DNA of 64,000 nucleotides from positions 1,298,501 through 1,362,500 of the forward strand of contig NZ_OX336385.1 in the NCBI RefSeq assembly GCF_946902905.1, written 5' to 3'. The notes beneath the pieces are model-generated. The model saw only the letters and a list, made by a program, of their open reading frames with translations. It searched no databases and was not told the DNA's origin. Made by a program: the position numbers and the translations under genes. Within the stretch, counting starts at the first letter, position 1, and every line of letters starts with the position of its first letter. The DNA is from Streptococcus sp. Marseille-Q6470. Lineage in GTDB: Bacteria > Bacillota > Bacilli > Lactobacillales > Streptococcaceae. Of this stretch, positions 1-64,000 are shown piece by piece.

Positions 1-1943
1 CTAAAGAAGCTAGCCAATCTGCCAATGAAAAGCGTGACGCTAAAGCAGCAGAGGTAAAAGAAAAGCAAGCTGAACTAGATGGCATGACTGATGCAAGTCT
101 TAAAAATCAAATCTCTAATGCTGAAAGCGAGGTTAAAAAAGCCGATCAGTCTCTTCAAGAACAAACGAAAGCAGCGAATGAAGTAGCGAATAAGATAGCA
201 GAAAAACAAAAGGAACTTGACAATTACAAACCAACAGTCTTGAAAAAGGTCTTGAATCCAGAAGAACAAGGACATAAAGCTCCAGCATCTGAGGATGATT
301 ATGACTATAACAAAAAAAATCGCCCTAGAGACGCCGCAGGCAAACCTTTGATGGAAAATGTTGACTTTCAAGGTGTTCGTGAAGTTGAAGAGGAAGCAAC
401 TGAAGAAATGAAACGCTTCACTAAGGCTTTAGCTGATTATAATGCAAACCCATATGATGCAGTTAATCACAAATATAAAACAAGACCAGTCTTTAAGTTT
501 GTTGTGGATAATCGCAAATTGACAGAAGCTTTCATCGAGTTAGCAAATGAACTCCGTCGTGCTAATGGTGTTACACAAGACTTAGCTCTAGACGAAGCCT
601 ACATTAAACATGCAGAAGAACGTTCAAATGAAATGGCTACCACTGGAGTCTTAAGCCATGATACCAAGTTCTCACACCCAGATGGAGAAGATGTTCGTGT
701 AGAAAATATTGGAATGAATTATGCAATTCCTGGAACAGATGGTGGACCAAACTTTGTGGAAGTTAAAAATGGTCAAACGATTTATAATTACGATAAGATT
801 ATGAGTTATAAACAGTTTGCTTATGAATCCCTTTTAGCTTGGTATGCAGACTTTAATAATATAAAAGGAATCGACTACGGACACCGCAGAGCCCTTCTTA
901 CACCGGTTGGAGGAAAAGTAGGTGTAGCCCAAGGAACGATTGAAGGAAAAAATCCTAATAATATTTATTATACATATACAAGTAATGCCTATACACCTGA
1001 AACAGTGAAGGAATACAGTTCTAATTTCTATGCCTTTAATGAAGACGATAAATTGCATCCGACCTTCTATGGTAAACGCATGAAGTTCTTGCCTGAGCAT
1101 CACTTTGTATATGTTGAGAAAACAGTTGTTGACAAATCTGCTGATCTTAAGTCTGAACTTGCATCATTGAAAGCAGAAAAAGCTGATAAAGATGCTAAAA
1201 AATCAGCTGCTGAAACTAAAAAAGCTGACTTGTTAGTAACATTGGACAAATTAAATAAACAAGCTAATAATCTAGTCAATGCGCGTGAACAAGTTAAAAA
1301 GGATTTGGAACAAGCTAAATCTGATTTGGCAACGTTAACTGCTGATGCGAAAGCAAAAGCTGAATTAGTTGCTACAAAATCACAAGAGGCAACTAAAGCA
1401 AGTCAAAATCTAAAAGCCTTGCAAGCCAAGGTAGCAGAATTGGCTACAGCTATTAAGAATGCAGAAGAAAAACGCGATAAAGCAATGGCCTTGAAAGGTC
1501 AAGCATCAGCCTTAGAAACAACATTGAAGCAAGCAGAAACTGATAAAGCAAATGCACAGAAAGTTAGTGACCAAGCGGAAGCTGAATTGAAATTGGCTCA
1601 AGCAGCCCTAGCAGAAGCCAAAGCGAAGCTACAAGCTTTATTAGATGTACTTGAAGCAGAAAATATGCTGAAATTGGCAGAAAAAGACGGAATGATTATT
1701 GGTCTACCAAAAAATGCTCCAGTTCAAGACACACTTCCAGAATTTGATCTTCGTAAACTTGCTGATAAACCTCAAGGTGCAGAAGCTAATAAACCTGTAG
1801 AAAAAGCTTCTACGAAAGCATTACCAAATACAGGAACAAACTCAGGAGTAGATGGGCAAACGACTCTATTCGGAGTTTACGGTTTACTTGCGAGCCTCGG
1901 CTTAGCAGGCATCGCAACACGACGCAGAAGACAAGGTAAATAA
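1..1943 (+). CDS. LPXTG surface protein with CAP domain, SEC10/PgrA-like (5' partial)
   Basis: The frame is open from the window edge, so the N-terminus and signal peptide are missing. What is visible is a charged K/E/A-rich coiled coil, then a CAP/SCP-type domain (about bases 520-1100, with ELANELRRANG and SHPDGEDVRVENIG), then a second long Ala/Lys/Glu coiled coil (about 1130-1680). It ends in a sortase signal: LPNTG, a hydrophobic segment and an RRRR tail. This layout matches SEC10/PgrA surface-exclusion-type proteins, which are anchored to peptidoglycan by sortase A. The role is probably adhesion or cell-cell contact. True surface exclusion is unproven, and no conjugation genes are nearby. 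Confidence 0.85.
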   Translation, partial: KEASQSANEKRDAKAAEVKEKQAELDGMTDASLKNQISNAESEVKKADQSLQEQTKAANEVANKIAEKQKELDNYKPTVLKKVLNPEEQGHKAPASEDDYDYNKKNRPRDAAGKPLMENVDFQGVREVEEEATEEMKRFTKALADYNANPYDAVNHKYKTRPVFKFVVDNRKLTEAFIELANELRRANGVTQDLALDEAYIKHAEERSNEMATTGVLSHDTKFSHPDGEDVRVENIGMNYAIPGTDGGPNFVEVKNGQTIYNYDKIMSYKQFAYESLLAWYADFNNIKGIDYGHRRALLTPVGGKVGVAQGTIEGKNPNNIYYTYTSNAYTPETVKEYSSNFYAFNEDDKLHPTFYGKRMKFLPEHHFVYVEKTVVDKSADLKSELASLKAEKADKDAKKSAAETKKADLLVTLDKLNKQANNLVNAREQVKKDLEQAKSDLATLTADAKAKAELVATKSQEATKASQNLKALQAKVAELATAIKNAEEKRDKAMALKGQASALETTLKQAETDKANAQKVSDQAEAELKLAQAALAEAKAKLQALLDVLEAENMLKLAEKDGMIIGLPKNAPVQDTLPEFDLRKLADKPQGAEANKPVEKASTKALPNTGTNSGVDGQTTLFGVYGLLASLGLAGIATRRRRQGK

Positions 1944-1950
1944 TTCTTAA

Positions 1951-1985
1951 AAAGCTATCTAGCAATCAGCTAGCTAGCTTTTTTT
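1951..1985 (+). terminator. Rho-independent terminator of the LPXTG gene
   Basis: AAAGCTATCTAGC pairs imperfectly with GCTAGCTAGCTTT around a short loop and is followed by a T run. It lies directly after the stop codon of the surface protein. Confidence 0.85.
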
Positions 1986-2031
1986 ATGCAGAGCTACAGA
2001 AGTGAATGTAGATTAATATTCGCTTAATATG

Positions 2032-2048
2032 TATAGTTTCAAACTATA
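2032..2048. promoter_or_regulatory. MET-box (MtaR/MetR operator)
   Basis: TATAGTTTCAAACTATA is a perfect 17-base palindrome. It matches the streptococcal MET-box described for the LysR-type regulator MtaR/MetR. It lies just upstream of the metQ promoter, where an activator would bind. The regulator itself is not in the window. Confidence 0.85.
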
Positions 2049-2070
2049 GCCTTACCTATCTAATAACAAT

Positions 2071-2099
2071 TTGCGAAATCAAATAAAGTATGAGATACT
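2071..2099 (+). promoter_or_regulatory. Promoter of the met operon
   Basis: TTGCGA (2071) and GATACT (2094) are separated by 17 bases. A TGA directly before the -10 gives an extended -10. The MET-box ends 22 bases upstream of the -35. Confidence 0.65.
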
Positions 2100-2131
2100 A
2101 TTACGGTATTATTTTTAAAGGAGAAAGAATC

Positions 2132-2986
2132 ATGAAAATCAAAAAATGGTTAAGCGTAGCAGCGATTGCTACAGTAGCAGGCCTTACACTTGCAGCTTGC
2201 GGAAATTCAGACAAGAAAGCAGACAATACAACTACAGTTAAAATTGCGACTGTTAACCGTAGCGGTTCAGAAGAAGCACGCTGGGACAAAGTCCAAGAAT
2301 TAGTTGAAAAAGATGGCATCAAATTGGAATTCACAGAGTTTACAGACTACTCACAACCAAACAAAGCAACTGCCGATGGTGAAGTAGACTTGAACGCTTT
2401 CCAACACTACAACTTCTTGAACAACTGGAACAAAGAAAACGGAAAAGATCTTGTAGCGATTGCAGATACTTATATCTCACCAATCCGTCTTTACTCAGGT
2501 AAAAACGGAGAAGAAAACAAGTACACTAAAGTAGAAGAAATCCCAGATAACGGTGAAATCGCAGTACCAAACGATGCTACTAACGAAAGCCGTGCTCTTT
2601 ACCTTCTTCAATCTGCTGGTTTGATCAAGTTGGATGTTTCAGGAACTGAACTTGCTACAATCGCAAACATCAAAGAAAATCCAAAGAACTTGAAAATCAC
2701 TGAATTGGACGCTAGCCAGACAGCTCGTTCATTGACATCAGTTGATGCAGCTGTTGTCAACAACACTTTTGTTACAGAAGCAAAATTGGACTACAAGAAA
2801 GCACTCTTTAAAGAGCAAGCTGACGAAAATTCAAAACAATGGTACAACATCATCGTTGCGAAGAAAGATTGGGAATCATCACCTAAAGCTGATGCAATCA
2901 AGAAAATTATCGCAGCTTACCACACTGATGAAGTGAAAAAAGTTATCGAAGAAACTTCAGACGGCTTGGATCAACCAGTTTGGTAA
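2132..2986 (+). CDS. metQ: Methionine ABC transporter substrate-binding lipoprotein
   Basis: This is a 284-residue NlpA/MetQ-family lipoprotein that captures methionine (D- or L-) outside the cell for the MetNP importer. The signal peptide ends in a lipobox LAAC with Cys23, so the protein is lipid-anchored. The family body follows (KIATVNRSGSEEARW, YSQPNKATADGEVDLNAFQHY). A start 14 codons upstream is open. The ATG at 2132 is preferred because it follows AAAGGAG and begins a standard signal peptide. The gene heads a cluster with a peptidase, metN and metP, behind a MET-box, so induction on methionine limitation is likely. Confidence 0.93.
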   Translation: MKIKKWLSVAAIATVAGLTLAACGNSDKKADNTTTVKIATVNRSGSEEARWDKVQELVEKDGIKLEFTEFTDYSQPNKATADGEVDLNAFQHYNFLNNWNKENGKDLVAIADTYISPIRLYSGKNGEENKYTKVEEIPDNGEIAVPNDATNESRALYLLQSAGLIKLDVSGTELATIANIKENPKNLKITELDASQTARSLTSVDAAVVNNTFVTEAKLDYKKALFKEQADENSKQWYNIIVAKKDWESSPKADAIKKIIAAYHTDEVKKVIEETSDGLDQPVW

Positions 2987-2996
2987 TAAACATAGG

Positions 2997-3030
2997 GAGG
3001 TGGGAGAGATTTTTTCCACCTCTTGCTTTT
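2997..3030 (+). terminator. Hairpin after metQ, possible partial terminator
   Basis: GAGGTGG (2997-3003) pairs with CCACCTC (3016-3022) across a T-rich loop, followed by TTGCTTTT. It could lower transcription of the downstream peptidase-metN-metP genes relative to metQ, a common arrangement where the binding protein is needed in excess. Confidence 0.55.
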
Positions 3031-3107
3031 ATATAGAGCCTCAAGCAAATGAAATCCACTTGTATTGATTCCAAAGGTACAAGTCCTAGTAGAAAGGTAG
3101 AGAAAAA

Positions 3108-4481
3108 ATGGTTTTTCCTAGCCAAGAAGAACAAATTGAAAAATTTGAAAAGGATCATGTAGCGCAACATTACTTTGAAGTTTTGCGTACCTTGATTTCT
3201 AAAAAATCAGTCTTTGCCCAACAAGTCGGGCTGAAAGAGGTGGCTCGTTATCTAGGTGAAATTTTTAAACGTGTTGGCGCAGAAGTTGAGATTGATGAAA
3301 GTTATACGGCGCCTTTTGTCATGGCACATTTCAAAAGTTCGAGACCAGATGCTAAAACCATCATTTTCTACAACCACTACGATACAGTACCGGCAGATGG
3401 TGACCAAGTCTGGACAGAGGATCCTTTCACGCTTTCTGTGCGTGATGGTATTATGTATGGGCGTGGGGTGGATGATGACAAAGGTCATATCACTGCTCGT
3501 TTGAGTGCTCTTAGAAAGTATATGCAGCACCACGATGATCTCCCTGTCAATATCAGCTTCATCATGGAAGGGGCAGAGGAATCGGCCTCTATGGATTTGG
3601 ATAAATATCTAGAAAAACATGCGGACAAACTCCGAGGTGCAGATCTATTAGTCTGGGAACAAGGGACCAAAAATGCCTTAGAGCAGTTAGAAATCTCAGG
3701 TGGAAATAAGGGAATTGTAACCTTTGATGCCAAGGTCAAGAGTGCAGACGTCGATATCCATTCTAGCTATGGTGGAGTCATCGAGTCGGCTCCATGGTAT
3801 CTTATACAAGCTTTGACTAGTCTTCGGGCTGCAGATGGCCGTATCTTGGTAGAAGGTTTGTACGATGATGTGCAGGAGCCGAACGAACGCGAGTTGGCCT
3901 TGGTTGAAACCTATGCTCAACGTAATCCAGAGGAAATCAGCCAGATTTATGGCTTGGAATTACCACTGTTACAAGAGGAACGTACTGCCTTTCTAAAACG
4001 TTTTTTCTTTGAACCAGCTCTCAATATCGAAGGAATCCAATCAGGATATCAAGGGCAGGGAGTCAAAACAATCTTGCCAGCAGAAGCTAGTGCCAAGCTA
4101 GAAGTTCGCTTGGTTCCTGGTCTCGAACCTTATGATGTTTTGGAGAAAATCCGAAAACAACTAGACAAAAACGGCTTTGATAAGGTAGAATTGTACTATA
4201 CTTTGGGTGAGATGAGCTATCGAAGTGACATGAGTGCGCCAGCTATTCTCAATGTCATTGAACTGGCCAAGAAATTCTATCCACAGGGCGTATCTGTTTT
4301 GCCGACAACAGCTGGAACAGGTCCTATGCATACCGTATTCGATGCCTTGGAAGTACCTATGGTTGCTTTTGGTCTAGGAAATGCCAACAGCCGAGACCAC
4401 GGTGGAGATGAAAACGTACGAATCGCAGACTATTACACCCATATTGAATTAGTAGAGGAGCTGATTAAAAGCTATGAGTAG
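3108..4481 (+). CDS. M20 family metallopeptidase (dipeptidase-like)
   Basis: This 457-residue protein is of the M20/CNDP dipeptidase type, a two-zinc exopeptidase in the cytoplasm. Visible metal and catalytic motifs are [10 protein letters not shown] (H-x-D), [17 protein letters not shown] (the Glu-Glu pair) and a C-terminal [23 protein letters not shown] precedes the ATG. It sits between metQ and metN and overlaps metN by 8 bases, so it is co-transcribed with the methionine importer. I infer that it frees methionine from imported or internal dipeptides. The exact substrate cannot be read from sequence. Confidence 0.85.
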
Positions 4482-5535
4482 AGATATTATCAAGTTAGAT
4501 CAAATCGATGTGACTTTTCATCAAAAGAAAAGAACCATCACAGCGGTTAAAGATGTGACCATTCACATCCAAGAAGGGGATATCTACGGAATCGTTGGAT
4601 ATTCTGGAGCAGGGAAGTCAACCTTGGTTCGTGTGATCAACCTTTTGCAAAAACCATCTGCAGGTAGAATTACTGTTGATGATGATGTGATTTTTGATGG
4701 GAAAGAAACCTTAACTGCTGGACAATTACGTCGCAAACGTCAAGATATTGGGATGATTTTCCAACACTTTAACCTTATGAGCCAAAAAACGGCCGAGGAA
4801 AATGTAGCCTTTGCCCTCAAACATTCTGGACTTAGTGAGAAAGATAAGAAGGCTAAAGTGGCTGAATTATTAGACTTAGTCGGATTGGCTGACCGTGCCG
4901 AAAACTACCCTTCACAACTTTCTGGTGGTCAAAAACAACGTGTAGCTATTGCGCGTGCCTTGGCCAATGATCCGAAGATTTTGATTTCAGACGAGTCAAC
5001 TTCAGCTCTTGATCCGAAGACAACCAAACAAATCTTGTCACTCTTGCAAGAATTAAACCGTAAACTAGGTTTGACCATTGTCTTGATCACACATGAGATG
5101 CAAATTGTCAAAGATATCGCCAACCGTGTGGCAGTGATGCAGGATGGCCGCTTGATTGAAGAAGGTAGCGTTCTTGAGATCTTCTCAAATCCTAAGCAAC
5201 CATTGACTCAGGATTTTATCTCAACTGCGACAGGTATCGATGAAGCTATGGTTAAGATTGAGAAGCAAGAAATCGTGGAACACTTATCTGACAATAGCAT
5301 TCTGGTACAACTCAAGTATGCAGGGGCATCTACAGATGAACCGCTTTTGAATGAATTGTACAAGCACTACCAAGTAACAGCCAATATTCTTTATGGAAAC
5401 ATTGAAATTTTGGATGGTACTCCGGTGGGTGAGCTGGTAGTTGTTTTATCTGGAGAAAAAGAAGCGCTGGCGAATGCTCAAGACGCTATTCGTCAGGCTG
5501 GTGTGCAACTAAAAGTATTGAAGGGAGGACAGTAA
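4474..5535 (+). CDS. metN: Methionine ABC transporter ATP-binding protein
   Basis: This 353-residue ATPase powers the methionine importer. It has Walker [10 protein letters not shown], signature [14 protein letters not shown], Walker B ILISDEST and the H-loop ITHEM. The C-terminal 100 residues fit the NIL domain, which in MetN family members binds methionine and shuts transport down when the amino acid is plentiful. It starts inside the last codons of the M20 gene and ends one base before metP, so translation of the three is coupled. Confidence 0.93.
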
Positions 5536-5536
5536 G

Positions 5537-6229
5537 ATGGCAGAGTTAATTCAAACATATTTACCAAACGTCTATAAGATGGGCTGGTTAGGCCAAGCAG
5601 GCTGGGGAACAGCTATTTACTTAACGCTTTATATGACAGTTCTTTCCTTTATCATTGGAGGGTTCTTAGGACTTGTTGCAGGACTGTTCCTTGTCTTGAC
5701 GGCTCCTGGGGGTGTCTTAGAAGATAAATTTGTCTTTTGGGTTTTGGATAAGATTACTTCAATCTTCCGTGCGGTACCATTTATCATTCTCTTGGCGGTC
5801 TTGTCGCCCTTCTCTCATCTAATTGTCGGGACAAGCATTGGTCCAAATGCGGCTATCGTACCGCTATCTTTTGCAGTCTTTGCCTTCTTTGCACGTCAGG
5901 TTCAAGTGGTTTTATCAGAGCTTGATAATGGTGTGATTGAGGCGGCTCAAGCCAGTGGTGCTACATTCTGGGATATTGTAGGGGTTTACCTATCAGAAGG
6001 GCTACCAGACTTGATCCGCGTGACGACTGTAACCTTGATTTCCCTCGTTGGTGAGACAGCTATGGCGGGAGCAGTAGGTGCCGGTGGTATTGGTAACGTA
6101 GCCATCGCCTATGGATTTAACCGTTTCAATCATGATGTGACAGTCCTTGCGACACTCATCATTATCCTAATTATCTTTTCTATCCAATTCTTGGGGGACT
6201 TCTTGATCAAGAAATTAAGTCATAAATAA
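5537..6229 (+). CDS. metP: Methionine ABC transporter permease
   Basis: This is a 230-residue MetI-type permease with about five or six membrane segments. It has the EAA-like loop VIEAAQASGATFWDIVGVYL, which contacts the MetN ATPase. GGGAGGACAGTAAG precedes the ATG, and the gene begins one base after metN ends. It is the last gene of the met operon, ahead of a strong terminator. The gene is called metI in some species. Confidence 0.92.
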   Translation: MAELIQTYLPNVYKMGWLGQAGWGTAIYLTLYMTVLSFIIGGFLGLVAGLFLVLTAPGGVLEDKFVFWVLDKITSIFRAVPFIILLAVLSPFSHLIVGTSIGPNAAIVPLSFAVFAFFARQVQVVLSELDNGVIEAAQASGATFWDIVGVYLSEGLPDLIRVTTVTLISLVGETAMAGAVGAGGIGNVAIAYGFNRFNHDVTVLATLIIILIIFSIQFLGDFLIKKLSHK

Positions 6230-6254
6230 AAAAGAGCCCGAGGCTCTTTTTTTA
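6230..6254. terminator. Bidirectional terminator between metP and the S-component gene
   Basis: AAAAAAGAGCC, a CGA loop and GGCTCTTTTTTT form a stem with A and T tracts on both sides. It can therefore stop both the rightward met operon and the converging leftward gene. Confidence 0.9.
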
Positions 6255-6255
6255 T

Positions 6256-6825
6256 TTAACTTTTCTGCACAACCTTCTTACTAAGTGCTTGTCCAATAAG
6301 GGCACCAAGAAAAGCGCCGATGAGAACACTTGTGATAAAGAGGAGGATATTAGCAGGATTCGGTGCAACCATGATGCGATCGATATAGTCCTGAGATTTT
6401 CCACGAGCGACTAGAGTTGCGAGATAGGCTTGAGGGGTCAACCACATGAGTAGGATGGGACCAGTAGTACCAAAAGCAAAAACTAGGAAGGAAAGAAGGT
6501 TCTTGACCTTGTCTTTGTAGTGACCTAGGTGAGCGATGCCGTCTGCTCCAAGACCACAGATAATTCCTGGGAGAAAGGCTCCAGCACCATGCTTGCTCCC
6601 GAGGAAAAAGAGAGAAATCACAAGCCCAATCGTTGTAATTGCTCCGAAACGAGGTACTTTTGCTAAAAGGATCATATAGACGCTACCACCCACTAGGGCA
6701 GCAAAAGCAGGGGCGTAAAACATATTTCCAGTGTGGTCGACAAGGCTTCCTAGTAAAACTCCCACTCCGATACAGAGAAAGTAGACCAGGGCGGCTACAA
6801 GGGTTGTCAAAATATTCTTTTTCAT
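6256..6825 (-). CDS. Putative ECF transporter S component, MptD/Trep_Strep type
   Basis: This 189-residue, very hydrophobic protein has about six membrane helices. It resembles the MptD/Trep_Strep family, proposed substrate-binding S components of energy-coupling-factor vitamin or metal transporters. Conserved-looking stretches are KHGAGAFLPGIICGLGADGIAH and APNPANILLF. No A/T ATPases are adjacent, so it would have to share a module encoded elsewhere. It is a single gene, convergent with metP, with AAGGAGAACTT before its ATG. The substrate is unknown and the family call is from memory of the pattern. Confidence 0.7.
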   Translation of the reverse strand: MKKNILTTLVAALVYFLCIGVGVLLGSLVDHTGNMFYAPAFAALVGGSVYMILLAKVPRFGAITTIGLVISLFFLGSKHGAGAFLPGIICGLGADGIAHLGHYKDKVKNLLSFLVFAFGTTGPILLMWLTPQAYLATLVARGKSQDYIDRIMVAPNPANILLFITSVLIGAFLGALIGQALSKKVVQKS

Positions 6826-6917
6826 AAGTTCTCCTTCGTATATCTGATGTTATTCATTGTATCATGCCTGTGGAAGATTGTAAATGCTGGCTAGGGACTA
6901 GTATTTACTAGGAATTA

Positions 6918-6926
6918 TGATAAAAT
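6918..6926 (+). promoter_or_regulatory. Extended -10 of the rgg-type gene
   Basis: TGA followed by TAAAAT lies 30 bases before the ATG of the regulator. No convincing -35 is visible, as is common for extended -10 promoters. Confidence 0.5.
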
Positions 6927-6956
6927 AGGAAAAAATAAAAGACGAGTGGCAAGAGT

Positions 6957-7808
6957 ATGAAAAATTTAGGTAAAGTTTTTAAAGAGTTGCGGGAATCAAG
7001 AAAAATTTCCTTGAGAAAAGCAACGGGGGATGATTTTTCAGCATCCCTATTATCACGTTTTGAAAATGGGAAGAGTGAAATATCTGCTCAAAAGTTATTT
7101 GTTGCTTTAGAGAATATTCATGCTAACGTAGAAGAACTCTTATTTTTAGCGAGAGGTTTTCACCAGGATGCTAATTCTGAATTCAGAAATCAATTGTTTA
7201 AAGCCGTAAACCCAAAAGATTTAACATCTTTGCATACCCTCTATCAGAGAGAATACCAACAAATCCCTTTTTCAAAGGATAAACAAGAACATATTCTCAA
7301 TGCTATTTTGATAAAATCCTATATGAAAGCTATTGATGAGACGATTACATTGACCTCTGAGGAAGAAAGAGTTCTACATGATTATCTATTTTCTGTTGAA
7401 ATTTGGGGACTCTATGAACTTTCGTTCTTTTCTTCCTGCTCTCCTCTTTTATCAGTCCAGCTTTTGACAAAGTATACTCGGGAAATGTTGCGGAAGTCAG
7501 ATTTTTTGCAAGGAGTTGGGAAAAATCGAAACATGATGCACACCTTGCTCCTCAATGGCTTTATGACCTGTATTGAAGCTGATGATTTTACCAACGCCCT
7601 CTATTTCAAAAAACAAATTGAAAAGAACTTCTTTGAAGAAAATGAAACCTATTTTCGAATAGTCTACCTATGGGCAGAAGGTTTGCTTGATAGTAAGCAA
7701 GGAAGAGTGGAGGATGGGCAGAGAAAAATGGAGGATGCTGTCCGTATTTTTGAGATGATTGGTTGTAGCAAATCTGCAGATTATTATAGAAGCGCCATAG
7801 AGTGTTAA
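6957..7808 (+). CDS. Rgg/GadR/MutR family transcriptional regulator
   Basis: This 283-residue protein has an N-terminal XRE helix-turn-helix (about residues 5-65, SLRKATGDDFSASLLSRFENGKSE). A helical repeat domain follows, as in Rgg proteins that bind short peptide pheromones in the cytoplasm. Rgg regulators usually control a neighbouring gene. Here the obvious partner is the MFS transporter 184 bases downstream, which has its own promoter. I looked for a short hydrophobic pheromone gene on both sides and found none. The cognate signal is unknown. Confidence 0.85.
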   Translation: MKNLGKVFKELRESRKISLRKATGDDFSASLLSRFENGKSEISAQKLFVALENIHANVEELLFLARGFHQDANSEFRNQLFKAVNPKDLTSLHTLYQREYQQIPFSKDKQEHILNAILIKSYMKAIDETITLTSEEERVLHDYLFSVEIWGLYELSFFSSCSPLLSVQLLTKYTREMLRKSDFLQGVGKNRNMMHTLLLNGFMTCIEADDFTNALYFKKQIEKNFFEENETYFRIVYLWAEGLLDSKQGRVEDGQRKMEDAVRIFEMIGCSKSADYYRSAIEC

Positions 7809-7835
7809 ATATTTGCAACTGGATAAATTAAATTG

Positions 7836-7890
7836 AAACGATAGGACTGTGAAGATACTTATTAGTATTAGCAAGTTCTATCGTTTTCGT
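7836..7890 (+). terminator. Terminator of the rgg-type gene
   Basis: AAACGATAGGACT (7836-7848) pairs with AGTTCTATCGTTT (7874-7886) with one G-U pair. A smaller ATACT/AGTAT stem sits inside the loop. A short T-rich stretch follows. Confidence 0.7.
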
Positions 7891-7944
7891 TATGAGTTTA
7901 GTTTGTTGCATATATTCAAAAAATTTTTCCCAAAGGATTCTTGA

Positions 7945-7953
7945 TGCTATACT
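7945..7953 (+). promoter_or_regulatory. Extended -10 of the MFS gene
   Basis: TGC followed by TATACT, 40 bases before the ATG. The -35 is weak (T-rich), which would suit a promoter needing an activator such as the adjacent Rgg protein. That link is an inference. Confidence 0.5.
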
Positions 7954-7992
7954 AGAACTACCATAAAAGTAGTATGTGAGAAAGGAATCTAT

Positions 7993-9240
7993 ATGAAACT
8001 ATTACTAAGAAATCAAGCTTATCGAATCTTGAGTTTATCACGATTTTTCAATGCTTTTGGAGCTTCAATTTTTAATTTAGTATTTGTGGTCTATGCCTCG
8101 ACTTTACCAGAGGCTTCTGTTGCCGTTGCCGTGGCTAATGTTGTGATGATGCTTCCAACTCTTTTTACAGTTTTTGTTGGAATTCGGGCAGATTATACCA
8201 AGGACAAGGTCAAATGGATGACCTATGTCGGTTTATTTCAGGCGGTTTTATTTTTTCTAGCAGCCCTAGTTGTTCAGCAAGCTAGTTTCTTTGCCTTTTC
8301 GACCCTTTGCCTCATCAATGTCATTAGTGATGTAGCCAGTGATTTTGCTGGTGGATTGCGAATGCCTCTCGTTAAAGAAAAAGTAGCAGAGTCAGATTTG
8401 ATGGAGGCCTATTCCTTTTCGCAGTTTATTACCTACATCTCTGCGATTGGCGGGCAGGCTTTCGGAGTTTGGCTATTAGGGGTGTCGACACAGAACTTTT
8501 CGCTCGTAGCTGGAATCAATGCCATATTTTTCCTAGTGTCAGCTCTCATTCTCTTTTTAGGAAGGGCTGAATTAAGCTTATCAACTCCATTTGCTGATAG
8601 TAAATCAATGAAAAATGAGAAGCTTTCTATCAAAGATCAGTTTTTAACGATTTACCGAAACCTACGTCTCGTTTTTCTTCAAAGTGGACAGAAAAACTTT
8701 GGATTTATGCTCTTTGCTATCTTACTTATCAATGCTTTGGGAGGTGCTTTAGGTGGTATCTATAACATCTTCCTTTTAAATCATTCCTTACTGGATTTTT
8801 CCTACAAGGATGCCTTGTTTATCTTACAATTGATTACCTTATTAGCGGTTATCATCAGTAGTCTTACGGGCAATGATTATTTTGGGAAGCAATCTCTGCC
8901 TAGATTGATGATGTGGGTTACATTAGGAGCCAGTCTAGTTGGTCTATCTAATTTGTTAAACCAAGTCTTGCTCGGGATGTTTTTCGTCTTTTTTACCATG
9001 TACGTCTCTGGTAAAATCTCTCCAAAGATTAGTGCTCTGCTTATGAAAAATCTTGCTCCAGAGGTTCTCTCTCGTACCAGTAATTTTTTAGGTTTGTTGT
9101 TTACTCTATCTATACCAGTGGGGACGGCCTGTTTTTCACTGGTGGCAGTATGGAATATGCAGTTGACTTGGATGCTTTTTGTAGGTCTTTCTTTGTTAGC
9201 TATTCTTCTGACAAGTCTCAATCTCAAAAATAATCTTTAA
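7993..9240 (+). CDS. MFS transporter
   Basis: This 415-residue protein has about twelve hydrophobic segments and the layout of major facilitator exporters of the macrolide-efflux/MefA-like branch. The first segment is SRFFNAFGASIFNLVFVVYA, and a basic loop near residue 70 (RADYTKDKVKW) occupies the place of MFS motif A. AAAGGA precedes the ATG. Beside an Rgg regulator, it may export a drug or a peptide. The substrate cannot be told from sequence. The gene stands alone and ends 78 bases before hisS. Confidence 0.85.
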   Translation: MKLLLRNQAYRILSLSRFFNAFGASIFNLVFVVYASTLPEASVAVAVANVVMMLPTLFTVFVGIRADYTKDKVKWMTYVGLFQAVLFFLAALVVQQASFFAFSTLCLINVISDVASDFAGGLRMPLVKEKVAESDLMEAYSFSQFITYISAIGGQAFGVWLLGVSTQNFSLVAGINAIFFLVSALILFLGRAELSLSTPFADSKSMKNEKLSIKDQFLTIYRNLRLVFLQSGQKNFGFMLFAILLINALGGALGGIYNIFLLNHSLLDFSYKDALFILQLITLLAVIISSLTGNDYFGKQSLPRLMMWVTLGASLVGLSNLLNQVLLGMFFVFFTMYVSGKISPKISALLMKNLAPEVLSRTSNFLGLLFTLSIPVGTACFSLVAVWNMQLTWMLFVGLSLLAILLTSLNLKNNL

Positions 9241-9279
9241 ATCCATGCTTTCTTCATACTGTCCCAATCCCTTCATTTA

Positions 9280-9288
9280 TGGTAAAAT
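9280..9288 (+). promoter_or_regulatory. Extended -10 of hisS
   Basis: TGG followed by TAAAAT, 30 bases before the hisS start. The same TATGGTAAAATAG block occurs before aspS. Confidence 0.55.
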
Positions 9289-9318
9289 AGGACTATTAAG
9301 TTAGAAAGAGGATTCTCT

Positions 9319-10599
9319 ATGAAATTACAAAAACCAAAAGGAACGCAGGACATTTTACCTGCAGAGTCTGCCAAATGGCAGTACGTTGAAGGCTTTGCGC
9401 GTGAAATTTTCAAACGCTACAACTATGCAGAAGTACGTACCCCTATTTTTGAGCATTACGAAGTCATCAGTCGTTCCGTTGGGGACACAACTGATATCGT
9501 AACAAAGGAAATGTACGATTTTTACGACAAGGGCGACCGTCATATCACTCTACGTCCAGAAGGGACTGCGCCAGTTGTCCGTTCTTATGTGGAAAATAAA
9601 CTCTTCGCACCAGAAGTTCAAAAACCAAGCAAGTTCTACTACATGGGCCCAATGTTCCGCTATGAGCGTCCACAAGCAGGTCGATTGCGCCAATTCCACC
9701 AGATTGGTGTGGAGTGCTTTGGCTCTAGTAATCCTGCTACCGATGTAGAAACAATTGCGATGGCAGCCCACTTTTTGAAAGCAATCGGGATTCAAGGTGT
9801 CAAACTACACCTCAACACTCTTGGAAATCCTGAAAGCCGTACGGCCTATCGTCAAGCCTTGATTGATTACTTAACACCACTCAAAGATAGTTTGTCTAAG
9901 GATAGTCAGCGTCGTTTGGAGGAAAATCCTCTTCGTGTTTTGGACTCGAAGGAAAAAGAAGACAAGGTGGTAGTGGAGAATGCACCATCTATCTTGGATT
10001 ACCTAGATGAAGAAAGCCAAGCTCACTTTGATGCTGTTCGTCAGATGTTGGAAAGCCTTGGAGTAGACTACATCATCGATACCAATATGGTACGTGGTCT
10101 GGACTATTACAACCATACGATTTTTGAGTTTATCACAGAAATCGAGGGCAATGATTTGACAGTCTGTGCAGGTGGTCGCTACGATGGCTTAGTTGCCTAC
10201 TTCGGTGGTCCTGAAACTGCTGGATTTGGTTTTGGACTTGGTGTCGAGCGCCTGCTTCTCATCCTTGAAAAGCAAGGTGTAGCTCTCCCTATCGAAAACG
10301 CTCTAGATGTCTATATTGCGGTTCTAGGGGAGGGAGCTAATCTCAAGGCCTTGGAATTGGTACAAGCTCTTCGTCAGCAAGGTTTCAAAGCAGAACGTGA
10401 TTACCTCAACCGCAAGCTAAAAGCTCAATTTAAGTCAGCCGATGTCTTTGCGGCTAAAACTCTTATCACTCTCGGAGAGAGCGAAGTTGAAAGCGGACAA
10501 GTGAAAGTTAAGAACAATCAAACTCGAGAAGAAGTAGAAGTTTCGCTTGATGCTATCAGTCAAAATTACTCAGAAATCTTTAAAAAACTAGGCTTTTAA
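9319..10599 (+). CDS. hisS: Histidyl-tRNA synthetase
   Basis: This is a 426-residue class II synthetase that charges tRNA-His. Family signatures are PKGTQDILP at the N-terminus, motif 2 [17 protein letters not shown], the histidine-specific [10 protein letters not shown] and GGRYDGL, motif 3 [13 protein letters not shown], and a C-terminal anticodon-binding domain. The length is normal. AGAAAGAGGA precedes the ATG. I see no T-box leader, so it appears to be expressed from a simple promoter. Confidence 0.97.
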
Positions 10600-10612
10600 T
10601 AGTTATATAATG

Positions 10613-10639
10613 AACCAGGAATTTATTCCTGGTTTTTTT
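10613..10639 (+). terminator. Terminator of hisS
   Basis: AACCAGGAA and TTCCTGGTT pair around a TTTA loop and are followed by a T tract. Confidence 0.9.
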
Positions 10640-10739
10640 ACTTTATATTAAAAAGACGACTATTGAGGTCTCTTTTTGTATAAAAGGATGAGAAAAACTG
10701 AACGTTTTTGGAAGGACAAGTGGAATATTATAAAATCAC

Positions 10740-10768
10740 TTGTAAACGAATTCAAAAAATGCTATGAT
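10740..10768 (+). promoter_or_regulatory. Promoter of the adhesin gene
   Basis: TTGTAA (10740) and TATGAT (10763) are separated by 17 bases, with a TGC extension before the -10. It lies 28 bases upstream of the chosen start. Confidence 0.7.
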
Positions 10769-10796
10769 ATATTTGATTAATAAAAAGGAGTTAACC

Positions 10797-12350
10797 ATGA
10801 ATCATTTTAAAAAGAACGCGATACGTATGTTTGCCTTTTTAGGTGTAATTGTGTTATCTTTGACAGTACTGACGACAGTATTTGCGGCTAATGTTACAGA
10901 CTATACAAATAAAACAACAATCACTGTTGATGGTCAACCACTGACAGATGAAACTCAAATCAGTACAGGTAAAGTTTTGGAAGCGACCAATACCATTTCT
11001 TTCCCTGACACTCAACAAATTAACGAAGGCGATATACTGGTGCTTGACCTTCCTAAAGAGTTGGGTTTGATTACGAAACTAGAGTTCCCAATTACACATA
11101 GTAGTGGTGAAGTGATTGGAAATGCAGTGACAGATCCAAGTACTCAAAAAGTAACGATTACTTTTACAGATTATTTCTCTAAGAATTACAAAGATAAGGT
11201 AATGTCTTTAAAATATTCTGTTCGTCCAAACGTAACGAACTTACCAGAAACAGGTAAATATACATTCCAATTCGGTACAGAAAACTATACACTTAATTAC
11301 AATAAAACAGACGGTGAAGCTGGTGACTATGAAATGAAATATGGTTACCAAGATTCAGAAAATCCTAACCGAATCAAGTGGCGTATTGTTTTGAATGCTG
11401 TTCAGGACAAATTGAACAACATGGTCATTAAAGATGACTTTAGCGATAGTGGACAAGTCTTGGTGGAAAGCTCTTTCCGTGCAGTTCGTTATGCAACGCA
11501 ACCAGAGAAAATTCCAAATGAAGCAGCACTTCTTAAACTAGAACCAATCGATAACTTTAGCAAAAAAGCTGAATTTACTCGAAATGCAGATGGTAAAATC
11601 ACAGGATTCACCATTAACTTTGGTGATAACTGGAACTGGGCAATGTACATTGAGTACACAACAGAATTGACTTCACCACTTCCAGAAGGTACTAAAGTTG
11701 CCAATGTTTTGGAATGGTCAGCAAGCAACTTCCAAAAATCTCGTTCAGTCAGTGCATTGACGCGTTTAGAAACAGCTTCAGGTGAGGGTAGTGGAGATAA
11801 GACAACCACCACAACTACAACCACCACCACAACAACCGAAGCGCCAACGACGACTACAACAACGACGACAGAAGCGCCAACGACCACTTCGACCACCACA
11901 ACAACCGAAGAGTCAACGACCACTTCGACCACCACAACAACCGAAGAGTCAACGACCACTTCGACCACCACAACAACCGAAGAGTCAACGACCACTTCGA
12001 CCACTACAACAACAGAAGGGCCAACGACTACTTCAACTACAACGACAGAAGCACCAACGACTACTTCGACTACAACAACAACCGAAGCGCCAACGACTAC
12101 TTCAACTACAACGACAGAAGCACCAACGACTACTTCGACTACAACAACAGAAGGGCCAACGACCGCTTCAACCACAACTTCGACAACGACAACTACAACC
12201 TCAAAACCAGATGTTCCAGGAACGACGACTACAGAGGAAAAACCAAAACTTCCTAAAACTGGAGAAGCCGTAGGAACTGGCTTGGTATTTGCAGGAATCG
12301 TCATCTTATCAGGCACAGTTGTATTGAAACGTAAATATTCTAATAAGTAA
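10797..12350 (+). CDS. Collagen-binding-type LPXTG adhesin with Thr-rich stalk
   Basis: This is a 517-residue cell-wall-anchored protein. It has a signal peptide (about residues 1-32, ending VFAA), two Ig-like domains of the MSCRAMM/collagen-binding adhesin type (about 33-335, with KITGFTINFGDNWNWAMYIEYTT), a threonine-rich stalk of ten E(A/E/G)(P/S)TTT units, and LPKTG with a hydrophobic segment and KRKYSNK. The ATG at 10797 is preferred over one 11 codons upstream because AAGGAG lies 6 bases before it and it begins the signal peptide. It likely binds a host or microbial surface ligand, unidentified here. The low-complexity stalk could be a target for glycosylation. Confidence 0.88.
   Translation: MNHFKKNAIRMFAFLGVIVLSLTVLTTVFAANVTDYTNKTTITVDGQPLTDETQISTGKVLEATNTISFPDTQQINEGDILVLDLPKELGLITKLEFPITHSSGEVIGNAVTDPSTQKVTITFTDYFSKNYKDKVMSLKYSVRPNVTNLPETGKYTFQFGTENYTLNYNKTDGEAGDYEMKYGYQDSENPNRIKWRIVLNAVQDKLNNMVIKDDFSDSGQVLVESSFRAVRYATQPEKIPNEAALLKLEPIDNFSKKAEFTRNADGKITGFTINFGDNWNWAMYIEYTTELTSPLPEGTKVANVLEWSASNFQKSRSVSALTRLETASGEGSGDKTTTTTTTTTTTTEAPTTTTTTTTEAPTTTSTTTTTEESTTTSTTTTTEESTTTSTTTTTEESTTTSTTTTTEGPTTTSTTTTEAPTTTSTTTTTEAPTTTSTTTTEAPTTTSTTTTEGPTTASTTTSTTTTTTSKPDVPGTTTTEEKPKLPKTGEAVGTGLVFAGIVILSGTVVLKRKYSNK
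11821..12200 (+). repeat. Intragenic tandem repeats encoding a Thr-rich stalk
   Basis: Ten 33- or 36-base units encode variants of EAPTTTSTTTT and EESTTTSTTTTT. Three consecutive 36-base units starting at 11880, 11916 and 11952 are almost identical in DNA. This points to recent duplication and likely length variation by slippage or recombination. Confidence 0.92.
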
Positions 12351-12371
12351 TAGTTGAGTTTCTTTAGATAG

Positions 12372-12398
12372 GGGAGAGCATGGCTCTCTCCCTTTTTT
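12372..12398 (+). terminator. Terminator of the adhesin gene
   Basis: GGGAGAG pairs with CTCTCCC around CATGGCT and is followed by six T. It separates the adhesin from the glycosyltransferase gene. Confidence 0.85.
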
Positions 12399-12426
12399 AA
12401 AAAAGTAGATATTATGGAGTATTTAG

Positions 12427-13386
12427 ATGAAACTATCAATTCTTATCACTCTTTTAAATGAAGAATTAGTTCTCGCTCAAACACATAAAGCCATCTCTGA
12501 GCAGTTAGAGAGTATGATTTTATCGGAAGAACTATCTGACTACGAAATTCTCTATGTGGATGACGGCAGTAGCGATAGCACACTAGAATTAATCGATGCT
12601 ATTGCCAATGAAAACCCACGGGTCAAGTATATCAGCTTTAGTAGAAACTTTGGACGCGAGAGTGGAATTCTTGCTGGTTTTAAGTATGCGACTGGTGATG
12701 CAGTTATGGTGATGGATGGTGATTTGCAACATCCGCCCTACCTTATCCCTCTCTTTGTAGAAGCTTATAAAGAAGGATATGACATTGTCAGCGGTCAGAG
12801 AACTCGAGAAGGGGAGTCATTTGTAGGAAGCTTCTTTGCTCGTAGTTTTTATAAATTCTCAAACCACTCTATGGACGTCAAATTGACAGACGGGAAATCT
12901 GAATTACGACTTCTCAGCAAGAGAGCTGTGGATGTGTTTGTTTCGCTGCCTGAGTACAACCGATTTAACAAAGGGCTTTATGAGTGGATCGGTTTTAAAG
13001 AGAAGGTTATCCCTTATAAAAACGAAGTTCGTAAAGCAGGAAAAAGCAAATTCGGCTTTAAGAAGTCTATGAACTATGCTTTCCAGGGGATTATCTCATT
13101 TAATGATCGCCCTCTTAGAATTTGTATTCAATTTGGATTTGTCAGTATGGCTCTGTCTCTTCTCTATATTGTTTATGAATTTTGTAAATTTATCTTCTCT
13201 TCCGACTATACGAGTGGTTATTTCACGACAATAGCGGCGATTATCTTGTTTAGCAGTGTGCAACTGATTTTCATCGGTGTGCTTGGAGAGTATATCGGGA
13301 AGATTTACTACGAGGTGAAGCAACGTCCTCACTTTATTATTGCGAAAAGTAATATTGACCAAGCTGAAAAAGACAAGATTGGTTAA
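12427..13386 (+). CDS. GT2 glycosyltransferase, GtrB/CsbB (undecaprenyl-phosphate glycosyltransferase) type
   Basis: This 319-residue protein has a cytoplasmic GT-A domain: LITLLNEE at the start, YVDDGSSDST, the metal-binding MDGDLQHPP, and GKSKFGFKKS near the membrane. Two C-terminal membrane helices follow. The family moves a sugar from a nucleotide donor onto undecaprenyl phosphate at the inner face of the membrane. GGAG precedes the ATG. The next gene, 22 bases on, encodes a YfhO protein. The same pairing (CsbB-YfhO) decorates lipoteichoic acid in Bacillus. The sugar and acceptor are unknown here. Confidence 0.87.
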   Translation: MKLSILITLLNEELVLAQTHKAISEQLESMILSEELSDYEILYVDDGSSDSTLELIDAIANENPRVKYISFSRNFGRESGILAGFKYATGDAVMVMDGDLQHPPYLIPLFVEAYKEGYDIVSGQRTREGESFVGSFFARSFYKFSNHSMDVKLTDGKSELRLLSKRAVDVFVSLPEYNRFNKGLYEWIGFKEKVIPYKNEVRKAGKSKFGFKKSMNYAFQGIISFNDRPLRICIQFGFVSMALSLLYIVYEFCKFIFSSDYTSGYFTTIAAIILFSSVQLIFIGVLGEYIGKIYYEVKQRPHFIIAKSNIDQAEKDKIG

Positions 13387-13408
13387 GATGACATAGGAGA
13401 AATCAATC

Positions 13409-16372
13409 ATGAATAAGTGGTTAATGCAATTGCAAGAGTTGAAGGGAAAACACCCTAAAGCCTTGCTTTATACGATGAGTGCCTTACTACCGATGACCAT
13501 CATGTTGGTTGTTTGGTTCTTTATGGGTAGCTATCCCTTTGGGAACAAAAGTCTGATGGCAGTTGACTTTGGTCAGCAGTATATCAGCTTTTTTGGCTTG
13601 CTTAAAAATGCGGTACTTACAGGTGATTTGAGTAGCCTGACTTATTCCTTTACCAAATCGCTCGGTGGAGACATGATAGGGGTTTTAGGCTATTACTTGA
13701 TGAGCCCTTTTAATATTTTTTATATTCTTATCCCTTTCAAACACTATGGTTTAGCAGTATTTCTGACTATTTGGCTCAGATATGGAGCCATCGGCCTTTC
13801 TTTCTCTCACTTCCTTATCAAGCGTTATAAGGGAGCAGAGTCACGTTTGTGGTTAGTACCCTTATTTTCAACAGCCTATGCTCTTTCGGGGATGCTCGTT
13901 TCCTATCAGATGAACGTTATTTTCTATGACGCGATGATTATGTTACCGCTCGTCATCGTTTATCTGGAAGAGCTCTTGGATGGTGGAAGACCCTATCGTT
14001 ACGCTTTTATTCTAGGGCTAACAGTCTTTCTACAGTTCTATATGGGCTATATGATTTCGATTTTTATCGTCCTATACTCTTGCTATTATAGTTCACCACG
14101 CCTCTCTATTCAGGGAACTCTGAAACAGAAGCTGAAATACTTCTTGAGTCCTCTGGTAAAAACATTTGCCTTTTCTGTCATTGGAGTCGCTACGGCTTCG
14201 GTATTGATTGTGCCGGTCTTTTATAATCTCCTTGAGAGTAAGGGGCAGGTTGGAGATGCCATGAAGTTCTCCTTCGCCTTTCAGATCAATCCCGTAGATA
14301 TCTTATCGAAGTTGGCTATCGGTGGCTTTGATACTGCTTCAGGCTGGTCAGCTGGGCCGAATCTTCCAAATATCTACATCGGTGCTTTAGGATTTTTAGG
14401 TTTTATCCTTTACTTCACATCGAAACAGGTAGCCAAGGAAAAACGTTGGGCTGCAGGTGCGGTCACCCTTGTCTTCTTCATTTCCTTTGTCAATGAATTT
14501 GTAAGTAAAATCTGGCATATGGGGCAAAATCCAGCTGGATTCTTCTTCCGTTTCTCATGGCTTTTCTCTTTCTTTATGCTCGTTTTAGCCTATCAGGTAG
14601 TTAAGGGACAAGTAGAAATTTCTCGCAGAGGGAAGTTGCTTTCAGCTGTGTTACTAGTTTTATCAGCAATTTATCTCTATACAAAGAAATTCACCTATCT
14701 TCCAAAAACACAGCCAGAAGCATTGACTCAATTTCTAACAAAGAATGTTATTGTATTTTGGATTTTACTATTAGCTATCACTGCAGCTTGCTCTTATCTC
14801 TATTGGAGTCGTTCTCGTAAAGATCCTAAAGTGAAAAAAATGGTGCTATTGATAGCTGGGGCTGTCGTCCTTCTTTTAGGCATTCTTCTCCAAACAGGTT
14901 ATCTCTTATCTCAGGTTGTATTAACCTTGTTGGTTTACTTGGCGGTTATCTTCTTACTGCGCTCAAGAATGACAAGATTAGCCATTCTTGCCTTATCTAC
15001 CCTAACAATCTTTGAGTTGGGTTGCAACGCTTATCTATCTCAAGCAACCTTTGGGTATGCGGATGTAGATAAGTTTGTAGATGCAACGGTATCTGTAAAA
15101 CAAGTGACAGATGATGTTCAGAAACAAGCAGACCAACCATTCTATCGAATCGCCTCCACCTTTGCCTATTCAAAAACAGTGCCATCGCTTGTTTCCTACC
15201 CAGGTTTAAGTACCTTTAGTTCTAGCTTAGAGCGTACGACCATGGATCAATTCGCCTACATGGGTGATCAAGGGATTAATGCGGCGACAGAGTATGAAAA
15301 TGGGACCCTGTTAACCGATGCCCTATACGGTGTTCGCTACTATATGGATGTCAAGGATCTGGATCCTACAGAGAAAGAAGCTCATCCTGAGAGAATGTAT
15401 TTCACTCGTTTTGCAAGTCGTTTTGATATGCAACGTTATTTCACGCGTAAGGTATATGAAGATGAGCGTTATATTGTGTACGAAAACCCAAATTCTTTCC
15501 CATTAGCTTATGGAACAAATGATTTGGTAAGAAATATCAACTTCGGTAAAAACAACGCTATTCAAAATCAAAATATCATTCTCAACTCTATGGAAGGTGC
15601 GAAAAAAGACGAAGAAAATTATCTCGATTATTTCAAGCCCCTAGCCTATGGAGATGTCGAAACAGAAAATCTTACTGAGGAAAATGTCGACAAAGAAAAA
15701 GGAACCGCAATTTACAAGCGGGTGGACTCTTCTAAGGATGCAGTGGTTCGCTACCGAATTACTCCGCGAACAGACTTGACTTATTACTTCTTCGTACCTG
15801 CAGGTCTAAATACAGAGAAAGATTATTCCGTCCTTCTGAACGGCAAGTGGTTTACTCATTCTAAGAGAAATACGCAACGTCAACTCTGGCAAATTGCAGA
15901 CAAGGCGGAGAATCAAGAATCTGTGCTTGAGTTCCGCTTTAAAACAGATAAGGTTGACCTTTCAAATGCAGGTGTTTATCGTGCAGAAATCAGTCAAATT
16001 CAAAGTGCTTTAGAAAAACGGAAGGAACAAGGTCTACAAGTTGAGAAATTCTCGAATACTCATATCGTCGGTTCAGTGAATATTACTGATGACAGTAAAT
16101 ACATGATGACCTCTATCCCTTATAGTGAGGGTTGGAAGGTGAAAGTAGATGGCAAGGATGTCCCTGTGACAAAAGCATGGAACAGCTTTATTTCCTTCCC
16201 GATTACTTCCGGACAACACAAAGTAGAATTTGTCTTCTCCCAAAAAGGAAGGTTTACAGGTGCTGTATTGACTCTCATCAGTCTAACAACGCTTTATATC
16301 GTCAGAAGAGATTACAAGAAGGATGATAAAAACCAGCTGAAAGAAAATCAAAACGCTCCATCAGCTGAGTAA
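13409..16372 (+). CDS. YfhO family membrane glycosyltransferase
   Basis: This is a 987-residue polytopic protein. About a dozen membrane helices fill the first 560 residues, followed by a large extracellular domain (about 560-950) and a final helix near residue 960. YfhO proteins are GT-C-like enzymes that take sugar from a lipid carrier on the outer face and transfer it to a cell-wall polymer such as teichoic acid. VDFGQQYISFFG near residue 50 and the early aspartates resemble the presumed catalytic loop. It forms a two-gene unit with the GT2 enzyme upstream. AGGAG precedes the ATG. Confidence 0.87.
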   Translation: MNKWLMQLQELKGKHPKALLYTMSALLPMTIMLVVWFFMGSYPFGNKSLMAVDFGQQYISFFGLLKNAVLTGDLSSLTYSFTKSLGGDMIGVLGYYLMSPFNIFYILIPFKHYGLAVFLTIWLRYGAIGLSFSHFLIKRYKGAESRLWLVPLFSTAYALSGMLVSYQMNVIFYDAMIMLPLVIVYLEELLDGGRPYRYAFILGLTVFLQFYMGYMISIFIVLYSCYYSSPRLSIQGTLKQKLKYFLSPLVKTFAFSVIGVATASVLIVPVFYNLLESKGQVGDAMKFSFAFQINPVDILSKLAIGGFDTASGWSAGPNLPNIYIGALGFLGFILYFTSKQVAKEKRWAAGAVTLVFFISFVNEFVSKIWHMGQNPAGFFFRFSWLFSFFMLVLAYQVVKGQVEISRRGKLLSAVLLVLSAIYLYTKKFTYLPKTQPEALTQFLTKNVIVFWILLLAITAACSYLYWSRSRKDPKVKKMVLLIAGAVVLLLGILLQTGYLLSQVVLTLLVYLAVIFLLRSRMTRLAILALSTLTIFELGCNAYLSQATFGYADVDKFVDATVSVKQVTDDVQKQADQPFYRIASTFAYSKTVPSLVSYPGLSTFSSSLERTTMDQFAYMGDQGINAATEYENGTLLTDALYGVRYYMDVKDLDPTEKEAHPERMYFTRFASRFDMQRYFTRKVYEDERYIVYENPNSFPLAYGTNDLVRNINFGKNNAIQNQNIILNSMEGAKKDEENYLDYFKPLAYGDVETENLTEENVDKEKGTAIYKRVDSSKDAVVRYRITPRTDLTYYFFVPAGLNTEKDYSVLLNGKWFTHSKRNTQRQLWQIADKAENQESVLEFRFKTDKVDLSNAGVYRAEISQIQSALEKRKEQGLQVEKFSNTHIVGSVNITDDSKYMMTSIPYSEGWKVKVDGKDVPVTKAWNSFISFPITSGQHKVEFVFSQKGRFTGAVLTLISLTTLYIVRRDYKKDDKNQLKENQNAPSAE

Positions 16373-16399
16373 GCAATTTTTTATCAACTATAAAAAAAT

Positions 16400-16432
16400 A
16401 CGGTCAGGATACCATTCCTGACCGTTTTCTTT
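16400..16432 (+). terminator. Terminator of the GT2-yfhO unit
   Basis: ACGGTCAGGA and TCCTGACCGT form a perfect 10-base-pair stem with a TACCAT loop and a T-rich tail. Confidence 0.92.
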
Positions 16433-16457
16433 TACAAAATGACAAAAATCTTAAACT

Positions 16458-16502
16458 TTTTTGACAAATATGCTTGTCAAAAATAAAAAGATGTGTTACA
16501 AT
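16458..16502 (+). promoter_or_regulatory. Promoter and inverted-repeat operator of the HTH-led operon
   Basis: The -35 TTGTCA (16474), a 17-base spacer and TACAAT (16497) with a TGT extension form a good promoter. The -35 sits in the right arm of a 10-base inverted repeat, TTTTTGACAA (16458) and TTGTCAAAAA (16474), spaced by six bases. This is a likely operator for the small HTH protein encoded next, implying autoregulation. Confidence 0.7.
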
Positions 16503-16535
16503 GAAATCAAGATAAGAACAAAGGAGAAAAAAGAC

Positions 16536-16739
16536 ATGCTAAAAAATCGTCTAAAAGAGCTTCGGGCTCGCGATGGCCTGAATCAAACAGAGCTGGCCAA
16601 ACTAGCTGGCGTGTCCAGGCAAACCATCAGCTTGCTTGAGCGAGATGAGTATACCCCATCCATCGTCATTGCCCTGAAGATTGCTCAGATATTCAATGAG
16701 CCAGTCGAGTCAGTCTTTCGCTTAGAGGAGGATGAGTGA
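16536..16739 (+). CDS. Small XRE-family HTH regulator
   Basis: This 67-residue protein is almost entirely a helix-turn-helix: LKELRARDGLNQTELAKLAG, then VSRQTISLLERDEYTPS. The frame is open 25 codons further upstream, but AAAGGAGAAAA before the ATG at 16536 and the promoter at 16474-16502 fix the start. It leads a tight run of five small membrane proteins. Stand-alone regulators of this size commonly control the membrane or transport genes directly behind them. Confidence 0.9.
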   Translation: MLKNRLKELRARDGLNQTELAKLAGVSRQTISLLERDEYTPSIVIALKIAQIFNEPVESVFRLEEDE

Positions 16740-16942
16740 TGAACAAGTATAAAGTGATTTATTATCTATCTATAGTTGTGTTTATCGTAAATCTTTTGGC
16801 TATGATTGGAAGCCTATTTGGTTGGTTTTCTATCGTCGAAAGTAAATATCTCTTCTGGATTAACATAGTTTTACTATTAGTCTTTAGATGGGTAGAGAGA
16901 AAGATAAAGTTTAAAGAAATCGTAAAAGGAGAAAAGTTATGA
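16739..16942 (+). CDS. Small two-helix membrane protein
   Basis: This 67-residue protein has two predicted membrane helices (about residues 8-28 and 36-52) and a basic tail. I do not recognise the family. The ATG at 16739 overlaps the stop of the HTH gene by one base (TGATG), and GAGGAGG sits seven bases upstream. A GTG one codon earlier is a weaker alternative. Its end overlaps the PspC gene by four bases, so translation is coupled on both sides. Confidence 0.8.
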   Translation: MNKYKVIYYLSIVVFIVNLLAMIGSLFGWFSIVESKYLFWINIVLLLVFRWVERKIKFKEIVKGEKL

Positions 16943-17289
16943 AAGAGTTTTTAGCGGGTTTTCAAGTCGATACTGAGAACAAAGAACTTGCCGGTGTTTG
17001 TGCAGGTTTAGGAAATTATTTTAACATTCAAGCCGACATTGTTCGTTTGGTGACAGTCTTCTTGTTTCTCTCTTCGACGGAGATTGGGATTATAACAGTT
17101 ACAGCCTATGCTTATCTAGCAGGTTGGCTTGGCAATGAACCCTTGGGATATGGAGCGAAGAAAGCAAGAAACCAAGCTGTTCTCGTACTTGTTGTTTGTT
17201 TGCTTTTGGTAACGCTTGGAGCAGATGGCCTGACAGCTATTTTTGAATCAGGTAAAGCCTTTGGTCAATGGTTGTCTGGCTTGTTTTAG
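16939..17289 (+). CDS. PspC domain membrane protein
   Basis: This 116-residue protein has an N-terminal PspC domain (KELAGVCAGLGNYFNIQADIVRLVTV) with a membrane hairpin. A second hydrophobic segment is near residues 78-95. PspC proteins of the phage-shock type sense or buffer membrane stress. No pspA homologue is adjacent. The ATG overlaps the preceding stop (ATGA) and is preceded by AAAAGGAGAAAAG. Its place in an HTH-led membrane operon supports an envelope-related role. Confidence 0.87.
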   Translation: MKEFLAGFQVDTENKELAGVCAGLGNYFNIQADIVRLVTVFLFLSSTEIGIITVTAYAYLAGWLGNEPLGYGAKKARNQAVLVLVVCLLLVTLGADGLTAIFESGKAFGQWLSGLF

Positions 17290-17303
17290 AAAGAGGTTGA
17301 AAT

Positions 17304-18005
17304 ATGGAAAAGAAACATATCATTTTTGCACTGAAGATTTTTCTTGCAAGTGCTTTATTAGGAATATTTGCTGGTTTCCTTGATCTTAATCCTTTAGGCA
17401 TCACTCAAGCTCAAGTAGTCGTTGCATTGAAATCATTCTTTCTTGGTTTAGGGATGCTTACGGTGATTCTAACTTTTTATTTCACTAGAAAAAGCCATCA
17501 GGCCTATCAGAGTTATCAAAGAGAAGAGGAGGACGAAGAAAACGAACAAGACTATCTTGCCATGTATCGTTTCTTAGATTATGGTACAGTAGCTTGGAAT
17601 GTTTGCCAAATTAGTATGCTATCCTGCCTACTTTTAGATTTGGGAGGTTTAGGACCATCAGCAACATTCTTACTTTTGATAGTTTTAGGTATCTGGTCGG
17701 GTGTTTACTGCCTCAAAATCACCAGCAAGATTCGTAACTACAAACTTTCTATTATGGCGACTCCTAAGGAAGTTTTAGACTACCTTGACACTTATGATGA
17801 GGGAGAAAAACAGGCTGAAATGGAAGAAGCTTACTTGATCTTGTTCAAGGTTAATCAACTCCTCATTCCTGGGATCTACGTTGTCTTAGTAGTTCTATCT
17901 GTAGTATTAGGTCAAGTACAGTTAGTTGCTCTACTCGTAGCAGTTGTCATCCATATGTACACGAATGTTGCACAGTTGCGTAAAACAAAACGTTATTTCA
18001 AATAG
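17304..18005 (+). CDS. DUF3169-like membrane protein
   Basis: This 233-residue protein has about six membrane helices in three pairs. An acidic cytoplasmic loop (REEEDEENEQDY, about residue 75) follows the first pair and a charged stretch (DTYDEGEKQAEMEEAY) precedes the last. It resembles DUF3169 proteins, which often sit next to small XRE regulators in Firmicutes. No biochemical function is known to me. It starts 14 bases after the PspC gene with AGAAAGAGG before the ATG. Confidence 0.7.
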   Translation: MEKKHIIFALKIFLASALLGIFAGFLDLNPLGITQAQVVVALKSFFLGLGMLTVILTFYFTRKSHQAYQSYQREEEDEENEQDYLAMYRFLDYGTVAWNVCQISMLSCLLLDLGGLGPSATFLLLIVLGIWSGVYCLKITSKIRNYKLSIMATPKEVLDYLDTYDEGEKQAEMEEAYLILFKVNQLLIPGIYVVLVVLSVVLGQVQLVALLVAVVIHMYTNVAQLRKTKRYFK

Positions 18006-18014
18006 GAGAATCTT

Positions 18015-18656
18015 ATGAAAACACTTAAAAATATTGGTTGGTATAGCCTTACTTTCTTATCATTTATTATGGTCTATAGTTTTATTCAGGGCGTAGGTTT
18101 AGTGGCTATGAAAATGGGTGCGCCTGAATATGTTGCTGTCCCAATTTATGTCTTATTGGCAGGAATTTTCACCTTCGTTACTTACAAGTGGTATAAGACA
18201 GGAACCGTTACGATTGAAAAAACAGCCCTTAACAAATACATCTGGTTGCCTGCCTTGGTATTGGTTCTTGTCATAGCAGCACAAAATTTCTTACCAAATG
18301 ATCCATCAGTCAATCAACAGATGTTAGAACAAATGACTCATAATCAACCTCTTTTCTCTTTCTTTATGATAGTGGTCTTTGCGCCTCTTACAGAAGAATT
18401 GACCTTTAGAGGAATGTTAGCTCGCTATGTCTTTCCTCAACAAGATAACGTCAAGCAGACAGTTCTCTTTCTTCTTGTAAGCACCATCATTTTTGCACTT
18501 GTTCATTTCCCTGGGACTCCTCAACAGTTCCTGGTCTATGCTTCACTCGGCTTTAGTTTGGGACTGGCTTACATCAGCAAGGGTGGTCTGGCCTATAGTA
18601 TAGCTCTACATGCCTTGAATAATTTAATCGGATTTTTAATGATTATCATGCTATAA
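18015..18656 (+). CDS. CPBP family intramembrane metalloprotease
   Basis: This 213-residue polytopic protein is of the CPBP (CAAX protease/bacteriocin-processing, Abi) family. Signature motifs are PLTEELTFRGML (the E-E-x-x-x-R motif), FALVHFPG (catalytic-type His) and HALNN near the C-terminus. Streptococcal and lactobacillal members often act in self-immunity to bacteriocins. No bacteriocin gene is visible here, so an envelope-stress or prenyl/peptide-processing role is equally possible. GGAGAATCTT precedes the ATG, and the gene follows its neighbour by nine bases. Confidence 0.88.
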   Translation: MKTLKNIGWYSLTFLSFIMVYSFIQGVGLVAMKMGAPEYVAVPIYVLLAGIFTFVTYKWYKTGTVTIEKTALNKYIWLPALVLVLVIAAQNFLPNDPSVNQQMLEQMTHNQPLFSFFMIVVFAPLTEELTFRGMLARYVFPQQDNVKQTVLFLLVSTIIFALVHFPGTPQQFLVYASLGFSLGLAYISKGGLAYSIALHALNNLIGFLMIIML

Positions 18657-18674
18657 TAGACTCAGGAGGAAGTC

Positions 18675-18890
18675 ATGAAACGAGTGATATTATTAGCAGT
18701 GATTCAGGCAGTTGTTCTCTTCCTTATTATTGGAGCGCTTGCCTATGCTTTTAAAGGGGATTTCTTTTATAATCATCTAGCAGTTATCTTTGCACCAATT
18801 GCAGGTATTATGCGATTTGCGACAGCCTATGCAACGGAGATTGTTCTCCCTAAAAAGGCAGGGGAGATTGCTGAAAAGCGAAAAAAATAA
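18675..18890 (+). CDS. Small two-helix membrane protein, last gene of the HTH-led operon
   Basis: This 71-residue protein has two hydrophobic segments (about residues 5-25 and 34-58) and a lysine-rich C-terminus ([12 protein letters not shown]). I do not recognise a family. CAGGAGGAAGTC before the ATG is a strong ribosome binding site, and the gene follows the CPBP gene by 18 bases, ahead of a terminator. Expression with the rest of the operon is therefore likely. Confidence 0.75.
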
Positions 18891-18900
18891 AGAAATACCA

Positions 18901-18931
18901 AATCCAGCGAAAGACTTTGCTGGATTTTTTC
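18901..18931 (+). terminator. Terminator of the HTH-led membrane operon
   Basis: AATCCAGC (18901) pairs with GCTGGATT (18919) and is followed by a T run. Confidence 0.88.
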
Positions 18932-18990
18932 ATTTATCGCAGGAAACTCTCAACTTTTCTGATGATTTTCATGAAGAGCCTGCGCTTTTA

Positions 18991-18999
18991 TGGTAAAAT
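18991..18999 (+). promoter_or_regulatory. Extended -10 of aspS
   Basis: TGG followed by TAAAAT lies 28 bases before the aspS start. No strong -35 is visible. Confidence 0.5.
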
Positions 19000-19027
19000 A
19001 GTAACAGAATACAAGAGGAGAGAAGAA

Positions 19028-20791
19028 ATGAAACGCAGTATGTATGCTGGTCGTGTTCGTGAGGAACACATCGGACAAGAAATTACCTTGAAGGGTTGGG
19101 TTGCCCGTCGTCGTGACCTGGGTGGCTTGATCTTTATCGACCTTCGTGACCGTGAAGGGATTATGCAGTTGGTTATCAACCCTGAAAAAGTATCAGCAGA
19201 GGTGATGGCAACAGCTGAGAGCCTTCGTAGTGAATATGTCATCGAGGTGACTGGTCAAGTTGCTGCACGTGAGCAAGCAAATGACAAGTTGGCGACTGGA
19301 GCGGTTGAACTGAATGTAACAGCTCTTGCTGTACTCAATACAGCTAAGACAACACCATTTGAAATCAAGGATGGCATTGAAGCAAACGATGATACGCGTC
19401 TACGTTACCGTTACCTTGATCTTCGTCGTCCAGAGATGTTGGAAAACCTTAAACTTCGTGCCAAAGTAACACATTCTATCCGCAACTACTTGGATGAGTT
19501 GGAATTTATCGATGTGGAAACGCCATTCCTTTCTAAATCAACACCAGAAGGAGCGCGTGACTATTTGGTGCCTTCTCGTGTCAATAAAGGGCATTTTTAC
19601 GCACTTCCTCAAAGTCCGCAGATTACAAAACAGTTGCTGATGAATGCGGGATTTGACCGTTACTACCAAATCGTCAAATGTTTCCGTGATGAAGACTTGC
19701 GTGGTGACCGCCAGCCTGAATTTACCCAGGTCGACTTGGAAACTTCATTCCTGACTGAGCAAGAAATCCAAGATATCACAGAAGGATTGATTGCGCGCGT
19801 GATGAAGGAAACCAAAGGAATCGAAGTAACACTGCCATTCCCTCGTATGAAGTACGATGACGCGATGGCTCTTTATGGCTCTGACAAGCCTGATACTCGT
19901 TTTGAGATGTTGCTTCAGGACTTGACAGAAGTTGTCAAGGGAGTAGACTTCAAAGTCTTTTCAGAAGCTCCTGCTGTTAAAGCCATCGTCGTCAAAGGAG
20001 CTGCAGATAACTACTCACGTAAAGACATCGACAAGATGACAGAAGTAGCCAAGCAGTATGGCGCTAAGGGTCTTGCTTGGGTTAAGGTTGTTGATGGAGA
20101 ATTGAACGGACCAGTTGCTAAGTTCTTGACTGCCATTCAAGGCGATTTGGCAAGTGCACTTGGTCTTGAAGATAAAGACTTGGTTCTCTTTGTGGCTGAT
20201 ACGCTTGAGGTAGCTAATGCAACACTTGGTGCCCTTCGTGGACGTATTGCCAAAGAACTTGGCTTGATTGATAACGATAAATTTAACTTCCTCTGGGTTG
20301 TTGACTGGCCAATGTTTGAATGGTCTGAAGAAGAAGGACGTTATATGAGCGCCCACCATCCATTTACGCTTCCTCAGGCAGAGACTGCTCATGAACTCGA
20401 AGGGAATTTGGCTAAGGTTCGTGCTATTGCCTATGACATCGTCTTGAACGGTTATGAACTTGGTGGTGGTAGCCTTCGTATCAATCAAAAAGACCTTCAA
20501 GAACGTATGTTCAAGGCTCTTGGCTTCTCGGCTGAAGAAGCCAATGACCAATTTGGTTTCCTTTTGGAAGCGATGGACTATGGATTCCCACCACACGGGG
20601 GCTTGGCTATCGGACTTGACCGTTTTGTAATGCTCTTAGCAGGAGAAGAAAATATTCGTGAAGTCATTGCCTTTCCGAAGAACAACAAAGCGACTGATCC
20701 GATGACGCAGGCGCCATCAACAGTAGCTCTTAAACAACTAGAAGAACTCAATCTACAAGTAGAACAAGATGAAACAAACGAAACAAACTAA
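19028..20791 (+). CDS. aspS: Aspartyl-tRNA synthetase
   Basis: This is a 587-residue class II synthetase of the bacterial type. It has an N-terminal OB fold ([20 protein letters not shown]), motif 2 [18 protein letters not shown], an inserted GAD domain (about 290-410), and motif 3 [16 protein letters not shown]. The frame is open 37 codons upstream, but the ATG at 19028 follows AAGAGGAGAGAAG and starts with the family-typical MKRSMYAG. It overlaps the next gene by 23 bases. Confidence 0.97.
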
Positions 20792-21710
20792 GAAGTGGCA
20801 CTATTATTTGCGTCGCTTTGCTCATCGCGTAAAAATCTTACGTGTCTTACAAGGAATTTCTAAAGAAAAATACGATGAAAAAATCTCAGCTTCTCTGGTA
20901 TATGGTTTTTTATCAGCTGTAGCTGTCAATTTCTTTTTCCAACCAGGACACGTTTATTCAAGTGGTGCAACAGGTTTAGCACAGATTATCTCAAGCCTTA
21001 GTAACTACTGGTTTCATTTCCACATCCCAATCTCTGTCGCTTTCTATTGTATCAATGTTCCGCTCATGATTTTAGCTTGGCGACAGATTGGCCATAAGTT
21101 TACGATTTTTACTTTTATCACGGTATCCATGAGCTCGCTCTTTATCCAGTTTGTGCCAGTGGTGGTCTTGACAGAAGATCCTATCATCAATGCCCTGTTT
21201 GGGGGTGTCGTTATGGGATTGGGAATTGGCTTTGCTCTACGCCATAATATCTCCAGCGGTGGAACAGATATTGTCAGCCTGACCATTCGTAAGAAAACAG
21301 GTCGAAACGTCGGTAGTATCTCCTTCTTAGTGAACGGTACAATTATGCTGATTGCAGGATTGACCTTTGGTTGGAAATATGCTCTCTATTCTATGATTAC
21401 TATCTTTGTCTCAAGTCGTGTAACAGATGCAGTTTTCACCAAACAAAAACGCATGCAGGCCATGATTGTCACTAGTAATCCAGATGCAGTCATTGAGAAA
21501 ATCCATAACAAATTGCACCGTGGTGCGACTATGATTCATGATGCTGAAGGGACTTATAACCACGAGCGTAAGGCAGTTTTGATAACGGTTATCACTCGTG
21601 CAGAGTTTAATGATTTTAAACTAATCATGAAACAAGTTGATCCGACAGCCTTTGTATCTGTCTCAGAGAATGTCCATATTCTAGGACGATTTGTCGAAGT
21701 TGAAAACTAG
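20769..21710 (+). CDS. YitT family membrane protein
   Basis: This 313-residue protein has five or six membrane helices (DUF161 repeats, with [14 protein letters not shown] and [14 protein letters not shown]) and a C-terminal soluble DUF2179 domain (about 225-310). The molecular function of YitT proteins is not established. The ATG lies inside the last codons of aspS in another frame, so translation is probably coupled. No clear ribosome binding site of its own is visible. Confidence 0.87.
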
Positions 21711-21732
21711 TTGTTCAGGTAAATAGTATACA

Positions 21733-21768
21733 AAAAAACCAACTCAAAATAGAGAGTTGGTTTTTTAT
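21733..21768. terminator. Bidirectional terminator between the yitT-like gene and malR
   Basis: CCAACTC (21739) pairs with GAGTTGG (21754), flanked by A and T runs, so it serves both converging genes. The right end overlaps the malR stop. Confidence 0.88.
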
Positions 21769-22751
21769 TTTTCAACGATTTTGTGCGCAATCACTTGTCT
21801 ATAGCAGATTTGACGATTTTCTTTGACATCATTGATGATTTGAAGAATGGTTTCAAATGAAGTTCGGCCAAGAGCAAGGCTATTGATATCAACATAGGCA
21901 GCTAGATTCAATCTTGGATTTACTGAGTCAAAGCTGAGGACTGGAACATCAAGCTGATGTTCGTTGAGGTAGTTACAGACACCTTCAGCTAAGAGACTAT
22001 CTGTTGTGATAATTGCATCGGTCTGAGGGTCATGTTTAAAAAGTTGTTTACTAAAGTTATAGCCCTTTTCTTCTAGGAACTCGTCGGCAAAGAAGGTACG
22101 GTGGCTATCAAGAGCTAGATGATGTTCTTGAAGAGCTTGCTCGTAACCTGTCAGACGGTCTTGAGTAACAAAGAGTTTCTTGGTACCACCAATGAAAGCA
22201 ATTCGACTACATCCTTTTTTGATGAAATATTCGGTCGCATCAAATCCAGCTTGAATATTATCATTGTCAACAAGCGGAATAAAAGGGGAAAGTGATTTTC
22301 CAAGAATGAGGAAGGGAAATTGCTCATCGACAACTAGTTGTACCAAGGGGTCATTTTCTTGAGCATACAAGAAAATAAGCCCGTCCACACGTTTTCCGTA
22401 GACCATTTGTGAAATAGCGTTTAAACGCTCTTTTTCGTCCTTACCGGTCGCAATCTGAATGGCATAGTGATTCTCTGAGGCAACCTGTGCAATCCCCCTA
22501 AAAACAGAAGGGAAGAAAGGGTTTTGGTAGAAAACGTCTGAATCATCTGGAAGAACCAAGCCAATAACTTGTGTATAACTGCTAACGAGACTTCGAGCAT
22601 TAAGATTAGGATGATAATTGAGTTCTTTCATTGCCTTTCGAACTCGTTTTTTAGTCTCGTCACTAATCGTAGATTTGTTTTGAATAACACGGGTTACGGT
22701 TGAGGGAGAAACCCCTGCAGCCTTGGCCACGTCTTTAATCGTAACAGGCAT
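21765..22751 (-). CDS. malR: Maltose operon repressor, LacI family
   Basis: This 328-residue LacI/GalR regulator has an N-terminal helix-turn-helix (TIKDVAKAAGVSPSTVTRVI) with hinge helix, then a periplasmic-binding-protein-like sugar domain (IGLVLPDDSDVF, RIAFIGGT, DAIITTDSLLAEG). It represses maltodextrin genes until maltose binds. It is the second gene of malA-malR, 9 bases after malA, with GTAGGAGATTATT before the ATG. Likely targets are the palindromic sites at 27340-27398 and 27610-27667 in the malX-malQ intergenic region. Confidence 0.93.
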   Translation of the reverse strand: MPVTIKDVAKAAGVSPSTVTRVIQNKSTISDETKKRVRKAMKELNYHPNLNARSLVSSYTQVIGLVLPDDSDVFYQNPFFPSVFRGIAQVASENHYAIQIATGKDEKERLNAISQMVYGKRVDGLIFLYAQENDPLVQLVVDEQFPFLILGKSLSPFIPLVDNDNIQAGFDATEYFIKKGCSRIAFIGGTKKLFVTQDRLTGYEQALQEHHLALDSHRTFFADEFLEEKGYNFSKQLFKHDPQTDAIITTDSLLAEGVCNYLNEHQLDVPVLSFDSVNPRLNLAAYVDINSLALGRTSFETILQIINDVKENRQICYRQVIAHKIVEK

Positions 22752-22760
22752 AATAATCTC

Positions 22761-23561
22761 CTACTTTTGGTAGTCTGGATCACGATAATGAGTCTTGTAA
22801 AAGATAGTGACCAGGTATAGAACAAATAAAATGTTTTGAACAGTAATCAAAGTCGCCATATTTTGACCCAAGAGACCTAGAATCAAGGTAATGAAAGTTG
22901 GTAAACCTAAACAGTTCAAAATAAAATGATAACACTCTTTGTAGGTCTTAAATGAGAAGAGACGTGATTTTTTCGTAAAGTAGAGCAAAAGGCTAGCGCC
23001 TAAAGCGACAATGAAAAAATTAAGTCCAAAGAGGAAGCTGGCGCCTAAGACCAGAAAGAGGCTAATATAGACACGATTCTGTTGATACCAGTCTTTGGAA
23101 ATAGCCTGAGTCAAGCTTTCCTTGTTTTGGAAGCTCTCAGTTGTAATAGCGTGATAGCGGATACTGGTTAACTCTTTTCCTTGCTTACTGATGACGAGTT
23201 GCTCGGGTTCAAAGCTAAGAAGTAATTCTTCAGGGAAACTTGAAGGAGCAGTAGCGCCGATTTGTACAGAAGCTTGATGGGGAGTTGTCCCCGTATAACT
23301 TAGTTTACCATTGACAATCTGGGCATTGGTAGCCAAATCTTGAACCACACTATCCGTCAAAGGTGCGTAGACATCATCAATAAAGGTTTCCAAAGGATAG
23401 GTTTCCTGAGAACTGTTCTGAATAGCAATTGGCACCATCGACAAGCTAATCAAGAAAATACTGGTAAAAATCAGTTGAAACCAATTTAGGCCGAAACGAT
23501 GAGATAGGGGCTTACGGAATCCCCAAATACTATTAAAATAAGAAAATGGATATGGTAACAT
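22761..23561 (-). CDS. malA: Maltodextrin utilization protein MalA (DUF1189)
   Basis: This 266-residue membrane protein has an N-terminal helix (about 30-47), an extracellular domain of roughly 120 residues, and three or four C-terminal helices. It matches the DUF1189/MalA family that accompanies malR in streptococci. Its exact role in maltodextrin use is not known. AGAAAGAG precedes the ATG, and a good promoter lies 45 bases upstream. It is co-transcribed with malR. Confidence 0.85.
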
Positions 23562-23605
23562 AAATCTCTTTCTATAGACATTTTTCTATACGAGTATTAT
23601 CGAGT

Positions 23606-23634
23606 ATTATATAGAGAAATGTTTTTTATTTCAA
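23606..23634 (-). promoter_or_regulatory. Promoter of malA-malR with tandem 10-base repeat
   Basis: On the minus strand, TTGAAA (23634-23629), a 17-base spacer and TATAAT (23611-23606). Downstream of the -35 the plus strand reads CGAGTATTAT twice in tandem (23591-23610), covering the -10 and start point. This may be a regulator site. Confidence 0.75.
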
Positions 23635-23755
23635 GCGGGGATAGTAGAATCCTTGGTAAAAGTGAATGTTTGTTAGGATTCGTCCACTAACTAACAAGGT
23701 AATCTCTGCAAGCTCTTCTTTCTCACCAGACAATCGATGTACAAGTTCAAAATGA

Positions 23756-23793
23756 AAAAGGGTGGCGAGGGTATATTACCCCTTGTCGCCACC
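23756..23793 (-). terminator. Terminator of malX-malC-malD overlapping the malD stop
   Basis: Plus-strand GGTGGCGA (23761) pairs with TCGCCACC (23786), with an inner GGGTA/TACCC stem. Read on the minus strand it ends in CTTTTTC. The hairpin includes the last malD codons and its stop. The rest of the 23562-23775 gap holds the malA promoter and nothing else I can name. Confidence 0.85.
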
Positions 23794-24618
23794 GCTTGTA
23801 AGTCCTGAAACGAAGTTCTTTTGCAAGAAGAAGAAAAGTGTACAGATTGGAAGAGCGATGAGGATAGCACCTGCTGAGAAGTAGGCGATCTTCAAGTTCT
23901 TCGCATTGTTAACGAAGGTTTGTAGACCAACGGCAACTGTAAAGTATTCTTTTTCACGAAGCAAGAAACTAGAGAGGATATAGTCTCCGAAAGGTCCCAT
24001 GAAGGCCCAGAGTGCTTGTACTGCAACCATTGGGCGAACAAGAGGGAGAACGATTTGCCAGAAGCGGCGGAAGTGTCCTGCACCATCAAGTTTTGCAGAC
24101 TCATCAAGAGACATTGGCACGGTGTCAAAGTAACCTTTCATCAACCAAGCATTCATCGGGATACCACCACCGACGTAAAGGAAGATGAGGAACCAGCTAT
24201 GGTTGAGGGCGTTCAACATGAGGGCCATAACGAAGAAGGCAGTCAAAGCGGCCATTGTTGGAACCATTTGGATGATCAAGAAGAAGACCAAACTTTGTTT
24301 ACGAGCAAAGAAATTGTAACGACTGTAGGCATAACCAGCAAGGACGATAATACTTGTTTGAACGACCATAGTGATCAAAGCGATGATCAAAGTGTTGAGG
24401 TACCATGTTCCGTACAAGGTTTCAGTGAAGAGTCCTTTGAAGTTGTCAAAACTAAAGTTGACATTGCTGTCGAGTTTAAAGGCTACGACGTTACCAGACT
24501 TGAAGGCAGACATAATCGTAATTAAAAGAGGATAGATAATAACGATTGAAAGACCAATCAAGTAGAGGTAAGTAAGGCTTTGAGTCAGTCTACGTTTGAG
24601 TTTAATTGAGTTATTCAT
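23776..24618 (-). CDS. malD: Maltodextrin ABC transporter permease MalD (MalG type)
   Basis: This 280-residue inner-membrane permease of the carbohydrate uptake family has about six helices and the EAA loop [22 protein letters not shown], which docks the ATPase. The frame is open 15 codons upstream inside malC, but TGGAGGACGTC before the ATG at 24618 fixes the start one base after the malC stop. No ATPase gene is present in the cluster. In streptococci a shared MsmK-type ATPase encoded elsewhere usually energises this importer. Confidence 0.93.
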
Positions 24619-24619
24619 C

Positions 24620-25912
24620 TTAGACGTCCTCCATATCAAATGCGTGTAGTTTCTTGAATGCAATCATAGAAATAGAGATGACGATGATTGAAATAATCAA
24701 TGTAACGGCAGCAGCCATAGAGTATTGAGGAGCTGTACCAGTTGTCAAACGATAAATCCATGAGATCAAGATATCGGTTGAACCAGCTCCACCACCTACA
24801 CTACCAGGACCTCCGCCATTGAAGAGGTACATAATAGAGAAGTTGTTAAAGTTGAAGGTGTATTGGCTGATCAAAGTAGGTGCCGCAACGGCCAAGATCA
24901 TTGGGAAAGTGATGTTGCGGAATTTTTGCCAAGCATTTGCACCGTCAATGTAAGCTGCTTCGTACAAGTCATTTGGAATAGATTGTAGGATACCGAGTGT
25001 CAAGACATAAATATAAGGGAAGCCAAGCCATCCTTGCATCATAATCAAGGCAACCTTAGTCCAAGTAGGGTTTGTTTTCCAAGGGATTAGTGCTCCATCG
25101 AGGAATGGAAGAACCTTAGCAAAGAGAGGGATTACTTGAGTATTGATAGCACCAACACTATCGTTGAACATATTTGAGAAAGTCAAGATAGTGATAAAGG
25201 CTGGTACTGCCCAAGGAAGAAGGAAGATAACACCAAAGATACGTTTACCCTTGATAAATGGTTGGTTCGCAATGATAGCAGTGAAAATACCAATAACAAT
25301 CTGCAAAGTAGAAGCAGACAAAGCCCAGATAATGGTCCAAGAAAGAACGGAACCAAAGGCTGAACGAAAGGTACTCAAGCTCCAGATGTTTGTGAAGTTT
25401 GTCAATCCAACCCAGTCCAACAATTTATTTGGTGGTAAATGTTGGAAGTCATAGTTTGTGAAGGCAATCATCAAGGTTACGACAACGGGGAAGATGATTG
25501 CAAAGGTCATGGCAATATAAGACGGAATAATCAAGAGATAAGGGAAGCCATTTTCATAGATTCCTTTGATCATATCTTTTAGCGTAAGTGGTACTGGAAT
25601 TCCATTATTAATACGTTTTGCGATAGTATGTGCATCTTTAATATTTGAGAAATAAAAGAGTACATAAACGACTACAAAGATTAAATGGAAGGCACCACGA
25701 ATCAGCATGAAGAGGGAATTATCACGACCTGGCTTGTCACCAAGAGTAATGAGGTTGCTCAATTCAGGGGCTGCAAGTGCTAGGAAATAAAGGACAAATA
25801 CGATGGTTACACCAAGGAAGATAAAACCTTTTGCCTTTTGTTTGTTGTAAATCTGTCCTAACCCAGGAATGAGAGACAGCAGTGCTGCTTTACTAGGTTG
25901 TTGCTTTTCCAT
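24620..25912 (-). CDS. malC: Maltodextrin ABC transporter permease MalC (MalF type)
   Basis: This 430-residue permease has an N-terminal extension with three helices ([20 protein letters not shown]), then the MalF-like core with the EAA loop [22 protein letters not shown]. The frame opens five codons earlier, but that region contains the AAGGAG ribosome binding site for the ATG at 25912, so the shorter start is chosen. It pairs with MalD to form the membrane channel and lies between malX and malD. Confidence 0.93.
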
Positions 25913-26022
25913 AATAACTCCTTTCATAGGATACTGGTTTCTAATTAAAACCTAAACTATATATGTTTTCTATTGATAAATTCAAAGGGGGATTTGAATT
26001 CCACCCCCCTTGAACAAATTTT

Positions 26023-27294
26023 TTATTCACCAAATTTTTGTTTGATTGTTTCTTTGATCAATGTTACAGCATCGTTTGCAGCTGTCTTAGCATCTTTCTT
26101 ACCACTTACAGCTTCAAATAGCATTGTTTTAGCTGGGTCCCAAACAGCTGACATTTGAGGGATGTTTGGCATTGGTTGAGCGTTTTGGAACTGTTTGATA
26201 ACAGCTGTTGTCAACTCATCGTTTTTACCTTCAGCATATGAACGAGCCTCAGTGTTAGCTGGGATTTCGTTAGTTTTATCGTAGAAGGTTTTTTGTTCTT
26301 CAGTTGAAACAAGGAAGTCTACAAATTTTTGAGCAGCTTCAAGGTTCTTAGTACTTGATGGGATGATCCAAGCTTTACCACCACCGAATGTTTCATAGTT
26401 TTTACCGTTTGGAAGAGTTGGGATAGTCGCAACACTGTAGTTTACTTTAGCATCTTTGAAGGCCTGAGCTTTCCAAGGACCATCGATGATAGCAGCTGTT
26501 TTACCTTCTTGGAATTGAGTTTGGATTAGGTTTGGAGCTCCTTCTGTATCTTGCATACCTTTAGGCCATTTTTCGTACCAAGTTTTAGCGTAGTTGATAG
26601 CAGTGATAGCTCCTTCGTTTGCAAGTCCGATATCTTTAGGATCTTTACCGTTTTGGCCGAATACGTAACCGCCGTTACCAGCAAGAAGTCCGTATGCATA
26701 GTAGAAGTTTGTCCAGTCAGCAAGGAAGGCAGTTGTTTTACCATCTTCACCAGCGAAGGCATATTTGCTATCTTTAGCAAGTTCTTCTAATTCAGCAAAA
26801 GTTTTTGGAGCTTCTTTAATCAAGTCTTTATTATAGTACAAAACAAGTGACTCGATAACAGCAGGAGCACCGTAAACTTTACCGTCAGCAGCTGTTACAA
26901 GAGATTTAGTTTTATCATCTGTTTTAGCACCGTCGCTCAATTTCACTTCTGAAAGTTGTCCGTCTTTACCAAGGCTACCTACTCGGTCGTATGGTGCCAT
27001 CATAACGTCAGCAGCTTTACCAGATTGGTTATCTAGAGAAAGGTTATCGAGACCACCCATTTGGTCTCCTGTTTTGATAGTAACTTTTACTCCAGCTTCT
27101 TTTTCGTAAGCTTGTGCAGCTGATTCAGCAAATGCTTTATATTGGTCTTCAACGTATAAAGTAAGTTCTTTACCTTCAGATGAACCAGAATCAGCCGCTT
27201 TATCAGCAGTTTTGCTTCCGCAAGCTACCAAAAGCAAGCTAGCAAGAGTAGCAGTACCAAGTACAGCTGCGCTCTTCATGAATTTAGTTGACAT
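26023..27294 (-). CDS. malX: Maltodextrin-binding lipoprotein
   Basis: This 423-residue solute-binding protein has a lipoprotein signal (LLVAC with Cys25) and a MalE-like fold (LTLYVEDQYKAFAESAAQAYEKEAG, DRVGSLGKDGQLSEV, AIIDGPWKAQAF, FGGGKAWIIPSST). It captures maltodextrins at the outer face of the membrane and hands them to MalC-MalD. TAGGAGGAATACACT precedes the ATG. It is the first gene of the malX-malC-malD operon, and the 95-base gap to malC may hold a processing or partial stop site. Confidence 0.94.
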   Translation of the reverse strand: MSTKFMKSAAVLGTATLASLLLVACGSKTADKAADSGSSEGKELTLYVEDQYKAFAESAAQAYEKEAGVKVTIKTGDQMGGLDNLSLDNQSGKAADVMMAPYDRVGSLGKDGQLSEVKLSDGAKTDDKTKSLVTAADGKVYGAPAVIESLVLYYNKDLIKEAPKTFAELEELAKDSKYAFAGEDGKTTAFLADWTNFYYAYGLLAGNGGYVFGQNGKDPKDIGLANEGAITAINYAKTWYEKWPKGMQDTEGAPNLIQTQFQEGKTAAIIDGPWKAQAFKDAKVNYSVATIPTLPNGKNYETFGGGKAWIIPSSTKNLEAAQKFVDFLVSTEEQKTFYDKTNEIPANTEARSYAEGKNDELTTAVIKQFQNAQPMPNIPQMSAVWDPAKTMLFEAVSGKKDAKTAANDAVTLIKETIKQKFGE

Positions 27295-27339
27295 AGTGTA
27301 TTCCTCCTAAAGAATAACAAATTTTAATTTCGAGGAAAC

Positions 27340-27351
27340 GCAAACGTTTTC
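27340..27351. promoter_or_regulatory. MalR/CcpA-type operator downstream of the malX start point
   Basis: GCAAACGTTTTC, with a symmetric AAACGTTT core, lies 13-24 bases beyond the malX -10. This is the same relative place as the perfect palindrome beside the malQ promoter. Both MalR and CcpA recognise this kind of core, and I cannot tell them apart by eye. Confidence 0.7.
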
Positions 27352-27363
27352 CCTTATGACCAT

Positions 27364-27398
27364 AGTATAGCACAAACAGAAAACGGTTGCAAGCGTTT
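27364..27398 (-). promoter_or_regulatory. malX promoter with operator over the -35
   Basis: On the minus strand, TTGCAA (27392-27387), 17 bases, then TATACT (27369-27364). The -35 lies at the centre of an 18-base near-palindrome (27381-27398; minus strand AAACGCTTGCAACCGTTT). A repressor bound there would block polymerase. Confidence 0.8.
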
Positions 27399-27609
27399 TT
27401 TTGAAAAAATTTTAAAAAGCTTGTTGCTGGCTAATTCCTAAAATTGTTTGTATAATAGAAGAGAAATAGGAAATCATGCAAATTTCGATTCAAAAATAAT
27501 TGAAGGGAAACGATTGCATGATTGGGATGCTTAATGAAAGGATTTTAAAAATAAGAATATAGTAACTTAAAAGTTTATCAATAAAAAATAAATCATAAAA
27601 GTTTTTTAA

Positions 27610-27644
27610 AAACGCTTGCATTTATTTTAGAAATGGGTTATACT
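27610..27644 (+). promoter_or_regulatory. malQ-malP promoter with operator half over the -35
   Basis: TTGCAT (27616), 17 bases, then TATACT (27639). AAACGCTTGCA (27610-27620) overlaps the -35 and is identical to the minus-strand sequence over the malX -35. The stretch between the two promoters (about 27400-27605) is AT-rich, and I see no gene in it. Confidence 0.8.
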
Positions 27645-27651
27645 TTACATA

Positions 27652-27667
27652 GCGCAAACGTTTGCGC
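27652..27667. promoter_or_regulatory. Perfect 16-base operator palindrome at the malQ start point
   Basis: GCGCAAACGTTTGCGC reads the same on both strands and begins eight bases after the malQ -10, about at +1. It fits a LacI-family site and is most likely bound by MalR. Confidence 0.85.
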
Positions 27668-27710
27668 ACAAATTTGAACAATTAATTAAAAAAACACTTG
27701 AGGTGCTATT

Positions 27711-29228
27711 ATGAAGAAACGTCAAAGTGGTGTGTTGATGCACATCTCATCACTTCCAGGAGCTTACGGAATCGGATCATTTGGTCAAAGCGCCTATGAT
27801 TTCGTTGACTTCTTGGTTCGTACAAAGCAACGTTACTGGCAAATCCTTCCTTTAGGAACAACCAGCTACGGAGATTCTCCTTATCAATCTTTCTCAGCCT
27901 TTGCTGGAAACACTCATTTTATCGATCTTGATATTTTGGTAGAGCAAGGCTTATTAGAAGCAGGTGATCTTGAGGGAGTAGACTTCGGTAGCAACCCAAC
28001 TGAAGTTGACTACGCTAAAATTTACTATGCACGTCGTCCCCTTCTAGAAAAAGCAGTCAAACGTTTCCTTGAAGTTGGAGATGTGAAAGACTTCGAAAGA
28101 TTTGCTCAAGACAACCAATCATGGCTTGAACTTTTTGCAGAGTATATGGCTATTAAAGAGCATTTTGATAACTTGGCTTGGACAGAGTGGCCAGATGCAG
28201 ATATTCGTGCGCGTAAAGCTTCTGCTCTTGAAAGCTACCGTGAGAAATTAGCTGACAAACTTGTTTACCACCGTGTAACCCAATATCTCTTCTTCCAACA
28301 ATGGTTGAAATTGAAATCATACGCTAACGAAAACCACATTGAGATTGTGGGTGATATGCCAATCTATGTTGCTGAAGATTCAAGCGATATGTGGGCAAAT
28401 CCACACCTCTTTAAAACAGATGAAAACGGGAAAGCAACTTGCATCGCAGGATGCCCACCAGATGAGTTTTCTGCTACTGGTCAGCTTTGGGGGAACCCAA
28501 TCTATGACTGGGAAGCAATGGATCGCGATGGTTACAAATGGTGGATTGAACGCTTGCGTGAAAGCTTTAAAATCTACGATATCGTGCGTATCGACCACTT
28601 CCGTGGATTTGAGTCTTATTGGGAAATCCCAGCTGGTTCTGAAACCGCAGCACCTGGTAAATGGGTGAAAGGACCTGACTACAAACTCTTTGCAGCTGTT
28701 AAAGAAGAACTTGGTGACTTGAACATCATCGCTGAAGACCTTGGTTTCATGACTGATGAAGTCATCGAGCTTCGTGAGCGTACTGGATTCCCAGGAATGA
28801 AGGTCCTTCAATTTGCCTTCAATCCAGAAGACGAAAGTATCGACAGCCCACACTTGGCACCAGCTAACTCTGTTATGTACACAGGAACACATGATAACAA
28901 CACTGTTCTTGGTTGGTACCGTGATGAGATTGATGATCCAACTCGTGAGTATATGGCACGCTACACAAACCGTAAAGAGTACGAAACAGTGGTGCATGCT
29001 ATGCTTCGTACAGCCTTCGCATCAGTAAGTTTCATGACGATTGCAACTATGCAAGATTTGCTAGAGTTGGATGGTTCAGCTCGTATGAACTTCCCATCTA
29101 CTCTTGGTGGAAACTGGTCATGGCGTATGACAGAGGAACAATTGACTCCTGCTGTCGAAGAAACTTTGCTTGACTTGACTACAATTTATCGCCGTATCAA
29201 TGAAAATTTGGTAGAATTAAAGAAATAA
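27711..29228 (+). CDS. malQ: 4-alpha-glucanotransferase (amylomaltase)
   Basis: This 505-residue GH77 enzyme moves glucan segments between maltodextrins in the cytoplasm and releases glucose. Catalytic landmarks are [23 protein letters not shown] (nucleophile Asp), IAEDLG (acid/base Glu) and YTGTHDNNT. The length is normal for the family. In streptococci it is also named malM. GAGGTGCTATT precedes the ATG. It forms an operon with malP, which uses the chains it lengthens. Confidence 0.96.
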
Positions 29229-29250
29229 GACATTATCAGGAGACATAAAA

Positions 29251-31509
29251 ATGTTACCATTAAAAGAATTTGTACAAAATCGTTACAATAAATCTATCGC
29301 AGAATGTAGCAATGAGGAGCTTTACCTTGCTCTTCTTAACTACAGCAAACTTGCAAGCAGCCAAAAACCAGTGAACACTGGTAAGAAAAAAGTTTACTAC
29401 ATCTCAGCTGAGTTCTTGATTGGTAAACTCTTGTCAAACAACTTGATTAACCTTGGTCTTTATGACGAAGTTAAAAAAGAACTTGCTGACGCAGGTAAAG
29501 AGTTGATTGAAATCGAAGAAGTAGAATTGGAACCATCACTTGGTAACGGTGGTTTGGGACGCTTGGCAGCCTGCTTTATCGACTCCATCGCTACACTTGG
29601 TTTGAATGGTGACGGTGTTGGTTTGAACTACCACTTTGGTCTTTTCCAACAAGTGCTTAAAAACAACCAACAAGAAACTATTCCTAACGCTTGGTTGACT
29701 GACCAAAACTGGTTGGTTCGCTCAAGCCGTAGCTACCAAGTGCCATTTGCACACTTTACATTGACATCTACTCTTTACGATATCGATGTGCCTGGTTACA
29801 AAACTGCTACTAAAAACCGTTTGCGTTTGTTTGACTTGGATTCAGTTGATTCTTCAATCATCCAAGATGGTATCAACTTTGACAAGACAGATATCGCTCA
29901 CAACTTGACTCTTTTCCTTTACCCAGACGATAGCGATAAACAAGGTGAGTTGCTCCGTATCTTCCAACAATACTTCATGGTTTCAAACGGTGCGCAATTG
30001 ATCATCGATGAAGCAATCGAAAAAGGAAGCAACTTGCACGACCTTGCTGACTACGCAGTTGTACAAATCAACGATACTCACCCATCAATGGTTATCCCTG
30101 AATTGATCCGTCTTTTGACTGAACGTGGTATCGAACTTGATGAAGCAATCTCTATCGTTCGTAGCATGACTGCTTACACAAACCACACAATCCTTGCTGA
30201 AGCCCTTGAAAAATGGCCTCTTGAATTCTTGGAAGAAGTGGTTCCTCACTTGGTACCAATCATCAAAGAATTGGATCGCCGTGTTAAAGCAGAATATAAA
30301 GACCCAGCTGTTCAAATCATCGATGAGAACGGACGTGTTCACATGGCTCACATGGATATCCACTACGGATACAGCGTAAACGGGGTTGCAGCTCTTCACA
30401 CTGAAATCTTGAAGAACTCTGAGTTGAAAGCTTTCTACGATCTTTACCCAGAAAAATTCAACAACAAAACAAACGGTATCACATTCCGTCGTTGGCTCAT
30501 GCATGCTAACCCAAGCTTGTCTCACTACTTGGATGAGATTCTTGGACGCGAATGGCACCATGAAGCTTCTAAATTGGAAGACCTTCTTTCATACGAAGAC
30601 AAGGCTGCTGTCAAAGCAAAACTTGAAGATATCAAAGCTCACAACAAACGTAAATTGGCTCGTCACTTGAAAGAACACCAAGGTGTGGAAATCAATACAA
30701 ACTCTATCTTTGATATCCAAATCAAACGTCTTCACGAGTACAAACGTCAACAAATGAACGCTTTGTATGTGATCCACAAATATCTTGACATCAAGGCTGG
30801 TAACATCCCTGCTCGTCCAATCACAGTATTCTTTGGTGGTAAAGCAGCTCCTGCCTACACAATCGCTCAAGACATCATCCACTTGATTCTTTGCTTGTCA
30901 GAAGTAATTGCCAACGATCCAGAAGTAGCACCACACTTGCAAGTGGTTATGGTTGAAAACTACAACGTTACTGCAGCAAGCTTCTTGATCCCAGCATGTG
31001 ACATCTCAGAACAAATCTCACTTGCGTCTAAAGAAGCTTCAGGTACTGGTAACATGAAATTCATGTTGAACGGAGCTTTGACTCTTGGTACTATGGACGG
31101 TGCTAACGTGGAAATCGCTGAGTTGGTTGGCGACGAAAACATCTACATCTTCGGTGAAGATTCAGAAACTGTTATCGACCTTTACGCGAAAGCAGCATAC
31201 AAATCAAGCGAATTCTACGCTCGTAAAGCGATCAAACCATTGGTTGACTTTATCGTGAGCGACGCTGTTCTTGCAGTTGGTAAGATTGAACGCTTGGAAC
31301 GTCTTTATAACGAATTAATCAACAAAGACTGGTTCATGACTCTTCTTGACTTGGAAGATTACATCAAAGTGAAAGAGCAAATGCTTGCTGACTACGAAGA
31401 CCGTGACGCATGGTTGGATAAAGTTATCGTTAACATTTCTAAAGCAGGATTCTTCTCATCTGACCGTACAATCGCTCAGTATAACGAAGATATCTGGCAC
31501 TTGAACTAA
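29251..31509 (+). CDS. malP: Maltodextrin/glycogen phosphorylase
   Basis: This 752-residue GT35 enzyme splits alpha-1,4-glucans with phosphate to give glucose-1-phosphate. [17 protein letters not shown] and the pyridoxal-phosphate site [20 protein letters not shown] are intact. It is shorter than animal phosphorylases (about 840 residues), as expected for bacterial MalP. It starts 22 bases after malQ with CAGGAGACAT before the ATG. With MalX-C-D and MalQ it completes uptake and breakdown of maltodextrins. Confidence 0.96.
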
Positions 31510-31543
31510 GATATACAATTTAATAGTTATTACACTATCTAGC

Positions 31544-31580
31544 AAAAAAAGCGAGTTTCAATTGAAATTCGCTTTTTTTT
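31544..31580 (+). terminator. Terminator of malQ-malP
   Basis: AAAAAAAGCGA and TCGCTTTTTTTT flank TTTCAATTGAAA, so the whole element is one long near-perfect hairpin with a T tract. Confidence 0.92.
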
Positions 31581-31719
31581 TAATGTTATGGACTTGAGGT
31601 TGACTGGTCTCAAAAGAAAAAATAATTTGTCAATAATTTCTAGCCTTAAAAATCAAACCTAGAGAACACTAAGAAGGCTGATTAAGTCTAAGGTTCTTCT
31701 TAGCTGTACCTCAAATTTC

Positions 31720-31748
31720 TTGTATTCGTTTACAAATAGTATTATAAT
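31720..31748 (+). promoter_or_regulatory. Promoter of the small hypothetical gene
   Basis: TTGTAT (31720), 17 bases, then TATAAT (31743), 30 bases before the ATG. The TAGTATTATA block around the -10 occurs twice. No other feature is seen between 31580 and 31720. Confidence 0.7.
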
Positions 31749-31778
31749 AGTATTATAGTAAAGAAAGAGGGTGTTTTT

Positions 31779-31985
31779 ATGTGGAAAAAATATTTTTCAA
31801 AATATAAATGGACTGATTTATTTTGGATTCTTTTTGTAATTGGAGCATGCCTCTTGACGGGTAATAGTTCTTCGTTTCCACTGACTCATCAAGAAATCTC
31901 TTTTCATGGATGTTGTTATGGGACATCACTTGCCTTATATCACTTGCTATTTATTGATAAATTTGTCATTTCAAATCGAAAATAA
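31779..31985 (+). CDS. Small hypothetical membrane protein
   Basis: This 68-residue protein has two hydrophobic stretches (about residues 12-28 and 46-62) separated by a loop with His and Cys (HGCCYG). I do not recognise the family. Support for it being real comes from a well-spaced promoter, AAAGAAAGAGGGTG before the ATG, and a terminator-like hairpin after it. It is isolated between malP and rlmA, so context gives no role. Confidence 0.6.
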   Translation: MWKKYFSKYKWTDLFWILFVIGACLLTGNSSSFPLTHQEISFHGCCYGTSLALYHLLFIDKFVISNRK

Positions 31986-32043
31986 ATGGAGAGGTAAAAA
32001 TTTTTTATACTTTTCGGAAAGACAGTGAAAAATCGTTTTTTAA

Positions 32044-32073
32044 ACCCGCATCTCAAGAAAAGGTGCGGGCTTT
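32044..32073. terminator. Terminator between the small hypothetical gene and rlmA
   Basis: CCCGCA (32045) pairs with TGCGGG (32064) around a purine-rich loop, with T-rich sequence on the right and A/T-rich sequence on the left. It may serve both converging genes. Confidence 0.75.
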
Positions 32074-32093
32074 GTAGTATCTCAAAAATTTAT

Positions 32094-32942
32094 TTACAGT
32101 GCTTTTCCGACCAGAATCTCTGCTTCGATAGTAATCTCAGTTAACTGGCTCCAATCAATCTTGCTCTGGTCGACATGAAAAAGCAGGGGCGTCATGCTGA
32201 GCAAGGCTTGGCGTTGCTCTACGGTGATAGACTTGGTCAGGGAAGCAATCTGACTAGATTGGATGCTGAAGTGTTCTTGGAAGTGTTCCTTAATATCTTG
32301 ATTAGAATAATCCTTCTTTGTCAGCTGGTCCTGTACCATTTGACGGATTTCCTTGAGGTGGTTTTCAGTAGGAATGACCTTGATTAAGATGCCGTCCTTT
32401 GATAAGACTCGTCGGAATTCTCCGTAGTTGGCAGGTGAGAAAATATCAAGTAGGATATCCATGCTGGCGTCTTTTATAGGAAGGCGAGCCAGGTCACCAA
32501 CAAACCAGTTGACTGCCCAGTTGGATTCGCTTTTGGCAGCGATTTGAACCGAGTCTTTTGAAATATCAAAGGCATAGAAGGTTTTATCAGAGTGACTTTC
32601 TTGGAGTTTACGAGAGTAGAAGCCTTCGCCACAACCGATGTCCAAGACAGTTTTTGCAGATGATTTAGTCGCTAGTATGTCTGAGATGCCTTCTAAGATA
32701 GCTTGATAAAAGCCAGCTTCTAGGATTTGCTGGCGATTTTGAAAGTTTTCCTTGTCGTAGTTGGCCGATTGCTTGATTTGTGGTGCTAGATTGACATAGC
32801 CGAATTTTGCTAGGTCAAAAGAATGGCGGTTGCTACACTTGAGGCTAGACTCTACCAAGGTCAGATTTTCTTGGCAGATAGGACAGGCAAAGGCACTAGC
32901 AGAAGCAAAGCGCTGGAGTTTGGGTTTGAGGTTTGTATTCAT
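32094..32942 (-). CDS. rlmA: 23S rRNA (guanine-N1-)-methyltransferase, RlmA(II) type
   Basis: This 282-residue protein has an N-terminal zinc-finger region (FACPICQENL...CSNRHSF) followed by a SAM-binding Rossmann fold (VLDIGCGEGFYSRKL, FAFDIS-like strand, LLDIFSPANYGEFRRVL). This matches RlmA(II)/TlrB enzymes, which methylate G748 in 23S rRNA in Gram-positive bacteria and affect macrolide/ketolide binding. It is a single gene. The length fits the pneumococcal enzyme. Confidence 0.88.
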   Translation of the reverse strand: MNTNLKPKLQRFASASAFACPICQENLTLVESSLKCSNRHSFDLAKFGYVNLAPQIKQSANYDKENFQNRQQILEAGFYQAILEGISDILATKSSAKTVLDIGCGEGFYSRKLQESHSDKTFYAFDISKDSVQIAAKSESNWAVNWFVGDLARLPIKDASMDILLDIFSPANYGEFRRVLSKDGILIKVIPTENHLKEIRQMVQDQLTKKDYSNQDIKEHFQEHFSIQSSQIASLTKSITVEQRQALLSMTPLLFHVDQSKIDWSQLTEITIEAEILVGKAL

Positions 32943-33024
32943 AATAGTAGTGTAACAAAAGAGCTTCTATATAGCAAACAATCTGGCGAATTTGAATTCC
33001 TTTAATTGCACTAATTTATCAAAT

Positions 33025-33333
33025 TTATTTACTTCCATAGAATTGATTGGTTAGTATAGTTTTCAATTCAAGACAATATTTACTTGCCTCAAATTCAATA
33101 ATATCATATTGGGCAATCTTATTTTTGTAGAATGGGTCTTGCATGATGATTTCTTGGACAACTTCCTTATTCTTACCTTGCATAAGAATAATTCCTCCAG
33201 TTCTTGGATTTTTTCTACCAGATGCAATAAACAAACCTTCTGCATAATAATGGTTCAGAAAATTTATGTGTTCTTGTAAATATTTTTCAACTGCCTCAAG
33301 TGGCTCAATATAGGTAAGGTTTATAATAAACAT
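33025..33333 (-). CDS. YciI family protein
   Basis: This 102-residue protein has the YCII ferredoxin-like fold pattern: EHINFLNHYYAEGLFIASGRK, then GGIILMQGKNKEVVQEIIMQDPF. The conserved His near the start of this stretch and the Asp of QDPF form the presumed active-site pair. The family's reaction is mostly unknown. It is divergent from the HxlR regulator gene, 87 bases apart, so the regulator may control it. AAAGGAGTTATTT precedes the ATG. Confidence 0.87.
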   Translation of the reverse strand: MFIINLTYIEPLEAVEKYLQEHINFLNHYYAEGLFIASGRKNPRTGGIILMQGKNKEVVQEIIMQDPFYKNKIAQYDIIEFEASKYCLELKTILTNQFYGSK

Positions 33334-33365
33334 AAATAACTCCTTTAAAATAAATGATAAAAAGA

Positions 33366-33381
33366 TTATAATACTTTATAA
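33366..33381. promoter_or_regulatory. Inverted repeat in the yciI-hxlR divergent region
   Basis: TTATAA, TACT, TTATAA form a perfect palindromic pair and include a TATAAT -10 (33367) for the regulator gene. It is a plausible HxlR operator controlling both genes, though AT-rich palindromes also arise by chance. Confidence 0.35.
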
Positions 33382-33420
33382 ATAAGTTGTGTAGTAGGCA
33401 CATTTTTGTAAGGAGAAAAA

Positions 33421-33735
33421 ATGTTAACAAATAAAAATTGGAACTGTAGTATGTCTCGTGTCTTAGATGTGGTTGGTGGAAAATGGAGGATGAATATATT
33501 ATGGGTTATAAACAAGCATAAGAAAGTCCGCTTCAATCAATTGAGAAGAGAAGTTGAAGGGATTACAACTATCAGTCTAACACGTGGACTAGATGTTTTA
33601 ATAGAGAACCAATTGGTTGAGAAATTTGATTTTGAGACTATGCCACTCCATACAGAATATCAGCTAACAGAAAAAGGTAAATCACTGATGCCGATTTTAA
33701 AGGATTTAAATCAATGGGGAAAAGAATGGCTGTAA
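33421..33735 (+). CDS. HxlR family transcriptional regulator
   Basis: This 104-residue winged-helix protein has NCSMSRVLDVVGGKWRMNIL with the early Cys typical of HxlR regulators that sense electrophiles or disulphide stress. TTISLTRGLDVLIENQLVEK (recognition helix) and YQLTEKGKSLMPIL follow. GTAAGGAGAAAAA precedes the ATG. It is likely to regulate the divergent YciI gene and itself. The inducing compound is unknown. Confidence 0.9.
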   Translation: MLTNKNWNCSMSRVLDVVGGKWRMNILWVINKHKKVRFNQLRREVEGITTISLTRGLDVLIENQLVEKFDFETMPLHTEYQLTEKGKSLMPILKDLNQWGKEWL

Positions 33736-33787
33736 TAACTTTTTAGCTGGGGAGTGACCTTACATAATTCTAGGGAAAAGTATATAA

Positions 33788-33825
33788 GAAAACCACGAAG
33801 TTTCGTATTAACTTCGTGGTTTTAC
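33788..33825. terminator. Bidirectional terminator between hxlR and tyrS
   Basis: AACCACGAAGT (33791) pairs perfectly with ACTTCGTGGTT (33811), with flanking A and T runs. Confidence 0.9.
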
Positions 33826-33829
33826 TTTC

Positions 33830-35086
33830 TTAATAAGTCAAAACAAAGTATTTTTTCTTACCACGGCGGATAACAGTCAGTTCGTTCTCTAACTTATCAG
33901 CATCACTCAAGACATAGTCAAGGTCTTGGATGCGGTCGCCGTTGATATAGATAGCTCCATTTTGAATATCTTCACGGGCTTGACGTTTTGAGTTAACCAC
34001 ACCAGAAGATACAAGGAGTTCAACGATGTTGTGGTTTTCGTCTGCTTGTACTTGGTAGTTTGGCACACCACGAAGTCCTTGTTTGAGTTCTTTGACAGAA
34101 AGGTTTTTGATATTCCCTGCAAAGAGTTGCTCAGTGATGTTAAGAGCTTCTTTGTAGGCTTCTTCTCCGTGAACAAGTGTAACGACTTCACGAGCCAAGA
34201 CTTTTTGAGCCAAGCGTTCGTGTGGCGCCGCTTCAAATTGTTTACGGATGTCTTCAATCTCGTCAAGTGACAAGAAAGTAAAGATTTTCAAGAAGCGAAC
34301 AGCGTCAGCGTCCATGACATTCATCCAGAATTGGTACATTTCGTATGGAGAAGTCTTTTCAGGGTTGAGCCAAACTGCATTTCCTTCTGATTTACCAAAT
34401 TTCTTACCAGTTGCGTCTGTGATGAGTGGAACAGTGATGACGTGACCTGTCTTATCAGCCTTACGACGAAGCAACTCTGTACCGGCAGTCATATTTCCCC
34501 ACTGGTCAGAACCACCGATTTGAAGGGTTACATTGTGCTCTTGGTTAAGAACGAAGAAGTCATAACCTTGCATGATTTGGTAGGCAAACTCAGTGTAAGA
34601 AATCCCTGTTTCAATACGTTTCTTCACAGACTCCTTGCTCATCATGTAGTTGACAGTGAAGTATTTCCCGATATCACGGAGGAAGTCAATGAAGCTGATG
34701 CTGCCAAACCAGTCGTAGTTGTTGACCATGACAGCTTTATTTTCACCATTTTCAAAGTCAAGAAAGCGAGAAAGTTGTCCTTGGATAGACTTGACCCAGC
34801 CATCTACTGTGTCTTTTGTTTGGAGACTACGCTCAGCATCTTTGAAGGACGGATCTCCGATGAGACCTGTAGCACCGCCAACGAGCGCATAAGGTTTGTG
34901 ACCTGCTAACTGCAAACGACGACTTGTCAAGATTGCGACAAGGTGACCTAGGTGAAGGCTGTCAGCAGTTGGATCGTAGCCAGTATAATAAGAAACTTGA
35001 CCTTCTTCTAGGGCTTTACGCAAAGCTTCTTCATCAGTCGTTTGAAAAATCAAACCACGCTCTTTTAGCTCATCAAAAATGTGCAT
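33830..35086 (-). CDS. tyrS: Tyrosyl-tRNA synthetase
   Basis: This 418-residue class I synthetase has the HIGH-type motif [11 protein letters not shown], the tyrosine-pocket segment [17 protein letters not shown], the KMSKS-type loop KKFGKSEG, and a C-terminal S4-like RNA-binding domain (about 350-415). AGGAGAAAAGACAC precedes the ATG. There is no T-box in the 183-base gap to mutL, so it is transcribed from a plain extended -10 promoter. Confidence 0.97.
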
Positions 35087-35122
35087 GTGTCTTTTCTCCT
35101 TTTTAAAATATTGTTTCTACCT

Positions 35123-35131
35123 ATTTTACCA
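35123..35131 (-). promoter_or_regulatory. Extended -10 of tyrS
   Basis: Minus strand TGG followed by TAAAAT, the same block seen before hisS and aspS, 36 bases before the start. Confidence 0.5.
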
Positions 35132-35204
35132 CAAACTTAGTAAATAACCTAGTAAAATCGGGAAGAAAGTTGCTGCTTGGACTTTTTTGGAAACGAGTGA
35201 AATA

Positions 35205-35213
35205 TGGTATAAT
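35205..35213 (+). promoter_or_regulatory. Extended -10 of mutL
   Basis: TATGG followed by TATAAT, 56 bases before the mutL ATG. The -35 region is only T-rich. Confidence 0.6.
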
Positions 35214-35269
35214 AGCACTAGCTTATTTTCAGAGAAATAGATAAAAATCGTTAAGAAAGGGGCTGAAAA

Positions 35270-37219
35270 ATGTCTCATATTATTGAATTGCCAGAAGTCT
35301 TGGCCAACCAGATTGCAGCAGGAGAAGTGATCGAGCGTCCTGCCAGCGTAGTTAAAGAGTTGGTCGAAAATGCTATCGACGCTGGCTCAAGACAGATTAT
35401 CGTTGAGATCGAAGAAGCTGGTCTTAAGAAAATCCAAATTACCGATAATGGGCACGGGATTGCCCACGATGAAGTCGAGTTAGCTCTCCGCCGTCATGCG
35501 ACCAGTAAGATTAAGAATCAAGCGGATCTTTTTCGGATTCGGACCCTCGGTTTTCGTGGTGAAGCTCTGCCTTCTATCGCATCTGTTAGTGTACTGACTC
35601 TTTTGACAGCAGTGGATGGAGCAAGTCACGGGACCAAGTTAGTTGCTCGTGGAGGAGAAGTTGAAGAAATCATCCCTGCGACCAGTCCTGTTGGGACCAA
35701 GGTTTGTGTGGAGGATCTCTTTTTCAACACACCAGCTCGTCTCAAATATATGAAGAGCCAACAGGCAGAGTTATCTCATATCATCGATATTGTCAATCGT
35801 CTAGGCTTGGCCCATCCTGAGATTTCCTTTAGCCTGATTAGCGATGGCAAGGAAATGACACGAACAGCTGGCACGGGTCAACTGCGCCAGGCCATTGCTG
35901 GAATTTATGGTTTAGCCAGTGCCAAAAAGATGGTTGAGATTGAGAATTCTGACCTAGATTTTGAAATTTCAGGTTTTGTCTCATTGCCTGAATTGACACG
36001 TGCTAATCGTAACTATATTAGTCTTTTTATCAATGGCCGTTATATCAAAAACTTCTTGCTCAATCGTGCTATTTTAGATGGTTATGGTAGCAAGCTCATG
36101 GTGGGGCGTTTTCCGCTAGCCGTTATTCACATCCAGATCGATCCTTATCTAGCAGATGTCAATGTGCATCCAACCAAGCAAGAAGTGCGAATTTCCAAGG
36201 AAAGAGAGCTGATGGCGCTAGTTTCAGAAGCTATCGCAAAGAGTCTCAAGGAACAGACCTTGATTCCTGATGCCTTGGAAAATTTAGCCAAATCTACCAT
36301 TCGCAATCGTGAAAAAGTAGAGCAAACGACTTTACCACTGAGAGAAAATACGCTCTACTATGAAAAAAATGAACCGACAAGACCAAAACAAGCTGAGGTG
36401 GCAGACCATCAGGTGAACCTGACAGAAGAGAAGCAGGATTTGAACCTCTTTGCTAAGGAAACTTTAGACCAGATAACCAAACCAGCCAAACTGCATTTTG
36501 CAGAGAGAAAATCGGTCAGCTACGACCAACTAGATCATCCAGAGTTAGATATGGCTAGTTTGGATAAGGCTTATGACAAGCTGGAACGAGAAGAGTCTTC
36601 TAGTTTCCCAGAGTTGGAATTTTTCGGGCAGATGCACGGCACCTACCTCTTTGCCCAAGGTCGAGATGGGCTCTACATCATAGACCAACATGCAGCTCAG
36701 GAGCGGGTTAAATACGAGGAGTACCGTGAAAGTATTGGTAATGTTGACCAGAGCCAACAGCAACTCCTTGTACCCTACATCTTTGAATTTCCAGCGGATG
36801 ATTCCCTTCGTCTCAAGGAAAGAATGCCTCTCTTAGAGGAAGTGGGCGTCTTTCTAGCAGAGTACGGGGAGAACCAATTTATCCTAAGGGAACATCCTAT
36901 TTGGATGGCAGAGGAGGAAATCGAGTCTGGTATCTATGAGATGTGTGATATGCTCCTTTTGACCAAGGAAGTTTCAATCAAGAAATACCGAGCTGAACTA
37001 GCCATTATGATGTCCTGCAAGCGGTCCATCAAGGCCAACCATCGTATTGATGATCACTCTGCTAGACAGCTTCTCTATCAGCTCTCTCGATGTGACAACC
37101 CCTATAACTGTCCACACGGACGTCCTGTTTTGGTGCATTTTACCAAGTCAGATATGGAAAAGATGTTCCGTCGCATTCAGGAAAATCACACTAGCCTACG
37201 AGAACTAGGTAAATACTAA
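35270..37219 (+). CDS. mutL: DNA mismatch repair protein MutL (HexB)
   Basis: This 649-residue protein of the GHKL ATPase family couples mismatch recognition by MutS to strand removal. ATP-site motifs are intact: [30 protein letters not shown] and [11 protein letters not shown] variable linker (about 340-440) leads to the dimerisation domain, which ends with [11 protein letters not shown] and [21 protein letters not shown] precedes the ATG. In streptococci it is known as hexB and usually follows mutS. Here its neighbours are tyrS and ruvA. A RUP-like element begins at the last base of its stop codon. Confidence 0.96.
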
Positions 37220-37323
37220 TACTCTTCGAAAATTAAATCTAAACTGCGTCAGCCTTACCTTGCCTAACTCAAGTTATGCCTACGGATAGCTTCCTAGTTT
37301 ACTCTTTGATTTTCATTGAGTAT
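37219..37323. mobile_element. RUP-like miniature element, copy 1
   Basis: This 105-base element has terminal inverted repeats, ATACTCTTCGAAAAT at the left and GATTTTCATTGAGTAT at the right. It has the ends and length of the pneumococcal RUP element, a non-coding miniature thought to be moved by an IS630-type transposase. It starts at a TA that forms part of the mutL stop. A second copy is at 45722. It carries no gene. Confidence 0.85.
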
Positions 37324-37340
37324 AAATTGAAGGGAAAATT

Positions 37341-37934
37341 ATGTACGAATATCTAAAGGGTATTATTACCAAAATTACTGCTAAATACATTGTTCTAGAA
37401 GCTAACGGGATCGGCTACATCTTACACGTAGCCAATCCTTATGCTTACTCAGGGCAAGTCAACCAAGAAGCACAAATCTATGTGCATCAAGTAGTCCGCG
37501 AAGATGCTCATCTACTTTACGGTTTCCGTTCAGAAGACGAGAAGAAACTCTTTCTCAGCTTGATTTCGGTGTCGGGCATTGGTCCTGTATCCGCTCTTGC
37601 CATCATCGCAGCTGATGACAATGCAGGGCTCGTTCAAGCTATCGAGACTAAGAACATTACCTACTTGACTAAGTTTCCGAAGATTGGCAAAAAAACAGCC
37701 CAACAGATGGTCTTGGACCTAGAAGGTAAGGTGGTTGTGGCAGGCGATGACCTCCCTGCTAAGACTGCAGCTCCATCTAGCAGTGACAACCAAGAACTGG
37801 AAGAAGCTATGGAAGCCATGTTGGCACTGGGCTACAAGGCAACTGAGCTTAAGAAAATCAAGAAATTCTTTGAAGGAACTTCAGATACTGCTGAAAACTA
37901 CATCAAATCTGCCCTTAAGATGTTGGTGAAATAG
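37341..37934 (+). CDS. ruvA: Holliday junction ATP-dependent helicase subunit RuvA
   Basis: This 197-residue protein binds Holliday junctions and loads the RuvB motor. It has an N-terminal OB fold ([23 protein letters not shown]), a central double helix-hairpin-helix ([35 protein letters not shown]) and a C-terminal UBA-like domain after a linker. AAGGGAAAATT precedes the ATG, just 17 bases beyond the RUP-like element. It is followed by tag with a nine-base gap. Confidence 0.96.
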
Positions 37935-37943
37935 GAGAACTCT

Positions 37944-38507
37944 ATGCCAAAACGCTGTGGCTGGGTTAAAATGAACAACCCTCTATATGTAGCCTACCAC
38001 GATGAGGAATGGGGGCAGCCCCTACATGATGACCAAGCACTTTTTGAGTTGCTTTGCCTGGAAACTTATCAGGCTGGACTATCTTGGGAAACGGTGCTCA
38101 ATAAACGCCAAGCCTTTCGGGAAGCTTTTCATGGTTACCAAGTTCAAGGTGTTGCAGACATGACGGATGAAGAGCTGGAAGCTTTGATGAATAATCCAGC
38201 AATTATCCGCAATCGTGCCAAGATATTTGCGACACGTGCCAACGCCCAAGCATTTTTACAAGTCCAAGCAGAGTTCGGTTCTTTTGATAGCTATCTCTGG
38301 TCTTTTGTAGATGGGAAAACTATCGTCAATGATGTCCCTAACTATGCTCAAGCACCAGCCAAAACAGTCTTGTCTGAACGTATATCCAAAGATCTCAAAA
38401 AACGTGGTTTTAAGTTCACAGGCCCAGTCGCCGTCTTGTCATTTTTACAAGCTGCAGGTCTGGTTGATGACCACGAGAATGATTGTGAATGGAAGGGTCT
38501 TAAATGA
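37944..38507 (+). CDS. tag: DNA-3-methyladenine glycosylase I
   Basis: This 187-residue enzyme removes 3-methyladenine from alkylated DNA. Typical family features are KRCGWVKMNNPLYVAYHDEEWG at the N-terminus (zinc-ligand Cys and catalytic-site residues), LFELLCLETYQAGLSWETVL in the middle, and FKFTGPVAVLSFLQAAGLVDDH with late His residues at the end. TAGGAGAACTCT precedes the ATG. The gene sits in a repair cluster mutL-ruvA-tag and overlaps the following CPBP gene by four bases. Confidence 0.95.
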   Translation: MPKRCGWVKMNNPLYVAYHDEEWGQPLHDDQALFELLCLETYQAGLSWETVLNKRQAFREAFHGYQVQGVADMTDEELEALMNNPAIIRNRAKIFATRANAQAFLQVQAEFGSFDSYLWSFVDGKTIVNDVPNYAQAPAKTVLSERISKDLKKRGFKFTGPVAVLSFLQAAGLVDDHENDCEWKGLK

Positions 38508-39172
38508 TGTCTAACAAAAATAAGGGAATTCTGATTTTTTCGATACTCTATACAGTTCTCTTTGTAATAGATGGTATTAGTGTATTTGATACAGTATTGC
38601 CATCTGTGCCAAAGACTTATCTAGCCTATATAGTCGTATTTTTGTATGCTTGCTTCTTATTTAAATCGGAATTCCTGCAATGCTGGAAGAAAGTCAGAAA
38701 TTCCAAGAGAAAGTTCTTCTTGGGAGTTTTAAAGGGCTGGCTCCTTCTCTTTCTAATGACCATCCTTTTTGCTCTCCTTTCGGAAATATTGAAACAAGTT
38801 TTGGGTTTGAGTGGTCAAGGGCAAAATGAGGCTAGTATACAAAGTGCTTTTAAAGAACAACCACTACTGATAGTAGTTTTTGCTTGTGTCATAGGTCCTG
38901 TGGTAGAAGAAGTCTTCTTCCGACAGATTTTATTGAAGTATCTGAGAAAGTACCTATCAAGCTGGTTGAGTATCTTTATAGTCGGACTTGCCTTTGCCCT
39001 AACCCATATGCACAGTTTGGATTTGTCAGAGTGGGTCGGTGCAATTTATTACTTGGGTGGAGGCTTAGCCTTTTCTATCATCTATGTGAAAGAAAAAGAA
39101 AATATCTACTATCCCTTGGTCGTCCATATGATAGTGAACAGCCTTTCCTTTATCATTTTAGCCTTGTCTTAA
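38504..39172 (+). CDS. CPBP family intramembrane metalloprotease
   Basis: This 222-residue protein has about seven membrane helices and the family motifs PVVEEVFFRQIL (E-E-x-x-x-R), FALTHMHS and a late HMIVNS. Streptococcal relatives are immunity- or processing-type proteases, but the substrate here is unknown. Two adjacent ATG codons are possible starts. The first overlaps the tag stop, so the gene is translationally coupled to DNA repair genes with no obvious functional link. It is the second CPBP gene in the window. Confidence 0.87.
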   Translation: MMSNKNKGILIFSILYTVLFVIDGISVFDTVLPSVPKTYLAYIVVFLYACFLFKSEFLQCWKKVRNSKRKFFLGVLKGWLLLFLMTILFALLSEILKQVLGLSGQGQNEASIQSAFKEQPLLIVVFACVIGPVVEEVFFRQILLKYLRKYLSSWLSIFIVGLAFALTHMHSLDLSEWVGAIYYLGGGLAFSIIYVKEKENIYYPLVVHMIVNSLSFIILALS

Positions 39173-39184
39173 TCTTATACATAA

Positions 39185-39215
39185 AAAAAGCAACCGCTCG
39201 ATGTGGTTGCTTTTT
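39185..39215. terminator. Bidirectional terminator between CPBP and SemiSWEET genes
   Basis: AAAAAGCAACC and GGTTGCTTTTT form an 11-base-pair stem with a GCTCGATGT loop. Confidence 0.92.
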
Positions 39216-39230
39216 ATAGTAGTTGTATTC

Positions 39231-39494
39231 TTATAGAGCAGTAAGGAAAGTCAGTCCGCCAAGGATAACCCCGGCTGAGTTTGGAATGATTAGAATCCAA
39301 TCTTTCTTAGGCTCTTTTGTCCATCCGTAAATAACCCAGATTAAGCAAGAGACTGCTGCTGATAAAGGTTGGAATGGTTGAGCTTTATTTCCTTGTAAAT
39401 TAGCAAAAATTTGGGGGATGTAGGCTATAAATACAATAATCCCGATAAAGGCACCAATTGAACCAACAATTTGATTAATTCTCTGTTTAGTCAT
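39231..39494 (-). CDS. SemiSWEET sugar transporter
   Basis: This 87-residue protein has three membrane helices with the PQ motif in helix 1 (VFIAYIPQIFANLQGNK) and a tryptophan/asparagine pocket (CLIWVIYGW, IIPNSAGVILG). This is the half-transporter form of SWEET proteins, which dimerise to move sugars down a gradient. The true substrate is not known. AGGAGAAATATAT precedes the ATG. It is a single gene. Confidence 0.85.
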   Translation of the reverse strand: MTKQRINQIVGSIGAFIGIIVFIAYIPQIFANLQGNKAQPFQPLSAAVSCLIWVIYGWTKEPKKDWILIIPNSAGVILGGLTFLTAL

Positions 39495-39647
39495 ATATAT
39501 TTCTCCTTATTACTTTATTAGTATAACAGAAAAACAACTTGGATTCAAGGATAAAACCTAGGGATTCTAAGGGAAGATTTACATTAGAACGTTTTTAGGC
39601 GATGCGTCTACTTTTATTTGGAGAATAAAAAAAAGCTTTGGAGCCAT

Positions 39648-39686
39648 AATAAAAGTAGTCTGTCTGTAAAACACACTACTTTTATT
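39648..39686 (-). terminator. Hairpin downstream of the DUF1129 gene
   Basis: AATAAAAGTAGT (39648) pairs perfectly with ACTACTTTTATT (39675). The sequence TACTTTTATT also occurs at 39609, giving an alternative partner. It probably ends the corA-DUF1129 transcript. The rest of 39495-39693 shows no gene. Confidence 0.6.
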
Positions 39687-39693
39687 GTTTATT

Positions 39694-40368
39694 TTAATAT
39701 CTAGCAGGTCCTGCACTTGCACTCTTGATGTTGAAACGTTTTTTGAGGTAGAAACGTAGAGCAAGAAGTGCTCCTCCGATCACTAACAAAACAAGTGGTG
39801 GTAGGCTGATGTTGATGGCTTGTGGAAGGAAGTTGCTCAAGAAGAGGATGAGAACCCAAGCAAACATGGTTGCTAGCATAACCAAAAGTGATTTCCAGAA
39901 TGGAGGGCGTTGGCTACGATCAGTATCTGGTCCGTAGTAGCGGTAGATGAAGTGGTAGAGAAGGTAAAAGGCAACTCCACCGAAGGCCCCTACACTGATA
40001 AGTGTTACCAATCCGTAAGCTACTGGTTGGTTTGAGAAGAAGCTCATCAAGGCGCTAACTACTGCAAATAGTCCTGTAATGAAAAGGGCTGAATCCAACA
40101 TCATCAATTTTGGATCGTCGTTTTCCTTTGGATGTTCTTTCTCGTATTGCTCTTTTTCGCTAAAGCTGTGAGCCCAGTGAGTTGGCGCTCCGTAGATTGA
40201 ACGAGCAGTCACCCCTTTTGGTTGTTCTTCAAGGATATGAGGAATGACTTCTTCAAGGATAGCCTTGATTTCAGCGTCGGTTTTTCCGTCCTTGAGAAAT
40301 TGTTGGGTTGCAATGTGGATAAATTCTTGGTTTTTCTTTGTTAATTCTTTTAAATCAATCTGTGACAT
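39694..40368 (-). CDS. DUF1129 family membrane protein
   Basis: This 224-residue protein has a soluble helical N-terminus (about 1-85) and four membrane helices in the second half, ending in a basic tail. It fits DUF1129, a family of unknown function common next to corA in streptococci. It begins 12 bases after corA ends, with AGGAGTTATT before the ATG, so the two genes form an operon. A role tied to magnesium or membrane homeostasis is only suggested by that pairing. Confidence 0.85.
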   Translation of the reverse strand: MSQIDLKELTKKNQEFIHIATQQFLKDGKTDAEIKAILEEVIPHILEEQPKGVTARSIYGAPTHWAHSFSEKEQYEKEHPKENDDPKLMMLDSALFITGLFAVVSALMSFFSNQPVAYGLVTLISVGAFGGVAFYLLYHFIYRYYGPDTDRSQRPPFWKSLLVMLATMFAWVLILFLSNFLPQAINISLPPLVLLVIGGALLALRFYLKKRFNIKSASAGPARY

Positions 40369-40380
40369 AATAACTCCTGT

Positions 40381-41325
40381 TTAGAACCATTTTTTATGGA
40401 TGAGGTAAAGAGTGAGAGAAACACTCATAGCAAAGGCGATAAAGACGATGAGCCAGAAAGCATGCGGTTCTCCGTTTAAAGGAATTTCATTATCCTTAAA
40501 GTTCATTCCGTAGGCTGAGAAAATCATGGTCGGGATAGACATAACGATGGTCACGAGGGCCAAGGTTTTCATGATATTGTTCTGGTTGTTTGAAATGATA
40601 GAGGCAAAGGTCTCTGTCATAGAGTGAAGGACGTTTCCATAGATATCCGCCATCTCGATGGCCTGTTGCGTTTCAATCAAGGTGTCTTCGAGTAAGTCCT
40701 CGTCTTCAAGGTATTTCTTAATATTGCTCGTTGCGCTGGTCAATTTTTTAATCACGCGCTCGTTTGTCTTAAGAGAGGCCTTGAAGTAGACGATGGTCTT
40801 TTCCAACTCCATGAGTTCAATCAATTCTTCATTTCGAGTAGATTTGTGAAGTTGGGTTTCGATTTGCTCACTCTTACGTTCAATTGAACGAAGGGCTGTC
40901 AGATAAATTTCAGCGTTACGGTAGAGGATTTGAAAGATAAAGCGCGAACGCATAAAGGTATAGAAATTCCGAAGTCTCCGATTGATAAAGACATCTAGAA
41001 GTGGGAGAGGTTCCAAACAAGTGGTAATAATAGCCTCTTCTGTGATGATAATCCCCAAGGGAATGGTCACATAGTAGGTGCGGTTATTTCTCTCCTCGGT
41101 AATAGGAACGTCTACGATGATCAGAGTGTATTCATCTTCAATGGTAATACGAGACATTTCTTCCGCATCGAGTGGTGCACGGAGGTCAGCGATATCAATA
41201 TCAAAAGCAGAAGCGATTTCCATCGATTCGCTCTGGGTAGGATTGACGAGATTGATCCAAGTGCCCGGCTGGAGCGTATCGATCTCTTTAAATTCAGTTG
41301 TTGTTGAGAGAAAGACTTGTTTCAT
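40381..41325 (-). CDS. corA: CorA family magnesium transporter
   Basis: This 314-residue protein has a large cytoplasmic N-terminal domain, a long stalk helix, and two C-terminal membrane helices. The diagnostic YGMNFKDNE (GMN motif) lies between the helices. CorA pentamers import Mg2+ and some other divalent cations. GGATAGGAGAT precedes the ATG. The window also encodes a magnesium P-type ATPase behind an M-box, so two distinct magnesium systems lie about 5 kb apart. Confidence 0.92.
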   Translation of the reverse strand: MKQVFLSTTTEFKEIDTLQPGTWINLVNPTQSESMEIASAFDIDIADLRAPLDAEEMSRITIEDEYTLIIVDVPITEERNNRTYYVTIPLGIIITEEAIITTCLEPLPLLDVFINRRLRNFYTFMRSRFIFQILYRNAEIYLTALRSIERKSEQIETQLHKSTRNEELIELMELEKTIVYFKASLKTNERVIKKLTSATSNIKKYLEDEDLLEDTLIETQQAIEMADIYGNVLHSMTETFASIISNNQNNIMKTLALVTIVMSIPTMIFSAYGMNFKDNEIPLNGEPHAFWLIVFIAFAMSVSLTLYLIHKKWF

Positions 41326-41427
41326 ATCTCCTATCCTTTCCTAATCTATTCTGTGTTTAAGTGATTTTTAGCACCGTACTATTATACTACAAAATCGGCT
41401 TTTTTGGTAATAGAATTTCACTTTTTT

Positions 41428-41436
41428 TGGTATAAT
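41428..41436 (+). promoter_or_regulatory. Extended -10 of uvrA
   Basis: TTGG followed by TATAAT, 31 bases before the uvrA ATG. No SOS-type box was recognised. Confidence 0.6.
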
Positions 41437-41467
41437 GGAAAGCAACAATGGACTAGAAAGAAGTAAC

Positions 41468-44299
41468 ATGCAAGATAAGATTGTCATCCATGGGGCACGC
41501 GCCCATAATTTAAAAAATATTGACGTGGAAATTCCACGTGACAAGCTAGTTGTGGTGACGGGGCTGTCGGGTTCGGGCAAGTCCAGTCTTGCCTTTGATA
41601 CCCTGTATGCAGAAGGGCAACGTCGCTATGTTGAGAGTCTATCAGCCTACGCTCGTCAGTTCTTAGGGAATATGGAGAAACCAGATGTGGACTCTATCGA
41701 TGGTCTTAGTCCTGCTATTTCCATTGACCAGAAAACGACTAGTAAAAATCCACGTTCGACTGTCGGTACTACGACGGAAATCAACGACTATCTCCGTCTC
41801 CTCTATGCACGTGTAGGAACACCCTACTGTATCAATGGACATGGAGCCATCAAGGCTTCGTCTGTCGAACAGATTGTAGACAAGGTTTTGGAATTGCCAG
41901 AGCGCCAGCGTCTGCAGATTTTGGCTCCTGTTATTCGTAAGAAAAAAGGGCAACATAAGACTCTGATTGAAAAAATTCAAAAGGATGGCTATGTTCGTGT
42001 CCGTGTCGATGGAGTTGTTTACGATGTGACCGAAGTTCCAGAACTTGAAAAGAATAAACAACACAACATCGATGTGGTGGTAGACCGTATTATCATCAAG
42101 GAAGGTGTCCGTAGTCGTCTCTTTGATTCGATTGAAGCAGCGCTTCGTATCGCTGAAGGTTATGTAGTTATTGATACTATGGATGATTCCGAGTTACTCT
42201 TTTCAGAACATTATGCCTGCCCAGTCTGTGGCTTTACGGTTCCTGAACTAGAACCTCGTCTCTTCTCTTTCAATGCTCCGTTTGGTTCTTGTAGTGAGTG
42301 TGATGGTTTGGGGATCAAGCTAGAGGTTGATACGGACTTAGTCGTACCAGATGCTAGCAAGACCCTTCGTGAGGGAGCTTTAGCACCTTGGAATCCTATC
42401 TCTTCTAACTATTATCCAAATATGCTAGAACAAGCCATGACAGCCTTTGGAGTGGACATGGATACGCCTTTTGAGAACTTGTCTGATGAAGAGAAACATC
42501 TCATTTTCTATGGTTCAGATGGTAAGGAATTCCATTTCCATTATGAAAATGAATTTGGTGGAGTTCGTGACATCGACATTCCTTTTGAAGGTGTTATAGG
42601 GAATATTAAGCGACGCTACCATGAAACCAATAGTGACTACACCCGTACACAAATGCGTCTTTATATGAATGAGCTAACCTGTGGTACTTGTCATGGTTAT
42701 CGCCTCAACGATCAGGCCTTATCCGTTCGTGTAGGAGGAGAGGAAGGACCTCATATCGGAGAAATTTCAGACCTCTCCATCGCAGACCATTTGGAAGCTA
42801 TTGATCGGTTGACCCTATCAAAAAATGAAGCCATTATTGCTCGTCCGATTCTTAAGGAAATCAAGGACCGCTTGACCTTCCTCAATAATGTCGGACTCAA
42901 CTATCTGACCCTTTCTCGTTCGGCAGGAACCCTATCGGGTGGAGAAAGCCAACGTATTCGCTTGGCAACTCAGATTGGTTCTAATCTCTCAGGAGTTCTC
43001 TATATCTTAGATGAGCCGTCTATCGGTCTTCACCAGAGGGACAATGACCGTTTGATTGCCAGTCTGAAAAAGATGCGTGATTTAGGGAATACTCTCATTG
43101 TAGTAGAACATGATGAAGATACCATGCGTGAGGCGGATTATCTGATTGACGTTGGTCCTGGAGCGGGTGTCTTTGGTGGAGAAATTGTCGCAGCAGGAAC
43201 GCCTAAGCAGGTGGCTCGAAACAGTAAGTCCATTACAGGACAGTATCTATCAGGAAAACGTGCCATTCCAGTACCGACGGAACGCCGTATAGGCAATGGT
43301 CGCTTTATCGAAGTGACAGGTGCGCGTGAGAATAACTTGCAAAATATCACTGCTCGCTTCCCACTCGGGAAATTCATTGCGGTGACAGGGGTCTCTGGCT
43401 CAGGGAAGTCGACACTTATTAACAGCATCCTCAAAAAAGCCATTGCTCAAAAGCTTAATCGCAATTCAGATAAACCTGGAAAGTTTAAGACTATCTCAGG
43501 GATTGAGCATATCGATCGTCTGATAGACATTGACCAGAGTCCAATCGGACGGACACCGAGGTCTAATCCTGCGACCTATACAGGTGTCTTTGATGACATT
43601 CGAGACCTCTTTGCTCAGACAAATGAAGCCAAGATTCGAGGTTACAAAAAGGGTCGTTTCAGTTTTAACGTCAAGGGTGGTCGCTGTGAAGCTTGCTCGG
43701 GTGACGGGATTATCAAGATTGAGATGCACTTCTTGCCAGATGTTTACGTAGCCTGCGAAGTCTGTCATGGGACTCGCTACAACAGTGAAACGCTAGAAGT
43801 TCACTACAAGGAAAAGAATATCTCGCAAGTCTTGGATATGACGGTCAATGACGCAGTAGAATTTTTCCAACATATTCCGAAAATTCAACGTAAACTCCAG
43901 ACCATCAAAGATGTTGGTCTAGGTTATGTGACCTTGGGACAACCAGCTACGACACTTTCTGGAGGGGAGGCTCAGCGTATGAAACTGGCTAGTGAACTCC
44001 ATAAGCGCTCGACCGGTAAATCCTTCTACATTCTAGATGAACCGACAACTGGTTTGCATACTGAGGATATCGCTCGCCTACTCACCGTTTTGTCCCGCTT
44101 TGTCGATGATGGCAATACAGTTCTCGTCATTGAGCACAATCTAGATGTTATCAAAACAGCAGATCATATTATCGACCTAGGACCAGAAGGTGGTGTTGGC
44201 GGTGGTACTATTATCGCAACAGGAACACCAGAGGAAGTAGCTGCTAACCAAGCTAGCTATACAGGACAGTATTTGAAAGGAAAGTTACATCATGAATAA
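41468..44299 (+). CDS. uvrA: Excinuclease ABC subunit A
   Basis: This 943-residue double ABC ATPase finds bulky DNA lesions and loads UvrB. It has Walker A motifs GLSGSGKSS and GVSGSGKST, zinc modules CPVC...CSEC and CEAC...CEVC, and signatures [16 protein letters not shown] and [15 protein letters not shown]. The frame is open 11 codons upstream. The ATG at 41468 is chosen because it begins the conserved [17 protein letters not shown]. It overlaps pepP by eight bases. Confidence 0.97.
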
Positions 44300-45353
44300 A
44301 CGTGTGCAAGCATTTCTCGATAAAATGCAAGAAAAAGAACTAGATGGAATCATTATCAACAACCTTAAAAATGTCTACTATTTGACAGGATTTTGGGGTT
44401 CAAATGGAACAGTCTTTATCAGTCGTGACCGTCAAATTTTGGTGACGGATGCCCGCTATATCATCGCTGCTAAGCAAGAAGTTACTGGTTTTGAGATTTT
44501 TGCAGAACGTGACGAGTTGGCTACAATCGCAAAAATTGCGAAAGACATGGGTCTTTCTCGTATCGGGTTTGAAGATGAAATTTCAGTTTCTTATTATCAC
44601 CGTATGCAAACTGCCTTTGAAGGTTTGGAACTAGTTCCACAAACTCAGTTTGTTGAAGCGCTTCGCATGATTAAGGATGAGACAGAGATTGCGACGATTC
44701 GTAAGGCTTGTTCAATATCAGACCAAGCTTTCCACGATGCCCTTGACTTTATCAAGCCAGGGAAGACTGAAATTGAAATTGCCAACTTCCTTGATTTCCG
44801 TATGCGTGAGTTGGGAGCGGCAGGTTTGTCTTTTGATACCATTCTAGCGAGCGGCATCAACTCTTCTAAACCCCATGCTCACCCAATGCACAAGCCAGTA
44901 GAACTAGGCGAAGCTATCACTATGGATTTTGGGTGCCTTTATGACCATTATGTCAGTGATATGACCCGTACCATCTACCTTGGTCATGTCAGTGATGAAC
45001 AAGCAGAAATCTACAACACTGTTTTGAAGGCTAACCAAGCTCTGATTGACCAAGCTAAGGATGGATTAGGTTTCCGTGATTTTGATAAAATCCCTCGTGA
45101 TATTATTGTGGAAGCTGGCTATGGAGAATACTTTACACACGGTATCGGGCACGGTATCGGACTTGATATCCACGAAGAACCTTACTTTAGCCAAACTTCC
45201 AAAGAAGTTATTAAATCGGGTATGGTCTTGACTGATGAACCTGGTATTTATATTGAAGGTAAATACGGGGTTCGTATCGAAGATGATATCCTGATTACAG
45301 ATACAGGTTGTGAGTTATTAACCCTTGCTCCAAAAGAATTAATCGTAATCTAA
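44292..45353 (+). CDS. pepP: Xaa-Pro peptidase, M24 family
   Basis: This 353-residue cytoplasmic metallopeptidase removes residues next to proline. It has an N-terminal creatinase-like domain (about 1-125) and a pita-bread catalytic domain with the five metal ligands in [43 protein letters not shown] and GVRIEDD. Aminopeptidase P (pepP) and prolidase (pepQ) cannot be separated by eye. It is coupled to uvrA by an eight-base overlap, with AAAGGAAAG before the ATG. Confidence 0.88.
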
Positions 45354-45371
45354 GAAAAATGAGATAAATCG

Positions 45372-45400
45372 TTGACTTTTACTAGTTAAAGGTTTATACT
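45372..45400 (+). promoter_or_regulatory. Promoter of the M-box/mgtA transcript
   Basis: TTGACT (45372), a 17-base spacer, then TATACT (45395). The predicted start falls at the first stem of the riboswitch. Confidence 0.85.
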
Positions 45401-45404
45401 GAAA

Positions 45405-45532
45405 GGCGAAAACGGTAGGTGAGGCTACCATAGGGATACGGATGACTACCGCAAAACAGTGGAGACACTACTCGTTGGTCAACAGTCCTGGTCGCGAAGG
45501 TCAAGACTAAGCTCATTACATCGCCCTATGGA
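45405..45532 (+). promoter_or_regulatory. M-box (ykoK) magnesium riboswitch
   Basis: The conserved core GTAGGTGAGGCTACCATAGG (45416-45435) is followed by GGATACGG, GGTCAACAGTCC (45477) and a late GCTCATTACATCGCC. This order matches the M-box aptamer. A closing stem GGCGA (45405)/TCGCC (45521) is visible, and CCATAGGG (45428) can also pair with CCCTATGG (45524). When Mg2+ is bound the aptamer would favour the terminator at 45569. The downstream gene is mgtA, as expected for this class. Confidence 0.92.
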
Positions 45533-45568
45533 GTTAAAGCTTGAACGAAAACAGACAATAAGTTTTTT

Positions 45569-45595
45569 AGTCCTGCCATTTTATGGCAGGACTTT
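45569..45595 (+). terminator. Riboswitch-controlled terminator upstream of mgtA
   Basis: AGTCCTGCCA (45569) pairs perfectly with TGGCAGGACT (45584) around TTTTA, followed by a short T-rich tail. It is the expression platform of the M-box. Confidence 0.88.
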
Positions 45596-45628
45596 CTGCT
45601 GTTTTAAAACAAAGAAAGGAGACAAACG

Positions 45629-45700
45629 ATGCAAATTGACGATCATCCAGAACCGCACATACACAGCCAATCGCTGATTTGTGTCGTTCTGTCCCTATAA
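45629..45700 (+). CDS. Candidate 23-residue leader peptide of mgtA
   Basis: An ATG at 45629 preceded by AAAGGAGACAAACG opens a 23-codon frame ending in TAA at 45698. Residues 4-9 read DDHPEP, and the next few are HIHS. It lies between the M-box terminator and mgtA. Runs of acidic residues and proline near the N-terminus resemble the logic of the enterobacterial MgtL leader, where such codons destabilise ribosomes at low Mg2+. There is no sequence homology that I can claim, and translation is unproven. Confidence 0.45.
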   Translation: MQIDDHPEPHIHSQSLICVVLSL

Positions 45701-45721
45701 AGTGATTGGTCTCTGTGTATG
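45658..45721 (+). other. Long hairpin overlapping the leader ORF
   Basis: CATACACAG plus CCAATC (45658-45672) pairs with GATTGG, a TCT bulge, and CTGTGTATG (45704-45721). This gives 15 base pairs. The left arm is inside the leader ORF and the right arm starts three bases after its stop. A ribosome reading to the stop would keep the arms apart, and one that leaves early would let them pair. The RUP-like element begins at the next base. Confidence 0.6.
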
Positions 45722-45826
45722 ATACTCTTCGAAAATCAAATTCAAACCACGTCAACGTCGCCTTGCCGTACTCAAGTACAGCCTGTGGCTAGTTTCCTAG
45801 TTTGCTCTTTGATTTTCATTGAGTAT
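45722..45826. mobile_element. RUP-like miniature element, copy 2
   Basis: This is another 105-base copy with the same ends as copy 1 (ATACTCTTCGAAAAT left, GATTTTCATTGAGTAT right) and the same length but a diverged middle. It is inserted in the untranslated leader between the hairpin at 45658 and the mgtA ribosome binding site, so it is transcribed with mgtA. Confidence 0.87.
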
Positions 45827-45858
45827 GAAATCACCATTCATACAGATAGGAGAAACCA

Positions 45859-48519
45859 ATGAAAACTACAAAAGAAAGACTAGCAGCAGCTATTCAAACT
45901 CCATTTAAAGATAGTCTAGCTTTTTACCATACAAGTCTAAAAGGCTTAGACCAAGAACAAGTCGAAGAAAACCGTGACCTATATGGTGAAAACACCATTA
46001 CAAAAGGTCAAGAGGATTCCATCTTTAAAAAGATTTATGAGTCCATTATCAATCCTTTCACAATCATTTTGCTTGTGATTGCCTTTATTTCTCTCGTTAC
46101 AAACGTCTGGCTGGCCAAACCTGGTCAAGAGGATCCAACGACTTCTATCATTATCGTTGTCTTAGTTTTGATTTCAGGAGGTATCCGTTTTGTCCAAGAA
46201 TTGCGGAGTGACAAGGCAACAACCAATCTTTCAAAAATGATTGTCAATACAGCAACTGTTATTCGCGATGATCTTGAACAAGAGTTACCCATCGATGACT
46301 TGGTTGTGGGAGACCTCGTGAAATTGAGCGCTGGAGATATGATTCCAGCAGATGTCATCTTATTTGAATCACGAGACTTTTTTGTTCAACAGTCAGGTTT
46401 GACTGGAGAAAGTGATGCAGTCGAAAAACTTGCTTTAAATAAAGCTACTAATCAAAATGTAGAGAGTCTTTTAGAAGCAGAATCTTTGGCATTCATGGGG
46501 ACAAACGTTATCTCAGGAAGTGCGATAGCTATGGTTCTAGCAGTTGGTGATGACACCATGATGGGGGCCATTGAGCAAACTCTCAACACCTATGATGAAC
46601 CAACTTCTTTTGAACGTGAAATGAACAGCATTTCTTGGCTCTTGATCCGCTTGATGCTTGTCATGGTTCCAATTGTGTTTTTCGCAAATGGTTTGACCGA
46701 TGGAGACTGGCTAGAGGCTGGAGTTTTTGCCTTGAGCGTTGGTGTTGGACTTACACCAGAAATGCTACCAATGATTATTACAGCCAGCTTGGCCAAAGGT
46801 TCCATTATCATGGCCAAGGAAAAAGTGGTCATCAAAAAACTCAATGCTATCCAGGACTTAGGAGCAATCGATATCCTATGTACGGACAAAACTGGAACTT
46901 TAACGCAAGATGAGATTGTTTTAGAATACCCATTAGATATCCATGGCGATTTGGATATGGCAGTCTTAAGAAGAGCCTATCTAAATTCACATTTCCAAAC
47001 AGGTTTGAAAAACTTGATGGACCGTGCTATCATCAGTAGAACTGAAAAAGAGGCCAAAGAACACGCTATCCTACAAAATTTAGATACTAGTTTCCAAAAA
47101 ATCGACGAGCTTCCATTTGACTTTGAGCGCAGACGCATGAGTGTCATTGTCAAAGACGATAGCAATGTTGTTAGTATGGTTACCAAGGGTGCTTTAGAAG
47201 AAATGTTGAACATTTCGACACATGTGGAGTACCGTGGAGAAGTCATCCCTCTTACTGAAGACATTCGTCAAGAAGTGTTGGCAGAAGTTGGTCAATTAAA
47301 CCGTCAAGGTTTGCGTGTCTTAGGTGTTGGTTACAAGTCAGGTCTACGTGAAGACTATGCCTATGCTGTGACTGATGAAAGTGACATGATCCTTACGGGT
47401 TACCTTGCCTTTTTGGATCCACCAAAACCATCTGCAGCACCTGCTATTCAAGCTCTGCTTGAGCATGGTGTCAAAACAAAAATTTTAACTGGGGATAATG
47501 AAAAAGTAACCCAAGCCATCTGTGAAAAGGTTGGTTTGGATGTTGAACACATCCTTTTGGGCGCTGAGATCGACCAAATGACAGACCAAGAATTGGCAGA
47601 AGTTGTTGAAAAAGTAACAGTCTTTGCTAAATTGTCACCTGACCAAAAAGCGCGTATCATTCTACAGTTGAAGAGAAACGGTCATGGAGTTGGTTATATG
47701 GGTGACGGTATTAATGATGCCCCATCTATGAAGGTAGCAGATGTCGGTATTTCTGTAGATACAGCAGTAGACATTGCCAAAGAAACAGCGGATGTTATTT
47801 TGTTAGACAAGGATCTCATGGTTCTTGAAACTGGTATCGTTGAAGGTCGTAAGGTCTACGCCAACATGACCAAGTACATCAAGATGACCGTCAGTTCAAA
47901 CTTTGGGAATATCTTCTCACTCCTTGTTGCGAGTATCTTCTTGCCATTTTTACCAATGGCTCCTGTTCATCTCATTGTTTTAAACCTAGTCTATGATTTG
48001 TCTTGTGTGGCATTGCCATTTGATAATGTGGATCAAGACTTCCTCAAACAACCTCATACATGGGAAGCAAAATCTATTACTCGATTTATGGTTTGGATGG
48101 GTCCGATTTCATCGATCTTTGATATTTTGACCTTTATTTTCCTCTATTTTATCATTGTTCCTTTGGTGACAGGCTATCATTATGTTCATGGTTCTGAATC
48201 TGCCCTTCAGTTTATTATCTTGTTCCAAACAGGATGGTTCATCGAATCTATGTGGTCTCAAACCATGGTCATCCATATGCTTCGTACAGCAAAAGTTCCT
48301 TTTGTACAAAGCAGACCAGCTTGGCTTGTGATTTTTACAACTTTGGTTGCAGCTTTCTTTGTAACTAGTTTACCTTATGGACCACTAGTAAATATCCTGC
48401 GTTTAGCTCCGTTGGGACTGCCATACTTCTTGTTTTTGGTCGGTATTATTTTCTTGTACATGTTTAGCGTCACCGTTATTAAGAAGTTTTACATTAAGAA
48501 GTACAGAGAGTGGTTATAG
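45859..48519 (+). CDS. mgtA: Magnesium-translocating P-type ATPase
   Basis: This 886-residue type IIIB P-type ATPase imports Mg2+ at the expense of ATP. It has SGLTGESDAV (actuator domain), the MgtA-specific membrane block GVGLTPEMLPMIITASLAKG, CTDKTGTLTQD with the phosphorylated Asp343, KILTGDNEKV, and MGDGINDAPSMK. About ten membrane helices are present. GATAGGAGAAACCA precedes the ATG. The M-box upstream makes the magnesium assignment firmer than for an unlabelled cation ATPase. The roughly 450-base leader is described in separate entries. Confidence 0.94.
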   Translation: MKTTKERLAAAIQTPFKDSLAFYHTSLKGLDQEQVEENRDLYGENTITKGQEDSIFKKIYESIINPFTIILLVIAFISLVTNVWLAKPGQEDPTTSIIIVVLVLISGGIRFVQELRSDKATTNLSKMIVNTATVIRDDLEQELPIDDLVVGDLVKLSAGDMIPADVILFESRDFFVQQSGLTGESDAVEKLALNKATNQNVESLLEAESLAFMGTNVISGSAIAMVLAVGDDTMMGAIEQTLNTYDEPTSFEREMNSISWLLIRLMLVMVPIVFFANGLTDGDWLEAGVFALSVGVGLTPEMLPMIITASLAKGSIIMAKEKVVIKKLNAIQDLGAIDILCTDKTGTLTQDEIVLEYPLDIHGDLDMAVLRRAYLNSHFQTGLKNLMDRAIISRTEKEAKEHAILQNLDTSFQKIDELPFDFERRRMSVIVKDDSNVVSMVTKGALEEMLNISTHVEYRGEVIPLTEDIRQEVLAEVGQLNRQGLRVLGVGYKSGLREDYAYAVTDESDMILTGYLAFLDPPKPSAAPAIQALLEHGVKTKILTGDNEKVTQAICEKVGLDVEHILLGAEIDQMTDQELAEVVEKVTVFAKLSPDQKARIILQLKRNGHGVGYMGDGINDAPSMKVADVGISVDTAVDIAKETADVILLDKDLMVLETGIVEGRKVYANMTKYIKMTVSSNFGNIFSLLVASIFLPFLPMAPVHLIVLNLVYDLSCVALPFDNVDQDFLKQPHTWEAKSITRFMVWMGPISSIFDILTFIFLYFIIVPLVTGYHYVHGSESALQFIILFQTGWFIESMWSQTMVIHMLRTAKVPFVQSRPAWLVIFTTLVAAFFVTSLPYGPLVNILRLAPLGLPYFLFLVGIIFLYMFSVTVIKKFYIKKYREWL

Positions 48520-48604
48520 TTCGTGTTTTGTTAAGAAAAAAGGAGAAAAATGAGTAAAAAAGTTAAATTTTTTTAAAAATAGGTCGCAAGTCGGATGTTT
48601 TTTA

Positions 48605-48613
48605 TGGTATAAT
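48605..48613 (+). promoter_or_regulatory. Extended -10 of spx
   Basis: TGG followed by TATAAT, 41 bases before the spx start. A TCGCAA about 18 bases upstream may be a weak -35. A stray 8-codon frame with a good ribosome binding site at 48550 lies just upstream. Confidence 0.6.
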
Positions 48614-48654
48614 AGAATAAACTGATAGTAACATGTAGCGAAAGGGGTAGGTAC

Positions 48655-49053
48655 ATGATCAAAATTTATACAGTCTCAAGTTGTACTAGCTGTAAAAAAG
48701 CTAAGACCTGGCTCAATGCCCACCAGTTAAGTTATAAAGAACAAAACCTCGGTAAAGAGGGGATTTCTAGAGAAGAACTATTAGATATTCTAACGAAAAC
48801 AGACAATGGAATTGCGAGCATTGTATCATCAAAGAATCGCTACGCTAAAGCTCTTGGAGTTGATATCGAAGATTTGAGTGTCAATGAAGTGCTTAATTTA
48901 ATCATGGAAACACCACGCATCCTAAAAAGTCCAATTCTTGTCGACGAGAAACGTTTACAAGTTGGCTATAAAGAAGATGACATTCGTGCCTTCTTGCCAC
49001 GCTCTGTCCGCAATGTAGAAAATGCAGAAGCACGTTTACGTGCAGCACTATAA
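48655..49053 (+). CDS. spxA: Spx family transcriptional regulator
   Basis: This 132-residue ArsC-like protein binds the RNA polymerase alpha subunit and redirects transcription under thiol or oxidative stress. The redox switch is Cys10-x-x-Cys13 (SSCTSCKKAKTWL). ILKSPILVDEKRLQVGYKEDDIRAFLPR is typical of Spx. AAAGGGGTAGGTAC precedes the ATG. Mitis-group streptococci carry two paralogues, and the neighbourhood (ireB, ruvX, folC) suggests SpxA2, but that is from memory of gene order. Confidence 0.92.
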   Translation: MIKIYTVSSCTSCKKAKTWLNAHQLSYKEQNLGKEGISREELLDILTKTDNGIASIVSSKNRYAKALGVDIEDLSVNEVLNLIMETPRILKSPILVDEKRLQVGYKEDDIRAFLPRSVRNVENAEARLRAAL

Positions 49054-49059
49054 AACATA

Positions 49060-49090
49060 AAGGCTGGGAGTGACTCCTAGCCTTATTTGA
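49060..49090 (+). terminator. Terminator of spx
   Basis: AAGGCTGGGAG (49060) pairs with CTCCTAGCCTT (49074) with one mismatch around TGA. The T tail is short. Confidence 0.75.
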
Positions 49091-49113
49091 TAGATAAATA
49101 AGGAAAAATAAAT

Positions 49114-49686
49114 ATGAAGAAGATAGTTATCGGTACAGTTGCCCTTCTATTTTTACTAGCTGGCTGTGGACAAAAAAAAGAGTCTGCGGAACCTTCTAAA
49201 GACACAACGACAGAAGCTCTTCAATCAACTCTACCTGTTTTAGAGAATGCCAATAACAATACAGTTGTAACCAAGACTCTTGTTCTACCTGTTGACGAAA
49301 ATGGGGTTCAACAAACCCAGACCATTACCTATAAGGGCAAACAGTTCTTGACCTTAACGATTCAGCAAAAACGACAAGTTTCAGAAGACCTCAAGAACTT
49401 TATTGCAGAGCATGGATTAGGGGAAGCAAAAAAGGCCTTGAAAGAAGGTGAAGACAAGGATGAATCAGTCCAAGAAGCACGTAAAATTCCTGGATTTAGC
49501 CTTGAAACCAATCTTTTAAGTGAGACCGAGATTGAAACAAAAACAAGTTATGATTTTCAAGTTCTAGACGTTAAAAAGGCAAGCGAAAGCGAATATTTAA
49601 AAAATGTAGGTTTAGAAAATCTACTAAAAAACGAACCAGAAGAATATATTGAAAATAGAGTAGCAAGTGGCGCGACTGTCCAGTAA
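49114..49686 (+). CDS. DUF1307/YehR-like lipoprotein
   Basis: This 190-residue protein has a lipoprotein signal peptide (LLAGC, Cys18), a Ser/Thr/Glu-rich spacer, and a domain of about 130 residues resembling DUF1307 (TKTLVLPVDENGVQQTQTITYKG, ARKIPGFSLETNLLSETEIETK). It is anchored on the outer face of the membrane. The function is unknown. It sits alone between spx and ireB. Confidence 0.8.
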   Translation: MKKIVIGTVALLFLLAGCGQKKESAEPSKDTTTEALQSTLPVLENANNNTVVTKTLVLPVDENGVQQTQTITYKGKQFLTLTIQQKRQVSEDLKNFIAEHGLGEAKKALKEGEDKDESVQEARKIPGFSLETNLLSETEIETKTSYDFQVLDVKKASESEYLKNVGLENLLKNEPEEYIENRVASGATVQ

Positions 49687-49724
49687 GGACGTTACAGAAA
49701 AACAACAAATTCAGAATGTGTTAT

Positions 49725-49753
49725 TTGTAGAAAGGTTGTGAATGTGCTATAAT
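49725..49753 (+). promoter_or_regulatory. Promoter of ireB-ruvX-DUF1292
   Basis: TTGTAG (49725), 17 bases, then TATAAT (49748) with a TGC extension, 30 bases before the ireB ATG. Confidence 0.8.
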
Positions 49754-49783
49754 AGTACTATTCTAAGGAAAGAGGGTGTTAGA

Positions 49784-50050
49784 ATGGGATTTACTGAAGA
49801 AACCGTACGTTTTAAATTGGACGATTCCAATAAAAAAGAGATCAGTGAAACATTGACAGAAGTCTATGCTTCATTGAACGAGAAGGGGTATAACCCTATT
49901 AATCAAATTGTGGGCTATGTTCTCAGTGGAGACCCAGCTTACGTTCCTCGTTACAATAACGCAAGAAATCAAATCCGTAAATACGAACGCGATGAGATTG
50001 TTGAAGAATTGGTCCGCTACTACCTTAAGGGACAAGGAGTCGATCTATAA
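49784..50050 (+). CDS. ireB: IreB family regulatory phosphoprotein
   Basis: This is an 88-residue UPF0297 protein. In Enterococcus its homologue IreB is a phosphorylated target of the Ser/Thr kinase IreK and affects cell-wall stress tolerance. It has the family sequence [19 protein letters not shown] and [19 protein letters not shown]. The frame opens 14 codons upstream, but that would place the start before the promoter's start site. AAAGAGGGTGTTAGA precedes the ATG at 49784. It leads the ireB-ruvX-DUF1292 operon. Confidence 0.93.
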
Positions 50051-50053
50051 CCA

Positions 50054-50473
50054 ATGAGAATTATGGGGTTGGACGTTGGTTCCAAAACAGTAGGAGTAGC
50101 GATTAGCGATCCGTTAGGGTTTACAGCACAAGGACTCGAAATCATCCAAATCAATGAAGACCAGGGAGAGTTCGGTTTTGAACGACTCAAGGAATTGGTT
50201 GATAGCTATAAGGTGGAGCGCTTTGTTGTTGGTTTGCCTAAAAATATGAACAATACCAGTGGACCGCGGGTTGAAGCGAGTCAAGCATATGGGGCAAAAC
50301 TGGAAGAACTCTTTGGTTTGCCAGTGGAGTACCAGGATGAACGCCTAACTACGGTTGCTGCAGAGCGCATGTTGATTGAGCAAGCAGACGTTAGTCGTAA
50401 TAAGCGTAAAAAAGTTATTGATAAATTAGCGGCTCAATTGATTTTGCAAAATTATTTAGATAGAAAATTTTAA
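50054..50473 (+). CDS. ruvX: RuvX/YqgF family Holliday junction resolvase-like protein
   Basis: This 139-residue protein has an RNase H-like fold: [20 protein letters not shown] (first catalytic Asp), [16 protein letters not shown], and [13 protein letters not shown] (second acidic cluster). YqgF family members are implicated in 16S rRNA 5'-end processing and junction resolution. It follows ireB by three bases and is followed by the DUF1292 gene, a gene order conserved in Firmicutes. Confidence 0.94.
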
Positions 50474-50488
50474 GAAAGAGGAGAAACT

Positions 50489-50794
50489 ATGTCACACGAT
50501 CACAACCACGATCACGAAGAACGTGAACTTATTACACTTGTAGATGAGCAAGGAAACGAAACTTTATTTGAAATCCTTTTGACTATTGACGGAAAAGAAG
50601 AATTTGGTAAAAACTATGTTCTTCTTGTACCAGTTAACGCAGAAGAAGATGAAAACGGCGAAGTTGAAATTCAAGCTTACTCATTCACTGAAAATGAAGA
50701 CGGAACAGAAGGTGAATTGCAACCAATCCCTGAAGATTCAGACGATGAATGGAACATGATTGAAGAAGTCTTCAACAGCTTTATGGAGGAGTAA
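50489..50794 (+). CDS. DUF1292 family protein (UPF0473)
   Basis: This 101-residue, very acidic protein has a histidine-rich start ([12 protein letters not shown]) that may bind metal and the DUF1292 core [19 protein letters not shown]...YVLLVPV. The function is unknown. Its fixed position after ireB and ruvX suggests a linked role. AAAGAGGAGAAACT precedes the ATG. The stop codon is the first part of the hairpin array described next. Confidence 0.92.
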
Positions 50795-50992
50795 AAACGT
50801 TCGGGGAACGTTTTTAGCCCAACTCCTAGAAACTAGAAAGAGTTGGAACATCCGGTGGATGTTTTTAGCCCTGCGCTAGAAAATAGAAACGCAGGCAGTC
50901 TGGGAGACTGTATCACCCCAACTCCCAGAAACTGGAAAGAGTTGGAACATCCGGAGGACGTTTTTAGCCTGACGCTAAAAATAAAATTTAGC
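50793..50992 (+). repeat. Tandem array of alternating hairpins (period about 50 bases)
   Basis: Four units, each a short hairpin B with a GGN loop followed by a longer hairpin A with AAA loops, fill the gap between the DUF1292 gene and folC. B arms start at 50793, 50847, 50896 and 50946. A arms start at 50819, 50870, 50918 and 50974. B1, B2 and B4 are followed by TTTTTAGCC. A1 is CCAACTC-CTAG-AAA-CTAG-AAA-GAGTTGG. A2 uses CCTGCG/CGCAGG. A3 keeps CCAACTC/GAGTTGG but changes the inner CTAG/CTAG pair to CCAG/CTGG. These paired changes keep the stems. I do not recognise it as a known RNA or as BOX/RUP. Confidence 0.8.
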
Positions 50993-51012
50993 TAGTATCT
51001 AGCAAAATGAGT

Positions 51013-51040
51013 AAAAAGCGAAGAGAATCTTCGCTTTTTT
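51013..51040 (+). terminator. Terminator after the hairpin array
   Basis: AAAAAGCGAAGA and TCTTCGCTTTTT form a perfect 12-base-pair stem around GAA. It ends 15 bases before the folC ATG, so folC depends on readthrough or an unseen promoter. Confidence 0.9.
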
Positions 51041-51055
51041 GTTAAGGAGATAAGC

Positions 51056-52306
51056 ATGATTGAAGTAGAAAAATGGCTTCATAGTCGGATTGGCTTGAAT
51101 TTTAGATCAGGCTTGGGACGGATGCAAAGAGCAGTAGATTTACTGGAGAATCCTGAGCAAACCTATCCGATTATCCATGTAACGGGTACTAATGGGAAGG
51201 GGTCAACCATTGCCTTTATGAGGGAACTCTTTGTTTCTCATGGCAAGAAGGTTGGGACCTTTACTTCGCCACACATTGTTAGCATCCATGATCGTATTTG
51301 TATCAATGGAGAGCCCATATCGGACGTAGATTTTATTCGTTTAGCAGAACAAGTCAAAGCAATGGAGCAGAGACTTCTAGAAACCCATGATCAGCTATCT
51401 TTTTTTGAGTTGCTGACCTTAATTGCTCTACTCTATTTTAAAGAGCAAGGGGTGGATTTAGTCTTACTTGAAGTAGGGATTGGTGGACTTCTTGATACCA
51501 CTAATGTGGTGACTGGGGAGATTGCAGTCATCACATCAATCGGCCTCGATCATCAGGAGACCTTAGGTAATAGCTTGGCAGAAATTGCTGAACAGAAAGC
51601 AGGAATTTTTAAGTCAGGTAAGTCGGCTGTTATTGTAAATCTAGCTCCTGAAGCACAGATGGTTTGTCAAAAGGTTGCAGAAGATTTGAGAGTGACTCTC
51701 TACCAAGCTGATCAAGATTTTTCTTTCAAGAATGGATGTTTCTCTTCCTCTCTAGCGGACTTGAACCAACTAAAACTGGGATTGGAAGGAGCCTATCAGG
51801 AGGAAAATGCAGCTCTTGCCTTGCAGGCTTTTCTATTGTTTATGGCACAAAGAGATGAGAATGTTGACCAAGAAGCGATTCGAACTGCTTTGCGAACTAC
51901 CAGATGGGCTGGGCGTCTTGAAGCAATCACTGACCACATCTATTTGGATGGCGCTCATAACTTACCAGCTCTGGAGCGTTTGGTTGAGTTTATTCAAGAA
52001 AAAATCCAGCAAGGTTATCAAGCTCAAATTCTTTTTGGTGCCCTGAAGAGAAAAGATTATGGCGGTATGTTGACATCCTTAACTGAGCATTTGCCTGATG
52101 CAACTCTCTATGTTACGACTTTTGATTACCAAGGTTCCTTGGAGGAGCAAGACTTGGGAGGTTATACAAGCATTGCTTCTTATCGAGATTTTATAGATCA
52201 CTTTGAAGCTTCTGCAGGAGAGCAAGACTTGCTATTTGTGACAGGTTCTCTCTATTTTATATCTGAGGTTCGTGCCTATCTTATGAATCCAAAGTCATTT
52301 GATTGA
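51056..52306 (+). CDS. folC: Dihydrofolate/folylpolyglutamate synthase
   Basis: This 416-residue Mur-ligase-like enzyme adds glutamate to dihydropteroate or folates. The P-loop is HVTGTNGKGSTIAF. Other conserved parts are FTSPHIVSIHDRICING, EVGIGGLLDTTNV, SIGLDHQETLGNSLAEIA and DGAHNLPALERL. GTTAAGGAGATAAGC precedes the ATG. It follows a strong terminator closely, and no good -10 was found in the array upstream. Whether it is bifunctional cannot be read from the sequence. Confidence 0.95.
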   Translation: MIEVEKWLHSRIGLNFRSGLGRMQRAVDLLENPEQTYPIIHVTGTNGKGSTIAFMRELFVSHGKKVGTFTSPHIVSIHDRICINGEPISDVDFIRLAEQVKAMEQRLLETHDQLSFFELLTLIALLYFKEQGVDLVLLEVGIGGLLDTTNVVTGEIAVITSIGLDHQETLGNSLAEIAEQKAGIFKSGKSAVIVNLAPEAQMVCQKVAEDLRVTLYQADQDFSFKNGCFSSSLADLNQLKLGLEGAYQEENAALALQAFLLFMAQRDENVDQEAIRTALRTTRWAGRLEAITDHIYLDGAHNLPALERLVEFIQEKIQQGYQAQILFGALKRKDYGGMLTSLTEHLPDATLYVTTFDYQGSLEEQDLGGYTSIASYRDFIDHFEASAGEQDLLFVTGSLYFISEVRAYLMNPKSFD

Positions 52307-52331
52307 CTCTCCTATCTTTAATTGTTATAGT
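52303..52331 (+). promoter_or_regulatory. Promoter and leader hairpin of the downstream lipoprotein gene
   Basis: TTGACT (52303), 17 bases, then TATAGT (52326) with a TGT extension. The -35 overlaps the folC stop. The transcript would start with a hairpin, GTGGCT (52341) pairing with AGCCAC (52369), before the ribosome binding site AAAGGAGG. Confidence 0.8.
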
Positions 52332-52392
52332 AGAGGTGTGGTGGCTCAGCAGGGTTATTCTGATTTTAAGCCACTAAAAGAAAGGAGGCATT

Positions 52393-52818
52393 ATGTCACT
52401 AAAAAAATTCACACTTTCTCTTGCTTCTTTGGCAAGTCTTAGTCTCTTAGTTGCATGTTCACCAAAAGATCAAGCAACTCTTTCAACTCAAGCAAGTACT
52501 AGTACGGAAGTAACGACTGCTCAGTCAGCAGAAACGACTGTTTCTAGTTCGACTATTAGATCAGTAACCAACATTGATGGCACCTATAAAGGACAAGATG
52601 ATGGAGATAGCATTACTCTCGTTGTTACTGGTAATACTGGAACATGGACGGAAGTAGAACCTGATGGTGATCAGGAAATTAAGAAGGTAACTTTTGAACC
52701 AGACAGTCAGAAAGTCATCATCGGAGATGACGTCAAGATTTATGTAGCTGAGGAGAATCAAATAATCATCGATGACATGGACCGTGAGGTTTCTGATCGT
52801 ATTGTTTTAAAAAAATAG
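52393..52818 (+). CDS. Small lipoprotein of unknown function
   Basis: This 141-residue protein has a lipoprotein signal (SLLVAC, Cys22), a Ser/Thr-rich spacer (about 23-60) and a compact beta-rich domain (TYKGQDDGDSITLVVTGNTG to the end). Similar short lipoproteins follow folC in Mitis-group streptococci. No function is known to me. AAAGGAGGCATT precedes the ATG. It has its own promoter and terminator. Confidence 0.85.
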   Translation: MSLKKFTLSLASLASLSLLVACSPKDQATLSTQASTSTEVTTAQSAETTVSSSTIRSVTNIDGTYKGQDDGDSITLVVTGNTGTWTEVEPDGDQEIKKVTFEPDSQKVIIGDDVKIYVAEENQIIIDDMDREVSDRIVLKK

Positions 52819-52827
52819 ATATTTTTA

Positions 52828-52867
52828 AGGATTTGGATCTGGATAAAACAGATACAAATCTTTTTTA
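52828..52867 (+). terminator. Terminator of the lipoprotein gene
   Basis: GATTTG-G-ATCTG pairs with CAGAT-A-CAAATC around GATAAAA, followed by six T. Confidence 0.88.
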
Positions 52868-52882
52868 ATTATTTTTTGTATG

Positions 52883-52932
52883 AAAAAAGTTCCATACTTT
52901 AAGGGTCATTATTTTACCCAAAGTATAGAACT
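52883..52932 (-). terminator. Terminator of the HAD hydrolase gene
   Basis: Plus-strand GTTC, ATACTTT and GGGT (52889-52906) pair with ACCC, AAAGTAT and GAAC (52916-52931). Read leftward the stem is followed by six T. Confidence 0.88.
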
Positions 52933-52952
52933 GATGAATTATAAGTTATACG

Positions 52953-53765
52953 TTAGAGGAATCGCTCTTGTAAAAAGTGAGCAACTCCATCTTCTTCATT
53001 AGTCAATGGTAATTGCTCGTCTGCGAAAGAAAGTAGAGCGGGATTAGCATTTTTCATGGCATATCCTCTACCTGCAAAGGAGAGCATTTCTTGGTCATTG
53101 TGTTCGTCACCAAAGGCAATCAGGTTCTGTCTGTCTATATTCATGACATTTAGAAGGTATTCAAGAGCAAATGCCTTGTGAACACCTTTTGGTGTACACT
53201 CGAGGATGTTCAAAGGGCCACCCCAAGTATTGATATTAAGCTGATGCTTGTAAAAGCTGGTCATCTCTTCAGCCAGTGCATATTTATCGTCTGCCCTAGT
53301 TTGTAATAAAATACAGTTTGGCCCCTTAGTCACTAAGTCAGACTTGAATTGATTTTCAGGGCGAAAGTTTTCAACACCAAACAATTTAGGATCGGCAATT
53401 TCTTTGTCCGGGGCTGTAATGTAAAACTTTTTACGGTATTCACCTGCGATAAAGTCTGCCTCGATGTCCTCTTTTCGTTTTACGATATCCAAGAGGTATT
53501 TTTTGTCCACAGTAAGGCATTTTTCATGTTTCCAAGCCTTACCAGGTAGGTGAGTGAGTGAACCGTTGAAGTTGATCATAGGAGTCTCAAGTTCAAGTTG
53601 GTCATAAAAATCTTTGGCCATACGATATGGGCGACCGGTTGCGATAACCACATGGTGGCCTTCCTTAGAAATTTTTTTAATGGTTTCTTTTGTAAAGTCA
53701 GAGAGTTTGCTTTCTCCATTAAGTAAAGTACCGTCTAAGTCAACGGCAATCATTTTTTTAGTCAT
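52953..53765 (-). CDS. Cof-type HAD-IIB phosphatase
   Basis: This 270-residue protein has the HAD motifs AVDLDGTLLNGES (nucleophile Asp), VIATGRPYRMAKDF (motif 2), the Lys of PKGVHKAFALEYLL and GDEHNDQEMLSFAG (motif 4), with a C2B cap domain between. Cof-type enzymes dephosphorylate sugar phosphates, flavin nucleotides or pyridoxal phosphate. The substrate is not predictable. CGGGAGGATTTT precedes the ATG. It is a single gene divergent from the purine permease. Confidence 0.9.
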   Translation of the reverse strand: MTKKMIAVDLDGTLLNGESKLSDFTKETIKKISKEGHHVVIATGRPYRMAKDFYDQLELETPMINFNGSLTHLPGKAWKHEKCLTVDKKYLLDIVKRKEDIEADFIAGEYRKKFYITAPDKEIADPKLFGVENFRPENQFKSDLVTKGPNCILLQTRADDKYALAEEMTSFYKHQLNINTWGGPLNILECTPKGVHKAFALEYLLNVMNIDRQNLIAFGDEHNDQEMLSFAGRGYAMKNANPALLSFADEQLPLTNEEDGVAHFLQERFL

Positions 53766-53877
53766 AAAATCCTCCCGAATCTAGTTTCAGATAAGATGTT
53801 TCCTATTATATCAAAAAGCTGAAAGAAAAGCTGACTATAAGTAAAAACAAAAAGAATAATATCTGATAAGATTTTTA

Positions 53878-53944
53878 TAATTCGGTAAAAATACCTTGAA
53901 AAGATGAATGATTGGTGTTATAATAGTCATATTGTTCGTAAAAT
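53878..53944. promoter_or_regulatory. Two PurBox-like sites flanking the permease promoter
   Basis: On the minus strand, ATTTTTACCGAAT (53890-53878) and ATTTTACGAACAA (53944-53932) each resemble the streptococcal/lactococcal PurBox (AWWWCCGAACWWT) with one main mismatch. One is upstream of the -35 and the other spans the start point. They may bind PurR, which would fit a purine permease. No purine riboswitch is seen. Confidence 0.45.
53896..53924 (+). promoter_or_regulatory. Promoter of the purine permease gene
   Basis: TTGAAA (53896), 17 bases, then TATAAT (53919) with a TGT extension. Confidence 0.82.
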
Positions 53945-53961
53945 GACAAAGGAGATTAAAA

Positions 53962-55383
53962 ATGGACAAACTATTTAAACTAAAAGAGCACGGGACAGAT
54001 GTCCGTACAGAGGTTCTTGCTGGTTTAACAACTTTCTTTGCAATGAGTTATATTCTCTTTGTAAACCCTCAAATGCTTTCACAAACAGGAATGCCTGTTC
54101 AGGGTGTATTCTTAGCAACAATCATCGGTTCTGTTGTGGGAACTTTGATGATGGCCTTCTATGCTAACTTGCCATATGCTCAAGCCCCAGGTATGGGACT
54201 TAACGCCTTCTTTACCTTTACAGTCGTATTTGGGATGGGTTATACTTGGAAAGAAGCTCTTGGGATGGTCTTCATCTGTGGAGTTATTTCACTGATTATT
54301 ACATTGACCAATGTTCGTAAAATGATCATTGAGTCTATTCCTACAACACTTCGTTCAGCAATTTCAGCTGGTATTGGTGTTTTCCTTGCTTATGTTGGTA
54401 TCAAGAATGCTGGCCTTTTGAAATTCTCAATTGACCCCGGTACTTATACTGTAGCAGGTGAAGGAGCAGATAAGGCTCAAGCGGCTCTTACTGCAAACTC
54501 AGCAGCTGTTCCAGGTTTGGTAGATTTCAATACTCCAGCTGTATTAGTAGCTCTTGCAGGTCTTGCTATTACGATCTTCTTTGTTGTTAAAGGTATCAAA
54601 GGTGGGATCATCCTTTCTATCTTAACAACGACAGTCCTTGCTATTGCGGTTGGTCTTGTTAATTTGTCAGGAATCGATTTTGCTAGCAACAATCTTTCAG
54701 CAGCAGTTAACGACCTAGGAACTTTGTTTGGTGCTGCTCTTGGATCAGAAGGTTTAGGATCTTTGATTTCAAACACGTCTCGCTTACCAGAAACCTTGAT
54801 GGCCATTCTTGCCTTCTCATTGACAGATATTTTTGATACTATTGGTACTCTTATCGGTACAGGTGAAAAAGTTGGTATCATCGCTACAAGTGGTGAAAAC
54901 AATGAATCAGCTAAATTAGATAAAGCTCTTTACTCTGACTTGGTGGCGACATCAGTTGGTGCCATTGCAGGTACTTCAAACGTTACAACTTATATTGAGT
55001 CAGCAGCAGGGATCGGTGCTGGTGGACGTACTGGATTGACAGCCTTAGTTGTTGCTATCTGTTTTGCCCTATCAAGCTTCTTTAGCCCACTTCTAGCGAT
55101 TGTTCCTTCAGCTGCGACAGCACCAATTTTGATTATTGTCGGAATTATGATGCTCTCTAACTTGAAAAATATCCCTTGGGACGATATGTCAGAAGCAGTT
55201 CCAGCCTTCTTCACCTCTATCTTTATGGGATTCAGCTACTCAATCACACAAGGGATTGCCGTTGGTTTCTTGACTTATACTTTGACAAAGATTGTTAAAG
55301 GTCAAATCAAAGAAGTGCATGTCATGATTTGGATTTTGGATGCTTTGTTCATCTTGAACTACATTAGCATGGCTCTTAACTAA
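53962..55383 (+). CDS. NCS2 family nucleobase permease (hypoxanthine/guanine type)
   Basis: This 473-residue protein has about twelve to fourteen membrane segments of the AzgA/PbuG-like branch of NCS2. Conserved motifs are GMGLNAFFTFTVV, FSLTDIFDTIGTLIG and the Thr/Ser-rich GTSNVTTYIESAAGIGAGGRTGLTA, which holds the substrate-binding residues. It imports purine bases with protons. AAAGGAGATTAAAA precedes the ATG. Hypoxanthine/guanine is more likely than adenine, but not certain. Confidence 0.88.
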   Translation: MDKLFKLKEHGTDVRTEVLAGLTTFFAMSYILFVNPQMLSQTGMPVQGVFLATIIGSVVGTLMMAFYANLPYAQAPGMGLNAFFTFTVVFGMGYTWKEALGMVFICGVISLIITLTNVRKMIIESIPTTLRSAISAGIGVFLAYVGIKNAGLLKFSIDPGTYTVAGEGADKAQAALTANSAAVPGLVDFNTPAVLVALAGLAITIFFVVKGIKGGIILSILTTTVLAIAVGLVNLSGIDFASNNLSAAVNDLGTLFGAALGSEGLGSLISNTSRLPETLMAILAFSLTDIFDTIGTLIGTGEKVGIIATSGENNESAKLDKALYSDLVATSVGAIAGTSNVTTYIESAAGIGAGGRTGLTALVVAICFALSSFFSPLLAIVPSAATAPILIIVGIMMLSNLKNIPWDDMSEAVPAFFTSIFMGFSYSITQGIAVGFLTYTLTKIVKGQIKEVHVMIWILDALFILNYISMALN

Positions 55384-55394
55384 TGATTAAACCT

Positions 55395-55425
55395 AAAAAA
55401 AGATGGAGGGAACTCCTCTTTTTTT
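55395..55425 (+). terminator. Terminator of the purine permease gene
   Basis: AAAAAAAGA-T-GGAG pairs with CTCCTCTTTTTTT around GGAA, with one bulged base. Confidence 0.85.
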
Positions 55426-55456
55426 ATTAGTGGAGATATCACAAAAGAAAACTTTT

Positions 55457-55465
55457 TGGTATAAT
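55457..55465 (+). promoter_or_regulatory. Extended -10 of tsaE, spaced for a leaderless mRNA
   Basis: TGG followed by TATAAT (55460-55465). Only six bases (AGTAGC) separate it from the tsaE ATG, which puts transcription start at the A of the start codon. Confidence 0.75.
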
Positions 55466-55471
55466 AGTAGC

Positions 55472-55915
55472 ATGCACACAAAAAATGAAGATGAACTCAT
55501 TGCTCTTGGACAAGAGCTCGGCTCTCTGCTAGAGAAAAATGATGTATTGATTTTGACTGGTGAATTAGGTGCTGGAAAAACCACATTAACAAAAGGTCTA
55601 GCTAAAGGACTAGGGATTCATCAAATGATCAAAAGTCCTACTTATACCATTGTTCGAGAATATGAAGGACGCCTACCCTTATATCACTTGGATGTTTACC
55701 GCATCGAAGGAGATGCAGATTCAATCGACCTTGATGAATTTCTTTTTGGTTCAGGTGTGACGGTTATTGAGTGGGGACACCTATTAGGTGAGGCTCTTCC
55801 AGCCGACTATCTGGAATTAGAAATTCTTAAAGATGGTGAGGGCCGTGAAGTTGTCTTTCATGCTCATGGTCAACGAGCGACAGAACTTTTGAAAGGATTG
55901 ACGGATGGAGTATGA
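55472..55915 (+). CDS. tsaE: tRNA threonylcarbamoyladenosine biosynthesis ATPase TsaE
   Basis: This 147-residue P-loop protein works with TsaB and TsaD to make t6A37 in tRNAs that read ANN codons. It has Walker A LTGELGAGKTTLTKGL, SPTYTIVREYEG and HLDVYRIEGDADSIDLDEFLFG...VIEWG. The longer open frame (from 55403) crosses the previous terminator and the promoter, so the ATG at 55472 is chosen. It has no ribosome binding site and appears leaderless. It leads tsaE-GNAT-lytR. Confidence 0.93.
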   Translation: MHTKNEDELIALGQELGSLLEKNDVLILTGELGAGKTTLTKGLAKGLGIHQMIKSPTYTIVREYEGRLPLYHLDVYRIEGDADSIDLDEFLFGSGVTVIEWGHLLGEALPADYLELEILKDGEGREVVFHAHGQRATELLKGLTDGV

Positions 55916-56426
55916 TCTTTTAATCCGTGAAGCGGAAGCCCAGGATGCTTCAGCGGTCATTGCTCTCTTAGATCAAATTGGTCAAGAGTCCAGTTTTACC
56001 AGTCTGGATGAAAATGGAATTGCAATGAGTGAATCCGAAATGCAGCGTTTTATTGATAAGCAGGCCCAGTCGGATAATCAGATTACTTTACTAGCTTATT
56101 TGAATGAAGAATTGGCAGGAGTGATCAATATAACGGCTGATCAACGTCCGCGAGTTCGGCATATTGGGGATATCTTTTTGGGTATCAAAAAAGCCTATTG
56201 GGGAAATGGTCTCGGTAGTATCTTGATGGAAGAAGCTATTGAGTGGGCCCAATCTAGCGGAAGTATTCGACGTTTACAATTGACAGTTCAAAAACGAAAT
56301 CTGGCAGCTGTTCATCTATATAAAAAGCTGGGCTTCATCATTGAAGGCCAGCAGGAACGAGGCGCTTGTATAGAAGGAGGAGAGTTTCTTGATGTTTACC
56401 TGATGGGTCGACTGATAGACAAATAA
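55905..56426 (+). CDS. GNAT family N-acetyltransferase
   Basis: This 173-residue acetyltransferase has the acetyl-CoA-binding motif A (FLGIKKAYWGNGLGSILMEEAIEWA) and motif B (LQLTVQKRNLAAVHLYKKLGFIIEGQQERGA). This sub-branch resembles RimJ/SpeG-like enzymes, but the substrate is unknown. It starts 11 bases before tsaE ends, so the two are translated together. This gene order (tsaE, GNAT, lytR) is known in pneumococci. Confidence 0.88.
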   Translation: MEYDLLIREAEAQDASAVIALLDQIGQESSFTSLDENGIAMSESEMQRFIDKQAQSDNQITLLAYLNEELAGVINITADQRPRVRHIGDIFLGIKKAYWGNGLGSILMEEAIEWAQSSGSIRRLQLTVQKRNLAAVHLYKKLGFIIEGQQERGACIEGGEFLDVYLMGRLIDK

Positions 56427-56430
56427 ATAT

Positions 56431-57471
56431 ATGGTAAAAAAAATAATCGGAATGTTTTTAGGCTTTGTTCTTGTGACAGTGCTTGGTGTGGGAGCTTATG
56501 CCTATACTATCTACCAACAAAGTACACAGACTTTAGCCAAAACTTATAAACAAATCGGAGAAGAAACCAAGGTTATCGAGGCAACTGAACCATTGACAAT
56601 CCTATTGATGGGGGTAGATACGGGGAATGTCGAACGTACAGACCCATGGGCAGGAAATAGTGATTCAATGATCTTGGTAACAGTGAATCCTAAAACCAAG
56701 AAAGTCGTTATGATGAGTTTGGAACGTGATATTCTGACACAAATCCAACAACCAGATGGTAGTGTTAGAGAAGCTAAACTCAACGCTGCCTATGCTGATG
56801 GTGGGGCAGAGCTTGCCATTTCGACCATTCAAAAAATGATGAATATCCATATCGACCGCTATGTGATGGTCAATATGCACGGTCTTCAAAGAATGGTTGA
56901 TGCTGTCGGAGGTATTACAGTAAACAACACTCTAGGTTTCCCAATCTCTATCCAAGACCAGGAACCATTTAACACGATTTCTATCGGGGTTGGAGAGCAA
57001 ACATTAAATGGTGAAGAGGCTCTGGTGTATTCACGCATGCGCTATCAGGATCCAGAGGGAGACTACGGTCGTCAGAAACGTCAGCGCGAAGTCATTCAAA
57101 AGATTGTCGAAAAAATCCTTAGTTTGAATAGTGTCAGTCACTACCAAGAAATTCTGAAGGCTCTTAGCGACAATATGCAGACAAATATCGAGATTACGAC
57201 TACAACAATTCCTCAGTTGATGGGCTATCAGGATTCCTTTAAGAATATTGAGTCTCAGCAATTGCGCGGAGAAGATGCAATGATTGACGGAATATCTTAC
57301 CAAATCGTGACATCTGAGCATATGTTAGAGATGCAAAATCTTTTACGCCGTTCATTAGACAAACCAGAAGTTACCGAGTTGGAGACAAATGCAGTTTTGT
57401 ATGAAAACATTTATGGTCGTTTGCCACAAACGACTGGTTCTGTTATAGAGCAAGGACAACAAGAACAATAA
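56431..57471 (+). CDS. lytR: LytR-CpsA-Psr family cell-wall ligase
   Basis: This 346-residue membrane-anchored protein has an N-terminal helix (about 5-27) and an extracellular LCP domain: LLMGVDTGNVERTDPWAGNSDSM, VMMSLERDIL, INKLNAAY-like AKLNAAYADGGA, and YSRMRYQDPEGDYGRQKRQREVI with the conserved arginines. LCP enzymes transfer lipid-linked teichoic acids or capsule to peptidoglycan. The gene starts four bases after the GNAT gene and has no visible ribosome binding site, so it probably depends on coupling. Confidence 0.92.
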   Translation: MVKKIIGMFLGFVLVTVLGVGAYAYTIYQQSTQTLAKTYKQIGEETKVIEATEPLTILLMGVDTGNVERTDPWAGNSDSMILVTVNPKTKKVVMMSLERDILTQIQQPDGSVREAKLNAAYADGGAELAISTIQKMMNIHIDRYVMVNMHGLQRMVDAVGGITVNNTLGFPISIQDQEPFNTISIGVGEQTLNGEEALVYSRMRYQDPEGDYGRQKRQREVIQKIVEKILSLNSVSHYQEILKALSDNMQTNIEITTTTIPQLMGYQDSFKNIESQQLRGEDAMIDGISYQIVTSEHMLEMQNLLRRSLDKPEVTELETNAVLYENIYGRLPQTTGSVIEQGQQEQ

Positions 57472-57484
57472 GAAATGAATATTG

Positions 57485-57515
57485 AAATCGTAGGAATTTT
57501 CCTGCGATTTTTTCA
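57485..57515 (+). terminator. Terminator of tsaE-GNAT-lytR
   Basis: AAATCGTAGGA (57485) pairs with TCCTGCGATTT (57500) with one G-U pair, followed by T. The T tract also forms the AT-rich segment upstream of the CIN box. Confidence 0.88.
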
Positions 57516-57521
57516 AAGAAA

Positions 57522-57529
57522 TCCGAATA
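57522..57529 (+). promoter_or_regulatory. CIN box (ComX/SigX-dependent promoter) of cinA
   Basis: TCCGAATA matches the combox pattern TNCGAATA used by the competence sigma factor ComX. A T-rich block lies about 10-15 bases upstream, and the cinA ribosome binding site lies close downstream. cinA-recA is a known late competence operon in pneumococci. Confidence 0.85.
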
Positions 57530-57547
57530 GATAGGTAGGAGGAAAAA

Positions 57548-58804
57548 ATGAAAGCGGAAATAATAGCTGTTGGGACAGAGATTCTAACAGGTCAAATTGT
57601 CAATACCAATGCACAGTTTTTGTCTGAAAAGTTGGCTGAAATCGGTGTTGATGTCTACTTCCAAACGGCTGTAGGAGATAATGAGGCTCGTCTCTTATCC
57701 TTGTTGGAGATTGCTCAGAATCGTAGCAATCTGGTTATCCTAACAGGAGGATTGGGACCGACAGAGGATGATTTGACCAAACAAACCTTGGCCCATTTTC
57801 TAGGGCGTGATTTAACTTTTGATGCTCATGCGCAGGCTAAACTAGATGACTTTTTTGCTCATCGACCGGACTATGCCCGAACTCCAAATAATGAGCGCCA
57901 AGCTCAAATCGTTGAGGGTTCAATCCCGCTACCTAATGAAACAGGACTAGCAGTCGGAGGCATGATTGAGGTGGCTGGCGTGACCTATGTCGTCCTACCA
58001 GGGCCACCAAGCGAACTAAAACCCATGGTTTTGAATGAATTGTTGCCAAGATTGACAACTGGAGCTAAGTTATACTCACGCGTGCTACGTTTCTTTGGTA
58101 TTGGCGAGAGCCAGCTGGTAACGATTCTGTCGGATTTGATTGAAGAACAAACAGATCCAACCTTGGCCCCTTATGCAAAAACGGGAGAAGTGACTTTGCG
58201 CTTGTCTACCAAGGCTACTAGTCAAGAGGAGGCAAGAAAAGCTTTGGATTGTCTTGAGGGTCAAATTCTTGCACGTCAGACTTTTGAAGGGATTGCTTTA
58301 AAGGATATCTGCTATGGATATGGCGAGGAAGCAAGTCTAGCCAGCGTAGTTATTGAGGGATTGAAAAAGCAGAAGAAAACCATCACAGCTGCAGAAAGCT
58401 TGACAGCAGGGCTTTTCCAATCAACTTTGGCGGACTTTTCGGGAGTGTCAGCTATCTTTAAAGGTGGCTTTGTCACTTATAGCATGGAAGAAAAGGCTAA
58501 GATGTTAGATATTCCACAAGCAGAGTTGGAAGAATATGGAGTCGTGTCAGCATTTACAGCGGAAAAAATGGCGGAGCAAGCACGATTTAAAACCCAGTCG
58601 GACTTTGGAGTTTCCTTGACAGGTGTGGCTGGTCCGGATAGTCTAGAAGGGCATCCTGCAGGTACAGTTTTTATCGGCTTGTCTCAAGCATCAGGCACAG
58701 AAGTTGTTCGTGTCAATATAGCTGGAAGAAGCCGAGCAGATGTTCGTAAAATTGCAGTTATGCATGCTTTTAACTTGGTTCGCAAAGCTTTATTAAGTGA
58801 CTGA
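57548..58804 (+). CDS. cinA: Competence-induced protein CinA
   Basis: This 418-residue protein has an N-terminal MoCF-like domain ([41 protein letters not shown]) and a C-terminal CinA domain ([44 protein letters not shown]), linked to nicotinamide mononucleotide deamidation and ADP-ribose hydrolysis in homologues. In pneumococci it brings RecA to the membrane during transformation. GTAGGAGGAAAAA precedes the ATG. It is followed by recA in 54 bases. Confidence 0.95.
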
Positions 58805-58808
58805 CTTT

Positions 58809-58817
58809 TGATATAAT
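58809..58817 (+). promoter_or_regulatory. Extended -10 of recA
   Basis: TGA followed by TATAAT in the cinA-recA gap, giving recA a basal promoter in addition to the CIN-box transcript. Confidence 0.7.
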
Positions 58818-58858
58818 AGAAGAAGGTTCTAAGAATTATAAAAATATAGGAGAACAAA

Positions 58859-60007
58859 ATGGCGAAAAAACCAACAAAAAAATTAGATGAAATCGGCAAA
58901 AAATTTGGAGCTGATCGTGAAAAAGCCTTGAACGATGCCCTTAAATTGATTGAAAAAGACTTCGGTAAGGGTTCAATCATGCGTTTAGGTGAACGTGCCG
59001 AGCAAAAAGTACAAGTGATGAGTTCAGGTTCTTTGGCACTTGATATTGCGCTCGGTTCAGGTGGTTATCCAAAGGGACGTATCATCGAAATCTACGGTCC
59101 AGAGTCATCAGGTAAGACAACGGTTGCCCTTCACGCTGTAGCACAAGCACAAAAAGAAGGTGGAATTGCAGCCTTTATCGATGCGGAACACGCTCTTGAT
59201 CCAGCCTATGCAGCAGCTCTTGGTGTGAATATTGACGAATTGCTCTTATCACAACCAGACTCAGGTGAGCAAGGTCTTGAAATTGCAGGGAAATTGATCG
59301 ACTCAGGTGCAGTTGACCTAGTCGTTATCGACTCAGTTGCAGCCCTTGTACCTCGTGCGGAAATCGATGGAGATATCGGAGATAGCCACGTTGGTCTTCA
59401 AGCTCGTATGATGAGCCAAGCTATGCGTAAACTTGGTGCTTCTATCAACAAGACTAAGACAATTGCCATCTTCATCAACCAATTGCGTGAAAAAGTAGGA
59501 GTTATGTTTGGTAATCCAGAAACAACTCCTGGTGGACGTGCCCTTAAATTCTATGCTTCAGTTCGTTTAGACGTTCGTGGAAGCACACAGATCAAGGGAA
59601 CTGGTGACCAAAAAGATACTAACGTCGGTAAAGAAACGAAGATCAAAGTTGTGAAAAACAAGGTTGCCCCACCGTTCAAGGAAGCTCTTGTTGAAATCAT
59701 GTATGGAGAAGGTATTTCTAGAACTGGTGAACTCTTGAAGATTGCTAGTGATTTGGATATTATCCAAAAAGCAGGTGCTTGGTACTCATACAAAGGTGAA
59801 AAAATCGGACAAGGTTCTGAGAATGCTAAGAAATACTTGGCAGACCATCCAGAAATCTTTGATGAAATTGACCACCAAGTTCGTGTTCAATATGGTTTAA
59901 TTGAAGAGGAAGAAGGCTCTAAAGCAAGTGCAGCAGCTGATGCAGATTCTAACCAAGAAGTAACACTTGATTTGGGCGACGCTCTTGAAATCGAAATTGA
60001 AGAATAA
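58859..60007 (+). CDS. recA: Recombinase RecA
   Basis: This 382-residue ATPase drives homologous recombination, DNA repair and uptake of transforming DNA. It has Walker [15 protein letters not shown], Walker [19 protein letters not shown], the MAW segment, and the L2-adjacent [28 protein letters not shown]. The C-terminus is acidic (EIEIEE). ATAGGAGAACAAA precedes the ATG. In S. pneumoniae dinF and lytA follow in the same operon. Here a terminator and an opposite-strand GNAT gene follow instead. Confidence 0.97.
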
Positions 60008-60011
60008 AAAG

Positions 60012-60040
60012 AAAAGTAGCAGTTTTACTGCTACTTTTTG
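60012..60040. terminator. Bidirectional terminator between recA and the GNAT gene
   Basis: AAAAGTAGCAGT and ACTGCTACTTTT form a perfect 12-base-pair stem around TTT, with A and T runs on either side. Confidence 0.93.
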
Positions 60041-60051
60041 TTTCATGATGA

Positions 60052-60606
60052 CTAGTGGTCACTAAAGCGTCGGTATTCGATACGAAAGTCGAAGTAGTTC
60101 TCTTCTTGCAATTTTTGAAAGATGTTCCGATAGGCCTCTTCATCAAAGTGGTCGCCACGATAGAGAATTTCGAAGCTCATTCCCTCGTATTCCAAGAAGG
60201 CGTTGGCAGTTTTAAAGCCATTTTGTAAGTAAAAGTCCATGCGGGATTTTCTTTGTTCGAGATTGTCACAGTCTTCGTCTAATCGCTCCACTTCAAGAAT
60301 CATAGTACGCTGGTAAAAATCAATGAGTTTTTCAATGATTTCTCTCCCGTACCCATGACTGCGGAGATGGGGCATAATGGCAAAGAAGCTAATGTAGAAA
60401 GCTTTTTGATTAGAAATGGCAAAAGCGAAGCCGACAAATTCTTCTTCGTTATAAAAGGCGAAAAAGTGGGCGTCATCTCTATCCTGGTAACTTAAAAATT
60501 CCTCCAAAGAGACACGTTCTTCTTCAGGGAAGGCCTCCTTGTTTAATTGTTCCACTTTCTCAAGGTCTGGGAATACATCTGTAATTAACTGACTTGTTAA
60601 GTTCAT
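60052..60606 (-). CDS. GNAT family N-acetyltransferase
   Basis: This 184-residue protein has an acetyl-CoA-binding core (YISFFAIMPHLRSHGYGREIIEKLIDFYQ, then MILEVE and QRKSRMDFYLQNGFKTANAFLEYEG). EEERVSLEEFLSYQDRDDAHFFAFYNEEEFVGFAFA is the N-terminal strand region. The substrate is unknown. AAAGGAGGGTATGT precedes the ATG. It is divergent from the MATE exporter, 108 bases apart. Confidence 0.87.
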   Translation of the reverse strand: MNLTSQLITDVFPDLEKVEQLNKEAFPEEERVSLEEFLSYQDRDDAHFFAFYNEEEFVGFAFAISNQKAFYISFFAIMPHLRSHGYGREIIEKLIDFYQRTMILEVERLDEDCDNLEQRKSRMDFYLQNGFKTANAFLEYEGMSFEILYRGDHFDEEAYRNIFQKLQEENYFDFRIEYRRFSDH

Positions 60607-60679
60607 ACATACCCTCCTTTTCTGTCACGATTATACCAGATTGTTTACATATAGGCAACGCTTTCTTAAGGAAACTCCC

Positions 60680-60708
60680 TTGTTCCTCTACTAGAAAGCT
60701 GATATAAT
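60680..60708 (+). promoter_or_regulatory. Promoter of the MATE gene, spaced for a leaderless mRNA
   Basis: TTGTTC (60680), 17 bases, then TATAAT (60703) with a TGA extension. Six bases (AGCCAT) separate it from the ATG, so transcription should start at the start codon. Confidence 0.78.
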
Positions 60709-60714
60709 AGCCAT

Positions 60715-62085
60715 ATGAATAAAAAATCAACGGTGGACTTGATTCATGGTCCTATCCTTCCTTCACTGATTAGTTTTGCATTACCGATTTTACTGTCCAA
60801 CATCTTTCAGCAACTATACAATACAGCTGATATTTTGATTGTTGGGCGTTTTTTAGGGCAAGATTCCTTGGCGGCAGTCGGAGCTACGACAGCTATTTTT
60901 GATTTGATTATCGGCTTTGCCCTCGGTGTTGGAAATGGGATGGGAGTCGTTATTGCTCGTCTTTATGGTGCTCGTAATTTTGCAAAGATTAAGGAAGCTG
61001 TCGCAGCGACTTGGATTTTAGGTGCAATTCTGAGTGGTCTTGTGATGCTGATGGGTTTCTTCGGTCTTTATCCGCTCTTACAATATCTCGAAACACCTGC
61101 AGAAATCCTCCCCCAATCCTATGAATACATCTCAATGATTGTTAGCTGCGTGGGAGTTAGCTTTGCCTATAATCTCTTTGCAGGATTACTACGATCAATT
61201 GGTGATAGCCTTGCGGCGCTTGCCTTTCTTATCTTTTCAGCCATTGTTAATGTCATTCTAGATTTATATTTTATTACACAATTGCAGTTAGGGGTTCAGT
61301 CTGCAGGTCTTGCAACCATCATCTCGCAAGGTTTGTCTGCTATTCTCTGTTATTTCTATATCCGCAAGAGTGTTCCAGAGCTCCTTCCAGGCTTGAAGCA
61401 CTTCAAATGGAACAAGGCTCTCTATATTGATCTCTTGGAGCAGGGACTAGCCATGGGGCTGATGGGTTCAATCGTTTCTATCGGAAGTGTGATCTTGCAA
61501 TCCTCTGTTAACAGTTTTGGAGCAGTTATTATCAGTGCCCAAACGGCAGCACGTAGAATCATGGCCTTTGCCTTATTGCCAATGACGGCTATTTCATCTT
61601 CGATGACGACTTTTATCTCTCAAAACTTTGGGGCAAAACGTCCCGAACGCATTGTCCAAGGTCTTCGCTTAGGGAGCTACTTGAGCATGTCTTGGGCAAC
61701 CTTTGCTTGTGTATTCCTATTTTTTGCAAGTCCTAGCCTCGTTTCTTTCTTAGCGAGTTCATCAGATGGTTACTTGATTGAAAATGGGGCCTTGTATCTA
61801 CGCATTAGTTCTGTTTTCTATCCCTTTTTGAGTCTTTTATTGATTTATAGAAATAGTTTGCAGGGACTCGGTCAAAAACTCTTGCCCCTCCTATCTAGTT
61901 TTATCGAGTTTATCGGGAAAATTGTTTTTGTAGCTTGGATTATTCCTTGGGCGGGTTATACAGGTGTTATCCTATGTGAACCGCTACTCTGGCTTGTGAT
62001 GACTGTTCAACTTTACTTCTCCCTCTCTCAACACCCTTGGATAAAAGAAGGTAAGAAAATCGTAGCAGCCGGCGGGAAATCCTAG
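60715..62085 (+). CDS. MATE family efflux transporter
   Basis: This 456-residue protein has twelve membrane helices in two halves. Each half starts with a MATE-type stretch (LPILLSNIFQQLYNTADILIVGRFLG; LEQGLAMGLMGSIVSIGSVILQ). MATE proteins expel cationic drugs or metabolites using Na+ or H+. It is not in the DinF position of pneumococci and has its own promoter. It lacks a ribosome binding site and looks leaderless. The substrate is unknown. Confidence 0.9.
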   Translation: MNKKSTVDLIHGPILPSLISFALPILLSNIFQQLYNTADILIVGRFLGQDSLAAVGATTAIFDLIIGFALGVGNGMGVVIARLYGARNFAKIKEAVAATWILGAILSGLVMLMGFFGLYPLLQYLETPAEILPQSYEYISMIVSCVGVSFAYNLFAGLLRSIGDSLAALAFLIFSAIVNVILDLYFITQLQLGVQSAGLATIISQGLSAILCYFYIRKSVPELLPGLKHFKWNKALYIDLLEQGLAMGLMGSIVSIGSVILQSSVNSFGAVIISAQTAARRIMAFALLPMTAISSSMTTFISQNFGAKRPERIVQGLRLGSYLSMSWATFACVFLFFASPSLVSFLASSSDGYLIENGALYLRISSVFYPFLSLLLIYRNSLQGLGQKLLPLLSSFIEFIGKIVFVAWIIPWAGYTGVILCEPLLWLVMTVQLYFSLSQHPWIKEGKKIVAAGGKS

Positions 62086-62137
62086 CTTGCTTTACAAAAG
62101 AAAATCCATTTCCTCTAGTGAAAATCTACTAGACTTG

Positions 62138-62146
62138 TGTTATAAT
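62138..62146 (+). promoter_or_regulatory. Extended -10 of the yebC gene
   Basis: TGT followed by TATAAT (62141), with a weak GTGAAA 17 bases upstream. Confidence 0.65.
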
Positions 62147-62181
62147 AAGAAAGATTAAAATGTGAAAAAAGGAGATTCCTA

Positions 62182-62898
62182 ATGGGACGTAAATGGGCCA
62201 ATATCGTAGCCAAGAAAACGGCTAAAGATGGAGCTAACTCTAAAGTATATGCAAAATTTGGTGTAGAAATCTATGTAGCAGCTAAAAAAGGTGAACCAGA
62301 TCCAGAACTAAATACTGCTTTGAAATTTGTTATCGATCGTGCCAAACAAGCGCAAGTGCCAAAACACGTGATTGATAAGGCTATTGATAAGGCGAAAGGA
62401 AACACGGACGAAACCTTTACAGAAGGTCGTTACGAAGGATTTGGACCAAATGGTTCTATGTTGATTGTTGATACCTTGACTTCAAACGTTAACCGTACAG
62501 CTGCCAATGTCCGTGCGGCTTTTGGTAAAAACGGCGGAAACATGGGAGCTTCAGGTTCTGTGTCTTACCTCTTTGACAACAAGGGTGTTATCGTATTTGC
62601 AGGTGACGATGCGGATGCTATCTTTGAACTCTTGCTTGAAGCAGATGTCGATGTAGATGATGTAGAAGCAGAAGAAGGAACAATCACTGTCTACACAGCT
62701 CCAACTGACCTTCACAAGGCTATCGTTGCTTTGCGTGAGTCTGGTATCGAAGAATTCCAAGTGACAGAACTTGAGATGATTCCTCAATCAGAAGTTGAGT
62801 TGTCAGGTGATGACCTTGAAACATTTGAAAAACTCTACAGCGTTCTTGAAGACGACGAAGACGTACAAAAAATCTACACCAACGTTGATGGATTCTAA
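62182..62898 (+). CDS. YebC/PmpR family regulatory protein
   Basis: This 238-residue protein of the YebC family has [30 protein letters not shown] at the start, [21 protein letters not shown] in the middle and an acidic C-terminus. Members act as transcription regulators or, as shown for some YebC proteins, help translation of proline-rich stretches. AAAAGGAGATTCCTA precedes the ATG. It stands alone ahead of a strong terminator. Confidence 0.93.
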
Positions 62899-62900
62899 TA

Positions 62901-62935
62901 AAAAAACGAACAGCTTTAATAGCTGTTCGTTTTTT
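62901..62935. terminator. Bidirectional terminator after yebC
   Basis: AAAAAACGAACAGCT and AGCTGTTCGTTTTTT form a perfect 15-base-pair stem around TTAAT. Confidence 0.95.
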
Positions 62936-62942
62936 AGTTATT

Positions 62943-63641
62943 TTAGACTTTTACTCCATCGTCAGTTTGATCTTTACTATCCAATCCTAGGGCAAATTTA
63001 CGGATGAGAAGAAACTGGCCGTTTTCCTGCTTTGCGAAAGTGAGTACCACTGTCTTGGTGTTTGAACCAAGGGAAAGATAGGTGATTTTTTTAATCTCGT
63101 AGCCACCTGAGGTTGACTCGATTTCAGAATCCGGTAGTCCATGCTTGCTGATAATATCTTTGTAGTTGGTGCCACCTTTTCCTCTATTTGTGGTGTCGCC
63201 TTCTATCAAAGCGTCAAATTGTTCCTGGGTCCAAGCGAAGGAATCGGTATCTTCCGTATCCTCTTGATCATTATCCTCATCTGATCTATAATCTGGCAAA
63301 TTTCCAAATTCCTCATCTTCTGTTATAGAGGCTAGACTTCTGTATGGGTGACGAAAGTTTTTAGCTAAATCAGTAAAGACACCAGAAGGTAATACTTGCG
63401 TCATTAAAACAAGAAAGATGGATAAAACACCTAGGGTCGTTCCGATGATAGCCAATATTTTACGATTTTTGAGATTAAGGCCGATACCAAAAACTCCTAA
63501 GGCTATAGCAACAATAGCGAAGAAAAACGCTAGTATGCTAATGATTGGTAGCCAAGAACCAAGAAGTGCCAGGGCTCCAAAGATAATAGCCAAGATTCCT
63601 AAGATTTTCTCTTCTTTTTGTTTCATTTGTGATGTTCTCAT
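62943..63641 (-). CDS. Membrane protein with DUF4190-like N-terminus
   Basis: This 232-residue protein has a basic start, three hydrophobic segments (about 14-32, 33-54 and 62-83) resembling the DUF4190/GlyGly-type membrane hairpin, then an acidic linker (DEDNDQEDTEDTD) and an extracellular domain of about 90 residues with a late STSGGYEIKKITYLSLGS. The function is unknown. No ribosome binding site is evident before either the first ATG or the one five codons later. The -10 at 63662-63657 implies a leader of about nine bases. Confidence 0.7.
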   Translation of the reverse strand: MRTSQMKQKEEKILGILAIIFGALALLGSWLPIISILAFFFAIVAIALGVFGIGLNLKNRKILAIIGTTLGVLSIFLVLMTQVLPSGVFTDLAKNFRHPYRSLASITEDEEFGNLPDYRSDEDNDQEDTEDTDSFAWTQEQFDALIEGDTTNRGKGGTNYKDIISKHGLPDSEIESTSGGYEIKKITYLSLGSNTKTVVLTFAKQENGQFLLIRKFALGLDSKDQTDDGVKV

Positions 63642-63656
63642 TTCTAATTAGGGTGT

Positions 63657-63697
63657 ATTATAATACGTGTGAGATAGTGTTTATTATAGTGTTTATT
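63657..63697 (-). promoter_or_regulatory. Promoter and direct repeat upstream of the DUF4190-like gene
   Basis: Minus-strand TATAAT occupies 63662-63657. Upstream of it the plus strand carries a perfect 12-base direct repeat, ATAGTGTTTATT at 63674 and 63686, in the -35 region. No standard -35 is visible, so the repeat may bind an activator. Confidence 0.5.
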
Positions 63698-63736
63698 ATA
63701 GATAAAATAAGAGCTGATGTCAATTTTTACTTAAAT

Positions 63737-63821
63737 AGTTCTCAAGGAAACTTTTTCTTGACATCTTTTCTAAAAATGATAAAATAGTTCTCATGAAAAC
63801 TTAATTGTTCCCAAGAGAACT
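63737..63821. promoter_or_regulatory. Three repeated operators of a MarR regulator
   Basis: Three 16-base near-palindromes, AGTTCTCAAGGAAACT (63737), AGTTCTCATGAAAACT (63786) and TGTTCCCAAGAGAACT (63806), share the pattern AGTTCTCnnGAGAACT. They lie upstream of the -35, just after the -10, and in the leader of the marR gene. The pattern and position suggest autoregulation. Confidence 0.8.
63758..63785 (+). promoter_or_regulatory. Promoter of the marR gene
   Basis: TTGACA (63758), 16 bases, then TAAAAT (63780) with a TGA extension. It is flanked by two of the three operators. Confidence 0.82.
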
Positions 63822-63845
63822 ATTTTACATTAGAAGGGAGAAAGC

Positions 63846-64000
63846 ATGGATAAACCGATGTTGGTCTTTAAACGTTTTGGGCACCAGATACACCTCATGG
63901 TGCAAAAGGAAGCCAAACGTTGTGGTATTGAATTTATGGGTGGACCGCAAGGGCAGGTCCTTCGTTTTTTAGATCACCGTGAACATGAACAAGAACTGAC
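63846..64000 (+). CDS. MarR family transcriptional regulator (3' partial)
   Basis: The first 51 codons are visible before the window ends. FKRFGHQIHLMVQKEAKRCG is a dimerisation helix, and GGPQGQVLRFLDHREHEQEL matches the start of the MarR winged helix. GAAGGGAGAAAGC precedes the ATG. MarR proteins repress efflux or stress genes and are released by small phenolic or lipid ligands. Genes it controls are probably downstream, outside the window. Confidence 0.82.
   Translation, partial: MDKPMLVFKRFGHQIHLMVQKEAKRCGIEFMGGPQGQVLRFLDHREHEQEL

Follow-up and report, generated by a model that had tools for sequence, protein, structure and literature searches.

REP/BIME elements and GTAG repeats are, in the accessible portions of two reports on them (PMC3733652, PMC2817692), short palindromes that often occur as composite arrays and are mostly extragenic, and a GTAG REP often provides an adjacent ORF with its TAG stop codon (PMC3733652). 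The interspersed repeats BOX, RUP and SPRITE of streptococci are predicted to form RNA structures; the tandem modules of BOX vary in number, boxA and boxC flanking the boxB units (45 bp according to PMC1315331), and SPRITE is terminator-like, with an 18-bp duplex and a U-rich tract, and is enriched near the 3' ends of CDSs (PMC3049150, in the sections available). For low-GC Firmicutes, AT-rich terminator-like stem-loops have been reported that are intergenic, lie near the upstream stop codon and were screened for A/T runs, and the available sections of the same source offer a precedent for the idea that REP-type repeats located at 3' ends may stabilise mRNA (PMC1590033). Finally, the VNTR Spneu26 is an intergenic locus at position 185 kb of R6 with a 51-bp unit, a 65% match and 1-9 units (PMC1315331), in which a 48-bp repeat occurs among the 51-bp ones (PMC4938579); in the accessible text of both papers it figures as a typing-panel marker, and structure, a link to a stop codon or relatives are not mentioned there.

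Here we describe a genus-wide, structure-conserved, stop-codon-anchored repeat family of Streptococcus, one array of which fills the gap between a DUF1292 gene and folC in the window, i.e., the whole analysed stretch of 64,000 nucleotides. The opening element of an array is usually B1, a palindrome of mostly 25 nt: its left arm starts with the upstream gene's stop codon and its right arm ends in the complement of this stop. Behind B1 follow units of about 50 nt, each made of an A and a B hairpin, which have the same sense as the upstream gene and vary from array to array in number and order. The streptococcal arrays thus consist of palindromes in arrays in the way by which REP/BIMEs are defined (20-40 nt). 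In contrast to GTAG/CGTC REPs, an alignment of 83 units has no constant tetranucleotide at one end and the stem sequences change freely, and unlike in GTAG REPs the right arm is complementary to the stop codon of the host gene, be it TAA, TGA or TAG. Furthermore, REPs usually exceed 100 copies per genome, whereas the source genome holds one array and one weak lone unit, and where BIMEs alternate the orientation of their REPs, A and B are different hairpins arranged head to tail on one strand, all in sense. A Y1 transposase (PF01797) was unmatched in the source genome and in two others (G074 and G205), and 12 of 15 array genomes tested have some Y1 transposase, of the REP-associated or another kind.

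From BOX as described in the available text, the arrays differ by the absence, on inspection, of ends corresponding to boxA and boxC and by units of 47-52 nt, and the duplex with U-rich tract of SPRITE is unlike the array units. Compared with the stem-loops in the accessible part of PMC1590033, the stop codon itself is paired here, mostly in an 11+3+11 arrangement, the U-tract is dispensable and an A-B array follows. Spneu26 is in fact the same locus, as both published primers match exactly in five loci (L126, L127, L133, L145, L151) around the DUF1292-folC array, and the reverse primer alone matches exactly in a sixth (L143); the window carries the forward site with two mismatches, and no reverse site was found there within two mismatches. 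The pneumococcal locus is therefore known as Spneu26, but its stop-anchored structure is apparently undescribed, since in the open-access literature searched, as far as its text was accessible, we found no description of a stop-matched hairpin or of an A-B array.

The features of the locus are listed below; the names of the two flanking genes are those of the first-pass annotation of this DNA.

50489..50794, + strand: host gene, which we take to encode a DUF1292 family protein; last codon GAG, stop TAA (50792-50794) within the first hairpin
50792..50816, + strand: B1, 25-nt palindrome beginning at the stop codon; perfect 11-bp stem TAAAAACGTTC/GAACGTTTTTA, loop GGG
50819..50846, + strand: A1 hairpin; outer arms CCAACTC/GAGTTGG, inner arms CTAG/CTAG, loop AAA and bulge AAA
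50847..50863, + strand: B2 hairpin AACATCC/GGATGTT; loop GGT, 3' tail TTTA
50870..50895, + strand: A2 hairpin; outer arms CCTGCG/CGCAGG
50896..50910, + strand: B3 hairpin CAGTCT/AGACTG; loop GGG, tail TATCA, containing the complement of a TGA stop
50918..50945, + strand: A3 hairpin; outer arms CCAACTC/GAGTTGG, inner arms CCAG/CTGG
50946..50962, + strand: B4 hairpin AACATCC/GGACGTT; loop GGA, single A.C mismatch
50974..50992, + strand: last A unit, a degenerate remnant (GCTAAA/TTTAGC)
50991..51003, + strand: small hairpin GCTAG/CTAGC
51013..51039, + strand: terminator-like hairpin of 12 bp with a T run inside its 3' arm, 5' of folC
51056..52306, + strand: folC, the downstream gene; relatives found by homology search

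The 281-nt region folds with z = -6.9, none of 200 shuffles being equally stable. The first-pass annotation had read the gap as eight hairpins in four B-A units followed by a terminator; B1 to B4, A1 to A3 and the terminator-like hairpin are all found in the sequence, while the fourth A is merely a degenerate remnant, and the 7-bp stem given for B1 (AACGTTC/GAACGTT) is replaced by the perfect 11-bp stem that starts at the TAA stop. The arm exchanges reported from B1 to B2, from the inner arms of A1 to those of A3 and from the outer arms of A1 to those of A2 agree with the letters, and pairing is kept between units as claimed, except in B4, where the A.C mismatch leaves a predicted stem energy of -1.7 kcal/mol compared with -6.1 for B2 (B3, -5.0). 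That all B loops read GGN is true in the window, but AGT loops are frequent at other loci. The two kinds of hairpin alternate along the array, those of type A measuring 26-28 nt, the internal B ones 15-17 nt and B1 25 nt, and TTTA stands 3' of the internal B hairpins except B3, a type without a U run. B1 of the window bears A and T runs and resembles a bidirectional terminator; a terminator pattern scan gave no + strand site within the array, although paired T runs are counted into the stem, so that B1 would escape it. For this reason the terminator-like hairpin at 51013..51039, which lies outside the repeat family, was flagged on the - strand only. Elsewhere in the window, an M-box magnesium riboswitch (RF00380, 84.7 bits; 45404-45560, + strand) lies upstream of an ORF at 45859, presumably one resembling a cation-transporting ATPase.

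The DUF1292 gene is present in all 247 sampled genomes of the genus, and the array recurs behind it. Among 26 folC loci from named Streptococcus genomes (labelled S. infantis, oralis, peroris, taonis, timonensis, pseudopneumoniae and others), it was present in 25 of the 25 that include the DUF1292 gene, the 26th locus ending before this gene. The strain comparison suggested in the first-pass annotation gives a mosaic picture, as the units at these loci belong to a limited repertoire of A and B types and differ in number and order. Counting full-length profile HMM matches only and leaving partial B1 matches aside, at least one unit was found in 116 of 132 distinct DUF1292 downstream regions, with 1-9 units per region. 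Counted from the stop, the first 11 bases pair without mismatch to the facing arm in 111 of these 116 regions (G.T allowed), the exceptions being a one-base insertion (L057), a single mismatch (L155, L182) and the loss of B1 (L061, L122). At the latter two, B1 and part of A1 are missing at the DUF1292 stop, apparently through a deletion between TAAAAA at the stop and identical letters in an A hairpin, and B1 is dispensable there because the arrays persist after its loss. Where no full-length unit was found (16 regions), the hairpin is absent from 13 and retained in three (L185, L191, L200). All DUF1292 genes with the hairpin stop at TAA or TGA, and correspondingly the right arm has TTA or TCA at its end. 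Over 114 regions with 10 left arms (three regions with B1 lost or a base inserted being left out), 1249 of 1254 B1 pairs are Watson-Crick (99.6%, compared with 96.4% in A outer stems), and the other five comprise 3 G.T, 1 A.C and 1 of another kind; one B1 form, TGATACAGTCT/AGACTGTATCA, has a perfect stem with the U-tract absent. In L037, a reverse-transcriptase-bearing insertion, which we take for a group II intron by its resemblance, lies between array and folC, directly after the terminator.

Beyond this locus, a covariance model built from the A-B units (R1), a search proposed in the first-pass annotation, matched 172 of 247 Streptococcus genomes (E <= 0.001), and in the wider order it matched 37 of 295 genomes (E <= 1e-4), all of them in Streptococcus, one of 74 genera; the family is thus confined to a single genus within the sampled order. 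Several array loci per genome are common among the matches listed, which come from 40 genomes chosen for weak or many matches. The 90 loci fetched from these matches represent 87 distinct places, and at 67 of these an upstream ORF has a hairpin that begins precisely with its stop codon (ORF of at least 80 codons, hairpin of at least 9 bp, at most one mismatch), 63 of these hairpins being without mismatch and 54 having 11-bp arms and a 3-nt loop; the remaining 20 places are without a stop-anchored first hairpin. Testing the nearest qualifying ORF only, the count is 65 of 85. TAA is the stop in 55 of the 67 anchored hairpins, TGA in 8 and TAG in 4, and the complement in the arm tracks it (TAA-TTA, TGA-TCA, TAG-CTA). 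By comparison, 1 of 121 ORF ends in the window passes the lax stop-anchor test, and in a background set of distinct ends of ORFs of at least 150 codons from all stretches then fetched, spurious ORFs included, 27 ends carry a stop-anchored perfect hairpin of at least 9 bp, all of them array hosts, and 271 do not.

The hosts belong to about 19 gene families, counting DUF1292, rplT and three unnamed ones. By best NCBIfam match, some of these matches being fragments below the curated cut-off, they include rpoB, rpoD, ilvC, lepA, dnaK, dnaX, dapA, nadE, guaA and era, as well as a glycogen phosphorylase, an MsbA-like transporter, a mannose-type PTS IIA and fakA, the last on the strength of a 13+6 hairpin that contains one mismatch; rplT was inferred from the L20 leader in L226, and of the three unnamed families (L240, L241, L287) the first two had no NCBIfam match. 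Arrays between rpoB and rpoC occur at two loci (L203 and L207/L302). Among the best 30 matches to a query from an array-bearing genome, which are not genus frequencies, the array is unevenly present (rpoB 1/30, ilvC 4/30, rpoD 23/30).

The source genome has 13 R1 matches at E <= 10, four of which are the array, and the best other one (E 9.6e-5) lies behind nadE. This lone A-B unit (G000:C1:657384-657432, - strand; about 1480-1555 on the reverse strand of L253) stands about 170 bases behind nadE and is not anchored to the nadE stop; nadE has a stop-anchored array in L235 and L274. Nested units were seen in L212, L207 and L227, where a B hairpin encloses a further palindrome (AG-TGA...TCA-G) together with an A hairpin belonging to it. 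In addition, units with equal or near-equal scores run at 49-50 nt spacing in L217, G199:C11:180522-180718 and G105:C1:71511-71951, and such long equal-score runs are likely to reflect recent tandem growth.

Exchange of arms under constant pairing can be followed within a single gene at rpoD, where the 23 stop-anchored hairpins among the 30 best-matching loci are all perfectly Watson-Crick in spite of 13 different left arms and the use of all three stop codons; shuffled rpoD downstream sequences reached more than 90% pairing in 7 of 20,000 trials. One rpoD form, TGATTTTGTCT/AGACAAAATCA, is among several first hairpins that pair perfectly without a U-tract. In six of the seven loci without the hairpin, an ATG stands 14 bases past the stop codon.

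Covariation in the units behind B1 was followed in an alignment (A1) of the 83 distinct A-B units, taken from 24 loci and the window, with L020 (unknown bases) and L028 left out. Its outer A helix is 97.5% paired with both sides changed in 5 of 7 pairs, double-change cells number 199, shuffles giving 68, and the paired share of 86.5% drops to 49% or below once the register is slid, although neither the number of pairs with both sides changed (12 versus 11.8 in shuffles) nor that of pair types (31 versus 32.0) is in excess. Internal B helices are 76% paired, which is attributed to the chimeric look of the units. The earlier statement that pairing is conserved despite sequence change thus finds strong support across relatives. 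Moreover, in 287 distinct units G.T outnumbers A.C in the A stems (outer 38:11, inner 197:63), also when counted once per distinct arm pair (outer 29:10, inner 44:20), whereas the excess is small in internal B stems (116:75; 31:28 in another count). The G.T excess in A stems indicates single-strand structure on the coding strand; it could partly be a C-to-T mutation bias on that strand, and related sequences are non-independent. The selection on RNA structure proposed in the first-pass annotation is, as judged from these substitution patterns, supported for the A hairpins and unproven for the first B hairpin, with its few wobble intermediates. Loops carry little conserved sequence, the A loops being A-rich and the B loops GGN or AGT.

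The bases around the stop follow rules of their own. Where the base 5' of the stop is A, T or C, the base 3' of the hairpin is its complement (A/T 20/20, T/A 18/18, C/G 7/7), but a G before the stop is followed by G after the hairpin in 19 cases and by C in 3, and this G/G boundary argues against simple copying as well as against a plain demand for one extra base pair. All 67 anchored places have A as second base of the last codon, compared with 131 of 271 ORF ends in the background. Similar palindromes away from gene stops are 10, against 46 distinct perfect ones at ORF stops; nine of the 10 share the A at the position matching the second base of the last codon, one of these nine (L272) being without an A hairpin behind it, and the palindrome without this A is an array-like copy in L227. 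The rpoB-rpoC gaps are too divergent to yield an empty site with identical flanks.

B1 is nearly perfect with few G.T intermediates, which is unusual for RNA selection alone and makes a DNA copying or insertion mechanism possible. The covariation would then be produced by the copying process and not by selection on RNA, either because one arm is rewritten on the template of the other by fold-back synthesis or template switching or because an insertion machinery builds a right arm complementary to the target NTRA, and the array would be a selfish or neutral repeat. The Watson-Crick purity of B1 behind DUF1292 and at rpoD, the complementary boundary bases and the A in the last codon, shared by nine of the ten non-stop palindromes, all point this way, yet plain copying predicts C where the boundary has G, the A hairpins show the single-strand G.T bias, the widespread DUF1292 arrays remain paired and include single-step paired variants as well as the three G.T intermediates, and random insertion should, by estimate, leave more intergenic copies than the 10 seen beside 46 at stops. 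We consider this origin possible, though not the probable one. Another and, in our view, rather unlikely proposal is that of a mobile hairpin element that recognises stop codons and thereby inserts where reading frames end: a guide in the B tail (TTA, TCA or CTA plus one base) would pair with a target N-TAA, N-TGA or N-TAG in the context R-A-N-T-R-A, and the guide-target pair would then become the stop-covering hairpin, linking translation termination with the shape and lifetime of the 3' UTR. IS200/IS605 guides select their targets by such guide-target pairing.

Readings in terms of gene control or of a free RNA fare less well. The A and T runs of B1, the TTTA behind internal B hairpins other than B3 and the strong terminator-like hairpin before folC would suit the graded terminator or attenuator cascade that the first-pass annotation had suggested for setting folC transcription; similar arrays stand, however, between rpoB and rpoC and behind many unrelated genes, the TGATTTTGTCT and TGATACAGTCT forms stay paired without a U-tract, and internal B stems are weak, the B3 type even lacking a U run. 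Because of the rpoB-rpoC position and the U-tract-less forms, termination is unlikely, and we regard the cascade as very improbable. Hardly more probable is that the 3' UTR releases a stable small RNA or a scaffold (sponge) to which proteins bind, variants of two further ideas of the first-pass annotation: repeated, strongly folding units in sense orientation would agree with it, but the loop sequence is little conserved, the unit number varies from 1 to 9, and neither the array of the window, which the first-pass annotation had not recognised as BOX, RUP, SPRITE, a csRNA or a riboswitch, nor the arrays of 20 other loci reached an Rfam gathering score. Such scores were reached only by the M-box, the L20 leader, Srn266 and SpF59, all outside arrays. 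A coding repeat was rejected since the length of most units (47-52 nt) is not divisible by 3 and arms are freely swapped, and phage or plasmid cargo was rejected as the array of the window had no match in 50,697 phage and 72,556 plasmid records.

We give about an even chance to the reading that the window's array, as a member of the stop-anchored family, is a dispersed REP/BIME-like repeat of the 3' UTR and a candidate barrier to mRNA decay. Carried in this way, the array would be transcribed within the 3' UTR, B1 would close over the stop codon once the last ribosome leaves, and the chain of hairpins may block 3'-to-5' decay and separate the upstream from the downstream cistron without strong transcription termination. 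Units would multiply through duplication and be shuffled through recombination, and their exact placement at stop codons may reflect target choice, selection or both.

If this is right, a pneumococcal typing marker published in 2005 gains a structural identity, and the genus presents a targeting rule at stop codons. It would also offer a natural series of paired variants for the effects of stop-codon structure on termination, recycling and mRNA decay. Above all, streptococcal core genes (rpoD, rpoB, dnaK, ilvC, lepA and others) can, on this reading, end in a hairpin that contains the stop codon, with codon and hairpin co-varying.
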